Source: Acidobacteriota bacterium (GTDB lineage: Bacteria > Acidobacteriota > Terriglobia > Bryobacterales > Bryobacteraceae). From it: DNA of 64,000 nucleotides. Positions 1 to 64,000 of the stretch are shown in pieces; within the stretch, counting starts at the first letter, position 1, and each line of letters opens with the position of its first letter. Both the position numbers and the translations under genes were made by a program. The notes beneath the pieces are model-generated. The model searched no databases. It had not been told where the DNA came from and saw nothing but the letters and a program-made list of their open reading frames with translations. Location: the NCBI GenBank assembly GCA_016201205.1, contig JACQDF010000030.1, positions 1 to 64,000 on the forward strand, read 5' to 3'.

Positions 1-680
1 AGATCAAGCTGGACCGCCGCGTGGGCGACGGCTTCTACCTGACGACGTCCTACACCTGGAGCAAAGGGCTCAACTACAGCGAGGACAACGGCGGCATCGC
101 GATTCCCCTGAGCGTTCCCTTGAACAAGGCGCGGATGAACGACAACCGGACGCACATGTTCACGCAAAGCTACATGTACGAATTGCCGTTCGGACGCGGG
201 AAGAAATGGGCGCAGGGCGGCGTGGCAATGTGGGTTCTGGGGGGCTGGCAGTTCCAGGGGCTGCTCAGCCTGATGACCGGCCAGTGGGTCACGCCGTCGG
301 TGTCGGGCGTGGTGAATGCTCCAGGCAACGCCGACCGGCCAAACTTCATCTCGCCGGTGGTATACCTGGGCGGCGCGGGTCCCGGGCAGAAGTTCTTCGA
401 TCCGGCGTCCTTCACCATCCCAGCTCAGAACACGCTGGGCAACGCGGGGCGCAACATCATCGTCGGGCCGGGGATCGTCAACGTGGACGCGGCGCTGCAC
501 AGGGAGTTCCGGGTGCGGGAAGGGATAGCGCTGGCGCTGCGCGTCGAGAGCTTCAACTTCAGCAACACGCCGCATTACAGCAATCCGAACACGAACCGAA
601 ACTCGCCGCAGTTCGGCGAGATTAGCTCAGCCGAGCAGGACCAGCGGCAGTATCAGATCGGGTTGACGCTGCGATTCTAG
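1..680 (+). CDS. TonB-dependent receptor, Oar-like, C-terminal fragment
   Basis: C-terminal end of a large outer-membrane beta-barrel receptor, cut by the left window edge. The frame is open from base 3 (IKLDRRVGDGFYL), so the ORF-track start at 21 is not the real start. Visible family traits are alternating aromatic/hydrophobic strands, the 'YELPFGRGKKW' segment also present as 'YELPFGRRRKW' in the complete receptor at 17517-20786, and a terminal strand ending in Phe (GLTLRF), the usual outer-membrane beta-barrel signature. The family imports large substrates such as glycans in acidobacteria. The substrate cannot be told from this part. Confidence 0.85.
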   Translation, partial: IKLDRRVGDGFYLTTSYTWSKGLNYSEDNGGIAIPLSVPLNKARMNDNRTHMFTQSYMYELPFGRGKKWAQGGVAMWVLGGWQFQGLLSLMTGQWVTPSVSGVVNAPGNADRPNFISPVVYLGGAGPGQKFFDPASFTIPAQNTLGNAGRNIIVGPGIVNVDAALHREFRVREGIALALRVESFNFSNTPHYSNPNTNRNSPQFGEISSAEQDQRQYQIGLTLRF

Positions 681-720
681 CGGTAGCTAGTCGAAGATCC
701 CATAATCGCAAAGGAAACGG

Positions 721-782
721 GACCGCTTGCTGACGCACGCGGCTCAGAAAGGGCTTCCGAGCCACGACCGCTAGGGAGCGGT
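721..782. repeat. REP-like palindromic repeat, copy 1
   Basis: An imperfect palindrome of about 62 bases in the gap between the receptor and the GH28-like gene. The arms gaccgcttgctgacgc and ctagggagcggt pair around an inner GCGGCTC/GAGCC core. The reverse complement of 41735-41795 matches this copy over nearly its whole length, so the two form a dispersed family in opposite orientation. It sits between convergent genes, so a transcript-end or structural role is possible. Confidence 0.75.
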
Positions 783-792
783 TGGAAAGGTC

Positions 793-2112
793 TTAGTCGA
801 CCCGGACCGGCGCTCCTTGAAACTGGCAGTCCGACAGGCGCAGGCCGGTGACGTGGCGGCAGACCAGGCCCGGGCGTTCCTCGGTCTCGCGAAACCGTGT
901 TTCGACGGCGTGCAGGCGCAGATTGCGGACATGCCTGCAGAAGAGCCCGTAGGCGGGGAGAGCGCCGAACATGCTGTGCTCGGGGTAGCGGTCCGCGTTC
1001 TCCGGGGGGTCTCTGTCCGCGTCCGCTTTCGTGCCTCCGCCCACGAACTCGAGATGCACGTTATCGAGCGTCACCTCCTCGATCTGGTGGCCCGGGATAC
1101 CTGAAATGGCACAGCCCACGCGGCTGCCGCCGCTGGCGACGATGTCCCGCAGGATCACGTTGCGCAGGCGGCCCGCGCCCGGACGCAATCCGCCTTCGGC
1201 GAACGGCCGTCCGCGGTCGCCTAATCTGACAAACACGGGTGCGCCCACGTTGTTCATTACGACGTTCGACACCAGGACGCGGTCGAGTGTCCCGCCGTCC
1301 ACAATCTCGAGCGCAACGCCGGACAGCCGGGTTTCGTAAACCGTGCAGTTGCTGATCGCGATATTCTCGAAGCCGCCATTGGTCTCGGTGCCAAGCTTCA
1401 GCGCATTGCAGCGGGAGCTGAGAACGCAGTTCGTGACAACGACATCCCGCGCGGGGCGGTCCAGCGTGCTCTTGAGCACGATGGCATCGTCTCCCGACCA
1501 GATATCGCAATCGGAGATACGGACGCGGTGGCAGGCGTCGATGTCAATCCCATCGTTATTCGAGTTGACCCGGCTGCGTACGTTGACGCCGCGGATGGAA
1601 ACGTCTTCGCAAGCCAGATAATGCTGCACCCACATGGGGGAGTCGATCAGGGTGACGTCACTGACGCTGACATGGCGGCAGTTGATCATACGGATCATAT
1701 AGGGACGCACTTTGTACGGCCCATGGAAGGAGGCGCCCTGGCCGTCCATCAGCCCATGGCCTTCGATGGCGATGTTTTCGGCATCTTCGGCATAGAGCAG
1801 CGAGCGCTCCGTGTAAGTGTCGGTGTAGGAACGGATCTTGGGAACGCGGCTCGGGTAGTCGGCCAGATCGCGGGAGCCGCGGAGGACGGCGCCGGACTCG
1901 AGGTGCAAGCAGACATTGCTCTTGAGAGTGAGGGTTCCCGACTGGTAAGTTCCGGCGGGAAAGCGGACCGTGCCGCCTGTGCGCGAGGCGGCGTCAATGG
2001 CCGCCTGGATGGCGGAAGTGGAAAGCCGCTTTCCCGTGGGGTCGGCTCGAAACTGGGTGACGTCGATCGAACCGGAAGCGGCGGCAGCGAAAAGGAACGA
2101 GCGCCGGAGCAT
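793..2112 (-). CDS. GH28-like (polygalacturonase-type) beta-helix glycosidase
   Basis: About 439 residues with an N-terminal export signal (MLRRSFLFAAAASG), then a pectate-type opening (DVTQF.ADPTGK...IQAAIDAA) typical of family 28 glycoside hydrolases. The catalytic-region motifs NNDGIDID and SGDDAIVLKS are clear and supply the Asp residues. The usual GHG histidine motif before G-S-E is not visible: the matching place reads CNALKLGTETNGG. The fold is therefore well supported, but activity on polygalacturonate is uncertain and another uronic or deoxy-sugar linkage is possible. It is followed by a GNAT gene on the same strand. Confidence 0.82.
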   Translation of the reverse strand: MLRRSFLFAAAASGSIDVTQFRADPTGKRLSTSAIQAAIDAASRTGGTVRFPAGTYQSGTLTLKSNVCLHLESGAVLRGSRDLADYPSRVPKIRSYTDTYTERSLLYAEDAENIAIEGHGLMDGQGASFHGPYKVRPYMIRMINCRHVSVSDVTLIDSPMWVQHYLACEDVSIRGVNVRSRVNSNNDGIDIDACHRVRISDCDIWSGDDAIVLKSTLDRPARDVVVTNCVLSSRCNALKLGTETNGGFENIAISNCTVYETRLSGVALEIVDGGTLDRVLVSNVVMNNVGAPVFVRLGDRGRPFAEGGLRPGAGRLRNVILRDIVASGGSRVGCAISGIPGHQIEEVTLDNVHLEFVGGGTKADADRDPPENADRYPEHSMFGALPAYGLFCRHVRNLRLHAVETRFRETEERPGLVCRHVTGLRLSDCQFQGAPVRVD

Positions 2113-2124
2113 GGAGTTCTACCT

Positions 2125-2724
2125 CTATCGTCCAATGATAGGAATGTGCGGGGCTGCCGTGCGCGGCAGATCTCCGGTCAGGCGGGGGTCGCCGGCAAGC
2201 TCGATCGCGCGTTTGCAGGCGACGAAACACGATTTGATATAGAAGGCCAGCGCTTTCGGATGATCGAGTGTGCACGTATGCACCCAGAACCGCCGCGGCT
2301 TGTGCGACCACGCCTGTTCGATGGCGAACTGCATCAGGCAGCGTCCGGCGCCTGTGCCGATCAGATCCGTTGTAACGCCGAAGAAAGCGAGCTCGACGTC
2401 AGGCGGCTCGCGGCGGTCGAGCTCGATCAGGACCTTGGCAACGCCCTGGTGCTCCAAAGCGAACACGTCGACGCGCGGGTCGTGGATGATTGCGGCGAGC
2501 TCATCGTCGCTCATCCGCAGTCGGCTGAACCAGAGCCATTCCTCGCCGACCGCCCGAAACAAGCGCCGGTAGCAGTCCAGATCAGGCTTGCTGATGTCGC
2601 GGATCGAAAGGCCGGCGGGAAGCGGCAAGGGCTCGAAGGCCGGTTTGGCGCGCATCTCGAGAAAGGTCACGACAGCGGCGATTTTGCCGGCGGGCAAGTC
2701 GGTGTATCCGTCCGGGAGGATCAT
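2125..2724 (-). CDS. GNAT family N-acetyltransferase
   Basis: About 199 residues. The central GTGAGRCLMQFAIEQA segment is the acetyl-CoA-binding motif A (Q/RxxGxG/A pattern), and HPKALAFYIKSCF is the usual motif B. The ATG at 2724 (MILPDGYTDLP) is preferred over the GTG at 2739 in the ORF track because the family-like N-terminus begins there. It lies just upstream of the GH28-like gene on the same strand, 12 bases apart, so the two are probably co-transcribed. The acceptor substrate cannot be inferred. Confidence 0.8.
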   Translation of the reverse strand: MILPDGYTDLPAGKIAAVVTFLEMRAKPAFEPLPLPAGLSIRDISKPDLDCYRRLFRAVGEEWLWFSRLRMSDDELAAIIHDPRVDVFALEHQGVAKVLIELDRREPPDVELAFFGVTTDLIGTGAGRCLMQFAIEQAWSHKPRRFWVHTCTLDHPKALAFYIKSCFVACKRAIELAGDPRLTGDLPRTAAPHIPIIGR

Positions 2725-2791
2725 TCTATCAACCGCCACTATACACCGGGTGGCCCGGTGGCAGGTGGTGCGCTAAAGGTGCGTTGCCGGT

Positions 2792-3183
2792 TTACGGAGT
2801 TTGATCGGTCTTGCTTGGAGGGTTCAGTGAGTCCAGAAAGTCTTGGTCAACCATAGTCCATCCATCCCGAGCGAGCATGAAAACCTTGTTCGCCTTCCTG
2901 AGGAACTCGATGCCCAATAATGGCCGTGAGGCGCTGGGCTCCAAGACGATAACGCCGTGAACCTTTTCGGATTCGACGACGACGGTTCCATAGGCCAACA
3001 ATTTAGGCTGCGAAGAGCCATCGGCAAGAGTCCAACTGCTTGTTCCGTATAGTGTGATGTGAGGGCAAGCGGAGACGCATCCATCAGCGGCATCAACAGG
3101 AAGCCCGTGAAGCCGGTGTCAATCATAGCCTCGAATTCTTGCTGGAATTGCTCGGAGAGGCCGTAGACTTGGATTTTGATGAT
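2792..3183 (-). pseudogene. Clan AA (retropepsin-like) aspartic protease, frameshifted
   Basis: Two overlapping frames give one protein. The first has IIKIQVYGLSEQFQQ followed by the active-site motif IDTGFTG and then MPLMDASPLALT. The second continues LYGTSSWTLADGSSQPK, then AYGTVVVE and LLGIEFLRKANKVF. This order is that of small single-domain aspartic proteases of clan AA (about 125 residues). The frame changes between about 3050 and 3065. No ATG, GTG or TTG lies in frame before IDTGFTG except the ATG of that motif itself. It follows directly after the stop of the 98-aa gene, so the two would form an operon. Mutation or assembly error are both possible. Confidence 0.7.
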
Positions 3184-3195
3184 CGGGGACCGACG

Positions 3196-3492
3196 CTATC
3201 TAAAGAGCCAGTCTGAATTGGAGGCATTCTGGTAGGTTCCCATCTGAAAAGCGCTTGGGAAACCAACACGGATGAGATGGAACAGGTCGTCCGGGTCGGC
3301 GGCTCTTGCTTTTTCCAAGGCTTCCTCGGCGGTATCCCCGAGTGTGGCCGCTGACGTTTGCACGTTGATGGCGACGAACTTGCCATGATGCTCGCGCTCG
3401 TATTCTTCCTGGAACTTCAGCCTGTAGATGTCTTCCCCTAGCTTGGCCAGAACTTTGGGGTTGAGGGAATGAGGGTTCCTTGTTGCTGGCAT
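3196..3492 (-). CDS. Small conserved-type hypothetical protein upstream of aspartic protease
   Basis: 98 residues from the ATG at 3492 (MPATRNPHSL). This start is chosen over the longer ORF because GGGAGG lies 7 bases before it. The sequence has a helix-rich charged start (KLGEDIYRLKFQEEYEREH), a short beta segment (GKFVAINVQTS) and a GDTAEEALEKARA helix. This layout resembles small proteins that accompany clan AA aspartic proteases in acidobacteria and cyanobacteria. I do not recognise a named function. An antitoxin-like or substrate role for the neighbouring protease would be speculation. Confidence 0.65.
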   Translation of the reverse strand: MPATRNPHSLNPKVLAKLGEDIYRLKFQEEYEREHHGKFVAINVQTSAATLGDTAEEALEKARAADPDDLFHLIRVGFPSAFQMGTYQNASNSDWLFR

Positions 3493-3581
3493 GGCGCTGC
3501 CTCCCGGATCTAGACGTTCGCGGACCGTCCGAGACGGACGGCCCATCAGTCTATCGAAACCATCGACAGCCTGCAACCACC

Positions 3582-3610
3582 ACTTTAGCACAGAAACGCC
3601 AAAACAACAA
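3582..3610 (-). promoter_or_regulatory. Predicted sigma-70-like promoter of the 98-aa gene/protease pair
   Basis: On the minus strand TTGTTG and TAAAGT are separated by 17 bases, in the AT-rich stretch upstream of the start at 3492. Match by eye only. Confidence 0.45.
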
Positions 3611-3673
3611 CGTGAAGTATTGTTTTTTCAGTACTTTAGAAGCGCAAAGGCCGCGCCCCGCGGCGCCAAGCCG

Positions 3674-3732
3674 TTGAGGAACACCGGAGTGTCCCTCCCG
3701 CGGGCGCGGTCCGTTTTGCGCGTGTTCCTCAA
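3674..3732. repeat. 11-bp inverted repeat with 37-bp spacer
   Basis: TTGAGGAACAC (3674-3684) and GTGTTCCTCAA (3722-3732) are perfect reverse complements. They lie in the roughly 270-base gap between the minus-strand small gene and the plus-strand monooxygenase operon. No gene is visible in this gap. The repeat could form a hairpin or mark a small mobile element. Confidence 0.5.
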
Positions 3733-3848
3733 AGGCTCTTGCATGTCCCACACCCGATCCGCAATGCCTGCTTCCATCGCCGGGGTACCCGCAGGCTCCG
3801 GTGAATCTCAGCCGTGATCTCCTGGTGGCACACGCCAGCGAGGCAGTG

Positions 3849-3854
3849 TATGCT
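3849..3854 (+). promoter_or_regulatory. -10-like box, probable leaderless start
   Basis: TATGCT ends 7 bases before the ATG at 3862. That spacing would place the transcription start at or next to the start codon. Confidence 0.45.
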
Positions 3855-3861
3855 GTGAAGT

Positions 3862-5070
3862 ATGCTGAGGCAACTGGGCTTTTTCGCGGCAATGAGCGTT
3901 TTCACGGCGGGCGCCCTGTCCGCCGCCAAGGCGACCTTCTCCAAAGATGTCGCTCCCATTCTGAACAACCGCTGCGTCGAGTGCCACCGGGCGGGCGAAG
4001 CGGCGCCGATGGCGTTCACTTCCTACAAAGAGGCGCGGCCCTGGGCGAAGGCCATCAAAGCGGCCGTGCTGATCAAGAAGATGCCACCGTGGCTGGCCGA
4101 TCCTGCGCACGGGAAGTTCTCCAACGACCGGCGTCTGTCGCCGGAGGAGATCGAGACGATCACCGCCTGGGCGGATGCGGGCGCGCCGGAAGGCGATCCC
4201 AACGACTTGCCGCCTCCGCCTGAATTCGCGGCGGGCTGGAATATCGGCAAGCCGGACGCCGTCTTCGATATCGGCGAGGACTTTGACGTGCCGGCATCGG
4301 GCGTAGTGCCGTACAAGTACTTCACCGTAGAGACGAATTTCAAGGAAGACATCTGGATCGAGGCGGCCGAATGCCGTCCGGACAAGCGCGCCGCGGTGCA
4401 CCACATCATCGTGTTTGTGGTGGATCCGAAAGAGAACCTGGCAGGCACTGGCGGAAACCTGCTGGTCGGCTGGGCGCCGGGCGATCCGCCGATGAATTAT
4501 GCGCCTGGCACGGCGAAACTGGTCCGCGCGGGCTCGAAGCTCCGGTTCCAGATGCACTACACGCCCAGCGGCACGGCAGTGAAGGATCGCAGCCACGTGG
4601 GGTTGCGTTTCGCCAAACAGCCGCCCAAGCACCGCGCGCTCACAGGCCGTGCGCTGACCTTCAACTTTAAGATCCCCCCCTATGCGGACAACCACGAAGT
4701 AACCTCGAGCTTCACAGCGAAAGAAGAAGTCCGGGTGACGAGCCTGATGCCGCATATGCACGTGCGCGGCAAGGACTTCAAGTACACAGTCGTCTATCCG
4801 GATGGCCGCAGCGAGGTGCTTCTCCATGTCCCGAAGTACGATTTCAACTGGCAGTTGTCCTACGTGCTCGCCGAGCCGCTGGTGCTGCCGAAAGGCGCGC
4901 GGATAGACTGTGTAGCTCACTATGACAACTCGGCGAACAACAAGTACAACCCCGATCCCAGCAAGGAAGTGAAATGGGGCGACCAGACCTGGGAAGAGAT
5001 GATGATCGGGTGGTTCAACTACACAGTGGACGCGCAGCCGGTCCAGATTTCCAAGACCGGCGCCGAGTAG
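3862..5070 (+). CDS. Haem c-binding, copper type II monooxygenase-like secreted protein
   Basis: 402 residues with a signal peptide (MLRQLGFFAAMSVFTAGALS). An N-terminal cytochrome-c-like segment has CVECH near residue 40. A C-terminal half resembles the peptidylglycine/dopamine monooxygenase fold. Candidate copper ligands are the paired histidines in VHHIIVFV, MPHMHVRGK, FQMHYTPSG and the methionine in TWEEMMIGW near the end. This combination is common in acidobacteria and planctomycetes and is often annotated as an ascorbate-dependent monooxygenase-like or cytochrome protein. It probably acts in the periplasm in oxidation or electron transfer; the substrate is unknown. The next gene starts directly after its stop codon. 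Confidence 0.82.
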   Translation: MLRQLGFFAAMSVFTAGALSAAKATFSKDVAPILNNRCVECHRAGEAAPMAFTSYKEARPWAKAIKAAVLIKKMPPWLADPAHGKFSNDRRLSPEEIETITAWADAGAPEGDPNDLPPPPEFAAGWNIGKPDAVFDIGEDFDVPASGVVPYKYFTVETNFKEDIWIEAAECRPDKRAAVHHIIVFVVDPKENLAGTGGNLLVGWAPGDPPMNYAPGTAKLVRAGSKLRFQMHYTPSGTAVKDRSHVGLRFAKQPPKHRALTGRALTFNFKIPPYADNHEVTSSFTAKEEVRVTSLMPHMHVRGKDFKYTVVYPDGRSEVLLHVPKYDFNWQLSYVLAEPLVLPKGARIDCVAHYDNSANNKYNPDPSKEVKWGDQTWEEMMIGWFNYTVDAQPVQISKTGAE

Positions 5071-6813
5071 ATGCGCCCGGCGGGATCCTGTGCCGCGGTC
5101 GTCCTGGTTTGCCTCAGCGCGTCCGCTCAGGATCTCGTCAAAATACCCGCTTCCGCCAAGGAAGTCACTGATGTCGAGACGGGCATCAAGATCGCCATCA
5201 CGGCCGGTGAATTCCTGATCTCCCGCACGGAAGTCACGCAAGCCGAATTTCTGCTGGTGATGGGCTTCAACCCAGCCAATTTCCAGGGACCGCGCCGGCC
5301 GGTGGAAAACGTCTCCTGGTGGGACGCGATCCGCTATTGCAACCTGCGCAGCCGGAAGGAAGGGCTCGAGGTCTGCTATGACCTGGACACAGGCCGCTGT
5401 GACCGCACCCGCAACGGGTACCGGCTGCCGAGCGACGCCGAGTGGGAATTCGCCTCCGCGGGCTCGGATCCGAAGCAGGCTCATCTGGGCTCGCGGGACA
5501 CAAAGGACACGGATGCGCTGCGAACGCTGGCTGGGCAGGGCCCGAGCGAGGTGGCGAGTCTTGCTCCGAACCAGTTTGGCCTGTACGACATGCTTGGTAA
5601 CGTGTGGGAGTGGACAGACGATTATTTCAACCCCGCGCCCAACACACCACAGCAGAACGAGCGCGGGCTGGCGCGGATCTTGCGAGGCGGCTCGTACGTA
5701 AGCACGACTTCGGGCTGGGCGCGCGGCTACCGGACGTCGCTCGAGCCGGAGCGAAAAAGCCGGTTCACGGGCTTCCGCGTGGTACGCACCGTGACTGCGG
5801 AGTCGAAGGCGCCAGCGATCGATGCGGGCTGGTTTGAGCCCTACAACAAGCCTCCCGCCGGTTACGAGATGTCGGCTGGCGCGCTGGCTCCGCTGATATC
5901 GCCGGGAGACGACTGGAAGAGGAAGCGTCAAGAGCTGTTCGCAAAGTGGAAGGAAATTCTCGGGACGCCGCGGGCAAGCGTGCCGAAGCCGCAGGCGAAG
6001 CTGGTCGAAACCATCCGCGAGTTCCACTACACCGCGAAGCTGATGTACCTGCGGGTGGAGCCTGACTTCTGGGAAAAGATCCTGATCGCAATGCCGTTGA
6101 GGCCGGCGCGCACGCCGACGCCCGTTGTCATCGTGCCTTACTACGACGTCGATGTGCCGGCGGGACGCAACCTGGGCGGGCGTTCGTTCACCCCCGGTTA
6201 CGTGCGCTCCTACGCCTACCTGGCGGCGCAGCGTGGATTCATCGCGGTGGCGATCCGCTGGTTCGGCGAAAGCTACGGTGAGCGCTACGACGAGGCAGTG
6301 GCCAATCTCGCCCTGCGGCACCCTGGCTGCACAGGCCTTGGCAAATGGGTGTGGGATGCGCAGCGGCTGCTCGACTACCTCTGCACGCTTCCGGAAGTGG
6401 ACCGCGAGCGGATCGGCATCATCGGGCATTCTCTGGGCGCGAAGATGGCGCTGTACGCGGCGGCGATGGATGAGCGGATCAAGGCGGTCGTGTTTTCCGA
6501 AGGCGGCATCGGATTCCGCATGTCGAATTATGATGACTACTGGTATCTGGGCGAGCGGATGAAGAGCCTTCCGCCGGGCACGGACCAGCACGAATTGCTG
6601 GCGCTGATCGCACCGCGGGCGTTCCTGCTGATCGGCGGAGATGAATACGACAAGGCCGGGAGCTGGCATTACGTGAATGCGGCGCGTGCGGTGTATGAAA
6701 CGTACGGGCGGCCGCGGCAGATTGGCTATTTCAACCACCACAGCGGACATACGCCGACGCCGGAGGCAGTGTGGCATGCAATGCGGTGGCTGGAGCATTT
6801 TGTCGGGAGATAG
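5071..6813 (+). CDS. Formylglycine-generating-enzyme domain fused to an alpha/beta hydrolase
   Basis: 580 residues with a short signal peptide. Residues about 30-240 are an FGE/SUMF1-type domain: the ISRTEVTQAEF start, NVSWWDAIRYCN, GYRLPSDAEWEFA, NVWEWTDD and ILRGGSY are classic family motifs. Residues about 300-580 are an alpha/beta hydrolase of the acetyl-xylan-esterase/dienelactone type with nucleophile motif GHSLG, an acid in GGDEYD and a histidine in HHSGHTP. The ATG directly follows the upstream TAG. The FGE part probably serves as a C-type-lectin-like scaffold or oxidase, and the hydrolase as an esterase. The joint activity is unknown. Confidence 0.85.
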   Translation: MRPAGSCAAVVLVCLSASAQDLVKIPASAKEVTDVETGIKIAITAGEFLISRTEVTQAEFLLVMGFNPANFQGPRRPVENVSWWDAIRYCNLRSRKEGLEVCYDLDTGRCDRTRNGYRLPSDAEWEFASAGSDPKQAHLGSRDTKDTDALRTLAGQGPSEVASLAPNQFGLYDMLGNVWEWTDDYFNPAPNTPQQNERGLARILRGGSYVSTTSGWARGYRTSLEPERKSRFTGFRVVRTVTAESKAPAIDAGWFEPYNKPPAGYEMSAGALAPLISPGDDWKRKRQELFAKWKEILGTPRASVPKPQAKLVETIREFHYTAKLMYLRVEPDFWEKILIAMPLRPARTPTPVVIVPYYDVDVPAGRNLGGRSFTPGYVRSYAYLAAQRGFIAVAIRWFGESYGERYDEAVANLALRHPGCTGLGKWVWDAQRLLDYLCTLPEVDRERIGIIGHSLGAKMALYAAAMDERIKAVVFSEGGIGFRMSNYDDYWYLGERMKSLPPGTDQHELLALIAPRAFLLIGGDEYDKAGSWHYVNAARAVYETYGRPRQIGYFNHHSGHTPTPEAVWHAMRWLEHFVGR

Positions 6814-6817
6814 GAAC

Positions 6818-7702
6818 ATGCACAAGCTGGTGAGTATCTCTATCGTGTTCGCCGGGCTTACCTACGCCGGCGTTTCCATCCAGCAGCGTCAGGCAATCGA
6901 GCAGGTGGTCGGCGTCAAGGGCGCATACACGGAAGCAGAAGATGTGTTCCGGGTCGCGTTTCCGCGCGCCGACGTGCCGGTGACCGTCGAGGGACGGGCG
7001 ATGCATCCGTTTCTCGGGTTCACCTCGTGGGCGGCGTTCACCAGCCATGGCAACGGGCTCATGGTGATGGGCGATATTGTGCTGCTCGAGGACGAGGTGA
7101 GTCCAGCCATGTCCGCGGCGCTGGACAACAATCTTGAAGTTACGGCTCTGCACAATCACTTTTTCTTCGAGAAGCCGCGCGTGATGTACATGCACATCGG
7201 GGGTCACGGACAGCCGGAGCAATTGGCGGGCGCTGTCAGGCGTGTGCTGGGCGCGGTGCGCGGAGTGCGCGAGAAGCAGCCCGCGCCGGCCGCGGACTTC
7301 GGAGGACCGGCCATCCCGGCGCAGAACTCGATCGATTCAACGGCTCTGGACGCCATCCTGGCCACCAAAGGCGAAGTCAACAACGGAATGTACAAAGCCA
7401 CCATCGGCCGCCCGGCGAAGATGCACGGAACGGCGATCGGCAAGCAGATGGGAGTCAACACGTGGGCCGCGTTTGCGGGCGCCAATGACCGGGCGCTGGT
7501 GGACGGCGACTTCGCGATGGTCAAGGACGAGCTCCAGGGAGTACTGAAGTCGCTGCGCAAGAGCGGCATTCACATTGTGGCGATTCACAACCACATGACG
7601 CAGGAAGAGCCGCAGTACATATTTCTGCATTATTGGGGAACGGGTCGCGCGGCGGATCTGGCAAAAGCGGTGAAAGCAGCCATGGACAGCCAGGGACGCT
7701 GA
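6818..7702 (+). CDS. LppY/LpqO (DUF1259) family protein with two tandem domains
   Basis: 294 residues from the ATG at 6818, four bases after the upstream stop, with a signal peptide (KLVSISIVFAGLTYA). Two homologous halves are visible: ALHNHFFFEKPRVMYMHIGG in the first is matched by AIHNHMTQEEPQYIFLHYWG in the second, and TSWAAFT by NTWAAFA. This is the DUF1259 domain of secreted LppY/LpqO lipoproteins. The repeated HNH and H-x-x-G residues look suited to metal binding, which is inference. It is the last gene of the operon with the haem/copper protein and the FGE-hydrolase fusion. Confidence 0.85.
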   Translation: MHKLVSISIVFAGLTYAGVSIQQRQAIEQVVGVKGAYTEAEDVFRVAFPRADVPVTVEGRAMHPFLGFTSWAAFTSHGNGLMVMGDIVLLEDEVSPAMSAALDNNLEVTALHNHFFFEKPRVMYMHIGGHGQPEQLAGAVRRVLGAVRGVREKQPAPAADFGGPAIPAQNSIDSTALDAILATKGEVNNGMYKATIGRPAKMHGTAIGKQMGVNTWAAFAGANDRALVDGDFAMVKDELQGVLKSLRKSGIHIVAIHNHMTQEEPQYIFLHYWGTGRAADLAKAVKAAMDSQGR

Positions 7703-7726
7703 AACCGCCTGTAGCCTGTCCCCGGT

Positions 7727-10156
7727 TTACTCGACGCGGAGAGTGGCGCTGGGGTTCAGCCGCGCTGCCCGCCGCGCGGGCAGATAACTCGCCAGCAGCG
7801 TCATGAACAGAAAGACGCCGGTCGAGACGGCATACACGATGGGGTCCACGGGCGAGATTTCATACAACAAGCCGGCGAGCAGCCGGGTGGCGCCAAAGGA
7901 ACCGATCCAGCCGGCGAGCAGCCCGAATGCCACCGGCAGCAGCGACTGGCCGACAATCCAGGCGTGAATCGAGCCTTCATTCGCTCCCAGGGCCATGCGA
8001 ATGCCAATCTCCCTGGTGCGGCGCGTTACACGAAACGTAGTCACGCTGTAGACGCCGAATGCAGCCAGGAAGAACGCCAGCGCGCCGAAGGCAGTGAACA
8101 GCGCGGTGCGAAAGCGCGGCTGGGCGAGTGAATCCTGGATGCGGCGCTGCATGCTGAGCACTGCATAAACAGGTTGTTCGCGGTCGAAGGACGCGATGGC
8201 TTGCTGCAACCGCTCGCCGTACCGTTCCGGCGGCACGCGCGTGCTGACGAGGATGGTGATCCAACGAGCGGGAGACTGCGCGTAGGGCTCGTAGATTTGG
8301 GGAATGGGTTTGATGGCGAGGCCGGCGGTGCGAACGTCGGAAACAACGCCGACGATCGTCCGCCAGGGAATACCGGGCCGCGGCGCGCCCAACATGATGC
8401 GCTTGCCGAGAGGGCTTTCATCAGTGAAGAAGCCCCTGGCCAGCGTCTCATTGACGATCGAGACGGGGTTCTGCGCGTCGCGATCGCGGTCGTCGAAATC
8501 GCGGCCCTCCTTCAGCGGGATGCCCAACAGGCTGAAATAGCCCGCTGCGACGGTCTGGAAATGAGCAAACTGCGGCGTGGGACCGGATGCTTCATAGTTG
8601 CGTCCCTCGAGACTGAAGGGATCGCCGCCGGTTCCATAGCTGAAAGGCGGCCGCGAGGAAACACTGGCGGCTCTGATCTCGGGCTGCCGGCGCAGGAAAT
8701 CGATCAGGCGCTCGGTGAAACCGCGAACCTCGTGCCGTTCGCGGAATTGCGACTGCGGCAGAGAGATCTGCGCGGTGAGGATGTTTTCGCTGCGAAATCC
8801 GGGATCCACCGATCCCAGCCGCGCCAGGCTGCGAAGAAGCAAACCCGAGCCGATGAGCAAGACGAGGCTGAGGCAGGCCTGTATCATCACCAGGCCGCCA
8901 CGCACCGTGCCGCGGGAGACCCGCGAGCCCGAAGCGCGCAGCAGCTCGGGGTTGTGGCCGGGCAGAATTCCGAAGATGAGTCCTGAGACGCAGCAGACGA
9001 GCCCGGTGAACACCAGCACGCGGAAATCGATGGGAATGCCGTCAAGGGCGGAGAGATCGTGCGGCATCGTCTGGTAGAGCAGACGGGAGCCGGCGAACGA
9101 CAGCGCGAGCCCGACAACGCCGCCAAGCAGGCTAAGCAATATGCTTTCCGTGGTGAGCTGCCTCCAGATGCGGCCTTGGCTGGCGCCCAGCGAGTAGCGG
9201 ATGGCCAATTCCTGCTCGCGCTTGGCGCGCCACTCCATGAAAAGCTGGGCGACGTTGGCGCCGGCGATGACGAGCATCAGGATGGTGGCGCAGAACAGAA
9301 GGACGAGACTCCTTCGCGAGGAGCCGAACAACTGATCACGCAGGGTCACGACACCCGCAGTGTAGCCGGCGTCTTCGCCGCGCGGGCCTTGATAGACGCG
9401 GAATTCGACGCTGAGCGCCCGGGCAATGGATTTCATTTCGGCCCGCGCCTGTTCGATCGGGACATCCGGCTTCAGTCGCCCCAGCAAGCGCAGGGCGCCG
9501 CGGATGCGATTGGGATCGGCCTCCAGCGGCACGGGGAGCCAGACGTCGGGCGCTTCCCATCCAGTCAAACGGAAGCGGAAGCCAGGCGGCATGACGCCGG
9601 CGATGGTGTAGGAGCGATTCTCGATGATCAATGCTTTGCCGAGCACGGCCGGATCGGCTCCGAAGCGCCGCCGCCAGAGTCCATCACTCAGGATGGCGGA
9701 CGTGTCTTTGCCGCGGCGGTCTTCTCCAGGCTGAAAGCCGCGGCCCAAAGCCACCGGCACGCCAACGAGCGAAGGCAGATTCGCCGTCATCTGCATCACC
9801 TGCACGCGCTCGGCCCGCTCGGCGAATTGGGCGGTGGCCGACATGGGGACGAAGGCGGCAATATCCTCAAAAGAGCGCGCTCGCTCGCGATAATCCTCGT
9901 AGATCCCCATGCTCGAGGGGTATTCCAGGATGCGGAGTTTGAGGAGCTGGTCCCAGATCATCACCAGGCGGTCCGGATCGCGATACTCGAACGGCTTCAG
10001 CAGCGCCGCGTTGACCACGCTGAACATGAGCGTGGCGGCGCCGGCGCCGAGGCCCATGGCGAGAATCACCAGCGCGCTGAACATGGGATTCTTCCAGAGC
10101 ACCCGGAAGCCGTAGCGGATGTCGCGGCCGAGCGGTTCCATCCATCGCGCGCTCAT
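7727..10156 (-). CDS. Orphan duplicated ABC permease (MacB/FtsX type, ADOP-like)
   Basis: About 809 residues from the ATG at 10156 (MSARWMEPLGRDIRYG). The longer ORF-track start lacks family sequence. Layout: an N-terminal RDIRYGFRVLWKNP segment, a first TM helix (FSALVILAMGLGAGAATLMF), a MacB-type periplasmic core, three TM helices around residues 280-420, a second periplasmic core beginning near GSVDPGFRSENIL, and final FtsX helices ending in SYLPARRAARLNPSATLRVE. This is the full duplicated permease layout common in acidobacteria. No ATPase gene lies next to it, so it is an orphan. It probably exports lipids, peptides or drugs, or transduces mechanical signals. Confidence 0.88.
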   Translation of the reverse strand: MSARWMEPLGRDIRYGFRVLWKNPMFSALVILAMGLGAGAATLMFSVVNAALLKPFEYRDPDRLVMIWDQLLKLRILEYPSSMGIYEDYRERARSFEDIAAFVPMSATAQFAERAERVQVMQMTANLPSLVGVPVALGRGFQPGEDRRGKDTSAILSDGLWRRRFGADPAVLGKALIIENRSYTIAGVMPPGFRFRLTGWEAPDVWLPVPLEADPNRIRGALRLLGRLKPDVPIEQARAEMKSIARALSVEFRVYQGPRGEDAGYTAGVVTLRDQLFGSSRRSLVLLFCATILMLVIAGANVAQLFMEWRAKREQELAIRYSLGASQGRIWRQLTTESILLSLLGGVVGLALSFAGSRLLYQTMPHDLSALDGIPIDFRVLVFTGLVCCVSGLIFGILPGHNPELLRASGSRVSRGTVRGGLVMIQACLSLVLLIGSGLLLRSLARLGSVDPGFRSENILTAQISLPQSQFRERHEVRGFTERLIDFLRRQPEIRAASVSSRPPFSYGTGGDPFSLEGRNYEASGPTPQFAHFQTVAAGYFSLLGIPLKEGRDFDDRDRDAQNPVSIVNETLARGFFTDESPLGKRIMLGAPRPGIPWRTIVGVVSDVRTAGLAIKPIPQIYEPYAQSPARWITILVSTRVPPERYGERLQQAIASFDREQPVYAVLSMQRRIQDSLAQPRFRTALFTAFGALAFFLAAFGVYSVTTFRVTRRTREIGIRMALGANEGSIHAWIVGQSLLPVAFGLLAGWIGSFGATRLLAGLLYEISPVDPIVYAVSTGVFLFMTLLASYLPARRAARLNPSATLRVE

Positions 10157-10176
10157 GAGACTTAGCGTACACGAGA

Positions 10177-12537
10177 TTAGGGCTGGCTTTTCTCCATTCG
10201 CACCACCAGCAGCGCTGCCAGATACAGGGCGCCGCCGATGAGCATCGTCTGCTGCAAGCCGAGGTACAGCGCGAAGAACATCGAGCAGGCAGAGCCGAGC
10301 ACGCTGGACGCCGCATTCAACGACCACGCCCAGCGAACCGAAGGCTTATGCCGCCGTTCAAGATGCCGCAGTCCCGCTGGAAACGGCATGCCCATCGTGA
10401 AGCCGACTGGCGCAATCAATAGAACGGCGACAGGTCCCTTGAGCCAGCCCGGCCATCCAACACCGAAGGAGGTGATCGGGCCGACAATCAGCGCAAGCGC
10501 CAGAATGCCCCCCGACGCCACCGCGAGCAGGCGCATCCAGCGTGCACGGTCCCCGGCGAGCACGCGATGGCTGAAGTAACTCCCGAGTCCGCTCGACACC
10601 AGCATGGAGAAGATAATGACCGTCAGCGCATAGGTCGGATGGCCCATGAACAGCACGAACTTCTGAATCAGCGCGACCTGAATGAGAATGTATCCGACAC
10701 CGATCGCAACAAAGTAGAGCAGGTAGCGGCGCACGCCGGGTTCGGCTGGCAGCCGCGTGCGCAACAGCAGGGGCGGCAGAGCAAGGGTGATCAGCGTGGC
10801 AAGCAGGCTGATGCCCAGCAGCCCGAACAGCAGCGGTACAGCACGGTTAATCTTGTAATCCGCGGAGAACTCGGAGGCGTTTCGGAGGAAGCCGAGGACA
10901 TCTTTGGGTTGGACCGTGTAGAAGAAAAACGGGCGGTTGTCGCCCACCGGCGAGACGTCGTAGGGATAGCCGCGATAGAACGCGGCCGGGTCCGGGGCGG
11001 CCAGATAACTCGAGAAGGCGTTGCGGGCGGCGTTTCCGGGAACGTAGACAGGCTCGAGCCGGGCAGCCACGATGTGATTCACGATCGCGGGAATGCTCCG
11101 CTCCGGGACCGGCTTGCGGGTGATGATCACTGTATCAGTGGCCCCCCACTTGTGGAGGTCGCGAGCGTTCTCGCGGGCCACCAGGACGTGCCGCCAGGCT
11201 TCTTTTTCGCCGAGCCGGTCGAGGGCCTGGCGCGCCAGCGACACCAGGCGCAACGATTCGCGCGGGGGCTCGAAGCCCCACCTGGTGAACGCCAGGATGC
11301 CGTCGTCGGTGAGGTGGCTCAGGTAATCATAGAACGCGTCGGTGGTGTAGAGGTTGTTCTCGGCGAGCGCGAATGCGCCGGCGGCCGTCGACGCCCAGGT
11401 GTCGACGAGCGTGGCCTGCAAGACCTGGTATTTTTCCGTGCTGTGGCGCACGAAGCTGCGGCCATCCTCGACAAACAGCCGGATCTCGGGGCGAAGGTAA
11501 AGACCCTGGCTCAAATCGGGCCGCTCCCGCATGATGGTTCTGGCGATGATGGGGTTGATCTCGACGGCGGTGACATCCTTGCTGCCGGAAGCGAGCGCGC
11601 GGGCAACGTCGTAGCCGCCGCCTGGGCCGATGATCAATGTCTTGGCGGCGGGCCTGAGCCTGTACGGCAGACCGGGACCTTGCGAGAGCAGGTTGTCACG
11701 GTCCTCCTTGGCAAGATGGTCAAAGTTGAAATTGGCAATGGCGGTGGACGCATCAGCGTCAATCACGATCCAGCGGGTTTGCTCGACGATGCCGATGCGG
11801 GAGAAGCTGTTCCACTTGGTGAACATCTCCGGCGGCAGCTTGCGCCCTTTGGCGTAGCGGACCTCGACCACGGGGTTCTTCATGTTCAGAATCACCAGCG
11901 AGGTGAGCGCCAGCGCCAGCAGCACGGCGCCGGCGCGTCCCTGGATGCGGCCTTCGACGTGGAACCAGATTGCGCCCGCGGCGGCGAACAAGACGCCGGC
12001 GGCAAGGACGGTATTGGGGCCGCCCAGCAAATTCAGGAACGGGATCAGCAGCAGACAGCCGCCGGCGGCGCCCATGAGATCGAAGAAATATACGCGGTCG
12101 ACGCGCTCGATCGTTTCCGAGATGACGATGGCAACCACCGCTCCCGCGATCATAAACGGGAATGCGGCGGCGAAATAGACAGCCGCGAGCGTCCAGTTGC
12201 CGAACTCCTTCTCACGGGAGAGCAGGAAAACCAGCGCCGCCGGCACGGCGACGGCATTGACGGTCGAGAGAACACCGAGCCGCGAAAAGAGGCTGCCTGG
12301 CCGCGCGCGGACGAGATAGCTGCACACGCCGCCCGCGCCGAGCCCGAACAGAGCGATCGAAATGGCGAGAAAAGCAAAGTGGTAATAGAAGACGACGGAG
12401 AAAATGCGCGTCAGTGAGAGCTCGAGCAGCAGCGAAGCGAGCGTGGTCAAGGTGACGCCGAGGTAGATCTGCGGCCAGCTAATCGGCTTAATGGGGAACG
12501 GAGAATCGATCCGGGACAAAGTAATATGGTAAGCCAC
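10177..12537 (-). CDS. Membrane-anchored spermidine-synthase-like methyltransferase-fold protein
   Basis: About 786 residues. An N-terminal block of six or seven hydrophobic helices is followed by a soluble Rossmann domain with GPGGGYDVARAL and VTAVEINP, the nucleotide-binding motifs of the SpeE/SAM-methyltransferase fold, then a C-terminal block of TM helices. The usual spermidine-synthase catalytic region is altered (LQATLVDTWAS), so polyamine synthesis is unlikely. The start is uncertain: GTG at 12537 or TTG at 12519 both avoid the divergent dehydratase gene at 12564. It lies 20 bases upstream of the orphan permease, so they may be co-transcribed. Real substrate unknown. Confidence 0.75.
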   Translation of the reverse strand: MAYHITLSRIDSPFPIKPISWPQIYLGVTLTTLASLLLELSLTRIFSVVFYYHFAFLAISIALFGLGAGGVCSYLVRARPGSLFSRLGVLSTVNAVAVPAALVFLLSREKEFGNWTLAAVYFAAAFPFMIAGAVVAIVISETIERVDRVYFFDLMGAAGGCLLLIPFLNLLGGPNTVLAAGVLFAAAGAIWFHVEGRIQGRAGAVLLALALTSLVILNMKNPVVEVRYAKGRKLPPEMFTKWNSFSRIGIVEQTRWIVIDADASTAIANFNFDHLAKEDRDNLLSQGPGLPYRLRPAAKTLIIGPGGGYDVARALASGSKDVTAVEINPIIARTIMRERPDLSQGLYLRPEIRLFVEDGRSFVRHSTEKYQVLQATLVDTWASTAAGAFALAENNLYTTDAFYDYLSHLTDDGILAFTRWGFEPPRESLRLVSLARQALDRLGEKEAWRHVLVARENARDLHKWGATDTVIITRKPVPERSIPAIVNHIVAARLEPVYVPGNAARNAFSSYLAAPDPAAFYRGYPYDVSPVGDNRPFFFYTVQPKDVLGFLRNASEFSADYKINRAVPLLFGLLGISLLATLITLALPPLLLRTRLPAEPGVRRYLLYFVAIGVGYILIQVALIQKFVLFMGHPTYALTVIIFSMLVSSGLGSYFSHRVLAGDRARWMRLLAVASGGILALALIVGPITSFGVGWPGWLKGPVAVLLIAPVGFTMGMPFPAGLRHLERRHKPSVRWAWSLNAASSVLGSACSMFFALYLGLQQTMLIGGALYLAALLVVRMEKSQP

Positions 12538-12547
12538 GCCAATCGGA

Positions 12548-12553
12548 TAAGAT
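12548..12553 (+). promoter_or_regulatory. -10-like box close to the dehydratase start
   Basis: TAAGAT ends 10 bases before the ATG at 12564. This predicts a leader of only a few bases. No Shine-Dalgarno sequence is visible. Confidence 0.35.
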
Positions 12554-12563
12554 AGAACCCGCC

Positions 12564-13799
12564 ATGAACCGCAGACGCTTTCTCCGAACACTGGCCGCCG
12601 GCATCCCGGCGGCGTCTCTCTACAACCGCCCGCTGGTGGCCCAGGCGAAGCCGCTCAACCTGAAGATCAGCGGGCTGAAAACAATCGCCGTGAACGTGGG
12701 CAGCGTGAATTGGGTGTTCGCGAAGGTGCAGACCAGCCAGGGCTTGACCGGGCTCGGCGAAGGATCCATCACCAGCAAAGAGGCCACCCTTGCCCAGGCC
12801 ATCATGGAACATGAGCGCTATCTTCTGGGCAAGGATGCGGCGGACATCGAACTGCTATGGCAAGGCATGTTCCGCTATCCCCGGTGGCGAGGCGGTCCGA
12901 TTCTGAACAGCGCGATCAGCGCGGTCGAGATTGCGCTGTGGGACATCCTGGGTAAGGCGCTGGGCGTGCCCATCTACAAGCTGCTCGGCGGAGCGGCACG
13001 GCGGCGCGTGCGTCTGTACAAGGATGTCGGCGGCGCCACCGCCGAACAGCTTGTGGCCAGCTTCCAGCAGGCCAAAGCGGAGGGCTATACGGCAGCCAAG
13101 TCCGGTTTCATCACCGTGCATAATGACCTGGTGCGGCCCGCTTTCGCCGTGCGCGAGGCGCATCGCAAGCTCGAAGCCGTTCGCAAATCCGCCGGCGAGG
13201 ACTTCGATATTTGCATCGACGCCCACGGGCAACTGACCACCGTCATGGCGATCGACTTCTGCACGCGCATCGAAGAGCTGCGGCCGTTCTTTGTGGAAGA
13301 GGCGACCCAACTCGAGGACCTGGGCGAGCTGGAATTGTTGCGGCAGAAGACGAAAGTGCCGCTGGCCACGGGTGAACGCTCGTTCACCAGGTACGGCTTT
13401 GCCGATTTTTGCTCGCGCCATCTGGTGAATTATGTGCAGCCGGACGTTTGCCACGCAGGCGGCATCCTGGAACTGAAGAAGATCGGCGTCCTTGCGGAGA
13501 CGTATCGGGTCGAGATGGCGCCGCACAACCCGCAGAGCATGGTGAGCACGCTGGCTTCCCTCCACGTCGACGCCACAACGCCTGCATGCACGATCCAGGA
13601 GTACAGCCCCAACCGGCAGCCTTGGGTGCAGGATCTGTTCTTCGGATACCAACTGCCGGTGCGGGAGGGCCATGCGGCTCTGCCGGATAAGCCTGGGCTA
13701 GGGGTGGACCTCGACGAGAAGGTAGCCGCGGCGCATCCTTACAAGCCGGTGAACCGGCCCAACTATGTGTTCTCCGATGGGGGTGTGGCGGACCACTAG
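12564..13799 (+). CDS. Enolase-superfamily sugar-acid dehydratase (DgoD/ManD-like)
   Basis: 411 residues with a Tat-type signal (NRRRFLRTLAAGIPAAS). The mandelate-racemase fold is shown by CIDAHGQL (first metal Asp), FVEEATQLED (Glu), PLATGERSF (Glu), YVQPDVCHAGG and EMAPHNPQS (catalytic His). The pattern is nearest to galactonate/mannonate dehydratases, which remove water from sugar acids in the cytoplasm. The Tat signal implies periplasmic action here, as for many acidobacterial members. Its stop codon overlaps that of the convergent acetyltransferase. Exact sugar acid not determined. Confidence 0.85.
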   Translation: MNRRRFLRTLAAGIPAASLYNRPLVAQAKPLNLKISGLKTIAVNVGSVNWVFAKVQTSQGLTGLGEGSITSKEATLAQAIMEHERYLLGKDAADIELLWQGMFRYPRWRGGPILNSAISAVEIALWDILGKALGVPIYKLLGGAARRRVRLYKDVGGATAEQLVASFQQAKAEGYTAAKSGFITVHNDLVRPAFAVREAHRKLEAVRKSAGEDFDICIDAHGQLTTVMAIDFCTRIEELRPFFVEEATQLEDLGELELLRQKTKVPLATGERSFTRYGFADFCSRHLVNYVQPDVCHAGGILELKKIGVLAETYRVEMAPHNPQSMVSTLASLHVDATTPACTIQEYSPNRQPWVQDLFFGYQLPVREGHAALPDKPGLGVDLDEKVAAAHPYKPVNRPNYVFSDGGVADH

Positions 13800-14549
13800 C
13801 CGTACTCGAAACCGGCCAGCGTATAGATCATGGGGCCGGACGCAACGTGTGCAGCGGAGGTGTCGCCGCGCAGCATGCGCATCAAGCGCCGCACGGGCTG
13901 ATAGCCTGCTTGGCTCTGCGCCGTGCTTTGCCAGGAAAGCGGCCAGCAGCGTTCGTGCGGTTTCGCCGTCGCGCGCAACACAAGGTCCGAAAAACCGCGC
14001 AACCCGCCCGGGCCGTGCGAACGCGAAGCCCTTGCCTTCGATCGCGTACACTTCCCCTTGCGCCAGGCTGCGCAACAAACCGGAGCGATCGGCGCCGAAC
14101 GCCTCGCGATCCAATGCGATAACCCATTCCTCGAGGCGGGACCCGGTTGCCGGCGCCAGAGAGCATTCGCCCGGCTGCCGGAGCCAGCGTGAAACAGGGC
14201 GCTCATCGGCGAAGCCGAGTTTCGCGTAGACAGGGCGGCCGAGCTCAGTTGCGTCGAGCTTGACGCAAGTGACTCCGCGCTCCTCGAGAGAGTCGAGCGA
14301 CTGCTCGATCAGCGCGCGAGCGTAGCCCTTTCCGCGATGCGCCGGTGTCGTGAGCATCATGCCGATCCACGCCAGACGTGGCTCGTAGATAAGCGCAACC
14401 ACGGTGGCCGCCAGGCGCCCGTCTGCTGAGATGGAGAAGCAGCCTTCCGGCGCCAGTCGAAACAGGCGCTCCCAATCCCCTTCCGTCTGGTTCCATCCCG
14501 CCTCGGTGGAAAGAGCGAAAGCCTCGCGGGCGTCGAACGGCGGTATCAT
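13796..14549 (-). pseudogene. Two-domain GNAT acetyltransferase with a frameshift
   Basis: The main frame (MIPPFDAREAFALSTEAGW) carries a GNAT domain with motif A around TTPAHRGKGYARALIEQSL and runs into a second GNAT-like domain up to LLAAFLAKHGAE. Beyond that it loses family character. In the next frame the expected end appears: QAGYQPVRRLMRMLRGD and GPMIYTLAGFEYG, then a stop. The frame changes near 13900-13930. Read across the shift, the gene ends at 13796, overlapping the stop of the convergent dehydratase gene. This may be a real mutation or an assembly error. The start at 14549 keeps it clear of the divergent esterase. Confidence 0.7.
14544..14549 (+). promoter_or_regulatory. -10-like box, probable leaderless start of esterase
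   Basis: TATCAT ends exactly 7 bases before the ATG at 14557. No Shine-Dalgarno sequence is present. Confidence 0.45.
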
Positions 14550-14556
14550 CGCGATT

Positions 14557-16527
14557 ATGCGCGATGGTATCACGCGGCGGATGGCGGTTTCGGCTCTGGC
14601 GGCCGGTGTGACAAGGGCTCAGCAGGCGCCCTACCGCGATTATTCCCGGTGCCTGCCGGACTATTTGCGTCATGTGGCGGCGGAATGCCTGAAACGCCGG
14701 GAGGAGGCGATCGCGAAGCTGACGAACGCGACGGCGATTCGCGAACGCCAGCGCTGGGTGCGCGCGACGTTCTGGCAATTGTGCGGCGGGGAGCCCGAGC
14801 GGACGCCACTGAATGTGCGCGTCACCGGGAGCTTCGAGCGCGAGCGTTATCGCGTCGAGAAGCTGGTCTACGAAAGCAGGCCGGGATTCTTCGTCCCCGC
14901 GAATCTTTACCTCCCGAAAACGGGCGCGCCGCCCTATCCCGGCGTTCTGTTCCAGATGGGGCACAGCCGGAATGGGAAGGCCGCGGCCGCGTACCAGAAG
15001 TGCTGCCAGGGGCTCGTGCAGATCGGCTTTGTCGTGCTGGCGTTTGATCCCATGGGGCAGGGCGAGCGTACGTACTATCCGCGCGCCGACGGCGTGCTGA
15101 CGCGGCTGCGTTCGCCCGACGATGAGCACACCGTGCCAGGTCAGCAATTGCTGCTGGTGGGCGATTCATCGACGCGTCTGCAAGCCTGGGACGCCGTCCG
15201 AAGCCTCGATGTGCTGGCCTCTTATCCGCTGGTGGATGCAAAACGGCTGGCCTCGACGGGCAATTCCGGCGGCGGCACGCTGACGATGTTTCTCGCCGCC
15301 GTCGATGACCGGCTGGCGGCGGCCGCGCCGTCGTGTCCGAACTCGGAGAACTTCGTGTGCGATGATTTCAGCCCGCCCGGCTCGACGGACGACGCCGAGC
15401 AGAACTTTCCGGGCTCGGGGCCGCTTGGGTTTGACCGCTGGGATCTGCTGTATCCGCTGGCGCCCAAGCCGTTGCTCGTGCTGGTGAGCGCGAAGGATTC
15501 CTTCGGCACCTATTCGCCGAGCTACATGACCAGCGGCCGGCGCGAGTTCAGGAAGCTGGCTGGCGTCTATCGGGTGCTGGGGACCCAGACCCGCTTGCGA
15601 TGGTGGGAATCGCTGCTGCCCCACGGGCTGAACTACGCGGAGCGCATCGAAATCTACAACTGGTTCCGCAGATGGCTGCAAGACGCCGGGGAACCCTTGA
15701 CCGAAGAGCCGCCGGTGGCTCCGGAAAAAGATGAGACTCTTTGGGCGACCGGGAAAGGCAGCGTGGTGCGTTCGCTTTCGAGCAAGCGGCCGCTCGATCT
15801 GGTCGAAGCCCCGGCCATTGTTTCCGGCGATTGGAAAGCCTTGCTGGGAATGGACGAGCCGCCCGTGCGTCCGCGCAGGATCAGCTTGGGGAAATCGGTT
15901 TCCGAAGGCTGCGACATCGAAGCGTTGGAAGTGTTCTCAGCGCAGCATGTCTGGGCGCCGTGCTGGCTGTACCGGCCACGGACGAGCAGCGGAACGATGA
16001 TCGTGCTGGATCCGGCGGGCCGCAATGCGCGCTGGGGCGAGGGTGACCTGTATCACGAACTGGCGCGCCGGGGCCGGACGGTGTGTGCGCCGGATCTGCG
16101 CGGCACCGGCGACCTGACTCCCGAAGCAGGCCGCGGCGCCCCGCGGTACACACTTCGGCACGCGAGTGAGCACGATTATGCCTGGGCCTCCCTGATTCTG
16201 GGACGAAGCCTGCTGGGACAGCGCGTCACGGATCTGATCACAGTGGTGCGCGCGATGGAAGGGCCGGTGCGAGTTGCCGCGCTGGGCAAGATGACCGTGC
16301 CGGCGATCTTCGCCGCCGCGATCGAACCGCGCATCGAGCGTGTGCTGCTGGCCGGCGGGCTCGCTTCCTATCGTGACTTGCTGGGGCAGGAAGAGTACAC
16401 CGAGCCGTTCGCGAATTTCCTCCCGCGCATTCTGCTGTGCACGGACTTGCCGCATTTGATCGATCCGGCGCGCGTCACCCGCGTCCCTGCCGGTGAATGG
16501 ACCGCGGAACGGCTCTCAGCCCTTTAG
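14557..16527 (+). CDS. Tat-exported acetyl-xylan-esterase-like double alpha/beta hydrolase
   Basis: 656 residues from the ATG at 14557; the track start at 14404 would overlap the divergent gene. The N-terminus TRRMAVSALAAG is Tat-like. The first alpha/beta hydrolase domain has LYLPKTGAPPYPGVLFQMGH, the oxyanion-type segment FDPMGQGER, nucleophile motif GNSGGGT, an acid near LVSAKDSFG and a histidine in LLPHGLNY. A second, weaker hydrolase-like half follows (LDPAGRNARWGEG, APDLRGTGD) without a clear nucleophile motif. Members of this family deacetylate plant polysaccharides or cleave sugar esters. Its end overlaps the convergent aldolase gene by 12 bases. Confidence 0.8.
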   Translation: MRDGITRRMAVSALAAGVTRAQQAPYRDYSRCLPDYLRHVAAECLKRREEAIAKLTNATAIRERQRWVRATFWQLCGGEPERTPLNVRVTGSFERERYRVEKLVYESRPGFFVPANLYLPKTGAPPYPGVLFQMGHSRNGKAAAAYQKCCQGLVQIGFVVLAFDPMGQGERTYYPRADGVLTRLRSPDDEHTVPGQQLLLVGDSSTRLQAWDAVRSLDVLASYPLVDAKRLASTGNSGGGTLTMFLAAVDDRLAAAAPSCPNSENFVCDDFSPPGSTDDAEQNFPGSGPLGFDRWDLLYPLAPKPLLVLVSAKDSFGTYSPSYMTSGRREFRKLAGVYRVLGTQTRLRWWESLLPHGLNYAERIEIYNWFRRWLQDAGEPLTEEPPVAPEKDETLWATGKGSVVRSLSSKRPLDLVEAPAIVSGDWKALLGMDEPPVRPRRISLGKSVSEGCDIEALEVFSAQHVWAPCWLYRPRTSSGTMIVLDPAGRNARWGEGDLYHELARRGRTVCAPDLRGTGDLTPEAGRGAPRYTLRHASEHDYAWASLILGRSLLGQRVTDLITVVRAMEGPVRVAALGKMTVPAIFAAAIEPRIERVLLAGGLASYRDLLGQEEYTEPFANFLPRILLCTDLPHLIDPARVTRVPAGEWTAERLSAL

Positions 16528-17511
16528 CCAGGCGTCTTTGCGCTCGCGGACGAAGTCATCGTCCGCCAGATGCGGATACGATGCCAGAACGCGGTCGATC
16601 TCCCCGGCCTGGCCTGGCGACAGACCCTCGTTTGGATCGAGACACCAGATGCCTTCGAGCAGACCCTGACGCCGCAGCACTTCGTGGATGCCCGCGATGC
16701 AGCCGTGGAACTGATTGGCGGCGTCGAACAGGGCGGCGTTGGCATCGGTGAGCTGTGTGCTCAGAGCAAGCAGGTCCGTGGTGTCGCCGCGCTGAATCCG
16801 ATCGAGCAGCTCGACCGCGCGTCTTGTCCACACAGCCCATTGACCGAGCAGCCCGCCCGCGATGCGCACGGTGGTTGCTTCCACTGCGAAAGGCGTCAGC
16901 AGGTCGACGACGATATTATCGTCGTTGCCGGTGTAGAGCGCGATTTCGGCGGCGCGGCCGGACGCCGCCACCGCACGCACCACGTCGAGCGTCTGATAGC
17001 GGTTGAATGGCGCGATCTTGATGGCGACGACGTTGTCGATCTCCGCGAAGCGCCGCCAAAACTGATACGGCAGCAGCCGGCCGCCGACGGCGGGTTGCAG
17101 GTAAAAGCCGAACAGGGGCAGCACCTGGGAGACGGCTTTGGCGTGGTCCATGAGCTGCTCGATGGGGGCGTCCTTGAGCGCAGCCAGGCTGAGCAGCACT
17201 GCATCATAGCCGAGGCGCGCCGCCATTTCAGTCTCGCGCACGGCTTGCGCCGCCGGCCCGCAAGCGCCGGCCACGCGCACAATGCTGCTGGCTTCTTCCG
17301 AGGCCAGCGAAAGCACCGGCTCGAGCAGCCCGCAATCGCGGATCGCGAATTGCGTCGTATGCACACCGACGGCGACGCCGCCCGCGCCGGCAGCTACGTA
17401 GTAGCGTGTCAAGGCGCGCTGGCGGCGCTCATCGAGCTTGCGGGCGGAATTCAGAGCGAGCGGGTGCGCCGGGATCACCAGCCCGCGCTGGAGGCGTTGG
17501 CGAAGGTCCAT
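16516..17511 (-). CDS. DapA/N-acetylneuraminate-lyase family aldolase
   Basis: 331 residues with the TIM-barrel features of the dihydrodipicolinate synthase family: a GAGGVAVGVHTTQF start in place of the usual G-T-T-G, the Tyr in LFGFYLQPAV, and the Schiff-base Lys in VVAIKIAPFN. True DapA enzymes have a GTTGE motif, which is altered here, so a 2-keto-3-deoxy-sugar-acid aldolase or dehydratase is more likely. That would fit the sugar-acid dehydratase nearby. The start lies five bases after the stop of the TonB receptor gene on the same strand, so receptor and aldolase are probably one operon. Confidence 0.8.
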   Translation of the reverse strand: MDLRQRLQRGLVIPAHPLALNSARKLDERRQRALTRYYVAAGAGGVAVGVHTTQFAIRDCGLLEPVLSLASEEASSIVRVAGACGPAAQAVRETEMAARLGYDAVLLSLAALKDAPIEQLMDHAKAVSQVLPLFGFYLQPAVGGRLLPYQFWRRFAEIDNVVAIKIAPFNRYQTLDVVRAVAASGRAAEIALYTGNDDNIVVDLLTPFAVEATTVRIAGGLLGQWAVWTRRAVELLDRIQRGDTTDLLALSTQLTDANAALFDAANQFHGCIAGIHEVLRRQGLLEGIWCLDPNEGLSPGQAGEIDRVLASYPHLADDDFVRERKDAWLKG

Positions 17512-17516
17512 CCTCT

Positions 17517-20500
17517 CTAGAATGTCACCTTCAGGCCAAGTTGCAGATTCCGCGCAGGCCGTGACTCGCTGATCACGCCAAACGTCGCGGCGCCCAGCGC
17601 GCGCCCTGGATCCTCGAAGTTCGCATGATTGGGCAAGTTGAACGCCTCAGTGCGGAACTGCACATTCCAGCGGTCGCCGGTGGCGAAGTTCTTGAGCAGC
17701 GAGAGATCGATGTTCACGATCCCCGGCGAGGTGACCAGCGCGCGGCCCGAATTTCCGAATGTGAACTGCGGCGGCGCGACCACAGCCGCTGTATCGAACC
17801 AGCGCGAGACGCTGCGCCCGGAGGAGGGCAGATTCGGATCGCTCAGCACGTTGACACGCTGCCCGCCCGGGTTGAACGCGTTCGTGCCGTTCACTTGCGT
17901 CACCAGAGCGTCGGGGCTGCCCGCTTGCAGCGTGAGAATGGCGCCCACGTTCCAGCCGCCCAGCAGAACGGCGGAAGCGCCGGAGGAGAGCCATTTGCGC
18001 CGGCGGCCGAAAGGCAATTCATAAACGCCGCTGCCAACAAGACGATGGCGCACATCGTTGCCGGAGAGCGATTTCTCCGCGCGCCGGTCATAGTAATTCT
18101 GCATGCCGCCGCCGACGGCGCCGACTTCGAATTGCGCCGGCACGTCGTCGATGAATTTGGCGATGGTGTAATTGGCGAGAAAATTCAGACCGCCGGAGAA
18201 CCGCTTTTCGACTTTCGCATTGAACGAGTGGTAGCTCGAATTGCCCCACATCGGACTGACGCGGGTGACGTTGCCGAACTGCGGGAAGGGCCGGCGGATC
18301 TGCGCATTGCCCGCGCCCATCTGCCCGGGGCGGACCTGGTTCATGTTCGTATCCGGCCCTGGAATCCCATGGCTGCCGTTGCCGAGATAGCTCAGATCCA
18401 GGATCATCTGAGCGCCCAGATCCCGCTGCACATTCAGGTTCCATTGCTGCGAGTACCCGAGACGGCGGTCCGGGTCGACGAACTGCGGCGCAAAGCGGAT
18501 CGGCTGGCCAACAGGCACGGCTCCAAAGCCCGGGCCCAGTTCGGGACGCACTCTTGTTTCCGGAAAGCCATTGCGGAGCAGAAATGGCGACGTGATGCCG
18601 TTGTCGGGCGTCGTAAAGGAGCCGCTGGTCTCGTATCCGGCGCTGGTGTTGTTGGAGCCGGGCAGCGGCACGCCGAAGAAGACACCGTAGCCGGCGCGCA
18701 CCACCGTTTTCGCGAATGGTTTCCAGGCGACGCCGAAGCGCGGAGCAAAGTTGTTGTAGTCGCCGTTGTAGACGTTCCGGCCAACGCCGTCGCGGCCGGC
18801 GAACGTGATCACGCCCGGGGTGGCGGAAGCCGGGTTGATGGCAAACAAGTCGAATCCGTTCTGCCTGTCGTTGGCGTCAAAGCGCGGCGTATGCGTTTCC
18901 CAGCGGAGACCGGCGTTCAGCGTGAGCTTTGCCGACAGCTTCCAATCGTCCTGCACAAAGAGGGCGATGTACTTGGCGCGGCGGTCCAGGATATCGGTAT
19001 CGAGCACGGAGCCGGAGTTGGGAAAGCCGACAAGAAGACTCGCTAAGGCGTTGCCGGTGTTGTTTACGCCAGGTTGCGCCGTGGGTTGAACACCAAAGCT
19101 CATCTGGCCGGAGATCGACGTGTTCAGATCGTCGACGTTCCGCGCCAGCCGGAGTTCGCCGCCGAGGCGCAGCGAATGCGCGCCCCGAAAGATGGAAACG
19201 TTATTGACGATGTGCGTGTCGTGGATGGGAATCTGAATGCGCTCGGCGGTTCCCGGGCCGATGGGCGCGTAGCCGGCAATGTCCACGCGGGGGAAGGCGC
19301 GGTCAGAGACGCCCTTCAGCCCCAGCTTCGCTGGCCAGCCCTGGTCCAGCCCGAGAGAGAGATTCTGGAACCGGCGCGGCTGCCAGTTCAGGCGAAAGTC
19401 ATTGACGATGGTGGGCGTGAAGTTGTGAAGCTCATTGAGCAGCAGGCTGTGGGCGCGGCGGCTGGTGGTGTTGCCGTTGGGATCGGCGGCAGTCTCCGGA
19501 TAGACCGTGGTGCTGTAAGTGGGGAAATCGTGCATCACGTATCGCACCGAGATGCGGTCGCGCTCGCTGAAGATGTGATCGCCCTTGGACGTCCAGGTGG
19601 TGATGTTCAGCGCGTTGGAGGCGTTGGCGACGAAGTTATTGGCGCCGGCGAGATTGGTGGCGGGGCGGTTGGACGGTGGGGAAAAGGCGGCGAGCCTGGC
19701 GCCGACCGGATCCTGGCGGCTGGCGGGAATAACGTTGCCGGCAAATGCCGTGCGGATGAGGCGCGAAGGGTTCGCCGGATCGGGGCGCGTGGTGTCCGGA
19801 TCATAAACGGGAATGGGCGCGCCGGCGGCGGTGGTGGTGCGGGAGAAATCGCCGCGACGTTCGAGTTCCGTGGGCACCGTCAGCAGGCGCACGATACCGA
19901 TCCGCTGGCGCTGGAATTCGATGTGCGAGAAGAAGAACGTTCGGTTCCGGATGAGGGGACCTCCGGCCGCGCCGCCGAACATGTTCCAGCGCAGCGGCGG
20001 CCTGGTGGCGGCGAAGAAGTTGCGGGCATCGAGCTTATCGTTGCGGAAGTACTCGTACAGCACGCCGTGGTACTGGTTGGTTCCGGAGCGGGTGGTGACG
20101 GTGACCACACCGCCGCTGGTGTTGCCGAATTCGGCCGAATAATTATTCTGGTGGACACGGATTTCCTGAACAGCCTCGACCGGCGGATTGAAGAGCGCCT
20201 GTGGAATCTCGAGAGCAATATTCGAGGAGTTGACGCCGTCGAGCAGCCATTGCTGCTGGTCGCCGCGCCCGCCGGCCACCGAAACGCGAGGCCGGATCAC
20301 GTCGCCGCCGATGAAAACGGCGCTGCCCATCAAGCCAAGCAATTCGCCTACACGGCGGCCGTTCAAAGGCATGTCGGCGATCGTCTTGTTCTCGATGAAC
20401 TGGCCGACGGAGGAAGTTTCCGAGTCGAGCAGTGGCGCGGTTCCGGCGACTTCAATGGATTCACTGACCTGGCCCACCTGGAGCGTGATATCGAGGCGGC

Positions 20501-20786
20501 TGACACGCCCCAACTCGAGCACGATGCCGCTGCGGGTGTAGTTTTGGAAGCCGCGCGCTTCGGCATTCAGCCGGTACCGGCCGGAGGCGAGCAACGGAAA
20601 CGTGTACTCGCCCTGCACATTCGTGGCCGCCGTGACGGCGACGCCCGTTTCCTCATTGGTGAGACGCAAGGTCACGTTCGGCAGGCGGGCCTGGGAAGCA
20701 TCGTTGACCAGCCCGGTAAGCGTGCCGGTGGAAACTTGGCCGGATGCGGCCGTCACGAAAACCAGCAGAAGAGCCGACAGGGGCAT
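17517..20786 (-). CDS. TonB-dependent receptor with carboxypeptidase-regulatory domain (Oar-like)
   Basis: 1089 residues. After a signal peptide (LSALLLVFVTAASGQ) comes a carboxypeptidase-regulatory-like beta-sandwich (GTLTGLVNDASQARLPNVTL...GEYTFPLLASGRYRL). A plug domain follows, with DMPLNGRRVGELL, RVSVAGGRGDQQQWLLDGVN and GNTSGGVVTVTTRSGTNQYHG, then a long 22-strand-type barrel ending in LGLKVTF. This is the Oar-like outer-membrane receptor abundant in Solibacter relatives. AGGTGAT before the ATG is a good ribosome-binding site. Operonic with the DapA-like aldolase, which suggests import of a sugar acid or glycan. Substrate unproven. Confidence 0.9.
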   Translation of the reverse strand: MPLSALLLVFVTAASGQVSTGTLTGLVNDASQARLPNVTLRLTNEETGVAVTAATNVQGEYTFPLLASGRYRLNAEARGFQNYTRSGIVLELGRVSRLDITLQVGQVSESIEVAGTAPLLDSETSSVGQFIENKTIADMPLNGRRVGELLGLMGSAVFIGGDVIRPRVSVAGGRGDQQQWLLDGVNSSNIALEIPQALFNPPVEAVQEIRVHQNNYSAEFGNTSGGVVTVTTRSGTNQYHGVLYEYFRNDKLDARNFFAATRPPLRWNMFGGAAGGPLIRNRTFFFSHIEFQRQRIGIVRLLTVPTELERRGDFSRTTTAAGAPIPVYDPDTTRPDPANPSRLIRTAFAGNVIPASRQDPVGARLAAFSPPSNRPATNLAGANNFVANASNALNITTWTSKGDHIFSERDRISVRYVMHDFPTYSTTVYPETAADPNGNTTSRRAHSLLLNELHNFTPTIVNDFRLNWQPRRFQNLSLGLDQGWPAKLGLKGVSDRAFPRVDIAGYAPIGPGTAERIQIPIHDTHIVNNVSIFRGAHSLRLGGELRLARNVDDLNTSISGQMSFGVQPTAQPGVNNTGNALASLLVGFPNSGSVLDTDILDRRAKYIALFVQDDWKLSAKLTLNAGLRWETHTPRFDANDRQNGFDLFAINPASATPGVITFAGRDGVGRNVYNGDYNNFAPRFGVAWKPFAKTVVRAGYGVFFGVPLPGSNNTSAGYETSGSFTTPDNGITSPFLLRNGFPETRVRPELGPGFGAVPVGQPIRFAPQFVDPDRRLGYSQQWNLNVQRDLGAQMILDLSYLGNGSHGIPGPDTNMNQVRPGQMGAGNAQIRRPFPQFGNVTRVSPMWGNSSYHSFNAKVEKRFSGGLNFLANYTIAKFIDDVPAQFEVGAVGGGMQNYYDRRAEKSLSGNDVRHRLVGSGVYELPFGRRRKWLSSGASAVLLGGWNVGAILTLQAGSPDALVTQVNGTNAFNPGGQRVNVLSDPNLPSSGRSVSRWFDTAAVVAPPQFTFGNSGRALVTSPGIVNIDLSLLKNFATGDRWNVQFRTEAFNLPNHANFEDPGRALGAATFGVISESRPARNLQLGLKVTF

Positions 20787-20868
20787 AGATCACCTCGAGA
20801 AGCAGGATGGCGCGATAATATCACAAGCCCCCCCCATCCGCGTGATACGCGATACTGGAACCAAAAGA

Positions 20869-23800
20869 ATGTCCGACCAGCCGTTTGTCCACCTGCACAA
20901 CCACACTGACTACTCTTTGCTCGATGGCGCCTGCGAGATCGGGCAGATGATGAAGCTTGTCGCCCGGCAGCAGATGCCTGCGATTGCCATTACCGATCAT
21001 GGCAACCTGTTCGGCGCGGTCGAATTTTACAGCCAGGCCAAGGACCACGATGTTCACCCGGTGATCGGCTGTGAAGTTTACGTTTCGAAAAAAGAGCACA
21101 AGGACCGGTCTGACACACGCTACAACCATCTGGTGCTGCTGTGCGAAAACCAGGAGGGTTACCGCAACCTGATCAAGCTTGTCTCGACGGGTTTTCTGGA
21201 CGGTTTCTATTACAAGCCGCGCATTGACAAGGACCTGCTGGCGCAGCATTCCAAGGGTCTGATCGGGATGTCCGCATGCCTCCAGGGCGACATCAACGAG
21301 ACGCTGCTGGCGGACCGCTACGAAGAAGCGCGGCGGCTTGCCTACATGTATCAGGACATGCTCGGCAAGAACAGCTTCTTCCTCGAAATCCAGAATCACA
21401 ACCTCGATCAGGACAAGAAAGTGATTCCGCTGCTGGTGCGGATGTCTCAGGAAACGGGCATTCCGCTGGTGGCGACCAACGACGCGCATTACCTGCGCAA
21501 AGAAGACGCACGCACCCACGAAGTGCTGATGTGCATCCAGACGGGCAAGACGATGTCCGATCCCAACCGGATGCGATTTCAGACTCCCGAGTTTTATCTG
21601 AAGTCGCGCGACGAGATGATGCAGGTGTTCGGCGACTTCGAGGAGGCGCTCGACCGCACCTGGCAGATCGCCCAGCGGTGCCAGGTGCAGCTCGAGAAAG
21701 TTTCAGAGCCGTTTCCCAGGTTCGAAGTGCCGCAAGGGCACACCACCGACACGTATTTTGAGTACGGGGCGCGGCAGGGCTTCGAGAAACGCCGGCCGCG
21801 GCTGGAGGCGCAGCGGGGACGCGGATTGTTGAAGCACGAGCTTGGCGAATACGTCGAGCGGCTGGATCTGGAAATCCGCATGATCCAGCAGATGAAGTTC
21901 TCGGGCTATTTCCTGATCGTCTGGGACTTCATTCGATTCGCGAAGTCGAAGGGGATCCCGGTGGGGCCGGGGCGGGGCTCGGCGGCGGGCAGCCTGGTCA
22001 GCTATGCCATGGAGATCACCGACATCGATCCTCTTCAGTACGGGTTGCTGTTTGAGCGCTTCCTGAACCCGGAGCGGGTGAGTTTGCCGGATATCGATAT
22101 CGACTTCTGCACGAACCGGCGTGGTGAAGTGATCCAGTATGTCACCGAGAAGTACGGGCGCGAGCAGGTGGCCCAGATCATCACCTTCGGGACGCTGGCG
22201 GCGAAAGCGGCCATCAAGGACGTAGGTCGCGCGCTGGACATGACCTTCGCCGACGTCGACCGCCTCACCAAGATGGTGCCCGGCCAGCTCAACATCAAGC
22301 TCAAGGACGCCATCGCGCAAGAGCCGGCATTGCGGGAAGCCTCCAGGAAAGACGACCGCGTAAGAGAGGTGCTCGAAGTGGCCGAACAGCTCGAGGGGCT
22401 GGCGCGCAACGCGGGCGTGCATGCGGCCGGCGTCGTCATTTCACCGGCGCCGCTCAAGGATCTGGTTCCGCTCTACCGCACCAACCGCGATGAAATCGTC
22501 ACCCAGTTCGATATGACGGGCCTCGAAAAGCTGTCGCTTCTGAAAATGGATTTTCTGGGCCTGACGACGCTGACGATCATCGAGGAAGCGATCAAGCTGG
22601 CGGCCAGCCATCGCGGCGTTCAGATCCGGATCGAAGACCTGCCGCTGGACGATGCCGCCACCTATGAGATTTTCTCGAAGGGCTACACCAGCGGCGTGTT
22701 CCAGTTTGAATCGCAGGGGATGCGCGATATCCTGCGGCGCTACGAACCGTCGCGACTGGAAGACCTGTGCGCGCTGAACGCGCTCTACCGGCCCGGGCCG
22801 ATTCAGGGCGGGATGATCGACGATTTCATCAACCGCAAGCATGGCCGGACCGGCGTCAGCTACGATTTGCCGCCGCTCAAGGAGATTCTCGAGGAGACCT
22901 ATGGCGTCATCGTGTACCAGGAACAGGTGATGCAGGTCTCGCACATCCTGGCGGGGTACTCACTGGGCGAGGCGGATCTGCTGCGGCGCGCCATGGGCAA
23001 GAAGAAGCCGGAAGAAATGGCCAGACAGCGCGCCCGGTTCATCCAGGGCGCGCTCGAACGGGGCTTTCCGCAGAAAAAGATCGAGAAGATCTTCGACCTG
23101 ATGGAGCAATTCGCCGGCTACGGCTTCAACAAGTCGCACTCGGCGGCCTACGCATATCTCGCCTACGTGACGGCGTATCTGAAAGCGCATTATCCGCTGG
23201 AGTTCATGAGCGCTCTGCTGACGTCGGAAACGGGCAACACGGCGAAGATCGTGAAGTACATCAACGAGTGCCGCGAGATGGGCATCCGCGTGCTCCCGCC
23301 GGATGTGAATTGCAGCGGGCTGAACTTCACACCGGATGGCGACGCCATCCGCTTCGGCCTGGGCGCGGTGAAGAACGTGGGCGCCGCGGCGGTGGAATCG
23401 ATTGTGAGCGCGCGAGAGAGGTTGGGGAGGTTCCGGTCGCTCTATCACTTCTGTGACGAGGCGGATCTTTCGGCGATCAACCGCCGCATGATCGAGAGCC
23501 TGATCCGCGCCGGTGCGCTGGATTCGCTCGGCGCCGCGCGCAGCCGCATGATGGCAGCAGTGGAAGGCGCCATCGAGGCGGGCCAGCGGGCGTGGAAGGA
23601 CCGGCTGAGCGGGCAGGGCGGCTTGTTCGGCGCCGAGATGGGCCTCGAGCCCCATGAGGATCCGCCGCTGCCGGACGTGCCGGAGTGGACGCCGGAAGAA
23701 AAGGTGGCAGGCGAAAAGGAAATGCTCGGCATCTACGTAACGGGGCATCCGCTCGACCCGTTCCGCGAGAAGATCAAAGAACTGACGGCGCACACCACCG

Positions 23801-24321
23801 AGACGCTGGAGGGCCTGGCGCGGGGCACGGAGGTGAAGGTGTGCGGCATTCTCACGGGCATCCAGCGGCGGCGCAACAAAGAGGGCAAGCCGTTCGCCAT
23901 CATGCGCCTCGAAGACTGGTACGGCTCGCTCGAAGCGCTGGTGTTCAACACACAGTACGAAGCGCTGACGCCGTATCTGATCGAGGACCAAGGGGTGCTG
24001 GTGCGCGCGCAGGCGCTGCCGGAAGAGAATGGCCCGCCCCGGCTCAGCGTGCAGGAGATCATTCCGCTCGCCAATGCGCATGTGAGCTACCCGGCGTTGA
24101 TTTCCATTCGCGTGTCGCTGGGGTCGCCGGAACGCGCCACGGCATTGCGGGAGCTGATTGCGAACAAGCCCGGCGAGACCGACGTGCGGTTGCGGCTGGA
24201 AAAGCCCCGCGATTTTTCGGTGGTGCTGGATCTTTCTTCGAAGGTGCGGGCGGACAAGGAATTCCTGAGCGAGGTGGAGCGCATCTGCGGCGCCGAGGCG
24301 CTCGAGATTCTGGCCACGTAG
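20869..24321 (+). CDS. dnaE: DNA polymerase III alpha subunit
   Basis: 1150 residues from the ATG at 20869 (MSDQPFVHLHNHTDYSLLDG). The track start at 20602 would run through the divergent receptor's start. The N-terminal PHP domain has the HxHxxYS motif, the polymerase core has GPGRGSAAGSLVSY and the metal-binding PDIDIDF, and the end shows an OB-fold (EVKVCGILTGIQRRRNKEGK). Full length for the family. It is the replicative polymerase of the chromosome, acting with clamp and clamp loader. accA follows 11 bases later. The start lies 12 bases after a GATACT box and has no clear Shine-Dalgarno. Confidence 0.96.
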   Translation: MSDQPFVHLHNHTDYSLLDGACEIGQMMKLVARQQMPAIAITDHGNLFGAVEFYSQAKDHDVHPVIGCEVYVSKKEHKDRSDTRYNHLVLLCENQEGYRNLIKLVSTGFLDGFYYKPRIDKDLLAQHSKGLIGMSACLQGDINETLLADRYEEARRLAYMYQDMLGKNSFFLEIQNHNLDQDKKVIPLLVRMSQETGIPLVATNDAHYLRKEDARTHEVLMCIQTGKTMSDPNRMRFQTPEFYLKSRDEMMQVFGDFEEALDRTWQIAQRCQVQLEKVSEPFPRFEVPQGHTTDTYFEYGARQGFEKRRPRLEAQRGRGLLKHELGEYVERLDLEIRMIQQMKFSGYFLIVWDFIRFAKSKGIPVGPGRGSAAGSLVSYAMEITDIDPLQYGLLFERFLNPERVSLPDIDIDFCTNRRGEVIQYVTEKYGREQVAQIITFGTLAAKAAIKDVGRALDMTFADVDRLTKMVPGQLNIKLKDAIAQEPALREASRKDDRVREVLEVAEQLEGLARNAGVHAAGVVISPAPLKDLVPLYRTNRDEIVTQFDMTGLEKLSLLKMDFLGLTTLTIIEEAIKLAASHRGVQIRIEDLPLDDAATYEIFSKGYTSGVFQFESQGMRDILRRYEPSRLEDLCALNALYRPGPIQGGMIDDFINRKHGRTGVSYDLPPLKEILEETYGVIVYQEQVMQVSHILAGYSLGEADLLRRAMGKKKPEEMARQRARFIQGALERGFPQKKIEKIFDLMEQFAGYGFNKSHSAAYAYLAYVTAYLKAHYPLEFMSALLTSETGNTAKIVKYINECREMGIRVLPPDVNCSGLNFTPDGDAIRFGLGAVKNVGAAAVESIVSARERLGRFRSLYHFCDEADLSAINRRMIESLIRAGALDSLGAARSRMMAAVEGAIEAGQRAWKDRLSGQGGLFGAEMGLEPHEDPPLPDVPEWTPEEKVAGEKEMLGIYVTGHPLDPFREKIKELTAHTTETLEGLARGTEVKVCGILTGIQRRRNKEGKPFAIMRLEDWYGSLEALVFNTQYEALTPYLIEDQGVLVRAQALPEENGPPRLSVQEIIPLANAHVSYPALISIRVSLGSPERATALRELIANKPGETDVRLRLEKPRDFSVVLDLSSKVRADKEFLSEVERICGAEALEILAT

Positions 24322-24332
24322 AATAAGGAGAA

Positions 24333-25181
24333 GTGGAGCAATCACCCAATCAACCCGCGCCAGCGGCGGCTCCCAGTCCCGTCTGGCAGCGCGTGCAACT
24401 GGCGCGCCACCCCAAACGCCCGCACTCGCTCGATTACATCAGCCTGCTGATCACGGATTTCCAGGAACTGCACGGCGACCGCGCGTTCGGCGAGGACGCC
24501 GCCATCGTGTGCGGCATGGGGCTGTTCGAAGAGCAGCCGCTGATGGTGGTGGGCCAGCAGAAAGGGCGTGATACGAAGCAGAAACTGCTGCGCAACTTCG
24601 GCATGCCCAAGCCGGAAGGCTATCGCAAGGCGATGCGGGTGATGAATCTGGCGGCGAAATTCGGCAGGCCCGTGGTGACGCTGCTCGATACGCCAGGCGC
24701 CTATCCCGGCATCGACGCCGAGGAGCGCGGGCAGGCGCAGGCGATCGCCTGGAACCTGCGCGAGATGGCGCGGCTCCCCGTGCCGGTGATCGTGGTGGTG
24801 ATCGGCGAAGGCGGCAGCGGCGGTGCGCTGGCGCTCGGCGTGGGCAATCGCGTCTACATGCTCGAGAACAGCATTTACAGCGTGATTTCGCCGGAAAGCT
24901 GCGCGGCCATCATTTACCGCGATGCCGGCAAAGCCGAGCAGGCGGCCGGCGCGCTGAAGCTGACCGCGCCCGATCTGCTGCGGCTGGGCCTGATCGACGA
25001 GATCATCCCCGAACCGCCCGGCGGCGCGCAGGATAATCTACAGCAGGCGGCTGAGCTGATCCGGGTGACCCTGCGAATGGCGCTCGAGGAGTTGAAGGGG
25101 CTGACCCGGCAACAGCTCATTGACCAGCGCTATGACAAATTTCGCCGCATGGGCAATTTCTTCGAGCAAGACGGCGCATGA
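24333..25181 (+). CDS. accA: Acetyl-CoA carboxylase carboxyltransferase subunit alpha
   Basis: 282 residues. [20 protein letters not shown], then [52 protein letters not shown] and [15 protein letters not shown] are hallmark AccA motifs for transfer of carboxyl from carboxybiotin to acetyl-CoA. A GTG start is required because an in-frame TAA lies 9 bases before it; AAGGAG sits just upstream but unusually close. The protein lacks most of the N-terminal helical segment of the E. coli enzyme (about 317 residues). accD is not in the window. The last bases overlap the next gene (ATGA). Confidence 0.95.
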
Positions 25182-25444
25182 AGAAAGCAGGGCTGTGGAT
25201 CACACTGGCCGCGGTGGTGTTCATCGGGCTGGTCGTGTATTCGACGCTGGGCCTCAAGCGCCATCGCGTCGAGGTGTGTGTCGAGTTCAACGGGCGCACC
25301 GCCTGCCGCACGGCCGGCGGCGAGACTCCGGAGAAAGCCCGGCGTGCGGCGATTGACAACGCCTGCGCGCTGATCGCGTCGGGCGTCGGCGATTCGATCG
25401 CCTGCCAGAACAAGCCGCCGCTGAGTGTGAAGCAGATCGAATGA
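25178..25444 (+). CDS. Small single-pass membrane protein, hypothetical
   Basis: 88 residues beginning inside the accA stop (ATGA), so translation is probably coupled. One N-terminal TM helix ([19 protein letters not shown]) is followed by a soluble tail of about 60 residues with four cysteines ([33 protein letters not shown]). The helix and paired cysteines suggest an exported, disulfide-bearing domain. I do not recognise a named family. It sits between accA and the addBA recombination genes. Confidence 0.7.
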
Positions 25445-25495
25445 GGCGATGGATGCCGTCGGCCGTCAGTCCGGTTGCGGCATACTGAAGCGTAA

Positions 25496-28162
25496 ATGCT
25501 TCTGTTCACGACCACCAGCGGGGTCGCGCTGGACCCGCTTCGGGCTTTCCGGGACGATGTCCGCTCGGGTCGCGAGGACTCATGCCTGCTGATGCCGACG
25601 GCCACGATGGCCGAGCACATCCGCCACTTGCTCGCTCGCCAGGGAGCCCTTGTTCGCCCCGACAGTGTGGTCACTTTGTCCCGCTTCATTGAGCCCTACG
25701 TGCGCGCAACGCCCCAGGCTTCGCCGGCCGCGCTCCATTATCTGGTGGCGCGCCGGCTCGAAAAGGATCCGCCCGAAGTCTTTCGCCCGCTTGCGCATTC
25801 TCCAGGTTTGCGTCGCATGATCGCGTCACTCATCGAAGAAGCCGACGCGGCCGGCTGCTCCACGCGGCTGCTCGCCCGGCGGGCCGCGTCACCTGCCGCC
25901 AGGGCGTTTCAATCCGTCTACCGGAACGTCGAAGAAGAACTTCAGCTTCGCAGCCTGCTGCTCGGATCCGAACGGCTGAGGATCGCCGCCTCACGCATCC
26001 ACGCCGTCGGGCATCCCTGGCGGCGCATTTATCTGGCCGGCTTTTTCTCGCTGTCTCCCGCGGAACTCGAAGTCGTCGATGCGCTCCGTCCGGCGGATCG
26101 CTTCCTTTCGCTGCCGGAATGGCTGGGAGCTGAAGACACGCGACGCCGCCTCCCGGGTCTCGGCTTCACCGAACAACGCGTCGTCGAGAACAGGCCGCAA
26201 CCCGTCACAATCCTCATCCGCGCTGCGAACGAGCAGGAAGAAGCGGAGGAAATCGCGCGGCGCATCGCGGCTCTCGTCCAGCGCGGCGCCAGCTTTCGCG
26301 ACATCGGCGTCGTGGTCCGCCGCGAGCATCCCTATACGCCGCTGCTCGGCTCCACCTTTGGCCGCTTCGGCATTCCGGCGCGGTTCTACTTCCAACGCCC
26401 GCTTGCCGCGCATCCGCTGGCCCGGTATTACAGCAACGTGCTCGATGCGCTTGAATCGGGCTGGGACTGGGAGCGCCTGCTTGCAGTGATCGCCGCCCCT
26501 TACTCCGGGCTCGGCGCCACAGTGGAAGGGGACACGCTCGATCACAACCTCCGCACGCGTATTCCCGGGCATGGACTGCCCCGGGAACTCGACGCCCTTT
26601 GCGCCATCGAGCATTGGCCCGCCGCGCGGTTCCTGCCGGCACAGTGGGTGGAGGAGTTCGGCCAGCTCAGGAACCTGGTGCGGCTGCCTGCGATCACGGA
26701 CGGCGTCTCGCACCAGCAGGCGCTTTCGTGGCGCGAGCTCGCCTCGGCGGTCGAAGCTTGGGATCGCGCAGTCTCCGACGCCGCCGCGCTGCTGGATCCG
26801 GAAACGCCGGCAACGCTCAGCGAGTTCCGGCATCTTTTGTGCGCACTCCTCGATCACACACACACCGGCTTGCGCGACCAGCGCCGCAACGTGGTCCATG
26901 TTCTCGATGCGTACGAAGCGCGCCAGTGGTCGCTTCCCATCCTCTTTGTCTGCGGCTTGATCGAGCGCGTGTTTCCACCTTATCATTCCGAGCATCCGAT
27001 CCTGGGCGATGCCGAGCGCGAGCGTCTTCGAGATGACGGCGTCTTGCTGCGCACTTCGGCCGAGCGGCAGCGCGAGGAAGAGTTCCTCTTTGAGACGGTC
27101 ACCTCGCGCGCTTCCGAGCTGCTGGCGCTCACGTACGCCGCCGCCGGCTCGAAAGGCGACCGGTTGCTGCCGTCGTTTTTCCTCAGCCGCCTGGAGCGCT
27201 CCCTCGGAATCCGCCCTGAGCCGGCCGTGCCCTGCCGGCCGCGGCCGCTCTGGCCCAAGTCTCCCCCGCGGGCCGCGCGGATCACGGATCGAAGCCTGCT
27301 CGCGTATCTCGAGCAGGCGCGATCCACGCTCTCGCCCACCGCAATCGAATCCTTTCTGCAATGTCCCTTTCAGTTCTTCGGGCGGTACATTCTCGAGCTG
27401 GAGTCGCCGCCCCAGCCGCCCTCCGAGCGCCTCAATCTGCTTCTGCAAGGAGACATCCTGCACCGCACGCTGGCTGAAGCGGAATCTTCGCCGCTTTCTG
27501 TCGGGGAGATCTTCGCGCGGCTGTTCACCCAGGCCTGTCGCGAGCGTGCGATCCCGCAAGACTGCCGTACCGAGAAGGCGCGCCTCGAATTGCAGGCGAA
27601 TCTGCGCCGCTTTCTCGATGCTGCTCCGCTCACCGGCGTCATGACCCGCGGCGTCGAACACAGCTTCGACCTGAGACTGGCGCCCGGCCTGCGCCTGCGC
27701 GGCAAGATCGATCGCATCGTCGAGCTGCCCCAGAGAGGCCTGGTGGTCATCGATTACAAATACACCACTCCGGAAAAGATCCGCAGCCGCATCCGCGCAC
27801 ACCTGCAAGGGGAACTGGTGCAAGGCGGGCTGTATCTGTGGGCCGCGAAGCAGCTCTACCAGGCCGATGCCGCCGGCGTTCTTTACTGCGGGTTGCGTGG
27901 CGAGGTGAGCTGGGGCGGCTGGCATCTCCCCAGCTTCGGCTGGCAGCAGATCGGCGACTCTGTTGAAGCGGAAGGACTGCGCGACATGATGGATCGTGCC
28001 GTCCAGGCAAGTCTGAATGCCGCCGCGCGCATCGGCTCCGGCGAGATCGCACCTGCCCCCGCCGACCGCACCAAGTGTGGCTGGTGCGAGTTCCGCGACC
28101 TCTGTCGCGTGGAATCGACGCCGGCTGGGGTCACCATCGCCGCCGGAGGTTCGTCGTCTTGA
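25496..28162 (+). CDS. addB: AddB-type helicase/nuclease subunit with Fe-S nuclease domain
   Basis: 888 residues. The N-terminal half is a UvrD-like inactivated helicase region. The C-terminal half is a PD-(D/E)XK nuclease of the RecB/AddB type: GDILHRTLAE, LRGKIDRIVE and VVIDYKYTTPEK. Four cysteines, one in FLQCPFQFFG and three in CGWCEFRDLCR, match the iron-sulfur cluster that staples AddB nuclease domains. It works with AddA to process double-strand ends for RecA loading. A CATACT box ends 9 bases before the ATG, with no Shine-Dalgarno. Its stop overlaps the addA start. Confidence 0.85.
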   Translation: MLLFTTTSGVALDPLRAFRDDVRSGREDSCLLMPTATMAEHIRHLLARQGALVRPDSVVTLSRFIEPYVRATPQASPAALHYLVARRLEKDPPEVFRPLAHSPGLRRMIASLIEEADAAGCSTRLLARRAASPAARAFQSVYRNVEEELQLRSLLLGSERLRIAASRIHAVGHPWRRIYLAGFFSLSPAELEVVDALRPADRFLSLPEWLGAEDTRRRLPGLGFTEQRVVENRPQPVTILIRAANEQEEAEEIARRIAALVQRGASFRDIGVVVRREHPYTPLLGSTFGRFGIPARFYFQRPLAAHPLARYYSNVLDALESGWDWERLLAVIAAPYSGLGATVEGDTLDHNLRTRIPGHGLPRELDALCAIEHWPAARFLPAQWVEEFGQLRNLVRLPAITDGVSHQQALSWRELASAVEAWDRAVSDAAALLDPETPATLSEFRHLLCALLDHTHTGLRDQRRNVVHVLDAYEARQWSLPILFVCGLIERVFPPYHSEHPILGDAERERLRDDGVLLRTSAERQREEEFLFETVTSRASELLALTYAAAGSKGDRLLPSFFLSRLERSLGIRPEPAVPCRPRPLWPKSPPRAARITDRSLLAYLEQARSTLSPTAIESFLQCPFQFFGRYILELESPPQPPSERLNLLLQGDILHRTLAEAESSPLSVGEIFARLFTQACRERAIPQDCRTEKARLELQANLRRFLDAAPLTGVMTRGVEHSFDLRLAPGLRLRGKIDRIVELPQRGLVVIDYKYTTPEKIRSRIRAHLQGELVQGGLYLWAAKQLYQADAAGVLYCGLRGEVSWGGWHLPSFGWQQIGDSVEAEGLRDMMDRAVQASLNAAARIGSGEIAPAPADRTKCGWCEFRDLCRVESTPAGVTIAAGGSSS

Positions 28163-31100
28163 CCCTCAACGACGCCCAGCGAGCCGCTGTCGAGCGTACC
28201 GGGCAGGATGTGTGCGTGGTCGCCGGGCCCGGTTCGGGCAAGACCCGCGTCCTCATCGAGCGCTTCCGCTGGCTCGTCCAGGCGCAGAAGATTCACCCTC
28301 GGCGCATTCTCACCATCACATTCACCGACAAGGCCGCCACCGAAATCAAGCAGCGTCTGCTGGAAGCTTTCGCTGAAGCAGAGCCGCTGCGCCAGGAGAT
28401 GGAGCGGGCATGGGTGTCGACGATTCACGGCTTCTGCACCCGCCTGTTGAAGGAAAACGCCATCGAAGCCGGCGTTGATCCGGATTTTCACCTGCTCGAC
28501 GAAGCAGGAGCCGAGATCCTCCGGCATCAGGCGGCCGAAGCCGCTTTGGACGATCTTCTGGCGATGCGCCCCGATCTCATGCCTGTTCTCTTAAAGGATC
28601 TCGCGACCGGCGCTTCCGACCTGGAGCAGGCTCTTCTCGATTTGTATGAAGAAGCGCGCACCGCCGGGCGCGGGGCGGCGGATCTGCGGACGCCTGCGCA
28701 GCCGGTCTCCGACTGCTGGCCGGAGATCCTGGAGATCGCTCGAGTCGCGCTCACCGATCCCGCAACCGGAACCGTCAGGCAGCGGGAAGCGCACCACGAG
28801 TTCCACCGCTGGGCCGGGCGCGTCCTGGCTCTTCCGTCCGATGCCGGCCGGCGAGAGCGGTTGCTCCTGCTCGACGATCTTCCGCGGCCGAGCTCGCTGA
28901 AAAACACCACCCGCGCACGCACCCTCGCCCAGCAGCTCAAAGATTCCCTGATCCCCGCCTGCCAGGCGGCGCTGATTCTCCTGACGCGTCTGGATCTGTA
29001 CCCGCTTTGTCTGGAAGCGCTGCACCGCATTCATGATGAATACACGCACGCCAAGCGCGACCGCGGCGCGCTCGACTTCAACGACCTCGAAGAATTCGCC
29101 ATCCGCCTGCTCGAATCCGACCGCGCGCTGCGCGAGCGCATCCGGAACAGCTTCGACCACATCCTGATGGACGAGTTGCAGGACACCAACCGCCTGCAAT
29201 GGCGCCTGCTGGATCTGATCCGCCGCCCGGACCGTTTGTTCGCCGTCGGCGACGTGAATCAGTCCATCTACTTTTTCCGGCATGCCGATCCGGCGGTCTT
29301 CCACGAGTATCGCGATTCCGTGGCCGGACGCGGAGGCGTGATCGACGAGCTGCGCGAGAATTACCGCAGCCGCGCCGAGATCCTCGAGGCCGTGAATGCA
29401 ATGGTTCCGAGCCTGCTCGACGGACTGGAGCCGCACCGGTTAACCGCTCTTGGCGAGCACGCGAAAAAAATGGCGCCTTCGCTCGAGTTCTTCCACTCGT
29501 ACGCTGCCGCCGGCGGCGACGATCCGGTGCGCACTGAAGCCTGCTGGATTGCACGCCGTATCCGCGAGATGGAAGCCACGATGCTCATCGGCAAAGCCGG
29601 GGAGCGGCGGCCGGCGCGCTTCTCGGACTTCGCCGTGCTAACGCGCACCATCGCTTCCCTGGAACCGATCCAGCGGGCCCTCGACGAGTTCGGCGTCCCT
29701 TCCGTCATCAGCGGCGGACGCACGTTCTTTGAGGCCCGGGAGATCCGCGACCTGGTTGCGTGGCTGGCGGTGCTGGCCAACCCGCGCGACGAGATCAGCC
29801 TGGTCACTGTGTTGCGATCCCCGCTGGTGGGCGCGCCGGATGAGACGCTGCTGCGGCTCAAGCGCGCCGGCGGCGAGATGTTCGCTGCCATCGCCGCGGA
29901 AACCGGGGACGAACGCCTGGTGTGGTTCCACCGCCTTGTGCGGCAACAGCGGGCGCAAGCCGGCACGGCGTCCCCCGATGCGCTGCTCAGCCAGGCTCTG
30001 GACGAGTCGGCTTACATGGACGGTCTGCCTGCCCGCGCCCGGGCCAATGTCGCCCGGCTTCTCGATCTCGCCCGCCAGCGGCACGCTTCCGCTCCCTGCA
30101 CACTCGGCGAGCTGGTGGATGATCTTGCGAGCTGGCGGAACGCCTCCTCGGAGCAGGAAGCCGCTGCCGGCGAGCTCTCCAACTGCGTGCGACTCATGTC
30201 CGTCCATGCGGCCAAAGGCCTCGAGTTCCCGATTGTCTTTCTCGCCTCGCTGCGCTCCGGCGGCTCAAACAAACCACCCGTATTCTGTTTTTCTCCGGAT
30301 GGCACGCTGGGCGCCTTGTGGCGGCATCCGGAAACAGGCATAGGCGTGTCCGATCCCACTCACATGCAAGTCTGGGCGCTCAAGAAACGCCACGATCTGG
30401 GCGAGGAATGCCGCCTCCTGTACGTCGCCATGACGCGCGCCGAGGAGCATCTGGTTTTCACCGCCTCCCCCAACCGCTCGTTGGATTGGGCAAGCCGCAT
30501 CAACGACGGTCTCAACCTCCCTTCCGGTTTCCCCAGGCAGGAGGCGCACACGGTGATGCACATCCCGGCAGGCGCGTCCATTGCAGTCACCCACTCACGA
30601 GTTCCACCCGCCAGCGATTTTCCCGCTACGGTGTTTTCCGACGACGGCGTGGTCGAGTATATCGACCCGCTTCCAACGCCCGGCCAGCATGAAACAGTCG
30701 TGGCGGTGACGTCGGTTGCCCAATTCGCCTTCTGCCCGCGCCAGTATTACCTGGCGCGCTACCTGGGCTGGGAAAACCGGGGACAGGCTACCCGTTCCCC
30801 AATTCCGCCGCGCACTGACCCCGGCGAATTCTCCGCCAGCGAATTCGGCATACTTGTCCATGATCTGCTTGCCGGCAAGCCCCGCCCCGACGCGACACCG
30901 GAAGCGCTGGCGCTGGCCGAGCGGTTCCAGTCGAGTGATCTCGGCCAGCGCGCTGCCCGCGCCACACGCTCCGGACGCGAATACGATTTCCTGATCGAGG
31001 TGGAAGACCTCGTGCTTCGCGGCCAGATCGACCTCTGGTTCGAGGACGGCGGCCAGATCGCGCTGGTGGATTACAAGTCGGACCAGGTCGAACCCGGGCA

Positions 31101-31410
31101 CGAGCGGCAACACGCCGTTCGCTACGAGCCGCAGCTCCGGCTCTATGCACTCGCGTTGGAGCGCCTCATCGGGCGAATCCCGGAGCGCGCTGTCTTGTGG
31201 TACTTGCGCACTGGCGCCGCCGTGGACGTGCCCCTGGGGCAGGCAAGCCTCGAGCGAACCAGGACCGAGGTTGGCAGCTTGCGCGAGGCGCAGCAAACGA
31301 TGCACTTTCCGCTGCGGGAAGGCGTCCACTGCGTACGCTGTTCCTATTACGGCGGCGCGTGTCCGGCCTCGCTCACATTCTCCGCCGCCGCGCCGAAAAG
31401 CTCATCGTGA
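28159..31410 (+). CDS. addA: AddA-type UvrD/RecB helicase-nuclease
   Basis: About 1083 residues if started at the TTG at 28159, which overlaps the addB stop as TTGA and begins LTLNDAQRAAVERT. The ORF-track start upstream has no family sequence. Walker A is AGPGSGKTRVL, motif II is MDELQDTNRLQW and motif VI is YVAMTRAEEHLVF. The C-terminal nuclease domain has GQIDLWFEDGG and LVDYKSDQV. It is the motor and second nuclease of the AddAB end-processing complex. The very end carries C-x-x-C and C residues (CVRCSYYGGACP). Confidence 0.9.
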   Translation: MTLNDAQRAAVERTGQDVCVVAGPGSGKTRVLIERFRWLVQAQKIHPRRILTITFTDKAATEIKQRLLEAFAEAEPLRQEMERAWVSTIHGFCTRLLKENAIEAGVDPDFHLLDEAGAEILRHQAAEAALDDLLAMRPDLMPVLLKDLATGASDLEQALLDLYEEARTAGRGAADLRTPAQPVSDCWPEILEIARVALTDPATGTVRQREAHHEFHRWAGRVLALPSDAGRRERLLLLDDLPRPSSLKNTTRARTLAQQLKDSLIPACQAALILLTRLDLYPLCLEALHRIHDEYTHAKRDRGALDFNDLEEFAIRLLESDRALRERIRNSFDHILMDELQDTNRLQWRLLDLIRRPDRLFAVGDVNQSIYFFRHADPAVFHEYRDSVAGRGGVIDELRENYRSRAEILEAVNAMVPSLLDGLEPHRLTALGEHAKKMAPSLEFFHSYAAAGGDDPVRTEACWIARRIREMEATMLIGKAGERRPARFSDFAVLTRTIASLEPIQRALDEFGVPSVISGGRTFFEAREIRDLVAWLAVLANPRDEISLVTVLRSPLVGAPDETLLRLKRAGGEMFAAIAAETGDERLVWFHRLVRQQRAQAGTASPDALLSQALDESAYMDGLPARARANVARLLDLARQRHASAPCTLGELVDDLASWRNASSEQEAAAGELSNCVRLMSVHAAKGLEFPIVFLASLRSGGSNKPPVFCFSPDGTLGALWRHPETGIGVSDPTHMQVWALKKRHDLGEECRLLYVAMTRAEEHLVFTASPNRSLDWASRINDGLNLPSGFPRQEAHTVMHIPAGASIAVTHSRVPPASDFPATVFSDDGVVEYIDPLPTPGQHETVVAVTSVAQFAFCPRQYYLARYLGWENRGQATRSPIPPRTDPGEFSASEFGILVHDLLAGKPRPDATPEALALAERFQSSDLGQRAARATRSGREYDFLIEVEDLVLRGQIDLWFEDGGQIALVDYKSDQVEPGHERQHAVRYEPQLRLYALALERLIGRIPERAVLWYLRTGAAVDVPLGQASLERTRTEVGSLREAQQTMHFPLREGVHCVRCSYYGGACPASLTFSAAAPKSSS

Positions 31411-31604
31411 GTATTCTCCCCGGAGAATGCCACCCGGCGCTGGCTGCGGCCCTGTCTGCCGCCCGCGCCGGTCCTACGCAAACATGATCCTCGAGTCCCG
31501 CCCTTCACACTTTTCTCCTCTCCGTCCGAAAAGCTCTTTGTGAGCGTCTTCTGGGAAAATGCCACGCGGTTGCTGGATGCGGCTCTCTCGGCGGCCCGCG
31601 CAGG
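31393..31604 (+). repeat. Diverged tandem duplication, period 133 bases
   Basis: Bases 31393-31471 (ccgaaaagctcatcgtgag...) are matched by 31526-31604 (ccgaaaagctctttgtgag...), about three quarters identical by eye and in the same codon frame. The first copy encodes VSILPGECHPALAAALSAAR before a stop. The second encodes the true N-terminus of the next gene, SVFWENATRLLDAALSAAR. The first copy overlaps the addA end and looks like a decayed partial gene. Confidence 0.7.
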
Positions 31605-31869
31605 CCGGCCCACCGAGTCCATGACGGTCCTGATCGGCGCCGAAGGGGGAATTCATATTCTGGCCGGCAATGACTGGCCGTTGGACCGGTTGGCGTCGGA
31701 TCGTGGCGTCCCCATCGCTTACCGCGTTCACCAGCGGCAGGGGCGGATCACGGTGGAGGGGCACACGGCAAACGGTTCCTGCTATCTGGAATCCAGGACA
31801 GCGGAGCCCGCTGCCCGCCGCCTCCTGCGCGATCAGCCGATGTACAGCGTTGACTGCCGGCGGGTCTGA
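31540..31869 (+). CDS. Hypothetical protein downstream of addA
   Basis: 109 residues from a GTG start (SVFWENATRLLDAALSAARAG). It contains a helical start, then VLIGAEGGIHILAGNDWPLDRLAS and a YRVHQRQGRITVEGHT segment that looks like a short beta-sheet domain. A decayed partial copy of its N-terminus lies just upstream, which supports this as a real and once duplicated gene. Function not recognised. Similar short proteins are often encoded near acidobacterial repair genes, but I cannot support that from this sequence alone. Confidence 0.6.
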   Translation: MSVFWENATRLLDAALSAARAGRPTESMTVLIGAEGGIHILAGNDWPLDRLASDRGVPIAYRVHQRQGRITVEGHTANGSCYLESRTAEPAARRLLRDQPMYSVDCRRV

Positions 31870-31993
31870 CGCGATATTCCGGATTCGTGGTTTATTCGCC
31901 TGGTGCGGAAAACGGCTCTCGGGCAACAAATTTTCTTTCTTGCTGAGAATAAATCGTGCCAGCGGTGACCTATTTGTTTAAAGGATGCCCGCG

Positions 31994-32386
31994 ATGTCTG
32001 CTCCCGCGCCCACTCTGGCTCCCGTGCGACTGCTGTTGTTCGGCCTTGACGCTCCGCTCGCGACAGAATTGGAAACCGCCCTCTCCGGCCATGTCGCGAT
32101 GATCAATCCAGATCCTCCGGATGACGTGGCCCAGTGCCGCTGCCTTTTGGAGGAGGCGCGGGCGAATCTTCTCTTCTGCCCTGCCCGTGCGGAGATTCTC
32201 CGGGTCGTGCTCGAAGCCGCTCGATCCTTTCATCTTCCGGTTGTCGTCGTCAGCCCGTATCCGGAAGTGGACGAGTGGCTGAACGCCATCGAGGCGGGGG
32301 CGGTGGATTACGCCACCCCGCCGTTTGAGAGAAAACAGATGCAATGGATCCTTGCATCCAGCTTACGTACGATAGAAGCAGCCTGA
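31994..32386 (+). CDS. Degenerate response-regulator receiver domain (pseudo-receiver)
   Basis: About 130 residues from the ATG at 31994, chosen because AAAGG lies about 9 bases before it; the ATG at 31985 would leave no spacing. Fold features fit a CheY-like receiver: VRLLLFGLDAPLATELETAL as strand 1/helix 1, LPVVVVSPYPEVDEWLNAIEAGAVDYATPPF as strands 4-5. The acidic pair is reduced, the phospho-acceptor Asp is absent (ANLLFCPARAEIL), and the conserved Lys of the T-K-P motif is Pro (TPPF). It probably acts as a phosphorylation-independent protein-interaction module, or is decaying. Confidence 0.65.
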   Translation: MSAPAPTLAPVRLLLFGLDAPLATELETALSGHVAMINPDPPDDVAQCRCLLEEARANLLFCPARAEILRVVLEAARSFHLPVVVVSPYPEVDEWLNAIEAGAVDYATPPFERKQMQWILASSLRTIEAA

Positions 32387-32390
32387 CCGC

Positions 32391-33980
32391 TTATTCGGAG
32401 GGCAACGTCCCCGCCACAAACAGGCTCTGGTACTGCACCCGCCCGCCGCTCCGCAAGCTGGTCATGGGCCGCAGCACGCGGAAAGCGATTGCGTCGCCTG
32501 CCTTCAGTGTCCCCTGAATTCTCCGCACGTCCTCGTGCGAGCTGACCGGCTGCCGGTTCACGGAAAGCACAATGTCCTTTTCCATCAGCCCGATCTCTTC
32601 CGCAAAGGAGTCGGCTTCCACGCGGGTGACCAGTACGCCGCCCTTGTGCTCTGGAGGGATTCCTTCCCGCTCGGCCTCCGACAGCGACCGGATGGAAATG
32701 CCGAACTTGGCCTGGGTGGCGCCCTCTCCGCCTCGCTCTGGCTGTCCTGAGCGGCGGTTGCGGCTGAATCGCGGATCGTTGGCGAAGACTTCCTCGCGGT
32801 CGGCGATCGTGAGTCTCAGGTCCGACTTCTTTCCGCCGCGATCCACGGTAAGGGAGGCTTCCGAGCCGACAGGCATCTCCGAGACACGGCTCACCAGGTC
32901 GTCGCCGTCTTTCACGCTCCTGCCGTTGATGGCGACAATCACGTCGTCGGACTTGATGCCGGCCTTCTCGGCGGGACCGCCCGGCTGCACCGACTCCACC
33001 AGCACGCCGTTGGTCAATCCCATCGCTTTCAACACCTCGGCCTGCTTCTCATATTTCTGCCAGCCCACGCCGATGGAGCCGCGCGTCACTTTGCCATGCT
33101 GGATGATGGCGTTGTAGACTTTTGCCGCCTGGTTGACCGGCATTGCGAAGCCGATGCCCTGGTAGCCTCCGCTTTGGGTCGCGATAGCCGTGTTGATGCC
33201 GATGACCTCGCCATTGATGTTCAGCAGCGGGCCGCCGCTGTTGCCCGGGTTGATGGCGGCGTCTGTTTGCAGGAATCGCTGGAACTGCTGCGCGCCAGGC
33301 ACGTCGCGGCCGAGGGCGCTGATAATGCCCGCCGTCACCGTGGCTTCAAAGCCGAACGGCGAGCCGATGGCCACCGCCCAATCGCCTACCTGCACCGCTT
33401 CCGAGTTGCCGATCTTGGCCGCTGCCAGCGGCCTGCCCGCATCGATCTTGACCACCGCAAGGTCGGTTTCAAAATCCGAGCCGATAAGCTTGGCCTTATA
33501 ATCCTTGCTGTCGCCGTGCAACTTCACCCGGATGTGGTCGGCGCCGTCCACGACGTGATGATTCGTGAGGATGTAGCCGTTCTTGTCGACGATGACGCCT
33601 GAGCCGGAAGCTTCGCGGCGGAACCGCGGCATCTGTTGGCGTGGAGCGCCGAAAAAGCGGCGGAACAAGTCGGCATCCTCGTCCTCATCTTCCTCGAGCT
33701 GGGGACGCCGGCGGCTGCTCGCCTGCGGCTTCGCCGAGAAATCCGTCGTGATGTAGACGACCGAGGGTTCCAGCTTCTTGGCCAGCCTGGTGAACTCGTT
33801 GGAGAGTTGCTGCGGGCTGGGGATGGTCAACGGGGTCGCATCCGGAGCGGCGCTTTGGCCCTTTTCCGCCCGCACTCCCGTATTGATCAGCGTCCCGATG
33901 AGGATGCCGAACGACAAAGTGAACAACAACAGGCTGGCGCTGAGAAACTTTTGCTCACGCGCTTTGTCCAGGAAATTCAT
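32391..33980 (-). CDS. HtrA/DegP-family periplasmic serine protease
   Basis: 529 residues from the ATG at 33980 (MNFLDKAREQKF). This start is preferred to 34022 because GGGGAGG lies 14 bases upstream and a TATAAT box precedes both. An N-terminal anchor (FLSASLLLFTLSFGILIGTLI) leads to a trypsin-like domain with the triad His in TNHHVVDG, Asp in DFETDLAVVKI and Ser in NPGNSGGPL. Two PDZ domains follow (GVLVESVQPGGPAEKAGIKSDDVIV; GVLVTRVEADSFAEEIGLMEKDIVL). The enzyme degrades or refolds damaged envelope proteins. An acidic EEDEDEDAD stretch lies before the protease domain. Confidence 0.92.
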   Translation of the reverse strand: MNFLDKAREQKFLSASLLLFTLSFGILIGTLINTGVRAEKGQSAAPDATPLTIPSPQQLSNEFTRLAKKLEPSVVYITTDFSAKPQASSRRRPQLEEDEDEDADLFRRFFGAPRQQMPRFRREASGSGVIVDKNGYILTNHHVVDGADHIRVKLHGDSKDYKAKLIGSDFETDLAVVKIDAGRPLAAAKIGNSEAVQVGDWAVAIGSPFGFEATVTAGIISALGRDVPGAQQFQRFLQTDAAINPGNSGGPLLNINGEVIGINTAIATQSGGYQGIGFAMPVNQAAKVYNAIIQHGKVTRGSIGVGWQKYEKQAEVLKAMGLTNGVLVESVQPGGPAEKAGIKSDDVIVAINGRSVKDGDDLVSRVSEMPVGSEASLTVDRGGKKSDLRLTIADREEVFANDPRFSRNRRSGQPERGGEGATQAKFGISIRSLSEAEREGIPPEHKGGVLVTRVEADSFAEEIGLMEKDIVLSVNRQPVSSHEDVRRIQGTLKAGDAIAFRVLRPMTSLRSGGRVQYQSLFVAGTLPSE

Positions 33981-34020
33981 GGTGCTTTCAGAAACCTCCC
34001 CGAGGAATAACCCTTGCTTC

Positions 34021-34026
34021 ATTATA
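34021..34026 (-). promoter_or_regulatory. -10 box of the htrA-type gene
   Basis: Perfect TATAAT on the minus strand. It gives a leader of about 35 bases containing GGGGAGG before the ATG at 33980. Confidence 0.45.
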
Positions 34027-34158
34027 TGCCGTCCAGGATAGACTGCCAGCCTGTGATTTTGCCACCCGGCTGCTGCTAGTCCAATGGATGCCCGATTGTA
34101 CGATTTGGTTTCAGGCCCCTCCAGGATAGACGAAGGCGGCTGAGAAAAGTAACCAGCC

Positions 34159-35424
34159 TCACGCCGTCAGCAGCAGGCAGAGCGTCAGCAGAATGCGCTC
34201 CAGGCCCAGATCCCTGCCTTCCGGATCGAACCACTCATCGAAGGTGTGCGCCCCGCCCCCCTGTCCCCCGGCGCCGATGGATAGCGCTTCCATGCCGAGG
34301 GAAAGGGGAATGTTCGCGTCCGTGGATGCGCAATCCAGATGAGCGCGGATGCCAAGGCAGGCGTCGACGGCCTGCAAATACGTCAGAATGGCGGCGCCTT
34401 CCCAGAGACGGCCGCCCGGCCGCGCGCCGATCTCCCGCACTTTGGCCTGCACGCGGCCTCCGCTGGCTCGGCTGTTCTCGATTTCCACAGCACGCTCGAC
34501 CACCGTGGCGAGCAGACGCGACATTTCTTCCAGGCGGTGGGACTCCTCAGACCGCACATCGAGCTTGGCGCGGGCCATGGTGGGAATCGAGTTCACGCTG
34601 ACGCCTCCTTCGATGGTCCCGAAGTTGAAGGAGGAGCGCGAGTCGATTCCGTTGCCGGTGACAAAGAGCTCTTCGGTAAAGCAATGAATCGCCCGGCTCA
34701 CCGCGTGCACCGGGTTTGCATTCCCATGGTCGCTCCAGCTATGTCCGCCGGGACCGGTGACGGCGACTTCAAAGCGGCGGCTGGCCCGCGCGCGGTGTGT
34801 GATGTGATCCGTGCCGGGGCCGTCCAGCACCAGGTAGGACCGGATCTTGTGCCCGAGCTGAGATTGCCTGCAAAGAAAGCGCATGCCGTTCAGGTTGCCT
34901 TCGCCCTCTTCTCCCACATTCGCGACCAGCAGCAGGGATGCCCGGCTGTCGGCAAGCGGCGGCGACGCTTTCCAGGCAGCGGCGAACGCCAGCAATGCGG
35001 CCAGACCCGGTCCATTGTCGGAAACGCCAGGTCCATGGAAATGGCCTTCCCGGTCGATGTGCACTTCCTCGGGCTGGCGCGGGGCGAGCACCGTGTCCAG
35101 GTGCGCCGTCAGCGCCACGAACGGCCCCTGGCGGTTCGAATCCGCGTATGCGATCACGTTGCCGGCGCGGTCCATTCGCGCGTCCCAGCCGAGGAGACGG
35201 AACTGCGCTTCCATCCATTGGGCGCGCTTCTCTTCCAGGAATGTGGGCGCCGCGATCCGGCACAGCTCCAGGTGCTGCTCATTGATCCAGGACCTGTGCT
35301 TGTGAAAATAGCCGGTGCAACCCCGGGTGGTGCGCGCAGCCGCCAGGCCAGTCACCGACTTTTGCAACCGGGGATCGGCTTTGCCTCCGCCGTGTTTCCT
35401 GGCTGCCTCGACGGGACTCGCCAT
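34159..35424 (-). CDS. M20/M28-type metallopeptidase
   Basis: 421 residues. Metal-ligand motifs of the M20 family are present: ALTAHLDTV (His and Asp), VSDNGPGLAALLA (bridging Asp), NVGEEGEGNLNG (catalytic and metal Glu), LVLDGPGTDH (Asp) and AGGQGGGAHTFDEWFD near the end (final His). The lid domain lies between, with TGPGGHSWSDHGNANP. The overall pattern is tripeptidase- or carboxypeptidase-like. There is no signal peptide, so it probably acts in the cytoplasm on short peptides or acylated amino acids. It follows the citrate synthase gene by 9 bases on the same strand. Confidence 0.82.
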   Translation of the reverse strand: MASPVEAARKHGGGKADPRLQKSVTGLAAARTTRGCTGYFHKHRSWINEQHLELCRIAAPTFLEEKRAQWMEAQFRLLGWDARMDRAGNVIAYADSNRQGPFVALTAHLDTVLAPRQPEEVHIDREGHFHGPGVSDNGPGLAALLAFAAAWKASPPLADSRASLLLVANVGEEGEGNLNGMRFLCRQSQLGHKIRSYLVLDGPGTDHITHRARASRRFEVAVTGPGGHSWSDHGNANPVHAVSRAIHCFTEELFVTGNGIDSRSSFNFGTIEGGVSVNSIPTMARAKLDVRSEESHRLEEMSRLLATVVERAVEIENSRASGGRVQAKVREIGARPGGRLWEGAAILTYLQAVDACLGIRAHLDCASTDANIPLSLGMEALSIGAGGQGGGAHTFDEWFDPEGRDLGLERILLTLCLLLTA

Positions 35425-35433
35425 AAGCCGCTG

Positions 35434-36720
35434 TCAGCGACGGTCCATCGGCACGAAATTGCGCCGCGCCGCGCCCAGATAGAGCTGCTTGGGACGCGCA
35501 ATCTTCTGATCGGCGTCCACCAGCATCTCTTCGTAATGGGTGAGCCATCCGGCCGTGCGAGGGATGGCGAACATCACCGTGAACATGTCCATCGGCAGCC
35601 CCATGGCTTCGTAAATGATGCCCGAATAAAAGTCCACGTTGGGATAGAGCTTGCGTTTGATGAAGTAGTCGTCTTCCAGCGCGATCCGCTCCAGCTCGAC
35701 GGCGATATCGATCAGCGGGTTCCTGCCGGTCACTTCGAAGACCTGATCGGCGGTCCGCTTGATGATGCGGGCGCGGGGGTCGTAGTTCTTGTAGACGCGG
35801 TGGCCGAAGCCCATCAGACGCACGTCTCCGGCCTTGACCCGCTGGACATACTCCGGGATGCGGTCCTTGCTGCCGATGCTGCGGAGCATCTTCAACACAG
35901 CCTCATTGGCGCCGCCGTGCAGCGGGCCGTAGAGCGCTGCCGCCGCCGCCGCCAGCGAGCTGTAGGGATCCGTGTTGGCGCTGCCGACGCTGCGCATCGC
36001 TGTCGTCGAGCAGTTTTGCTCGTGATCGGCATGCAGAATAAACAGAATGTCCAGCGCCCGCTCCATCACCGGGTTCGGCTTGTACTTCCCTTCGGTTTTC
36101 CGGAACATCATGTTCAGGAAGTTGCCGGTGTAGGAGAGGTCATTGTCCGGGTAGGCGTACGGCATGCCGATGTTGTGACGGTACGTGAACGCGCCGATGG
36201 TCGGCACTTTGGCCACCAGGCGGAAAAACTGCTTGCGGCGGATGGCGGCGTCGTGGATATTCTTCGCTTCCGGATAAAACGTGGAAAGCGCGGCCACCGT
36301 GCTCACGAACATGCCCATCGGATGCGCGTCGTAACGGAAGCCGGCGATGAACTGCTTCACGTTCTCATGCAGGATCGTGTGGTGGGTGACCTGGTGAACG
36401 AAGTCATCCAGTTGCTGGCGCGCGGGCAGCTCGCCGTTGTGGAGCAGGTAAGCCACTTCCAGGAACGTGCAGGTTTCGGCGAGCTGCTCGATCGGGTAGC
36501 CGCGATACTCGAGGATCCCTTTGTCGCCGTCGATGTACGTGATCGAGCTTTTGCAGGCGGCGGTGTTCACAAATCCGGGATCATAGGTGCACAGACCGGG
36601 ATCATCGTCAGCGACTTTGATCTGGCGCAGGTCCGTTGCCCGAATCGAGTCGTGCTCAATCGGAAGAGTATAGGCTTTACCGGTGCGGTTGTCCGTGATC
36701 GTGAGGGTCTGGTTCGACAT
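35434..36720 (-). CDS. gltA: Citrate synthase
   Basis: 428 residues, the normal length for the type II (hexameric) group. Key motifs: LHADHEQNCSTTAMR and GPLHGGANEAV (catalytic His residues), FGHRVYKNYDPRA (citrate-binding) and PNVDFYSGIIYEAMG (catalytic Asp). It condenses acetyl-CoA and oxaloacetate in the TCA cycle. A TAGAAT box lies about 16 bases before the ATG, giving a short leader. The 20-base gap to the upstream thioredoxin-like gene on the same strand suggests possible co-transcription. Confidence 0.97.
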   Translation of the reverse strand: MSNQTLTITDNRTGKAYTLPIEHDSIRATDLRQIKVADDDPGLCTYDPGFVNTAACKSSITYIDGDKGILEYRGYPIEQLAETCTFLEVAYLLHNGELPARQQLDDFVHQVTHHTILHENVKQFIAGFRYDAHPMGMFVSTVAALSTFYPEAKNIHDAAIRRKQFFRLVAKVPTIGAFTYRHNIGMPYAYPDNDLSYTGNFLNMMFRKTEGKYKPNPVMERALDILFILHADHEQNCSTTAMRSVGSANTDPYSSLAAAAAALYGPLHGGANEAVLKMLRSIGSKDRIPEYVQRVKAGDVRLMGFGHRVYKNYDPRARIIKRTADQVFEVTGRNPLIDIAVELERIALEDDYFIKRKLYPNVDFYSGIIYEAMGLPMDMFTVMFAIPRTAGWLTHYEEMLVDADQKIARPKQLYLGAARRNFVPMDRR

Positions 36721-36739
36721 GAGCTTTGCCGTCCCAATT

Positions 36740-37279
36740 CTACCGTTTTTTCTGGGACGCCCCCGGCAATACTTTCTCGATCTCGGCGGAGAGAGTTTTC
36801 ACGCTGATCACGCCTCTGTTGGCCTCGTCGTGGTCGAGGTCGTTGCGTATGTAGCCCTCCGGATCGATCAGAAACAGATGCGGGAAGCTGACGGTGGGGT
36901 TTTTCGGGGTGATCTTCAAGTACGAGGCGGCCATCTGGCCGCAATCAAACAGGATCGGCGATGTGATGTTGTTCTCAGCGATGTATTTGTTGACGTTGTC
37001 GATCGTGTCCGGCTGGATCACGACGCTGAGAATCTGGATGCGGTCGCCGTATTTCGCTTTCACCTGTTCGAGAACGCCGCTGATCGTCTTGCAGGTGGGA
37101 CACTTGGTCTGCATGAATTCGATCAGCAGCACCTTGCCGCGATAGTCGGCCGGATCGTGCTGGCGGATGGTGCGGTCGGGCAAGGAGAACCCGGGCGCTC
37201 TGCGCCCCGAGAGGGCGCCGCTGGCAAACACGTCGAGAGCGCAGAAAAAAGCAAGGGTGAGGATGCTGATGCGCAGCAT
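36740..37279 (-). CDS. TlpA-like thioredoxin-fold protein (Cys form)
   Basis: About 179 residues from the ATG at 37279 (MLRISILTLAFFCAL), with a signal peptide. The TTG at 37288 in the track is less likely. The AhpC/TSA-Redoxin fold shows GKVLLIEFMQTKCPTCKTIS with a complete CPTC redox motif, and later VSFPHLFLIDPEGYI with the cis-Pro. It is probably a periplasmic thiol-disulfide protein. The divergent neighbour at 37363 has the same layout but TGA-encoded U in place of the first Cys, so the two are a Cys/Sec paralogue pair facing away from each other. Confidence 0.82.
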   Translation of the reverse strand: MLRISILTLAFFCALDVFASGALSGRRAPGFSLPDRTIRQHDPADYRGKVLLIEFMQTKCPTCKTISGVLEQVKAKYGDRIQILSVVIQPDTIDNVNKYIAENNITSPILFDCGQMAASYLKITPKNPTVSFPHLFLIDPEGYIRNDLDHDEANRGVISVKTLSAEIEKVLPGASQKKR

Positions 37280-37349
37280 AAACTCCAAGGTAACATGCCG
37301 GATGCGGGCGGCTGCCCACGGGGCCTCACCACGGGCCGGCTGCCCGTAG

Positions 37350-37355
37350 TAAGCT
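37350..37355 (+). promoter_or_regulatory. -10-like box, probable leaderless start of the selenoprotein
   Basis: TAAGCT ends 7 bases before the ATG at 37363, with no Shine-Dalgarno. Confidence 0.45.
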
Positions 37356-37362
37356 CAACCAT

Positions 37363-37899
37363 ATGAGGGAAAGCATCTTTACTGCCGCACTGGCGGCCGC
37401 ATTCGCCCAGGCTTGCTGGAGCGCCGACGCGGTCCGCCCCGCCCCGGACTACACAGTTATGCTCCCCGGCGGCAGAGAGGTGAAGCTCGGCGATTACCGT
37501 GGCAAGGTGCTGTCTTTGGCCTTCATTCTCACCACTTGAACGCATTGCCAGGCGCACGCTCAGGTCATGAGCGGAATCTACAATCAGTACAAAGCACAAG
37601 GGCTGGAGGTCCTGCTGGCGGCCATAAACCAGGATCCGCAGGTGCCCCAATTCATCCGCACTTTCAACCTCCCCTTTGCGGTCGGCACAACCGACGAGGT
37701 ACGGGCGCGGAACTTCCTGCAAATCTCGGCGGTGACGAGGGCGTTTGTGCCGTGGCTGGTGATCATCGACCGCAAAGGAATGATCCGCGAGCAGCAATAT
37801 GGCGACTCGCCGTTCTTCCAGAACCAGCAGCAGAACATCCGGAGCATGGTCGAGAAACTGCTGTCGGAACGAGCGCCGGGAACGGGGAAAAAGAAGTGA
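37363..37899 (+). CDS. Thioredoxin-like selenoprotein (TGA as Sec at codon 59)
   Basis: 178 residues if the TGA at 37537-37539 is read as selenocysteine. N-terminal signal ([20 protein letters not shown]), then [20 protein letters not shown], so U-x-x-C replaces the C-x-x-C of redoxins. The frame continues through [19 protein letters not shown] and [15 protein letters not shown] to a TGA at 37899, which is typical of the TlpA/AhpC fold with no loss of quality after the first TGA. The ORF track shows only the part after 37567. A hairpin suited to SECIS function follows the TGA. The next gene overlaps the stop as TGATG. A sequencing error of TGC or TGT to TGA is the main alternative. Confidence 0.8.
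37557..37573 (+). promoter_or_regulatory. Putative bacterial SECIS hairpin (thioredoxin-like gene)
   Basis: CGCTCA (37557-37562) pairs perfectly with TGAGCG (37568-37573) around the loop GGTCA. The stem begins 17 bases after the TGA, and the GGU of the loop matches the position and sequence type of the E. coli fdhF SECIS loop recognised by SelB. Confidence 0.7.
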
Positions 37900-38801
37900 T
37901 GACACGCAGGAGCCTGATGGCGGGGTCCGCGCTGGCGGCAGCCGCGCGCGGCAACGCCCAGAGCGCCCGGCCGGGGCGCATCCGGCTGGCCGTATCCACT
38001 TACTCTTACTGGCATTTTCGCGGCGACCGGTATCCGGTCGAGAAGGTGATCGAAGATGCCGCGCGGCTGGGATTCGACGGCGTCGAGATTCTTCATCGCC
38101 AGATGGCGGGCGAGGACCGCGCCTATCTGAACAAGCTCAAGCAGCTCGCCTTTCAGCTCGGGCTGGCGTTGCCGATGCTGTCGATTCACCAGGACTTCGT
38201 CTGGCCGAAACCGGAAGACCGCAAACGCAACATCGAACACACGGTGCATTGCATCGATCTGGCCCACCAGATGGGCATCCCGTGCATCCGGCTCAACTCC
38301 GGCCGGTGGAAAACGGTCCAGTCCTTCGACGATCTCATGAAGGTGAAGGGGGACGAGCCGCCGCTCTCCGGATTCACGGACGCGGACGGGATCAGGTGGT
38401 GTATCGAGTCGATTCAGGAGTGCCTGCCGGCCGCGGAAAAGGCCGGCGTCCTGCTGGCGCTGGAGAATCATTGGGGCCTGACAACGCGCACCGAGACCCT
38501 GCTGCGCATTCACAAAGCGGTCCAGTCGGCGTGGCTGGGAATCAATCTCGACACCGGCAATTTTCCCGGCGAGCCGTACGGGGAAATCGAGAAGCTTGCG
38601 CCGCACGCCAGCATCGTACAGGCAAAAACCTACCACGGCGGCGGCGTATGGTACACGCTGGATCTGGATTACAAGCGTATCGCGGGGATCTTGAAGAAGG
38701 CGGGATTCCACGGATGGGTGTCGCTGGAAATGGAAGGGAATGAGGCTGCGTCGACGGCTGTCCCCAAGAGCCTGGCCATACTGCGCGAAGCGTTTGGCTG
38801 A
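37899..38801 (+). CDS. Sugar phosphate isomerase/epimerase-like TIM barrel, Tat-exported
   Basis: 300 residues from the ATG at 37899, overlapping the selenoprotein stop (TGATG). The Tat-type start [18 protein letters not shown] leads to a xylose-isomerase-like AP-endonuclease-2 family barrel: [35 protein letters not shown] (metal Glu), NLDTGNFPG (Asp), AKTYHGGG (His) and VSLEMEGNE (Glu). These residues form the divalent-metal site of the family. It probably epimerises or isomerises a sugar or polyol. Translational coupling to a thioredoxin-like selenoprotein is unusual. Confidence 0.8.
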
Positions 38802-38822
38802 TCCGCAGGCCCAGCGGTTCTG

Positions 38823-39827
38823 TCAGGTCTGACTCGACACAAAAAAATCGATCTTGTGAAGCAGGGCTTCGAAGGTGATCCCGAACACCGGCAGCACAAT
38901 CCAGGCGGCTCGCACCGGCAGCATCACTTCCCGCTGCTGCACCTGCACCGTGATGTCCAGAAGAGACGCCAGTGCGTGAGCCACCTGTCGTTTGACAATG
39001 TCCAAAGTCTCTACCCGCAGCATGAACACGAGAATCGCCGAGTGGTCCCAGGAAAAGAACTGGTCGGCTGGCGAGAGGTTGGTGGCCAGTTGTTCGGAAA
39101 TCGCGAAAACAAGATTGTCGGCAACACCTCGTCCAAAGCGATCTGTGACGACGCGATACCGCTCGGCGGCAAAGACGGCCGCGTAGGCGTGATCGCCAGC
39201 CTCAATGGCGGCGAGGAGTACGCGCTCGGCCTGCTTGCGCGTCGGGAAGCCGGTCGCCGATTCAAACTCCGCCTCCCCTGCAATGGTGAAGCCCGGCGCA
39301 TTCTTGGCGTGAGCCTCCAGTTGCTGTTTCAGCCCACTCAGGTTCCGGACTGTATCGTCCCGCTGTTTTTGATGTTCCTCGCGGATGGCTCGAAGGTGGT
39401 CCGCGAGTGAGTTTTTCAGAGTCAGGAAATCCTCTGCGCTATAGGCTCGTTCAATCTTCCGCTCCACCTCTTGCAACTGCACCGCCAAGGATTGGCTGGT
39501 TTTGCCAAGATCCACGATCGTATGGGAGAGCATGGAGATCATCTGGTGGAGATACGCATGGTGCATCCGGAAGTGCTGCGCGGCCCGCCGGTTGTATTCT
39601 TCCAGCGCCTTGTTGGCGGCGCCGGTCAGAACGAGCACATTCTCGTGATTGGGGTCCTCATCCAACTGGCGGAGAATCTCGTCGATGTCGGATCGGAATT
39701 TCGCGTGATCGTCCTCATTCACGGCGATGGAATGCAGGCCGATGCCCTGGATGAGCAGAGATAACCCCCGGAAAAAGGCGCCGGCTTTGTCAGCCGAGCT
39801 ATCGAGGTATTTACGCAGTGAGATCAC
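38823..39827 (-). CDS. GGDEF-like protein with degenerate active site
   Basis: 334 residues. A mostly helical N-terminal region of about 190 residues includes a likely coiled coil (LQEVERKIERAYSAEDFLTLKNSL). The C-terminal part follows the GGDEF fold: ESATGFPTRKQAERVL stands in for the usual D-x-L-T-x-L-x-N-R, and FFSWDHSAILVFM occupies the GGDEF hairpin as S-W-D-H-S. With the signature lost, it is unlikely to make c-di-GMP and may bind GTP or c-di-GMP as a receptor or signalling partner. It is divergent from hemerythrin and shares with it a palindromic operator. Confidence 0.65.
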   Translation of the reverse strand: MISLRKYLDSSADKAGAFFRGLSLLIQGIGLHSIAVNEDDHAKFRSDIDEILRQLDEDPNHENVLVLTGAANKALEEYNRRAAQHFRMHHAYLHQMISMLSHTIVDLGKTSQSLAVQLQEVERKIERAYSAEDFLTLKNSLADHLRAIREEHQKQRDDTVRNLSGLKQQLEAHAKNAPGFTIAGEAEFESATGFPTRKQAERVLLAAIEAGDHAYAAVFAAERYRVVTDRFGRGVADNLVFAISEQLATNLSPADQFFSWDHSAILVFMLRVETLDIVKRQVAHALASLLDITVQVQQREVMLPVRAAWIVLPVFGITFEALLHKIDFFVSSQT

Positions 39828-39892
39828 GGCCGGCTTCCTTTACGACTTATCGGCCGGCAGGACGGGATTCTGCGGATGGAGAAGCTGTTTTG

Positions 39893-39906
39893 GTGACCTA
39901 GGTCAC
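39893..39906. promoter_or_regulatory. Perfect 14-bp palindrome, CRP/FNR-type operator candidate
   Basis: GTGACCTAGGTCAC fits GTGA-N6-TCAC, the half-site pattern of the CRP/FNR family. It lies between the divergent GGDEF-like gene (66 bases from its start) and hemerythrin (49 bases from its start). Confidence 0.6.
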
Positions 39907-39955
39907 TGTGGCTGGGCGGCGCTTGCTCCAGAATCAGGCTCTGGAGGCATTCCCA

Positions 39956-40477
39956 ATGACCCACCCGGTTGAATTGCTGATCAACGAACACCGCCTGATC
40001 GAACGAGTGCTTGACGAACTGGAGCAGCGGCTGTCTGGAGACGCGTTTCCCGCGGAGTTTCTCGAGAAGGCCCTCGATTTCTTCATCCGCTTTGCCGACG
40101 GCGTCCACCATCACAAGGAAGAGCAAGTGCTGTTTCCGGCGCTGGCTGCGGCCGGCGTTCCCGTCGAGGGAGGCCCCATCGGGGTGATGCTCGATGAGCA
40201 CCAGTTTGGACGGCACTGCCTGAGGATGATAGGAGCGAACCTGCCCGCGGCTCTCCAGGGGAGCGAGGAATCCGAAGTCCAAGTGCGGCAATATGCGGCC
40301 CAGTACCTTGAACTGCTGAGGCGCCACATCTGGAAGGAAGACAACGTGCTGTTTCAGATTGCGCAGCGCGTTCTGTGCTCGTCCGGCGACGTGGCGGCAC
40401 TCGAAAAGCAATTTCGCGAAGTGCCGAATCCGCTGGAAGAGCTGGTGGCCGAGCTGACCGGCGCCGGCGTCCGCTAG
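39956..40477 (+). CDS. Hemerythrin-domain protein
   Basis: 173 residues from the ATG at 39956 (MTHPVELLINEHRLIE), with GGAGG 8 bases before it; the track start at 39908 has no such site. The four-helix hemerythrin diiron ligands are visible: NEHRLIERVLDEL, HHHKEEQVLFPAL (HxxxE), LDEHQFGRHCL, and RHIWKEDNVLF (HxxxxD). Such proteins bind oxygen or nitric oxide or sense redox state. The CRP/FNR-type palindrome upstream fits oxygen- or NO-dependent expression. The following 267 bases to 40744 hold no gene that I can support. Confidence 0.88.
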   Translation: MTHPVELLINEHRLIERVLDELEQRLSGDAFPAEFLEKALDFFIRFADGVHHHKEEQVLFPALAAAGVPVEGGPIGVMLDEHQFGRHCLRMIGANLPAALQGSEESEVQVRQYAAQYLELLRRHIWKEDNVLFQIAQRVLCSSGDVAALEKQFREVPNPLEELVAELTGAGVR

Positions 40478-40744
40478 TCACTTTGTCTTTGTGGATTTTC
40501 CGCCCGCTTTGAAGAGGAAGATCCTGGCGCTTGGAGGGGGCTGCCAAACAACAGGCGCTTGCAGCCGGCGAAGGCCGAGAACAGTACGGCCCACTCCTTC
40601 AAGCGCGCGCGCCTTCGCGCCTGAGCGCCTGAGTCGTTAGCCCGACATCCAGCCGGCATGGAGGTCGAGCATTCGAAACTCTCAATTCCTCGCGTAAGGG
40701 GTCGCCGCGCACGGCGGCAGCACGTCGGCGGCCTGAGCATCATC

Positions 40745-41023
40745 TCACGGAACACGCTCGCCTTTCGGGGCCTGAGCAGGAAGCAGAAAAGTCTTGATCA
40801 ACTCACCCTCGCCGCAGACTGTCATACCGGAGAATCGCTTGTACCACAGACCCTCGAGTACCTCGGGCTCGCCGTCAAGCCACTTGGCCAGCAGTTCTAA
40901 CTGAGATGCGGGAATCTTCCGGCTCTGGACGCGGTCTAGCAGATGCTGAAACAGAGCGGGTGGAACATATTGGCGGCGGACTCTCGGCACGACCTGATCC
41001 CTAGCTTCCCGACCCTCTAGCAT
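40745..41023 (-). CDS. Hypothetical protein paired with RHH protein
   Basis: 92 residues, four bases after the stop of the ribbon-helix-helix gene on the same strand. Sequence features: a basic start (QVVPRVRRQYVPPALFQHLLDR), then LELLAKWLDGEPEVLEGLWYKRF and GMTVCGEGELIKTFLLPAQ. No catalytic motif of a known toxin is recognised. Its size and position fit the second gene of a toxin-antitoxin-like module, but a non-toxin role is equally open. A later GTG (VVPRVRRQY) is an alternative start. Confidence 0.55.
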   Translation of the reverse strand: MLEGREARDQVVPRVRRQYVPPALFQHLLDRVQSRKIPASQLELLAKWLDGEPEVLEGLWYKRFSGMTVCGEGELIKTFLLPAQAPKGERVP

Positions 41024-41027
41024 CTAG

Positions 41028-41369
41028 CTAGATCCCATAGAAGCCGCGAGTGAGACGCTCTTTGATCCGTGCCGCCTCAACCGGATTCGAGGCCGCCGCG
41101 AGCCGTTTGGCTAGAAGGCCCAATTCTTCGGGGCTAAGGCGATTCCCCTTGCCCTCCAGGACGGCAAGTTCCGCGGTTTCGAGTGCGACCTCTTCCCCAG
41201 TTGGCTTTCGCGCCACCACCCGGCTCCCGGTTAGCGCCTGCCGCACGAACCAGTGATAGACGGCCAATGCGCTCTTGATCACCTCCGTTCGCTTGGAGCG
41301 CGTCAACTCGGCCATCTGGTCAACCAGTGCAAGTTCGTTCGGTGTCAGGACGGGCTGGATTCTTGCCAT
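41028..41369 (-). CDS. Ribbon-helix-helix-like DNA-binding protein
   Basis: 113 residues. The first 45 residues (IQPVLTPNELALVDQMAEL...SKRTEVIKSALAVYHWFV) match the RHH/CopG pattern of a short strand and two helices. The rest is a helical tail (LSPEELGLLAKRLAAASNPVEAARIKERL) that may contact a partner. Such proteins usually repress their own promoter and, in toxin-antitoxin pairs, neutralise the product of the adjacent gene, here the 92-residue protein. Confidence 0.65.
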   Translation of the reverse strand: MARIQPVLTPNELALVDQMAELTRSKRTEVIKSALAVYHWFVRQALTGSRVVARKPTGEEVALETAELAVLEGKGNRLSPEELGLLAKRLAAASNPVEAARIKERLTRGFYGI

Positions 41370-41688
41370 ACTCGGATATCCTCAGTTTCTGTGTTTATTC
41401 TACTCCTTTCTGTCCACGTTGTCGAGCGCGGGACAGCACTCGCCTGCAGTCTTGGGTTGGCCAGGGGATAGGACACCCCTTCCAATCCGCCTTTGTTCCC
41501 GTTGTGTAGCGCTCGGGGAGCCACATCGAGACGGATGCAGATGCGAAACCGCCCGGTCGGTTAGCACCTTCCCGCACGGAGCCCTTCTCCTGGTTTCGAC
41601 CGTCGGCGAGGCCAGGTTATCGGAACCGGGTACCACCCGAAGTCACTACGACCAGACGGCCCTTGAGTTCCAATCTCAGCACGTCCTG
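41370..41688. other. Gene-free stretch between RHH module and MITE-like element
   Basis: About 320 bases before the repeat element. The plus-strand ORF 41275-41715 crosses it, but the translation shows no family-like sequence and its first part is antisense to the RHH gene. I see no tRNA, riboswitch or clear terminator. Confidence 0.4.
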
Positions 41689-41822
41689 GGGGTGCTTAAC
41701 GGTTTTGGGGATTGAGCTTGTTCGGCCTCGAAATCCGCTCCCTAACGGTCGCGGCTCGGCAACGGTTACTGAGCCGCGAGCGTCAGCGAGCGGTCAGGCT
41801 CCCCCAAACGGTTAAGCACCCC
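41689..41822. mobile_element. MITE-like element with 22-bp inverted ends and REP core
   Basis: GGGGTGCTTAAC at 41689-41700 is the exact reverse complement of GTTAAGCACCCC at 41811-41822. The next ten inner bases also pair at eight positions, giving ends of about 22 bases around a 134-base unit. No ORF of its own. The centre (41735-41795) is the REP-like repeat also found at 721-782. Confidence 0.6.
41735..41795. repeat. REP-like palindromic repeat, copy 2
   Basis: Imperfect palindrome with GCGGCTC/GAGCCGC core and arms ccgctccctaacggtc and gcgtcagcgagcggtc. Its reverse complement closely matches copy 1 at 721-782. Confidence 0.75.
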
Positions 41823-41883
41823 GGGACTGGTCGGCGAGTCCCCGTCGGCGAACGTCAATTCGCTAGGATAAAGAACGAAGGGC

Positions 41884-42360
41884 ATGAGAATCTCGATTGG
41901 CGCCGACCACGCCGGGTTTTCCCTCAAGGAGCAACTGCGGGAGAAACTGGCGGCGCAGGGGCACGAGGTCATCGATCACGGGACCAACAGCATGGACTCT
42001 GCCGATTATCCCGACTTCGCGGTGAAGGTAGCCGAGGACGTGGGGCAAGGCCGGGTGGAACGAGGCATCCTGGTCTGCTCGACGGGCGTCGGCATGTCGA
42101 TCGCGGCGAACAAGATTCCCGGCGTCCGCGCGGCGCTGGCCTGGGATCCGGACGAAGTGCGCCTGACCCGTGAGCACAACGACGCCAACGTCCTCACCCT
42201 GGGCGCCAAGTACCTGGGCCTCGATCAGGCCGGGCAGCTCGTATCGATTTTTCTCGAAACAGAGTTCCAGGGCGGCCGGCACGCACGGCGCCTCGCCAAG
42301 ATCGCTGACACGGAAGATCGCGTCCGCAACAATTCGGGCAAGCAAGGAGAAGCGGAATAG
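41884..42360 (+). CDS. rpiB: Ribose-5-phosphate isomerase B
   Basis: 158 residues, the usual size. [42 protein letters not shown] (catalytic Cys) and the [16 protein letters not shown] segment are the standard RpiB motifs. It interconverts ribose-5-phosphate and ribulose-5-phosphate in the pentose phosphate pathway, in the cytoplasm. glyA follows one base after its stop, as in many bacteria where rpiB and glyA are adjacent. A TAGGAT box about 14 bases upstream may be the -10. Confidence 0.95.
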
Positions 42361-42361
42361 C

Positions 42362-43648
42362 ATGACCGAACAGGAGCGCATGGAGCGGCCGCTGGCCGAG
42401 GTGGATCCGGAAGTGCAGGACGCGATTCGTCAGGAAATCGAGCGTCAGCATTCCGGACTCGAATTGATCGCCAGCGAGAATTTCACTTCCGAGGCCGTGC
42501 TGGAAGCGACCGCCAGCGTGTTCACCAACAAGTACGCCGAGGGGTATCCCGGCAGGCGGTACTATGGCGGGTGCGAATTCACGGACGTTGTGGAGAATCT
42601 GGCGCGCGACCGCGCCAAGGCGCTGTTTCGCGCCGAGCACGCCAACGCGCAGCCGCATTCGGGATCGCAGGCCAATGAGGCTGCCTATGCCGCCGTGCTC
42701 AGCCCCGGGGACACGATCCTTGGAATGAACCTCTCGCACGGCGGGCACCTGACTCACGGCCATCATCTGAACTTCTCCGGCAAGACCTATAAAGTGATTC
42801 CCTACGGTGTGCGGCCCGAGGACGAGCGGATTGACTATGACGAGCTCGCCCGCCTGGCCGACGGCCACAAACCGAAGATGATCATAGCCGGCGGCAGCGC
42901 CTATCCGCGGATCATCGACTTCCGGAAGTTCCGTGAGATCGCCGATTCCGCCGGCGCCGTCCTGCTGGTGGACATGGCGCATTTTTCCGGGCTGGTTGCC
43001 GCTGGCCTGTATCCGAACCCCTGTGACTGGGCTGACATCGTCACCACGACGACGCACAAGACGCTGCGCGGCCCGCGCGCGGGTCTGATCCTCTGTAAGG
43101 GGAAATTTGCCGCTGCCGTCGACAAGAGCCTGTTCCCCGGCGTGCAAGGCGGTCCGCTGGTGCATGTGATCGCAGCCAAAGCGGTTGCGCTGAAAGAAGC
43201 GATGACGCCGGAGTTCGTCACCTACCAAAAGCAGGTGATCCTCAACGCTCAGGCGCTGGCCGAGGAACTGGCGCTCGCCGGCTTCCGGATTGTTTCCGGC
43301 GGCACGGACACGCATCTGCTGCTGGTGGACGTATTCGCCAAAGGCGTCCGCGGCAAGGAAGCCGAACAAGCCCTGGACCGCGCCCATATCACCGTCAACA
43401 AGAACACCATCCCGTTCGACGCTAATCCGCCTCTCAATCCCAGCGGCGTGCGTCTGGGCTCCCCCGCAGTCACCACTCGCGGGTTCCGCGAAACCGAGAT
43501 GAGAGAAGTCGGCAGGCTCATCGCCGATGTGCTGGTGAACATCCAGTCCGCCGAGACGATCGGTTCGGTGGGCCGGCGCGTGCTCGCATTGACCGGGAAG
43601 TTTCCATTGTACCGCTGGAAACTGGCCCCGGCCGCCATCGCCCGTTGA
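42362..43648 (+). CDS. glyA: Serine hydroxymethyltransferase
   Basis: 428 residues from the ATG at 42362 ([18 protein letters not shown]); the track ORF starts 192 bases too early inside rpiB. Family motifs: [58 protein letters not shown] and [14 protein letters not shown], the last with the PLP-binding Lys. It converts serine and tetrahydrofolate to glycine and 5,10-methylene-THF. AAGGAG from the rpiB end serves as ribosome-binding site. The glycosyltransferase gene begins right after its stop. Confidence 0.97.
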
Positions 43649-44809
43649 ATGTCGCTGTCGATTGTTCTGGACGCCCGGCACATCCGCGATTTTGGTGTCG
43701 GAACCTACATTCGCAACCTGACACAGAGCCTGGGCAAACTCGATTCGGACAACCAGTACACGCTGGTCATCCATCCAGGGGATGCACCGCTGCTGGCGGG
43801 CCTGCCCATCAATTTCCGGCTCGTTCATTACGAAGGCCGCGACACACAGCCTTCCGAACATTTTTCGTTCCCGCTCTTCCTGCGGCGTCTGCCGGCCAGC
43901 CTGTATCACATCCCTATCACGATGGTTCCCGTGTGGATGCCGGGGCCTTACGTGGTGACGGTGCACGACGTCAGCCGGCTGCTGTTCGAGCCGCTGCCGC
44001 GCTGGCGGCACGGCCTCCGCCGGTTTCGGCTCCGGCGCGCCTTGTTGAAAGCGGGCCGCATCATCACCGTTTCGGAAGCCACCAGGAACGACGTCGAGGA
44101 ACTGCTCGGCATCCCGGCGCAAAAAATCCGGCTGATCCATAACGCGCCCGATCCGCGCTTCTTCGAGCATGGCCCGCCTTCGGACGCCCGCGCCGGCGGC
44201 CCCGGCGTCTACGACCACGAGCGGCGGCGCATTCTCGAGCGATATCAGATCACGTACCCGTTTCTGCTCTACGCCGGAACGATCCGGCCGCAGAAGAACA
44301 TCCCGCGGCTGGTGGAGGCGTTTGCCGTTCTGAGGGGCGAACTGGAAGAGCACGCGGTGTACAAGGATCTGCGTCTCATCATCATCGGCGACGAGATCTC
44401 GCGCTATCCCGGCGTGCGCCGCGCGGTCGTCGAAACACGCATGGCCAACGCCGTGCGTTTTCTGGGCTTCGTGCCGTTCGACACGCTGCGGGTGTTCTAT
44501 GAGTCGGCCGCGGCCTTCGTGTTTCCGTCGTTGTATGAAGGCTTCGGCCTGCCGCCGCTCGAAGCGATGGCTTCCGGAACACCGGTGGTGACCTCCTGCG
44601 TCAGCTCGCTTCCGGAGGTGGTGGGCGATGCGGCCGTGATCGTGAACCCGGAAAATGTGTTTGACATCGCCCGCGGCATGAAAGAAGTTCTGCTCGACGA
44701 GGACTTGCGCCGCCGTCTGGTCCGGGCCGGGATCGAGCAGGCGGCCCGCTTCAGTTGGGAGCGGACCGCGCGGGAAGTGCTCGAGACCTATCAAGAGGTG
44801 GCCCGCTGA
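43649..44809 (+). CDS. Glycosyltransferase family 4 (GT-B)
   Basis: 386 residues beginning immediately after the glyA TGA. N-terminal Rossmann half with DARHIRDFGVGTYIRNL. C-terminal half with FLLYAGTIRPQKNIPRLVEAF, RFLGFVPFDTLRVFYESAAAFVFPSLYEGFGLPPLEAMASG and the nucleotide-sugar motif E-G-F-G-L-P-x-x-E typical of GT4. It transfers a sugar, often mannose or glucose, to a lipid or polysaccharide acceptor at the inner membrane. Donor and acceptor cannot be named. It completes an rpiB-glyA-GT operon. Confidence 0.9.
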   Translation: MSLSIVLDARHIRDFGVGTYIRNLTQSLGKLDSDNQYTLVIHPGDAPLLAGLPINFRLVHYEGRDTQPSEHFSFPLFLRRLPASLYHIPITMVPVWMPGPYVVTVHDVSRLLFEPLPRWRHGLRRFRLRRALLKAGRIITVSEATRNDVEELLGIPAQKIRLIHNAPDPRFFEHGPPSDARAGGPGVYDHERRRILERYQITYPFLLYAGTIRPQKNIPRLVEAFAVLRGELEEHAVYKDLRLIIIGDEISRYPGVRRAVVETRMANAVRFLGFVPFDTLRVFYESAAAFVFPSLYEGFGLPPLEAMASGTPVVTSCVSSLPEVVGDAAVIVNPENVFDIARGMKEVLLDEDLRRRLVRAGIEQAARFSWERTAREVLETYQEVAR

Positions 44810-44812
44810 CGC

Positions 44813-45754
44813 CTACGGCCGGATGCCCGTCGTGGACAGCCGGATGCGATACAGTCCTGTCCGCGCCGTGATGTAGAGTGTGCGTGCGTCGTCGTCACCC
44901 CAGTGCAGGTTGGCGGGAATCTCCGGCGTGACGATGACGCCGATGCGTCTGGCTTCCGGCGTGAACACGTGTGTCCCGCCCGGGCCTGTGCAGAACAGAT
45001 TGCCTTGCTGGTCGGTCTTCATTCCGTCGGGCGCTCCGGGCTCGGTCAGGTGGGTCACATCGGCGAAGACGCTCCCTTCACCAAGCGTTCCGCCGGCGAG
45101 CACCGGGAAGCGGTTCCAGATTTTGCGCTTCACGTCAGAGTTCGCCACGTAGAGATATTTCTCATCCGGCGTGAAGGCGAGCCCGTTGGGCCGCGTCATG
45201 TCCTTGTGCAACAGTGTGAGTACGCCGTCCTTGAGGCGGAAAACGCCATTGAAGTCGAGTTCTTTGGCTGGATCGTGGTCCTGCTTCACCAGGCCGTAGG
45301 GCGGGTCGGTGAAATAGAGCGCGCCGTCGGATTTGTACACGGCATCGTTGGGGCTGTTGAGCCGCTTCCCCTGCCATTCGGAGGCAAGCACGGTAAGCGA
45401 GCCGTCGGGCTCGAGGCGGGTGACACGCCGGTTGCCGTGCTCACAGAGGGTGATCCGGCCCTGGGGATCGAGCGTGAGCCCGTTGGAACCGATAAACGCG
45501 CCCTTGGGTGCGTCCGTGCCGTCAAAGCCGCTCGGCTTGCGGAACACAGTCAATTCGCCGGCGCGCGTCCATTTGTACATGGTGTTCTCCGGGATATCGC
45601 TGAACACCAGGCAGCCTTCTTTGATCCAGACAGGGCCTTCCGTGAACGAGAACCCGCCCGCGAGTTTTTCGATGACGGCGTCGCGGGGAATCAACGCGTC
45701 GATAGCGGGATCGAGCCGGATGATGCTGCCCACAAGGGCGGCTGGCGCGCTCAT
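44813..45754 (-). CDS. SMP-30/gluconolactonase-like lactonase
   Basis: 313 residues, no signal peptide. The six-bladed propeller family is shown by FSFTEGPVWI (metal Glu), SNGLTLDPQGRITLCEHGNRR, NSPNDAVYKSDGALYFTDPPYG (metal Asn and substrate site) and RPNGLAFTPDEKYLYVANSD (metal Asp). These are the calcium or zinc ligands of sugar lactonases that open aldonolactones. It would feed sugar acids to dehydratases such as that at 12564. A TAGAAT box ends 6 bases before the start codon. It converges on the glycosyltransferase gene with a three-base gap. Confidence 0.88.
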   Translation of the reverse strand: MSAPAALVGSIIRLDPAIDALIPRDAVIEKLAGGFSFTEGPVWIKEGCLVFSDIPENTMYKWTRAGELTVFRKPSGFDGTDAPKGAFIGSNGLTLDPQGRITLCEHGNRRVTRLEPDGSLTVLASEWQGKRLNSPNDAVYKSDGALYFTDPPYGLVKQDHDPAKELDFNGVFRLKDGVLTLLHKDMTRPNGLAFTPDEKYLYVANSDVKRKIWNRFPVLAGGTLGEGSVFADVTHLTEPGAPDGMKTDQQGNLFCTGPGGTHVFTPEARRIGVIVTPEIPANLHWGDDDARTLYITARTGLYRIRLSTTGIRP

Positions 45755-45760
45755 TCGACG

Positions 45761-45766
45761 ATTCTA
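45761..45766 (-). promoter_or_regulatory. -10-like box, probable leaderless start of lactonase
   Basis: TAGAAT on the minus strand, 6 bases before the ATG at 45754. Confidence 0.45.
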
Positions 45767-45774
45767 TCGTGAAA

Positions 45775-45804
45775 TTGAGGTGCGCCGTCTGTGCATGGTA
45801 CAGT
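45775..45804 (+). promoter_or_regulatory. Predicted promoter of tRNA-Asp
   Basis: TTGAGG and TACAGT are 18 bases apart and end about 21 bases before the mature tRNA. Confidence 0.4.
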
Positions 45805-45825
45805 GGTAGTGCGCCGACAAGAAGC

Positions 45826-45902
<77 letters not shown>

Positions 45903-45922
45903 GTTCCAATCTCCGGGATTCA

Positions 45923-48325
45923 CTACCGCTCGTTCGTATTGTACGGCGAGATGTAGCGTACAGACGACAGCCTCGCCAGCGCTTCGAGCTTGTCCAGCGC
46001 GATGCGGCCGATCACCAGTTGCATGGCCTGCTCATGCCGGATCACCTCGAAGCCGAGCGCCTTCAGAGCTTGTAGTGCCGCGCTGCCGTCTCCGTTGATG
46101 TACACCTTCAGCTCCGCTTTGCCATTGCGGACAAACGCGGGGGTTAGCCTGCCTGCCAGCGCCGCCGCGACGTCGGGATGCAGCTTGGCAAGGAACGTGG
46201 ATTGCGTCCGGGGGACATCCATTTCACGAGCATCGCGGGCGGCCTCTTTCCCAACGCGATCTGCCAGCGCGATTGGCCCAGATACCGGCGGCTGGCCGCC
46301 ACGGCCCACGAATCCGCCGGTCCGGAACGCCGACATCGGCATCGACGCCGGAGCAACAGCGACCGCCTCCTGCCGCTCTCCGAACACGCCCTGGTAGCTG
46401 ACGCCTTCCGGCATCTCGACCGGCACTTCGATTCGCCGCGGCTTGCCTGCTTCGGTCACCACACGCTCTTCCACGGCGACAAAGGCGGTGAACTGCGTCA
46501 TCAGCCGGAACTCGAGGCCGAGCTTCGTGATCTGGCTGCGCAGATCGTCGGCCAGCGTGCCGTGTTGCAGGCCGCGATAATCCTGACCCATCAGGTCATC
46601 GATCTTGGTGCGCGCCCACAGCGATGCGAGCACGTCGTGGCGAGGCTCGCCGGCTGCAAAGTCGACGTTCACCGTCCGCGCGAAATCGCCGCCCGCCGCC
46701 TTGCCGAGAATGCGAACGGCGCCCTTGGCGGGCCCGTTGTATCGCCCGTGAATGACCAGCGGCCTGGCGGCGAACAGGTCCGGAATCCGCTTCGGGTAGA
46801 CCTCGGTCACCGGCAGTCCGCCCCAATCGATCCGGATATCCGTGAGCAGCGGATTTCGCATCCGCTCGTGGAAACGCTTGGCCGCCGCCGAGCCGTCGTC
46901 CTGCAACGTCACGTACTCGACTTCGCCGCGCCCGAACTCGGCCATCTTGTCGAGCAGAAAGCGGTTCACCGAGCTGCCGATGCCGAAGCTGAACACACGC
47001 GCGTTGGAATACTTCTTCACTTCAGCGATGATTTCCATGTCGTTGCCGACGTAACCGTCGGTCAGAAACGCAACCACGCGAACATGTTTCTGGCTCTCCG
47101 CCGGCGCCAGCGCCGCGCGGATGGCCTTCATCATCTCGGTGCCGCCGCCGCCCCGCCGGCCCTCAATGAACTGCCGCGCTTTCTCGACGTTTTCCGCCGC
47201 CGCCGGCACCGGTTGCGGGAACAGAATGTGCGTGTCGCCGGCGAAAGTAATGATGTTGAACGTGTCCTGTGGATTCAGGTTCGCCAGCGCCGTCCGCATA
47301 ACTTCTTTCGATTTCTCGAGCGGGAAGCCATACATCGAGCCGGAGGTGTCCAGCACGAAGACCAGCTCTTTGGGGGTCACCTCGCCAGGCGTCACTCGCT
47401 CCGGGGGCTGGAGCATCAGCGTGAAGAAGCCGCCCCGCGAGCCGCGATGCGCCAGCACCGCATCTTCGATCTTGCGGCCGGCCACGTCGTACTTGAGGAT
47501 GAAGTCTTTATTCGGAATGGTCGCCTGGTCCTTCAGCTTGATGACAGCGCGACGCGGATCGGGCCGCTCGGTGAGAACTTCGTGTGACGTGCATGCCAGC
47601 AGGTCGATCGGCACGCCGGCATCGAGGCTGACCTCGACGGTAATGTCATGTCCCGCGCGTGTGCCCGGAGGCGTTACCTGCGGGGTGATGCGCGACCCAT
47701 CCGGCACCCGGTTGGTGTCCGGGGACCAGCCGCCGCCTTGCCTGCCGATGGCCTGCTTGCCGGGAATGTAGCGCGGCCCCACCACCATCGGAAATGCAAA
47801 TTCATACGTCCCGGCTTCATACTTCAGCGTCTCGATGTAGCTGATGGTGATCTTGACCTTTTCGCCCGGCCGGATGTTGGCGACGGATTGAGTGAAAATG
47901 TTGGGGCGGTCCTGCTCGAGCAGGCTCGCCGTTTTGCCGGCGTTGCGGGCGGCGTCATAGATCGCGCGCGCCTCTTCCCGCGGCTTGATCCTGCCCTTGA
48001 CCGTGCGGTCGCCGACGAGCATTGTCATGTCGTCGACAGCGGCGTTTTGCGGCAGCGGGAAGGTGTACACGGCTTCGATCTTCTCCTCCAGCGGGTTCTC
48101 GAAGTGCTGGGTGAGGGTGACGCGGGAAAGAAAGCCTGTGATCTCGGCCTTCACTTCCGTGCGTTTCAACGGGCACGGCAGGATGGGCCGCCCTTCGCGG
48201 TCTATCATCATCAGCGTGCCGGAACTTGCCCGGGCGGACTTGTTGGTATCGGCTGGAGCGGGAAAACAAAACAAGGCGGCCACCGCCGCCCAAATCAAAC
48301 TGTGGGTTGGTTTCTGGGACGTCAT
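45923..48325 (-). CDS. VIT and von Willebrand A domain protein, secreted
   Basis: 800 residues with a signal peptide (HSLIWAAVAALFCFPAPA). The VIT domain covers about residues 40-170 (VKAEITGFLSRVTLTQHFENP, EKIEAVYTFPLPQNAAVDDM). The vWA domain begins at ELVFVLDTSGSMYGFPLEKSK with the metal-ion site DxSxS, and LTDGYVGND supplies the later ligand. The C-terminal part resembles a short degenerate repeat domain. The family includes Ca-dependent protein-binding or matrix-like proteins; in acidobacteria its role is not defined. A GAGGAG ribosome-binding site precedes the ATG. Confidence 0.88.
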   Translation of the reverse strand: MTSQKPTHSLIWAAVAALFCFPAPADTNKSARASSGTLMMIDREGRPILPCPLKRTEVKAEITGFLSRVTLTQHFENPLEEKIEAVYTFPLPQNAAVDDMTMLVGDRTVKGRIKPREEARAIYDAARNAGKTASLLEQDRPNIFTQSVANIRPGEKVKITISYIETLKYEAGTYEFAFPMVVGPRYIPGKQAIGRQGGGWSPDTNRVPDGSRITPQVTPPGTRAGHDITVEVSLDAGVPIDLLACTSHEVLTERPDPRRAVIKLKDQATIPNKDFILKYDVAGRKIEDAVLAHRGSRGGFFTLMLQPPERVTPGEVTPKELVFVLDTSGSMYGFPLEKSKEVMRTALANLNPQDTFNIITFAGDTHILFPQPVPAAAENVEKARQFIEGRRGGGGTEMMKAIRAALAPAESQKHVRVVAFLTDGYVGNDMEIIAEVKKYSNARVFSFGIGSSVNRFLLDKMAEFGRGEVEYVTLQDDGSAAAKRFHERMRNPLLTDIRIDWGGLPVTEVYPKRIPDLFAARPLVIHGRYNGPAKGAVRILGKAAGGDFARTVNVDFAAGEPRHDVLASLWARTKIDDLMGQDYRGLQHGTLADDLRSQITKLGLEFRLMTQFTAFVAVEERVVTEAGKPRRIEVPVEMPEGVSYQGVFGERQEAVAVAPASMPMSAFRTGGFVGRGGQPPVSGPIALADRVGKEAARDAREMDVPRTQSTFLAKLHPDVAAALAGRLTPAFVRNGKAELKVYINGDGSAALQALKALGFEVIRHEQAMQLVIGRIALDKLEALARLSSVRYISPYNTNER

Positions 48326-48477
48326 GTACTCTCCTCACCGGGGGAATGCGGCCGGCAGGCGCATCCTTTCAAACTTTTTCGTCTTGGGTCCGCACGCGCG
48401 AACCGCGAACCGCTGGCTTATAATAGACAGAGAGGGGGCTTGCGTATAGGTCGAGACTCCCCTCGCGAGACGACGAG

Positions 48478-48609
48478 ATGGTAACCCGCAGGAAGGCCTG
48501 GATTTTGTTAGCTGATCATCACACGGTCGTCCGCCGGGGGGGCCAGGCTAATCAGGCGGTAGCCTCTTCGCGTATGCGCGCGGCATGCTTCTCAGAAAGA
48601 CACCTATGA
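48478..48609 (+). pseudogene. Remnant of a NarL-type response regulator
   Basis: A 43-codon reading frame encodes KAWILLADHHTVVRRG, nearly the receiver start of LuxR/NarL regulators (usually ILLADDHTVVRxGL), then leaves the family (GQANQAVASS) and stops. It is too short to fold as a receiver and lacks the phospho-acceptor region and DNA-binding domain. Its TGA overlaps the ATG of the efflux adaptor, so it could act as a leader peptide coupled to the metal efflux operon. Confidence 0.5.
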
Positions 48610-49799
48610 TCCCGATTCGCCGTCTCGTTGGCAGGAGTGTGCTGTGTGGCATCACTGCCCTGACCATGGCCGGATGCGGAAAGCCCAGGGAAGTGGTGGC
48701 CGAAGGCAAGGAGTCGTCGAAAGCCGCAACCCAGGTCCAGCCAAATCCGGCAGGCGTGGTCGTCCTGGGTCCGGACGCACCCGAGCTCCGCCGGATGACG
48801 ATCGAATCCGTGCGCACGGTCCCGCTTCCTGCTGACGAGGTCACCGCCCCGGCGAAGATTGAAGCCAATCCCAATCGGGTGGGGCATGCGGTGTTACCGA
48901 TGCCCGGACGCATTGTGCGGGTGATGGTGAAACTGGGAGACTCTGTTACTCAAGGGCAGCCGGTGATCGTAATCGAAAGCCCGGCGGTTGGCGAAGCCGA
49001 GGCTGCCTACGTTCAAGCGGAAGCATCCGTTCGCCAGGCGGAACTCGCCGTGACCAAAGCCGACGCCGACCTGGCCCGGCTGACCGACTTGTTCGAGCAT
49101 CAGGCGGTCGCCCAAAAAGAGGTCCTGGCCGCGCAAACCACGTCGGCCATCGTTAAGACCTCCCTGGAACAGGCGCAGAGCGCGCGCGAGCAGACGCGCC
49201 GGCGGCTGGAACTTCTGGGCCTCAAGGCTGGCCACCTCCAACAGCAGGTCACGGTGACCGCGCCGGTTTCGGGCAAGGTGCTCGAGGTAAGTGTAGTGGA
49301 CGGAGAGTTTCGCAACGAGATCAGCACGCCTCTGATCACGATCACCGATCTGAGCCGCGTCTGGGCGACCTCGGAGGTGCCGGAAAGCAAGATCCGCTAC
49401 TACAAACTGGGCGGCACAGCCGATCTCGAGCTGATCGCTTACCCGAACGAAGTCTTCCGGGCGCGCGTGACTCGCATCGCCGATACCGTGAACAGTGAAA
49501 CCCGCACGATCAAGGTCAGTGCGGAGCTGGATAACAGCGCTGGCCGCTTGCGTCCGGAGATGTTCGGACGCCTGCGTTATGCCGACGGGTTTGTGCGAAG
49601 CCTATGGGTCCCCGATTCGGCGGTGGTGCTGGTCGGCGACAAGGATTTCGTCTTCCTCGAGCAGGGGCCCGGCCGGTTCCTTGCATCCCCGGTAGAGTTG
49701 GGCCAGCGCCACGACGGCGGATTCGCAGTCACCAAAGGCCTCAAGGCAGGCGACCGGGTAGTTACGCAAGGCTCCGTGTACCTGAAGGCCGCCCTGTAA
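48606..49799 (+). CDS. RND efflux periplasmic adaptor (CzcB/CusB-like)
   Basis: 397 residues from the ATG at 48606 (MIPIRRLVGRSVLCG), overlapping the upstream remnant's stop. Lipobox LTMAGC with cleavage before Cys indicates a lipoprotein. The membrane-fusion layout follows: PGRIVRVMVKLGDSVTQGQPV (lipoyl half), a helical hairpin (VRQAELAVTKADADLARLTDLFEHQAVA), the second lipoyl half (VTAPVSGKVLEVSVVDGEF) and a beta-barrel part. It links the inner-membrane pump CzcA-like protein to the TolC-like channel. No His-rich metal-binding tail is seen. Confidence 0.9.
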   Translation: MIPIRRLVGRSVLCGITALTMAGCGKPREVVAEGKESSKAATQVQPNPAGVVVLGPDAPELRRMTIESVRTVPLPADEVTAPAKIEANPNRVGHAVLPMPGRIVRVMVKLGDSVTQGQPVIVIESPAVGEAEAAYVQAEASVRQAELAVTKADADLARLTDLFEHQAVAQKEVLAAQTTSAIVKTSLEQAQSAREQTRRRLELLGLKAGHLQQQVTVTAPVSGKVLEVSVVDGEFRNEISTPLITITDLSRVWATSEVPESKIRYYKLGGTADLELIAYPNEVFRARVTRIADTVNSETRTIKVSAELDNSAGRLRPEMFGRLRYADGFVRSLWVPDSAVVLVGDKDFVFLEQGPGRFLASPVELGQRHDGGFAVTKGLKAGDRVVTQGSVYLKAAL

Positions 49800-49803
49800 T
49801 TCG

Positions 49804-52800
49804 ATGCTCCGTAAGATTATCTTCTTTGCGATTCACCAGCCGCTGTTCGTGTTTCTCCTGCTGGCGGTGTTCGTCGGAGCGGGCATCTTCGCATTCCGGA
49901 CGTTGCCTATCGAGGCGTTTCCGGATGTCACCGACATTCAGGTCACGGTCGTAACATTATTCCCGGGGCATGCCGCGGAAGAGGTCGAAAAGCAAGTGAC
50001 GATTCCGCTCGAGATCGCGCTCAGCGGCGTTCCGCATGCCCTGCGCCTGTTCTCGCACACACAATTCGGATTGTCCTCCACGTACATCACTTTCGATGAC
50101 GAAGTCGATAACTACTTCGCCCGGCAGCAGGTGCTGGAGCGCCTCCAGGCGGTGGATCTGCCGGAGGGTATTCACCCGGAGCTTGCCCCGCTGTCCAGCC
50201 CGATCGGCGAAATCTATCGCGTATACCTCAAGTCCGACAGGTACGACGCCATGGAGCTGCGCAGCATCGAGGACTGGGTGGTCGGGCGCAACCTCAAACT
50301 GGTTCCGGGCGTGGCCGACGTCGTCAGCCGGGGAGGGTATGTCAAGCAGTACCAGGTGTCGCCCGATCTGACGAAGATGAAATCGCAAGGAGTGACTCTC
50401 CAGCAGGTATTCGCCGCTCTGGGACGCGGGAACATGAACGCCGGCGGGGGCTACATCGAACAGGGAGAACAGCAGTTCATCATCCGCGGCGTCGGCTTAC
50501 TGCGGTCACTCCAGGATATCCGCAACGTGGTGATCGCCGAACGCCGCGGCGTGCCCGTATTGATCAGCGACGTCGCCGAGGTCAGCACCGGATACCAGCA
50601 ACGCCAGGGCATTGTCGGCATGGACGCGCAGGACAACATCGTCAACGGCACGATCCTCATGCGCAAGGGTGAGAACCCGTCCGTGGTCCTGAAAGGCGTC
50701 AAGGCAAAGATGGAGGAACTCAACAGGAGTATCCTGCCCAAGGGCGTCCAGCTCTTGCCCTACTACGATCGCGCCTGGCTGATCGACAACACGCTTACGA
50801 CGGTGTTCAAGAATCTCGCCGAGGGCGCCCTGCTGGTCTGCCTGGTGCTGTTCTTGTTCCTGGGACGCCTGCGGCCGGCGGCAATCGTCGCGGTGGTGAT
50901 TCCGCTGTCCTTGCTGGCCACGTTCATCGGCCTCCAGATCAAGGGCATTCCGGCCAATCTTCTGTCGCTCGGAGCAATGGACTTCGGCATTATTGTGGAT
51001 GGCGCGGTGATCATGGTGGAGAACATTTTCCGCCGCATTTCGCAAGAACGTGAGCAGCACCGCTCCTTCAAGGAACTGGTCGCCGAGGCCGGCTCTCAGG
51101 TGGGCAGGCCGACGTTCTTTTCGATGCTCATCATCATCACCGCCCACATCCCGATCTTTACTCTACAGCGGCACGAGGGCCGTATCTTTGCACCGATGGC
51201 CTATACCATCACCTCGGCGCTGATCGGCTCCCTAGTGTTCTCGCTCACGCTGGTACCCGTTCTGTGCGTGTATTTCATGCGCCGCAGCCTGCCGGAGAAG
51301 GAGAACTTCGTCGTGCGTCTGGCGCACAGGACCTATCAGAAGGTGTTGACAATCGCGCTGCCGCGGCCCAGGATGGTCTTGCTTGTTTCGGCGGGCGCGC
51401 TTTTCGCCACCTTGCTGTTGGTGCCTCAGCTTGGCACAGAATTTCTGCCCGAACTGAATGAGGGCAGCATTTGGGTGAACTTCACGCTGCCGGCCGGCAT
51501 CTCCCTTGGGGAGGTGAACCGTTCGCTCCACAAAGCCCGAACGGCATTGCTCGAGATTCCCGAGGTGTCTCGTGTCGTCTCGCAAGCCGGCCGCCCGGAT
51601 GATGGCACCGATCCCAAGCCGATCAATATGGTGGAAATGCTGGTCGACCTGAAACCCCAGTCCGAGTGGCGGCCGAACGTGACCAAGGAAGACCTTATCG
51701 CGAAGATGGAGAAAACGCTCGACGACATGCCCGGCATCAAGCCGGCCTTCTCTCAGCCAATCCGTGACAACGTGCTTGAATCGATTTCGCAGATCGACGG
51801 CCAGATTGTCATCAAGATTTTTGGCGACGATTCGAATCTGCTCAAGCAGAAGATTGAGGAAATCCTGCCACTGATCTCACCCATCCGGGGAGTCGGCCGG
51901 GCGTTCGTGGATCGCGCCGGCCGCGTTCCTCAGCTTCAGATAGAAATCGACCGTGAACGCGCCGCGCGGTACGGCCTGAACGTCGCCGACATCGAGGACG
52001 TGATCGAAACCGCCCTCGGCGGCCGGCCGGCTACACAGATCTGGGAGGGAGAGAAGCGTTTCGGCGTGGTCGTCCGGCTGCGCGAGGAAGAGCGCAGCAA
52101 CATCGACGCGCTGCGCGGTCTTCTGCTCGACGCCCCGGACCACTCGCAGGTTCCGCTGGATCAGGTGGCCAAGATCGGCGTGCAGGACGGCGTCATGAAC
52201 ATCAGCCGCGAGGGTGGACGGAGCACGGCGGCCATCGGCGTGTTCCTCAAAGGCCGTGACATGGGGAGTCTGGTCCAGGAGATGCAACAGGTGGTGGACA
52301 AGAAGCTCAAGCTCCCGGCGGGCTACAACATCACCTGGGGCGGCGAATTTGAGAACCAGCAGCGCGCCATGGAACGCCTGATCATGATCATCCCCGTCAG
52401 CATCGTGCTGATTTTCGTGCTCCTGTTCGAGGCCTTCAAGACGGTGAAAAGCGCGGCACTCATCTTGCTGAACGTGCCCTTCGCGCTCTTCGGCGGCATT
52501 CTGGCGCTGTTCGTAACCGGGATTCACCTGAGCGTTTCGGCCGCCATCGGATTCATCGCGCTATTCGGACAGGCCGTGCTCAACGGGGTCGTGATGGTGA
52601 GCCACTTCAATGATCTCCAGAAGGCCGGCGCCACGCCGCATCGCGCCGTATTCGAAGGCGCGCAGACGCGGCTGCGAACGGTGCTGATGACTTCGCTGCT
52701 GGCGATGCTCGGTCTGCTGCCGATGGCCCTGTCCAAAGGCATCGGTTCGGAAGTGCAGAAGCCACTGGCGGTGGTCATCATCGGCGGACTTGTCACGGCA

Positions 52801-52875
52801 ACCGTCCTGACCCTGGTCGTGCTGCCGGCGTTGTACCTGATGTTTCACGCCGGCCCCGAGTCGGAAGAACTATGA
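49804..52875 (+). CDS. Heavy-metal RND efflux pump (CzcA/CusA family)
   Basis: 1023 residues, the normal length, with 12 TM segments in the RND 1+5+1+5 pattern. N-terminal IHQPLFVFLLLAVFVGAG and the PDVTDIQVTV segment are typical. The HME subgroup proton-relay signature appears as DFGIIVDGAVIMVEN, with the Asp, Asp and Glu in CzcA-like positions, which predicts divalent cations (Co/Zn/Cd/Ni) rather than Cu(I) or drugs. It exports metal by proton antiport. The adaptor gene ends 4 bases before it and the channel gene overlaps its stop. Confidence 0.92.
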   Translation: MLRKIIFFAIHQPLFVFLLLAVFVGAGIFAFRTLPIEAFPDVTDIQVTVVTLFPGHAAEEVEKQVTIPLEIALSGVPHALRLFSHTQFGLSSTYITFDDEVDNYFARQQVLERLQAVDLPEGIHPELAPLSSPIGEIYRVYLKSDRYDAMELRSIEDWVVGRNLKLVPGVADVVSRGGYVKQYQVSPDLTKMKSQGVTLQQVFAALGRGNMNAGGGYIEQGEQQFIIRGVGLLRSLQDIRNVVIAERRGVPVLISDVAEVSTGYQQRQGIVGMDAQDNIVNGTILMRKGENPSVVLKGVKAKMEELNRSILPKGVQLLPYYDRAWLIDNTLTTVFKNLAEGALLVCLVLFLFLGRLRPAAIVAVVIPLSLLATFIGLQIKGIPANLLSLGAMDFGIIVDGAVIMVENIFRRISQEREQHRSFKELVAEAGSQVGRPTFFSMLIIITAHIPIFTLQRHEGRIFAPMAYTITSALIGSLVFSLTLVPVLCVYFMRRSLPEKENFVVRLAHRTYQKVLTIALPRPRMVLLVSAGALFATLLLVPQLGTEFLPELNEGSIWVNFTLPAGISLGEVNRSLHKARTALLEIPEVSRVVSQAGRPDDGTDPKPINMVEMLVDLKPQSEWRPNVTKEDLIAKMEKTLDDMPGIKPAFSQPIRDNVLESISQIDGQIVIKIFGDDSNLLKQKIEEILPLISPIRGVGRAFVDRAGRVPQLQIEIDRERAARYGLNVADIEDVIETALGGRPATQIWEGEKRFGVVVRLREEERSNIDALRGLLLDAPDHSQVPLDQVAKIGVQDGVMNISREGGRSTAAIGVFLKGRDMGSLVQEMQQVVDKKLKLPAGYNITWGGEFENQQRAMERLIMIIPVSIVLIFVLLFEAFKTVKSAALILLNVPFALFGGILALFVTGIHLSVSAAIGFIALFGQAVLNGVVMVSHFNDLQKAGATPHRAVFEGAQTRLRTVLMTSLLAMLGLLPMALSKGIGSEVQKPLAVVIIGGLVTATVLTLVVLPALYLMFHAGPESEEL

Positions 52876-54152
52876 TGACCATGAAACGCCTCTTATTTGC
52901 GTTCGGAGTCGCGCCCGCGATGCTCGTTGCGCAGACGCCCCCCATCACCCTGGACCAGGCTCTTCGGGAAGCCATCGCAAGCAATCTGGACCTTGCCGCC
53001 GCCCGCCACAGCATCAGTGTGGCTGAGGCGCGCCAGATCACCGCGAGGCTCCGTCCGAATCCGGTGATGACCGTGAGCGCCGATCACCTGGATCTGCTCG
53101 GCACCGGATACAACTCGATCAACAACGCTGGTCCCAACGAGTACTCCTACCGCACCGACTTCATTCTCGAGCGGGGCGGCAAGAGAACCGCCCGGATGGA
53201 GTTGGCTGCGGTCGAGAAGTCGGTGACGGAACTCGGATTCCAGGACACCATGCGGAGGCTTATCTTCGACGTCGAAAGCGCCTTCGTCGACGTGCAGTTG
53301 GCGAGAGAAAACCTGGCCCTGGCCGAGGACAACCTGCGCAGCTTGAATGGCATCGTGGCGATCAATACGGTCCGCGTGCGGACCGGCGATCTGGCGGTCG
53401 TCGAGCTGGATCGATCGCAGGTTGCGGCCATGCAATATCAGACCGCTGTTCGCCAGGCCGAACTGCAACTTCGGCAGGCCAGGAACCGGCTCCAGTTTCT
53501 GCTCGGCCGGCCCGTCGCCGTCGAGGACTTCGACGTCACCGGGCCAATTCGCCGCGACGACCGCCGCATCAGCTTGGAGGAGGTCCGCGGTCGCGCTCAG
53601 ACACGGCGTCCGGACTTGCAGGCGATCCGGCAAACACAAGCCCGCAACCAGGCCGATCTGCGCCTGCAACTGGCCCAAGGAAAAATTGATTACACCACCG
53701 GTGTGGAATACCGGCGCCAGCAGGCGCCATCCGGCATGGGCAATTCTCTGGGCTTCTTTTTCAGCGCGCCACTGCCCTTGTTCAATCGAAACCAAGGTGA
53801 AATCGCGCGATCTCAACGTGAGATCGACCAGGCCGCGGCGCAGATCCGCGCTCTGGAAGCCCGAGTCAATGGTGAGGTGACCAGTACATGGCATCAGTAC
53901 TTCACTTCTCGCGGACTTCTCGAGGACATCGAGCAGAAGATGCTGGCAAAGGCCAGAAGTGTTCGGCAGACCACTGAATATTCCTACCGTCGCGGCGAGG
54001 CGACTCTGGTGGAGTTCCTGGACGCTCAGCGCGCCTTCAACGACGTCACCCAGAGTTACAACGAAGCCCGAGCCAATTACGCCAGGAGCCTTTATCTGCT
54101 GGACTCGGTCACCGCATCGCCCGTCTCGATCCCCGGACCTGCTCAACCTTAG
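52872..54152 (+). CDS. TolC-family outer-membrane channel (CzcC-like)
   Basis: 426 residues starting in the pump's stop codon (ATGA). Signal peptide (MKRLLFAFGVAPAMLVAQ), then two OEP repeats: ITLDQALREAIASNLDLAAARHSISVAEA and RPDLQAIRQTQARNQADLRLQLAQGKI, with long helices that form the trimeric tunnel. It is the exit duct of the Czc-type efflux system. Gene order adaptor-pump-channel (B-A-C) is complete. No metal sensor gene (such as CzcRS or MerR) is seen next to it, unless the response-regulator remnant was part of one. Confidence 0.88.
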   Translation: MMTMKRLLFAFGVAPAMLVAQTPPITLDQALREAIASNLDLAAARHSISVAEARQITARLRPNPVMTVSADHLDLLGTGYNSINNAGPNEYSYRTDFILERGGKRTARMELAAVEKSVTELGFQDTMRRLIFDVESAFVDVQLARENLALAEDNLRSLNGIVAINTVRVRTGDLAVVELDRSQVAAMQYQTAVRQAELQLRQARNRLQFLLGRPVAVEDFDVTGPIRRDDRRISLEEVRGRAQTRRPDLQAIRQTQARNQADLRLQLAQGKIDYTTGVEYRRQQAPSGMGNSLGFFFSAPLPLFNRNQGEIARSQREIDQAAAQIRALEARVNGEVTSTWHQYFTSRGLLEDIEQKMLAKARSVRQTTEYSYRRGEATLVEFLDAQRAFNDVTQSYNEARANYARSLYLLDSVTASPVSIPGPAQP

Positions 54153-54158
54153 CCTGCT

Positions 54159-55217
54159 TTAATCCTGAGTCCGGATGATGACCTCGAGGGTCACCTTTCG
54201 GGTGGGATCCGGCGTGACGCCGCCTTTACGAAGGGCATCGGTTCGCACATCCGTGGCTTCCTCTTTCGCCTTGCCCGCCCGGCCGAAGGCCTGGCGGAAG
54301 CTTTGGGTCTCCGCTCCGCCCAACCGGGCTTGCGGATCGAGTGAGAATTCGACCAACAGCGTTTCGACGCCGCTGCCGGCGGAGATCACCTCCCGCGCCG
54401 GAATCATCACCGCCTGGCCCCGCCGCACAAACTGGCCGCCTGCCAGCAGAATCGAGTTGGTGCGCCGGTACACGGTAAGATAGCCGTCTTCGGAAGGCGT
54501 GACGCGGAGACGCAGCGGATCTCCGGCCTTGACGGAAGCTCCCGGCGGTAACGGCACGAATTCCCCTTCCGGCGTTTGCCGCAGCACTGCGTAATCCACC
54601 GAAAGCCGCGGCTGGATGGCGCCGGCCGCTGCCGCCGCTTCCTTGGGAACGTCACGCTCCATGCGAGGCTCGCGCTCGGCCACGCTCATGGCCACTTGCG
54701 CCGCCGGAGGTTCGGCTGCCGGGGCAGGGGCAGCCGGAACCACGCGGACGTCGGACGACGGGGGCGCTTTGACACGGGCCAGCGCTGCCTTCGGCCTGGG
54801 CGCCGCGGCAGCCGCTTTCTCTTCCGCCGGGACCGCCGCCGGAGCCGCCTTTTGGGCGAGCGGAGCCGGCTGCGGCTCCACCGCCGGGCGTGGCGTCAGG
54901 ATCACCAGCAACACCGCCGCGGTGGCCAGTGCACCGGCGGCGCCCCAAGCCACCGGCCGGGTGAGCCAGTCGCGCATCCGGCTCCACAGCGATGGACGCG
55001 GCGTCAGCGCCGCCGTCATTTGCGCCTTCACGCCGGGCGTCTCCAGCAGCTCCTTCAAAGCCTGCTCACTCATCAGCTCGTCAAACAGCGCCTGGTCTTC
55101 GAGCGCGCGCTGGAACAGCACCTGCTGCTCGGGCGGCGAAAGGTTGCCCGTTGCGTAGCCGCCCACCAACTTGTTTGGGTCTACTGGCTGATTGTCCTGT
55201 TTGTCCGGGCCGCTCAT
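54159..55217 (-). CDS. Anti-sigma-like membrane protein with DUF4384-type domain
   Basis: 352 residues from the ATG at 55217, which overlaps the sigma-factor stop (ATGA). The track start is 5 codons earlier. An N-terminal anti-sigma-like segment (PNKLVGGYATGNLSPPEQQVLFQRALED) is followed by a TM helix (WGAAGALATAAVLLVILTP), a low-complexity Ala/Pro-rich linker of about 110 residues, and a C-terminal beta domain (YAVLRQTPEGEFVPLPPGAS, LRLRVTPSEDGYLTVYRR) of the DUF4384 type. It probably holds the sigma factor at the membrane and senses an outside signal. Confidence 0.78.
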   Translation of the reverse strand: MSGPDKQDNQPVDPNKLVGGYATGNLSPPEQQVLFQRALEDQALFDELMSEQALKELLETPGVKAQMTAALTPRPSLWSRMRDWLTRPVAWGAAGALATAAVLLVILTPRPAVEPQPAPLAQKAAPAAVPAEEKAAAAAPRPKAALARVKAPPSSDVRVVPAAPAPAAEPPAAQVAMSVAEREPRMERDVPKEAAAAAGAIQPRLSVDYAVLRQTPEGEFVPLPPGASVKAGDPLRLRVTPSEDGYLTVYRRTNSILLAGGQFVRRGQAVMIPAREVISAGSGVETLLVEFSLDPQARLGGAETQSFRQAFGRAGKAKEEATDVRTDALRKGGVTPDPTRKVTLEVIIRTQD

Positions 55218-55750
55218 GTCTTGCCCTCCCAACCGCCTCCCATGAATTCGAGCAGTTGTTTCCGGCAGCGATGGTCCCAGGTGTAGATCGTGTTGATCGA
55301 CTCGACGTGAAGGATCGCCTGAATCTCGGAAAAGCTTCTGCCTTCCAGTTTGTAGCGAATCAGCTCGCGGCAGCGCTCCCCCAGGAGGGCCATCGCCTTC
55401 CGGAGGCGCTGAATCTGCTCGCGCCGCTCGGCGAGGGCAGCCGGATCAGGGTGCGGATCCGCCAGCGGCTGGTCGTCCGCCGGTACTTGCCTGTTCTCCC
55501 CGCGGCGGTAGCTCTTGGCGAGCATGCCCATCAATTTCCGCCGGGCGATCTCCAATGCCAGCGGAACCAGGTCCGTGGCTTCGATCACGTGCGGGTATTT
55601 CTCGACCAGCGTCATGATGACTTCCTGAGCCACGTCTTCGGCCAGATCCCTCCGATAACGAGATGCCGCGAACCCGACAATCCTTTCACGCAGCAGCAAC
55701 AGGATCTGATCGCGCGCCACAGCGTCCCGGGGCACACCCAATTCTAACAA
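55214..55750 (-). CDS. ECF-type sigma-70 family RNA polymerase sigma factor
   Basis: 178 residues from a TTG at 55750, chosen because AGGAGG lies 6 bases before it and the family sequence starts there. The track's 1434-base ORF runs antisense through the ACT gene. Region 2 is visible as RRDLAEDVAQEVIMTLVEKYP and region 4 as MALLGERCRELIRYKLEGRSFSEIQAIL with NTIYTWDHRCRKQLLEFM. Short sigma factors of this type switch RNA polymerase to stress or envelope promoters. Its stop overlaps the anti-sigma gene, a usual arrangement. Confidence 0.85.
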   Translation of the reverse strand: MLELGVPRDAVARDQILLLLRERIVGFAASRYRRDLAEDVAQEVIMTLVEKYPHVIEATDLVPLALEIARRKLMGMLAKSYRRGENRQVPADDQPLADPHPDPAALAERREQIQRLRKAMALLGERCRELIRYKLEGRSFSEIQAILHVESINTIYTWDHRCRKQLLEFMGGGWEGKT

Positions 55751-55789
55751 GGGAATCCTCCTGCTAAGCTTACTCTTACATCGGCAACC

Positions 55790-56446
55790 ATGACGGAAAC
55801 CATCGGACTGGAAGTCATTGCCGTCAACGGCCCCGGCGTCCTGCACCAGCTTACGGGGGTCATCGCCCGGCATGAAGGCGACATTACCAGCGTTGCCATT
55901 CTCGCCAGCACCACGGACGAGGCTCGCATTTACTTCGAGATCCAATTGCCAGGCGAAGTCGACCGCCTGAAGGCCGACCTGGCCGGCCTGGCCGTCGTGA
56001 AACAGGCGGATCTGACCAACACGATGCAGAGGATCTTCGGCAAGCGCATCATTATCATCGGCGGCGGTGCGCAGGTTGGCCAGGTCGCCATCGGCGCCAT
56101 CTCGGAAGCCGACCGGCACAACATCCGCGGCGAGCACATCTCGGTGGACACGATTCCGCTGGTGGGCGAGAAGCCGCTGGCGGAAGCCGTTCGAGCGGTG
56201 GCCCGGCTTCCGCGCGCGAAAGCAGTGGTTCTGGCGGGCTCGTTGATGGGAGGCGAGATCGAGAAAGCAGTGCGGGAGGTGCGCGAGCAGGGTCTGCTGG
56301 TGGTGAGTCTGAATATGGCCGGCAGCGTCCCCGAGGCAGCGGATCTGGTTGTGTCCGACCCGGTGCAGGCCGGTGTGATGACGGTGATGGCAGTTGCCGA
56401 CACCGCCAAGTTCACCGTCGATCGCCTGAAAAGGCGGGTGTTCTGA
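55790..56446 (+). CDS. ACT-domain protein with DUF5612-like C-terminal domain
   Basis: 218 residues. The N-terminal ACT domain (IGLEVIAVNGPGVLHQLTGVIARHEGDITSV) should bind an amino acid or similar ligand. The C-terminal half (KRIIIIGGGAQVGQVAIGAISEADRHNI, KAVVLAGSLMGGEIEKAVREV, DLVVSDPVQAGVMTVMAVADTAKF) has a nucleotide-fold look and resembles DUF5612, best known from methanogens. It has no enzyme motif I can name. Divergent from the sigma-factor gene with a 39-base gap, so the two may share a control region. Confidence 0.7.
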   Translation: MTETIGLEVIAVNGPGVLHQLTGVIARHEGDITSVAILASTTDEARIYFEIQLPGEVDRLKADLAGLAVVKQADLTNTMQRIFGKRIIIIGGGAQVGQVAIGAISEADRHNIRGEHISVDTIPLVGEKPLAEAVRAVARLPRAKAVVLAGSLMGGEIEKAVREVREQGLLVVSLNMAGSVPEAADLVVSDPVQAGVMTVMAVADTAKFTVDRLKRRVF

Positions 56447-56459
56447 AAGGGAACGATGA

Positions 56460-56465
56460 CATAAT
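56460..56465 (+). promoter_or_regulatory. -10-like box, probable leaderless start of oxidoreductase
   Basis: CATAAT ends 6 bases before the ATG at 56472; no Shine-Dalgarno. Confidence 0.45.
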
Positions 56466-56471
56466 ACTCCC

Positions 56472-57719
56472 ATGAACCGGCGTAACTTCCTCTCCCTTTC
56501 CCCGGCCGCCGCCTTAGCGGTCATGCAGCCCGGCAACCCGGTCCGTATCGCCATCATCGGCATGGGCTCGCGGGGCAGCGCGCTGCTTGGCGAATTCACC
56601 GCCGTCTCCGGCGTCGAAATCGCCACTGTGGTCGACCCCGATGGCAACCGCGCCGAGAAAGCCGCTGCCGCGGTGCTTCAGAAAACAGGCCGCCGGGCGC
56701 GCGTCGAATCCGACATGCGCCGCGTCTTCGACGACAAATCCGTGGACGCCGTCGTCATCGCCACCACCAACCACTGGCACGCGCTCACTGCTATCTGGGC
56801 CATCCAGGCCGGCAAGGACGTCTATGTCGAAAAGCCGGTGTCGCATAACATCTTCGAAGGACAGAAGCTGGTGGAAGCCGCCCGCAAGTACAATCGCATC
56901 GTGCAGGGCGGCACGCAGCGCCGCTCGAGCGGGCGTTTTCGCAAAGCGGTCGCGCTTCTGCACGACGGCGTCATCGGCGACCTTTACCTGGCGAAATGGT
57001 TTTTCCCAGGCAACCGCGACTCGATCGGCTTTAAACCCACCGAGCCTCCGCCCAACTGGCTCAACTGGGACCTGTGGCTCGGCCCCGCGCCCGACCAGCC
57101 CTACCACGCCAATCTTGTCCACTACAACTGGCACTGGTTCTGGGAATTCGGCAACGGCGAATTGGGGAACAACGGCATCCACCTGGTCGACATTTCCCGC
57201 TGGGGGATGCGGAAAGAACTGCCCGTCAAGGTGCACTCCTGGGGCGGGCGCTTCGGCTACCAGGACCAGGCACAAACACCGAACACGCAGAACGTCACCT
57301 GGCAGTATGCCGATGGCTCAGCGATTGTGGGCGAGATCCGCGGCCTCTATACCTCTGAGCCGATGACCTGGGATTTCTTCGGCTCCAAGGGACATCTGCG
57401 CATCGACACCGACGGCCGCTTCCGCTGGTGGCTTGGCCGCAACCAGAAGCCGGAACCCGAAGCCGAAGCGGCGCCCGAATCCAGCCACTACGCCAGCTTC
57501 ATCGAAGCCGTGCGAACGCGCAAGCGCGAATTGCTGAACGCGGAGATCCGCGAGACGCACCTGTCCACGGCGTTGTGCCATCTGGGCAACATCTCCTACC
57601 GGCTGGGACGGGAGCTGCGCTTCGATCCAGCCAGGGAAAAATTCGTTCAGGATGCGGATGCCGACAAGCTGCTGCGCCGCCAGTATCGAGCGCCTTACGT
57701 GGTCCCCGACAAAGTGTAG
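56472..57719 (+). CDS. Gfo/Idh/MocA-family oxidoreductase, Tat-exported
   Basis: 415 residues with a Tat-type start (MNRRNFLSLSPAAALAV). Rossmann NAD-binding motif IGMGSRGSALLG, the VDPDGNRAEKAAAAVL strand, ATTNHWHALTAIWAIQAGKDVYVEKPVSH with the catalytic Lys of the EKP motif, and a C-terminal substrate domain (FWEFGNGELGNNGIHLVDISRWGM, DWDLWLGPAP-type region). It probably oxidises or epimerises a sugar or inositol-type substrate, often using a tightly held NAD in the exported members. 26 bases after the ACT gene. Confidence 0.88.
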   Translation: MNRRNFLSLSPAAALAVMQPGNPVRIAIIGMGSRGSALLGEFTAVSGVEIATVVDPDGNRAEKAAAAVLQKTGRRARVESDMRRVFDDKSVDAVVIATTNHWHALTAIWAIQAGKDVYVEKPVSHNIFEGQKLVEAARKYNRIVQGGTQRRSSGRFRKAVALLHDGVIGDLYLAKWFFPGNRDSIGFKPTEPPPNWLNWDLWLGPAPDQPYHANLVHYNWHWFWEFGNGELGNNGIHLVDISRWGMRKELPVKVHSWGGRFGYQDQAQTPNTQNVTWQYADGSAIVGEIRGLYTSEPMTWDFFGSKGHLRIDTDGRFRWWLGRNQKPEPEAEAAPESSHYASFIEAVRTRKRELLNAEIRETHLSTALCHLGNISYRLGRELRFDPAREKFVQDADADKLLRRQYRAPYVVPDKV

Positions 57720-57739
57720 GTTGGGTTGCCGGGCGTACA

Positions 57740-58696
57740 CTACTTGTGCTTCTTCCAGTAAACTTCGGGGCGTTTGTCCGGCCGAAGCTGCGGATTCGGG
57801 GCCACCATCCTCTCGTAGAGCTCGGGCCGACGCGCGCGAATGTAGGATCCGCCGCTGGCGAGCTCGAGCTTCTCCGGGATGAGGGTCGCGGTCACCACCT
57901 CATCGCCCAGCGAGCGGCACTCGGCGAGAATCTCGCCGTAGGGATCGAGAATCATCGAGCCGCCCGGCTTGATGGCGCCGCCTTCGACGCCGATGGGATT
58001 CGCGTAGAGCGCATACACCCCGTTCTCCCACGCGCGCGCAGGCAGCCAGCGCAGGATCCAGCCGCGGCCTTTGGGGCCATCAAACTCCTGGCGGCAGCGC
58101 ACCGGATCCCGCTGGCGATTGTGCCAGATCTCCGGCTCGACAACGCCCCGTCCCGGCATGGGGCTCGGCAGGCAACCGGTGACATGCGGCATCAGCACGA
58201 TCTGAGCTCCCATCATCGCCGTCAGCCGCACATTCTCGGGAAGATTGTTGTCATAGCAGGTCAGCATGCCGAAGCGCCAGCCAGCGTAATCGAAGACGTC
58301 GTAGCGGTCGCCGCACGTGATGTGCTCGCTGATGAACTCGTGGATCTTGCGATGCTTCGCGATCAACCCGTCGCGTGTCACGACCACCTGGCAATTGTAA
58401 AGGTGATCGCCGTCACGCTCGATGAGCCCGGCTGACACGGCGATGTCGAAGGAGGCCGCAATCCTCTGAAGCTTCTCGACGGAAGGGCCCGGCACGGGCT
58501 CGGCCAGCGCTTCCGTCCCGGCGCGCGTCAGCGTCTCCAGGAAAGTGTAGCCGGAGATCGAGCACTCGTGAAAAAGCACAAGCTGAGCGCCCTGCCGCGC
58601 AGCCTCGCCGCCCAGCCGCTCGATGATCGAGAGATTGTAGTGCTTGTCCTGGTCGCGCGTCTCGAACTGGGCGGCGGCCACCACCACATCGTTCAT
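57740..58696 (-). CDS. Nitrilase-superfamily carbon-nitrogen hydrolase
   Basis: 318 residues from the ATG at 58696 (MNDVVVAAAQFETRDQDK); the track start is a TTG three codons earlier. The catalytic triad is visible: Glu in LFHECSISG, Lys in IAKHRKIHEF and Cys in GMLTCYDNNLPENV. This superfamily hydrolyses amides, carbamoyl or nitrile groups, for example N-carbamoyl amino acids or putrescine precursors. No flanking gene fixes the substrate. Converges on the oxidoreductase with a 20-base gap. Confidence 0.88.
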   Translation of the reverse strand: MNDVVVAAAQFETRDQDKHYNLSIIERLGGEAARQGAQLVLFHECSISGYTFLETLTRAGTEALAEPVPGPSVEKLQRIAASFDIAVSAGLIERDGDHLYNCQVVVTRDGLIAKHRKIHEFISEHITCGDRYDVFDYAGWRFGMLTCYDNNLPENVRLTAMMGAQIVLMPHVTGCLPSPMPGRGVVEPEIWHNRQRDPVRCRQEFDGPKGRGWILRWLPARAWENGVYALYANPIGVEGGAIKPGGSMILDPYGEILAECRSLGDEVVTATLIPEKLELASGGSYIRARRPELYERMVAPNPQLRPDKRPEVYWKKHK

Positions 58697-58739
58697 GCGA
58701 TTCAACGCAACTCTAGCATGACGGTTTGGGGAATTGAAT

Positions 58740-58817
58740 TGGCGTCCCCGACGGGATTCGAACCCGTGTTATCGCCGTGAAAGGGCGGTGTCCTAGGCCG
58801 GGCTAGACGACGGGGAC
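58740..58817 (-). tRNA. tRNA-Glu (TTC)
   Basis: On the minus strand the acceptor arm GTCCCCG pairs with CGGGGAC; D-arm GTCTAGCCCGGCCTAGGAC, anticodon loop CTTTCAC (TTC), T-arm GGGTTCGAATCCC. Discriminator G and an encoded CCA are present. Confidence 0.96.
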
Positions 58818-58888
58818 GCAAAGAAGGCAGGCCTTGCACTTTCTAATCTATCATCTCGATCCAGCCTGTCTCAACTTGAGGGCGGAGC

Positions 58889-59212
58889 TTACAGCGTCTT
58901 CAGATAAGCGATGACGTGGTTTTTCTCTTCGTCGCTGAGGATTTCTTTGTAGGCTGGCATGCCGTTGCCGCCTTCGTTGATGACGCCGCGGACGGTTTCC
59001 TCGGTGGGCTTCTTGCCGTTGTTGAGCTTCGCCTTCTTGAAAAGCCCCTTCAGGCCAGGGCCCATTTTCTTTTCCTCGCTGTCGGCGTTGTGGCACACGC
59101 CGCACTGCTCGAATAGTTCTTTGCCCTTGTCCGGGTCGCCTTTCTGGAAGCCAGAGAGCAGATTGGCTGCAAGCACCACGGCGACACTGGCGGGGATCAA
59201 CTTCTTCAGCAT
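58889..59212 (-). CDS. Small periplasmic cytochrome c
   Basis: 107 residues with a signal peptide (LKKLIPASVAVVLAANLLSG). One haem c site, CGVCH, follows KGKELFEQ. The axial Met is expected in GGNGMPAYKEILSDEEKNHVIAYLKTL, the C-terminal helix typical of class I cytochromes c. It carries electrons between periplasmic partners. GAGGAGG before the ATG is a strong ribosome-binding site. Upstream of it, divergent, lies the glycosyltransferase/peroxiredoxin gene. Confidence 0.9.
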   Translation of the reverse strand: MLKKLIPASVAVVLAANLLSGFQKGDPDKGKELFEQCGVCHNADSEEKKMGPGLKGLFKKAKLNNGKKPTEETVRGVINEGGNGMPAYKEILSDEEKNHVIAYLKTL

Positions 59213-59279
59213 GGAGTACCCAGATCCTCCTCAAGGATGTAGAGTGGTCGCTATTAGTTTAGCGCATCGGAAGGCGTGC

Positions 59280-59285
59280 TAGCCT
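59280..59285 (+). promoter_or_regulatory. -10-like box, probable leaderless start of the fusion gene
   Basis: TAGCCT, preceded by TGC (extended -10 form), ends 6 bases before the GTG start at 59292. Confidence 0.45.
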
Positions 59286-59291
59286 GAAGCG

Positions 59292-60344
59292 GTGCGCCCG
59301 GCGATCCTCCTGTTCGCCAAAGCCCCCGTGGCTGGCAGGGTCAAGACACGGCTATCGCCGCACCTGACACCCGGGCAGGCTGCCGCTCTGCACGAGCGAA
59401 TGGTATCCGACACGTGGAGCCGGCTGGAAGGGCTGGGTGATCTCGAGTTGCATACCGACGTAGCCACCGAGGCCTGGCCGCAAGCGGCTGTGCGAAGACT
59501 GCAAGTAGAAGGCGACCTCGGCGCGCGGATGTACCACGCGCTCGAGGCGGCTCTCGGCCAGGGCCGACCTCGAGTGATGATCGCCGGCAGCGACGCGCCG
59601 CAGCTTCCCGCGGCGCAGTTACGCGACTTGCTGAACGCTGATGCCGACGTGGCTTTGGGGCCTACCGAGGATGGCGGCTATTATGCGATTTCCTGCCGCC
59701 GCATCCATCCGCGCATGTTCGAAGGCGTGCGCTGGTCCACGCGCTCGGCTCTCAGTGACACCGCCGCCGCCGTGCTGCGCTGCGCGCTCAGCGTGCATGT
59801 CGGCGCTCCATGGTACGACATCGATACACCGGAGGATCTCGGCCGGCTGCCGGAATCCTGGAGAATGGAGCTTTGTATGCCATTGAAGGAAGGCGATCCC
59901 GCCCCGGCCATCCCGCTTCTCACTGATGAAGGCGCGGCGTTTGACTGGGCCGGTATCACCGGCCGTAACGCCGTGCTGTTCTTCTATCCACGGGCGGACA
60001 CGCCGGGTTGAACGGTGGAGGCGTGCGAGTTTCGCGACGCAATCTCCGATTTTCAAGACCTCGATGCGGTGATTCTCGGCATCTCCGGGGACACCGTCCA
60101 GGCGCAGGCGAAGTTCAAGAGGAAATACAACCTGCCGTTCGCGCTGCTGTGCGACACCGAGCATCGGGCTGCCGAAGCCTGCGGGGCGTGGGTGGAGAAG
60201 AACATGTACGGCAAGAAGTCCATGGGGATCGCCCGGACGACGCTGCTGATCGGCAAAGATGGCCGCGTCCGGAACATCTTCCGCAATGTAAGAGCGGCCG
60301 GTCACGCCGAGCAGGTGAAGCAGGCGCTGGCGGCGTTAGCGTGA
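59292..60344 (+). CDS. TIGR04282-type transferase fused in frame to Sec-peroxiredoxin
   Basis: 350 residues if the TGA at 60009-60011 is read as selenocysteine. Residues 1-191 are a nucleotidyl/glycosyl-transferase-like domain (LLFAKAPVAGRVKTRLSPHL, MIAGSDAPQLP, ALGPTEDGGYYAI, WYDIDTPEDLGRL) of the CofC-like TIGR04282 family, named rSAM/selenodomain-associated transferase 1 and later linked to arsenosugar synthesis. No stop separates it from a complete Bcp-type peroxiredoxin. The ORF track ends at the TGA and restarts at 60015. Start is a GTG behind a TAGCCT box. The peroxiredoxin may also be made from an internal ATG at 59877. Confidence 0.78.
59877..60344 (+). CDS. Bcp/PrxQ-type peroxiredoxin, selenocysteine at peroxidatic position (internal start)
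   Basis: 155 residues from the ATG at 59877, with GGAG 6 bases before it; E. coli Bcp is 156. MPLKEGDPAPAIPLLTDEG, then AVLFFYPRADTPG-U-TVEACEFRD: the TGA stands exactly where Bcp has peroxidatic Cys45, and the resolving Cys lies five residues on. The rest (ISGDTVQAQAKFKRKYNLPFALLCD, GIARTTLLIGKDGRV) is a normal peroxiredoxin. It would reduce hydroperoxides with thiol donors. Sec-containing Bcp proteins are known in bacteria. Whether it is made free, fused, or both is open. Confidence 0.78.
60021..60040 (+). promoter_or_regulatory. Putative bacterial SECIS hairpin (peroxiredoxin gene)
   Basis: GCGTGCGA (60021-60028) pairs with TCGC-G-ACGC (60032-60040) with one bulged G, leaving apical loop GTT. 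The GU of the loop lies 18-19 bases after the TGA, inside the range for bacterial SECIS elements. Confidence 0.6.
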
Positions 60345-60370
60345 AATTGCGCCGGCAACGCCGGACGTGC

Positions 60371-60376
60371 TAGCTT
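60371..60376 (+). promoter_or_regulatory. -10-like box of tRNA-Arg
   Basis: TAGCTT preceded by TGC (extended -10), 14 bases before the tRNA. The context cgtgctagc-tga repeats that before the gene at 59292. Confidence 0.35.
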
Positions 60377-60390
60377 GAGAGTGTTCCGCT

Positions 60391-60467
60391 GCGCCTGTAG
60401 CTCAGTTGGATAGAGCGTCTGGCTACGAACCAGAAGGCCGGGTGTTCGAGTCACCCCAGGCGCACCA
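60391..60467 (+). tRNA. tRNA-Arg (ACG)
   Basis: Acceptor arm GCGCCTG pairs with CAGGCGC, D-arm TAGCTCAGTTGGATAGA, anticodon stem CTGG/CCAG with loop CTACGAA (ACG), T-arm GGGTGTTCGAGTCACCC. Discriminator A and encoded CCA end at 60467. Confidence 0.97.
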
Positions 60468-60480
60468 TAGAATCAACGGC

Positions 60481-60738
60481 TTAGCTGCACTTAACTGGAC
60501 TGGAACAAGATCGGACGTACGTGCTGGCGTAGCCGGACAAGCTCGCTTGCATTGTGCCGAAGGAGATTGTCCTCCCAAATTGTGTCAATTTCTTGACGAC
60601 AATCTTGCGCCATCGCCAGACCGATTGCCTCGTAGGAACAGGCTGCTCCAAACCCAGGAGAAAGCCGTTTGCCAATTGGCGATTGGCATCGTCTTCGGGC
60701 AGCACCAAGACGTGTGGCTTATACTTATTGACACTCAT
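60481..60738 (-). pseudogene. Truncated partner gene of AAA ATPase
   Basis: 85 codons starting inside the ATPase stop (ATGA), so coupled to it. The N-terminus (SVNKYKPHVLVLPEDDANRQLANGFLL) looks like a genuine protein start, resembling a larger partner protein encoded next to AAA ATPases of this type. After about residue 30 the sequence becomes basic and irregular and ends 14 bases from tRNA-Arg. This suggests that the rest was lost in a deletion or frame change next to the tRNA. Function unknown; identity of the full-length family is from memory and needs a search. Confidence 0.5.
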
Positions 60739-61844
60739 GGCTCCACGTCGCCGCGGACCAGGGCGCCAACGAGATCCCCGCTGACTTCGATTTCGTCGAG
60801 CGGACGCACGATCGTGGGCTCAAGATGGCTTTTCCTGTAAAGCACAAGTGTGTTCTCGTCGGAAAAACGGCGGATCGCTTCGGGGTTGTGTGAAGTAGCG
60901 ATGAACTGACCGCCAGACTGGAAAGCTTTGCGCAGAGCCAGCACAAAGTGGCCAACTTCGGACAGTGCCAGGTGACTGTCAGGTTCATCCCAGAAACACA
61001 ACAGCGGGCCATAAGCGTCGTTTGCGGCAAGCACCAGGGCGCATATCATGAAACATTTTTCGCCGTCGGCCAGATCCTCAAAAGGAAGGTTCACGCTCCC
61101 CTGGTCGTTGGAAAACTGGACGACTAACCTGCGAGAGTCTTTGCCGTCCGCCGGATTCTTGATGTCCTTGAGGTCGGGCATCACTTGCCTGAGATAGTCG
61201 TCGATCTTGGTATACGCGGATGGGGCGTAAGCCAGGAGACCTGAAAACCAAGCGCCAAAGTCTGTGACCTGAAGATTCGGCTGCAGCATCTCTTCTTTGG
61301 AGTCTCCTCGAATCAGGCTGGGCGTTGGCCGAAGTATCAGCATCCGAGCAAGCCACTGCTTGAAGACGGATAAGGGATCGTTCGTCGATTGTTGCTGAAT
61401 TATCGGGAGAGCCATCAGGTGCCAGTCGATTCGGAAATCGGCCTCTTTCTCCTGGCCTGCTCTTGCAAGATGCACCTGCGCCAATTCTCGGGTGTAGACA
61501 GGCTTGCCGCCAACCGCGAGCTTCTCTTCGCGTACGCGAAGTTCTTTGAACCCTTTCGGGAGTTCGAGAGCAACAACGTACTGGTAGATCTCGGCTTCCA
61601 GCTCGACTTCGATTTCAAATCGCGTAGGCACATCTGTGCGTCCACGAGCAATGTCCTTCGGCTCAATCAGATCGCCCACTCGGTTCGTACCTCGCGCGAT
61701 CTTCTGTAGAATCTCCAACGCAAGGCCAACCGTTGTCTTGCCGGAGCCGTTGTTTCCAATCAGGAGCACGGACGACCGGCCCGAGACTGGCAACTCGAAG
61801 TTTTCCAGGCAACGGAAATTATGAACGTAGAGGCGACGGATCAC
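60735..61844 (-). CDS. AAA ATPase of the AAA_15/OLD-like type
   Basis: 369 residues from a GTG at 61844 (VIRRLYVHNFRCLENFEL); the longer track start lacks family sequence. Walker A IGNNGSGKTT, an inserted region of about 200 residues, the FEDLADGEKCFMICALVL signature, Walker B LLCFWDEPDSHLAL and the switch His in FIATSHNPEAIRRF mark an ABC/SMC-type ATPase like those in OLD, RloA/AbiLi and Septu-type systems. These often work with a second effector gene in phage defence. Here the coupled downstream gene appears truncated, so the pair may be inactive. Confidence 0.82.
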   Translation of the reverse strand: MIRRLYVHNFRCLENFELPVSGRSSVLLIGNNGSGKTTVGLALEILQKIARGTNRVGDLIEPKDIARGRTDVPTRFEIEVELEAEIYQYVVALELPKGFKELRVREEKLAVGGKPVYTRELAQVHLARAGQEKEADFRIDWHLMALPIIQQQSTNDPLSVFKQWLARMLILRPTPSLIRGDSKEEMLQPNLQVTDFGAWFSGLLAYAPSAYTKIDDYLRQVMPDLKDIKNPADGKDSRRLVVQFSNDQGSVNLPFEDLADGEKCFMICALVLAANDAYGPLLCFWDEPDSHLALSEVGHFVLALRKAFQSGGQFIATSHNPEAIRRFSDENTLVLYRKSHLEPTIVRPLDEIEVSGDLVGALVRGDVEP

Positions 61845-61954
61845 AAGAGAATGATAACGCGCTTGGCGGCTGAAAACAGAAGCTTGCCTTCTCGTTCTGA
61901 ACGCCAGCCTCCGTATGGATTCCACTTTAAAACCGCCCGCCCATTTCGCTGCGG

Positions 61955-61984
61955 TTGACCAGGGCCGACGGCCTCAGATATGCT
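61955..61984 (+). promoter_or_regulatory. Predicted promoter of rpsT
   Basis: TTGACC and TATGCT separated by 18 bases, upstream of the rpsT start at 62060 with a leader of about 70 bases. This is the best consensus promoter seen in the window. Confidence 0.55.
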
Positions 61985-62059
61985 GTTAGAAGCGCTCGAT
62001 GTGGCCGACACCACTTTGCTACAGCGCTCTCGTCAAACAAAAGGAAATTGGTGTAAGGA

Positions 62060-62326
62060 ATGGCAAATACGTTTTCTGCGCTGAAACGGATGCGGATGAC
62101 CAGGCGGCGGACGGAAGTGAACCGCCAGCGTAAGTCGCGGCTGCGGCATCAGATCCGCTCGTTCCGGCGTCTGCTGGATGAGAAGAATGTGGCCGGAGCG
62201 AAGGCCCTGCTGCCGGAGACTTTTTCCGTCATTGACCGCGCGGCCAGGTGGGGCATCATTAAGAAGAACACTGCCGCCCGCTACAAGTCCCGTCTAACCG
62301 GGCGTCTGTCGAAGGCCGCCGCGTAA
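62060..62326 (+). CDS. rpsT: 30S ribosomal protein S20
   Basis: 88 residues, typical size. The highly basic helical sequence ([38 protein letters not shown]) and the end [15 protein letters not shown] with the conserved N-x-x-x-R-x-K-S-R-L pattern identify S20, which binds 16S rRNA early in small-subunit assembly. AAGG motifs lie in the leader, the nearest touching the ATG. It stands alone, between the ATPase module and a convergent peptidase gene. Confidence 0.96.
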
Positions 62327-62331
62327 GATCG

Positions 62332-64000
62332 CTACGGCGCCGGACGCGCCCGCGCCGGTCCCCGCAGCACCGCATTCAGGAACAGCACATTCATCCCATC
62401 CATGAACGCACGGAAGTTGGGGTCCGCGGTAAATGCGATGATCTGCCCGCGGCCCTCGCGCTGCACCACCAATAAGGGCTTATAGGCAAGCTGCTTTCGA
62501 TTGTCCTCCCACATGTAGCCGGAAGCGGCCACCTCCTCCGGCCCGGCGAAGACGGCAGCGTTCACACCCTTGTCCAGCTTGATGGGCGTGAAAATGGCGC
62601 GGCCGTCGACCATGGCGTAGACGGAATCGCCCGCGCCGGCGGTCAGCCAATGTTCCGGATCCAGCTTCGCTTTTGCCAGAACGCCCGCGACGGGGTCAGG
62701 CAATTCGGCGTCGGCCTGGATCGCCTTGTCGAACTCCTCCTGTTTGATGAAGAGCTTGCCGGGAACGCGGGTTTCGCTGGGATCCGGTTTCTTGGGCGGC
62801 TCGCCTTGCCGCACCCGGTTCTCCTGCGAAATCGCGAGCAACGCGACGCGAGGATCGGCGAGATAGCCGGCGCCGCCGCCTCCCAGCGCAATGAGCGTGC
62901 CACCGGCGGAGACCCAATCTTTGATGCGGCGTGCTCCGTTGGCGCCGAGCACCGCGTTGTAGCCATCGCCAAAACCGGCATCCGGCAGGATCAGCACATG
63001 AAAGCGGGCCAGATCGGCTGAGGCCAGTTGCTGCGTGCGGACGGGGGTCACCGGGAGGCCATACTGGCGCTCGAGAACAAAGCGGGTATGGCCGGCGGAT
63101 CCCGGCGACGTGGGCCGGTCCCAGGCCAGCGCCACTTCCGGTTTTCTCAGCGGCATTACGTTGCGGCTGCCGAAGTTGACGCCGTCGTCGACCCAGCCGG
63201 TGCCGGTGGCGTAGACATCGACACCGTGCTCAGCGGCGAGTTTCGCCAGCGTCTCGACCAGCGCATCCGGATTCTCCTTCACTTTGAAGATGAGCGTACC
63301 GGCGCCGTAGTTGCGGCCATTTTGGATAAAGGCTTTATCGCTGCTCCAGGCGCGATAACCCTGCTTGAGGGCGGCGATCACCAAGCGGCCCGCCCCGGAA
63401 GAGCCCCAGGGAACAAGAAGCGCGACAGTCGCTTTGCCACCCACGATCTTGCCCTGCGGCATCACTCCGGCCCTCACCGGCTCGAAGGCTCCTGCCGTCG
63501 TCGAGCCGCTCGAGATCAGCTCGACCGAATAAAGCAATGGCAGCGACCAGGCGGTGACGTCGTAGATCTCATCGGGCAGCTTGCGGGCGCGGCGGCGCTC
63601 CTGTTCCTGAATGAACTTTTCCTCCATCGGGACGTTGCGATCGAGCAGGACGCGGATGAGGCGTTTGGAAGGCTGGGCGAGCGGAATCACGTAACTGCCG
63701 GCGGGCAGCTCGCGGTTCTGCACTTTCACCGGCGCGGTTGCCCGTTTCACCTCGATGCCCTGCTCAACCGGCAGGCCGGCCAGCTTGTCAACAGCGGTGA
63801 CGTTGCCGGTGCGTGGCAGAACATACTCGCGCACCGGCTCTTTGCCGCCTTCCTCGATCCCATTCTGGCGGAAGCGGTAGAACTTCTCGAGAAACTTTTC
63901 CCGGTGCTGGGCGGCTGCTTCCAGCGTGGACAGGGAGGCGACAAAATGCCGCCGCACGGTGTCGCGGAAATGGAAGACGGTCTCATCCGTCTTGCGCATC
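62332..64000 (-). CDS. M14-type zinc carboxypeptidase-like protein, C-terminal part
   Basis: At least 555 residues; the frame is open to the right edge, so the N-terminal catalytic domain is outside. The visible part matches the long C-terminal region of large acidobacterial M14-family proteins: FRDTVRRHFVASLSTLEAAA, PLAQPSKRLIRVLLDRNVPM, a glutamine-amidotransferase-like alpha/beta domain (FHVLILPDAGFGDGYNAVLG, RIKDWVSAGGTLIALGGG) and an end GRGQIIAFTADPNFRAFMDG. Zinc ligands cannot be checked here. Probably secreted. It converges on rpsT with a 5-base gap. Confidence 0.68.
   Translation of the reverse strand, partial: MRKTDETVFHFRDTVRRHFVASLSTLEAAAQHREKFLEKFYRFRQNGIEEGGKEPVREYVLPRTGNVTAVDKLAGLPVEQGIEVKRATAPVKVQNRELPAGSYVIPLAQPSKRLIRVLLDRNVPMEEKFIQEQERRRARKLPDEIYDVTAWSLPLLYSVELISSGSTTAGAFEPVRAGVMPQGKIVGGKATVALLVPWGSSGAGRLVIAALKQGYRAWSSDKAFIQNGRNYGAGTLIFKVKENPDALVETLAKLAAEHGVDVYATGTGWVDDGVNFGSRNVMPLRKPEVALAWDRPTSPGSAGHTRFVLERQYGLPVTPVRTQQLASADLARFHVLILPDAGFGDGYNAVLGANGARRIKDWVSAGGTLIALGGGGAGYLADPRVALLAISQENRVRQGEPPKKPDPSETRVPGKLFIKQEEFDKAIQADAELPDPVAGVLAKAKLDPEHWLTAGAGDSVYAMVDGRAIFTPIKLDKGVNAAVFAGPEEVAASGYMWEDNRKQLAYKPLLVVQREGRGQIIAFTADPNFRAFMDGMNVLFLNAVLRGPARARPAP

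Follow-up and report, generated by a model that had tools for sequence, protein, structure and literature searches.

The locus raises the question of what a perfect palindrome is doing between two divergent genes, one encoding a hemerythrin and the other a GGDEF-like protein, and whether it serves one of them or both. In the window, by which we mean the whole analysed stretch of 64,000 nucleotides, the initial annotation had placed such a palindrome, and it is confirmed as GTGACCTAGGTCAC at positions 39893-39906. The gene to its left is on the minus strand and begins with a GTG at 39827; the hemerythrin gene to its right is on the plus strand and has its ATG at 39956. A longer hemerythrin frame from GTG 39908 is possible, but the ATG is the start found in the orthologues. 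The layout is as follows:

38823-39827, minus strand: degenerate GGDEF-domain protein of 334 aa (weak PF00990 match, 3.6e-6), probably not controlled by the site
39867-39872, minus strand: leftward -10-like hexamer CAGAAT, 20 bp from the operator and off the 22/23 optimum, a weak candidate only
39893-39906, no strand assigned: CRP/FNR-type operator GTGAC-CTAG-GTCAC, consensus GTGAC-N4-GTCAC
39929-39934, plus strand: CAGAAT, the putative -10 element of the hemerythrin promoter, located 22 bp 3' of the operator, class II spacing
39956-40477, plus strand: hemerythrin-like di-iron protein of 173 aa (PF01814, 8.9e-20), the likely target gene

The palindrome consists of two-fold symmetric, TGA-containing half-sites in the spacing of CRP/FNR operators (GTGAC-N4-GTCAC, that is, GTGA-N6-TCAC), and it is the only exact copy of its sequence in the 7.0-Mb genome. 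The symmetry by itself is not significant, since six perfect 14-bp palindromes are seen in the window and 6.1 are expected from its composition. The argument for a functional site, rather than a chance one, is that GTGAC/GTCAC recurs in the same place in front of orthologous hemerythrin genes. Among the 12 close orthologues (the window's own included, the others being 49-61% identical), nine have the exact GTGAC-N4-GTCAC motif 58-69 bp 5' of the start of the match, as against 0.22% of random 160-bp stretches taken from hemerythrin-bearing loci. The initial annotation had staked its proposal on the palindrome being present in orthologous intergenic regions, and for the hemerythrin it stands up in this respect. 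The site-bearing genes are those of the window, G004, G006, G005, G002, G030, G012, G026 and one of the two G001 copies; the motif is absent before those of G027 and G032 and before the other G001 copy. Ten outer bases are constant in these sites and the four middle ones vary. A -10-like hexamer follows 22-23 bp after the site in all nine, reading CAGAAT, CACAAT or GACAAT in seven and being weaker in two. The protein itself has an HHE domain with conserved metal-ligand positions: H12, H51, H52, E55, H82, H124 and E128 are invariant in the alignment, and the usual His/Glu/Asp positions are present. A scan of named genomes confirmed the site in Bryobacterales/Solibacteraceae relatives and did not find it at hemerythrin homologues from other phyla. 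One Solibacteraceae hemerythrin locus (L301) carries two tandem motif copies, an exact one at -103 and another with one mismatch at -66, the latter with a class II -10 element.

The same arrangement extends well beyond the hemerythrin. We looked through 81 relatives for a composite pattern in which N20-25 and then TANNNT come after GTGACNNNNGTCAC; totals were summed by hand from the tables. The composite is found 155 times, whereas the reversed pattern and a spacing control with the gap set to N30-35 give 21 each. The gap is 22 or 23 in 101 of the 120 listed family composites, and a G stands two bases beyond the site in 94 of them (78%). When a CRP/FNR protein activates in the class II manner, the operator is centred near -41.5. 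The distance of 22 bp in the window, that of 22-23 in the orthologues, the peak in the family and the spacing control all place the operator at this position.

The 93 non-identical first genes downstream of these composites were examined by Pfam. Hemerythrins are the most numerous (29), followed by ScdA_N proteins (13), 4Fe-4S/NapH-like proteins (about 13) and NorB cytochrome-c-like proteins (10); cupins, CcmE, DUF438-hemerythrin-PAS proteins, NapC/NirT and ECF sigma factors occur in smaller numbers, and one NrfH and one TIGR04053 radical SAM protein score above the curated cut-off. “NapH-like” denotes resemblance only, because these proteins score below the NCBIfam NapH cut-off. The genes behind the composite sites in relatives are thus an NO and low-oxygen gene set, in which the site precedes genes for NO reduction as well as for the repair of NO damage. 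The proposed link of a CRP/FNR-type site at the hemerythrin to NO or oxygen is supported by the motif preceding NO reductase, RIC/ScdA, hemerythrin and NrfH genes in the relatives. Some palindromes have a class II -10 element on both sides (G021:C10:20005, G016:C423:2358, G022:C311:1368, G018:C20:16194, G068:C1:289448 and G009:C173:22422) and might drive a pair of divergent promoters, one of the flanking genes being NrfH, for instance. Within one sub-lineage of the genus, ECF sigma factor and cupin genes near ScdA/RIC carry the site (G010:C301, L129-L131, with equivalents in G003, G009 and G011).

The type of protein that probably reads these sites in the relatives is indicated by their surroundings. 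A comparison of coordinates places CRP/FNR genes within a few hundred bases of composites in about a dozen genomes, and these genes form one group (alignment A1) with the recognition helix GTVREVVSRNL or GTVRELVSRN. Their best relative among solved proteins is DNR of P. aeruginosa (3dkw, 4e-23), so that the Dnr/FNR-like regulator suggested at the outset has its counterpart next to the sites in about 12 relatives. Genomes with the DNR-like group contain on average 3.0 composites and those without it 0.4 (Mann-Whitney p = 4e-8, not corrected for relatedness). According to Rodionov et al. (PMC1274295), R180 and E181 of the family go with the site bases G3 and A6; the RE pair in the helix therefore predicts GTGA...TCAC, as is found. 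The N-terminal cysteine cluster of FNR is absent from alignment A1. Cysteines 45 and 114 of this alignment, which lie outside any N-terminal cluster, are invariant and may matter for sensing. That NO is the signal is suggested by the target genes and the likeness to DNR.

DNR-like NO regulons are a kind of system that is already known. In denitrifying proteobacteria, DNR is an FNR-like, NO-responsive regulator with the motif CTTGAT-N4-ATCAAG (PMC1274295), and as here, a CRP/FNR regulator and a palindromic site are combined with genes for NO reductase and NO protection (PMC1274295). The sites described here do not have the DNR motif TTGAT-N4-ATCAA; they read GTGAC-N4-GTCAC, fitting the Arg at the position equivalent to R180. 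Unlike the DNR regulon, this one is found in Acidobacteriota and includes many hemerythrin and NapH-like genes. The Bryobacterales system works like DNR and is not filed as DNR itself. In letters, the closest motifs are those of HcpR in delta-proteobacteria (TTGAC-N4-GTCAA and TGTGA-N6-TCACA), whose regulons, with nrfHA, ferredoxin-like and hemerythrin-like genes, are partly alike (PMC1274295). In contrast to HcpR, the regulator is here nearest to DNR among solved proteins, and hcp is not among the Pfam families tallied downstream. The E. coli CRP site TGTGA-N6-TCACA shares the GTGA-N6-TCAC core and the RE in the recognition helix, but here a C is required inward of the half-site, and the targets are NO-related rather than catabolic.

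On these grounds, the palindrome is probably the class II site of a CRP/FNR-family activator at the hemerythrin promoter, of a type read by DNR-like proteins and belonging to an NO/low-oxygen regulon. GTGAC-N4-GTCAC would be bound, with its centre some 41 bp before the transcription start, by a DNR-like homodimer, with the helix GTVREVVSRNL in the relatives. The bound dimer would contact RNA polymerase, and upon NO or low oxygen transcription would proceed from the -10 hexamer CAGAAT. The hemerythrin may bind O2 or NO, or may help to protect iron centres, and its promoter would form part of a family-wide NO/low-oxygen regulon of the Bryobacterales (Acidobacteriota). The site, its conservation and spacing, the regulon content in relatives and the type of the adjoining regulator are computed; from these we infer binding, activation, the NO/oxygen signal and the function of the hemerythrin. 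That the site is of CRP/FNR type and NO-linked is well supported computationally, because of its conservation, its spacing, the downstream gene set and the adjoining DNR-like regulator. Most likely, then, the palindrome switches on the hemerythrin gene within the NO/low-oxygen gene set of the Bryobacterales.

What the genome of the window retains of this system is another matter. The assembly is 94.3% complete and was searched for CRP/FNR proteins with HTH_Crp_2, with cNMP_binding and with a profile of the DNR-like group. The three independent searches agree on one true CRP/FNR protein, encoded on contig C275, which is of a different type with the helix RETTSS; none of them found the DNR-like regulator in this assembly. 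The cognate regulator expected of a DNR-like NO regulon is thus missing here, and it is present in all 11 other members of the genus. The search for CRP/FNR regulators called for at the outset therefore yielded such a protein, though not the DNR-like one. No NorB-like NO reductase was found in the assembly either, and the hemerythrin of the window is the only one in the genome. These absences, together with the three of 12 orthologues without the site, count against the preferred reading. The bare motif GTGACNNNNGTCAC occurs 10 times genome-wide, compared with seven in the reversed control, mostly inside genes, and a genome-wide regulon based on the bare motif alone is rejected. By position, two credible promoter-like sites are left, that of the window's hemerythrin and the following one:

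G000:C337:14258-14299 (L070): second credible site GTGACCACCGTCAC, with a gap of 22 and the hexamer TATCCT, 11 bp before a gene for a NapH-like 4Fe-4S membrane protein (the NapH-like ferredoxin gene)

About eleven further genomes also have the site at a NapH-like gene of this type. The search for the palindrome upstream of NO genes, also called for by the initial annotation, is thus answered positively in relatives (NorB, ScdA, NrfH) and, in this genome, by the NapH-like gene and the hemerythrin only. In G026, a member of another genus with a 99% complete assembly, the DNR-like group is likewise missing, yet the hemerythrin and the NapH-like gene still have their sites.

The regulator may lie in the missing 6% of the assembly, may have been lost recently, or may have been replaced by another protein. 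It is possible, though less likely than not, that this lineage has lost the DNR-like regulator together with most of the regulon and that the site is now a relic read by nothing. The assembly without that regulator, NorB or any other hemerythrin is what such a loss would leave, and G026, nearly complete, lacks the regulator and has the two sites all the same. Against a relic, the ten constrained bases are intact at both sites, here and in G026, where drift should have eroded them unless the loss is recent; moreover, the assembly is at 94% completeness and the regulator occurs in every one of the 11 other members of the genus, so the gene may simply be missing from the sequence. A rather unlikely variant is that the regulon has shrunk to the hemerythrin and the NapH-like ferredoxin, the operators being kept under selection and read by another regulator after the DNR-like one was lost; it would cover at least two Bryobacterales lineages, this one and that of G026. 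The C275 protein is an unlikely reader of the site. In its favour, no other CRP/FNR regulator was found and it possesses R180/E181, the residues associated with G3 and A6 (PMC1274295), but the third contact Arg is absent, no orthologue has GTGAC-N4-GTCAC near its gene, G026 keeps the sites without a close orthologue, and G007 and G069 carry a C275-type protein and have no composite sites at all. An autoregulatory motif of the C275 protein was also sought and rejected, there being no shared palindrome in 12 orthologues. That the palindrome arose by chance and is without function is extremely improbable: the expected frequency of perfect 14-mers in the window and the genome-wide counts of GTGACNNNNGTCAC would allow it, but half-sites, position and -10 spacing are conserved before the orthologues.

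Preferring an activator site for the hemerythrin leaves the other half of the initial proposal, in which the single site jointly controls both genes as an oxygen/NO signalling pair. This is quite unlikely. The divergent layout and the leftward CAGAAT at gap 20 would suit it, and the several relatives with one palindrome and -10 elements at 22-24 on both sides make sharing conceivable within the regulon. In none of the 22 GGDEF homologues from other genomes does the motif occur in the 250 bp upstream of the protein match, the best other motif hit having two mismatches; 12 of these protein matches begin at the N-terminus and the others as much as some 180 residues into the protein, and for the latter the test is weaker. 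Co-control by phylogenetic footprint is rejected for this reason. The homologues also lie on contigs other than those of the close hemerythrin orthologues. G004 and G006 keep the site and the hemerythrin, along with the TIM-barrel gene, but not the GGDEF gene; there the stop codon of the TIM-barrel gene overlaps the palindrome and the hemerythrin follows, whereas in the window the TIM-barrel gene is found on the far side of the GGDEF gene. The site thus goes with the hemerythrin whether or not the GGDEF gene is present. In addition, a gap of 20 occurs once in the 120 listed composites, and the G two bases past the window site stands on the hemerythrin side only and is missing leftward. With neither footprint nor spacing on the side of the GGDEF neighbour, control of that gene and a signalling pair are not supported.

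The initial annotation was right in calling the GGDEF protein degenerate. Its signature reads SWDHSAI in place of the GG(D/E)EF of an active diguanylate cyclase, and the motif is lost in all 17 aligned sequences (the window protein and 16 homologues). The family (38823-39827 in the window; loci L003-L016, L030 and L031) has the N-terminus ISLKKYL and FRWxGPxF replacing GGDEF, and homologues are present in 28 of the 61 genomes searched. In G023, a distant hemerythrin-domain protein (C311:41046-41474, 29% identity) is encoded at a distance of about 2.7 kb from one of the degenerate GGDEF homologues (44194-45126); no site is seen in this neighbourhood, and the arrangement is not orthologous.

Searches of the full-text literature, the literal motif included, found no paper giving the Bryobacterales motif or regulon. 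NO control is little described in the Acidobacteria, which are among the commonest soil phyla. The motif and the rule for its spacing to the -10 element predict dozens of NO/low-oxygen genes in uncultured genomes and name the type of regulator, and they tie stand-alone hemerythrins and the NapH-like ferredoxin to NO physiology. Downstream of the hemerythrin in the window, two small adjoining ORFs on the minus strand (40745-41023 and 41028-41369) have no Pfam match; the upstream one resembles, by eye, a small DNA-binding protein, and the two may form a pair of the toxin-antitoxin type.
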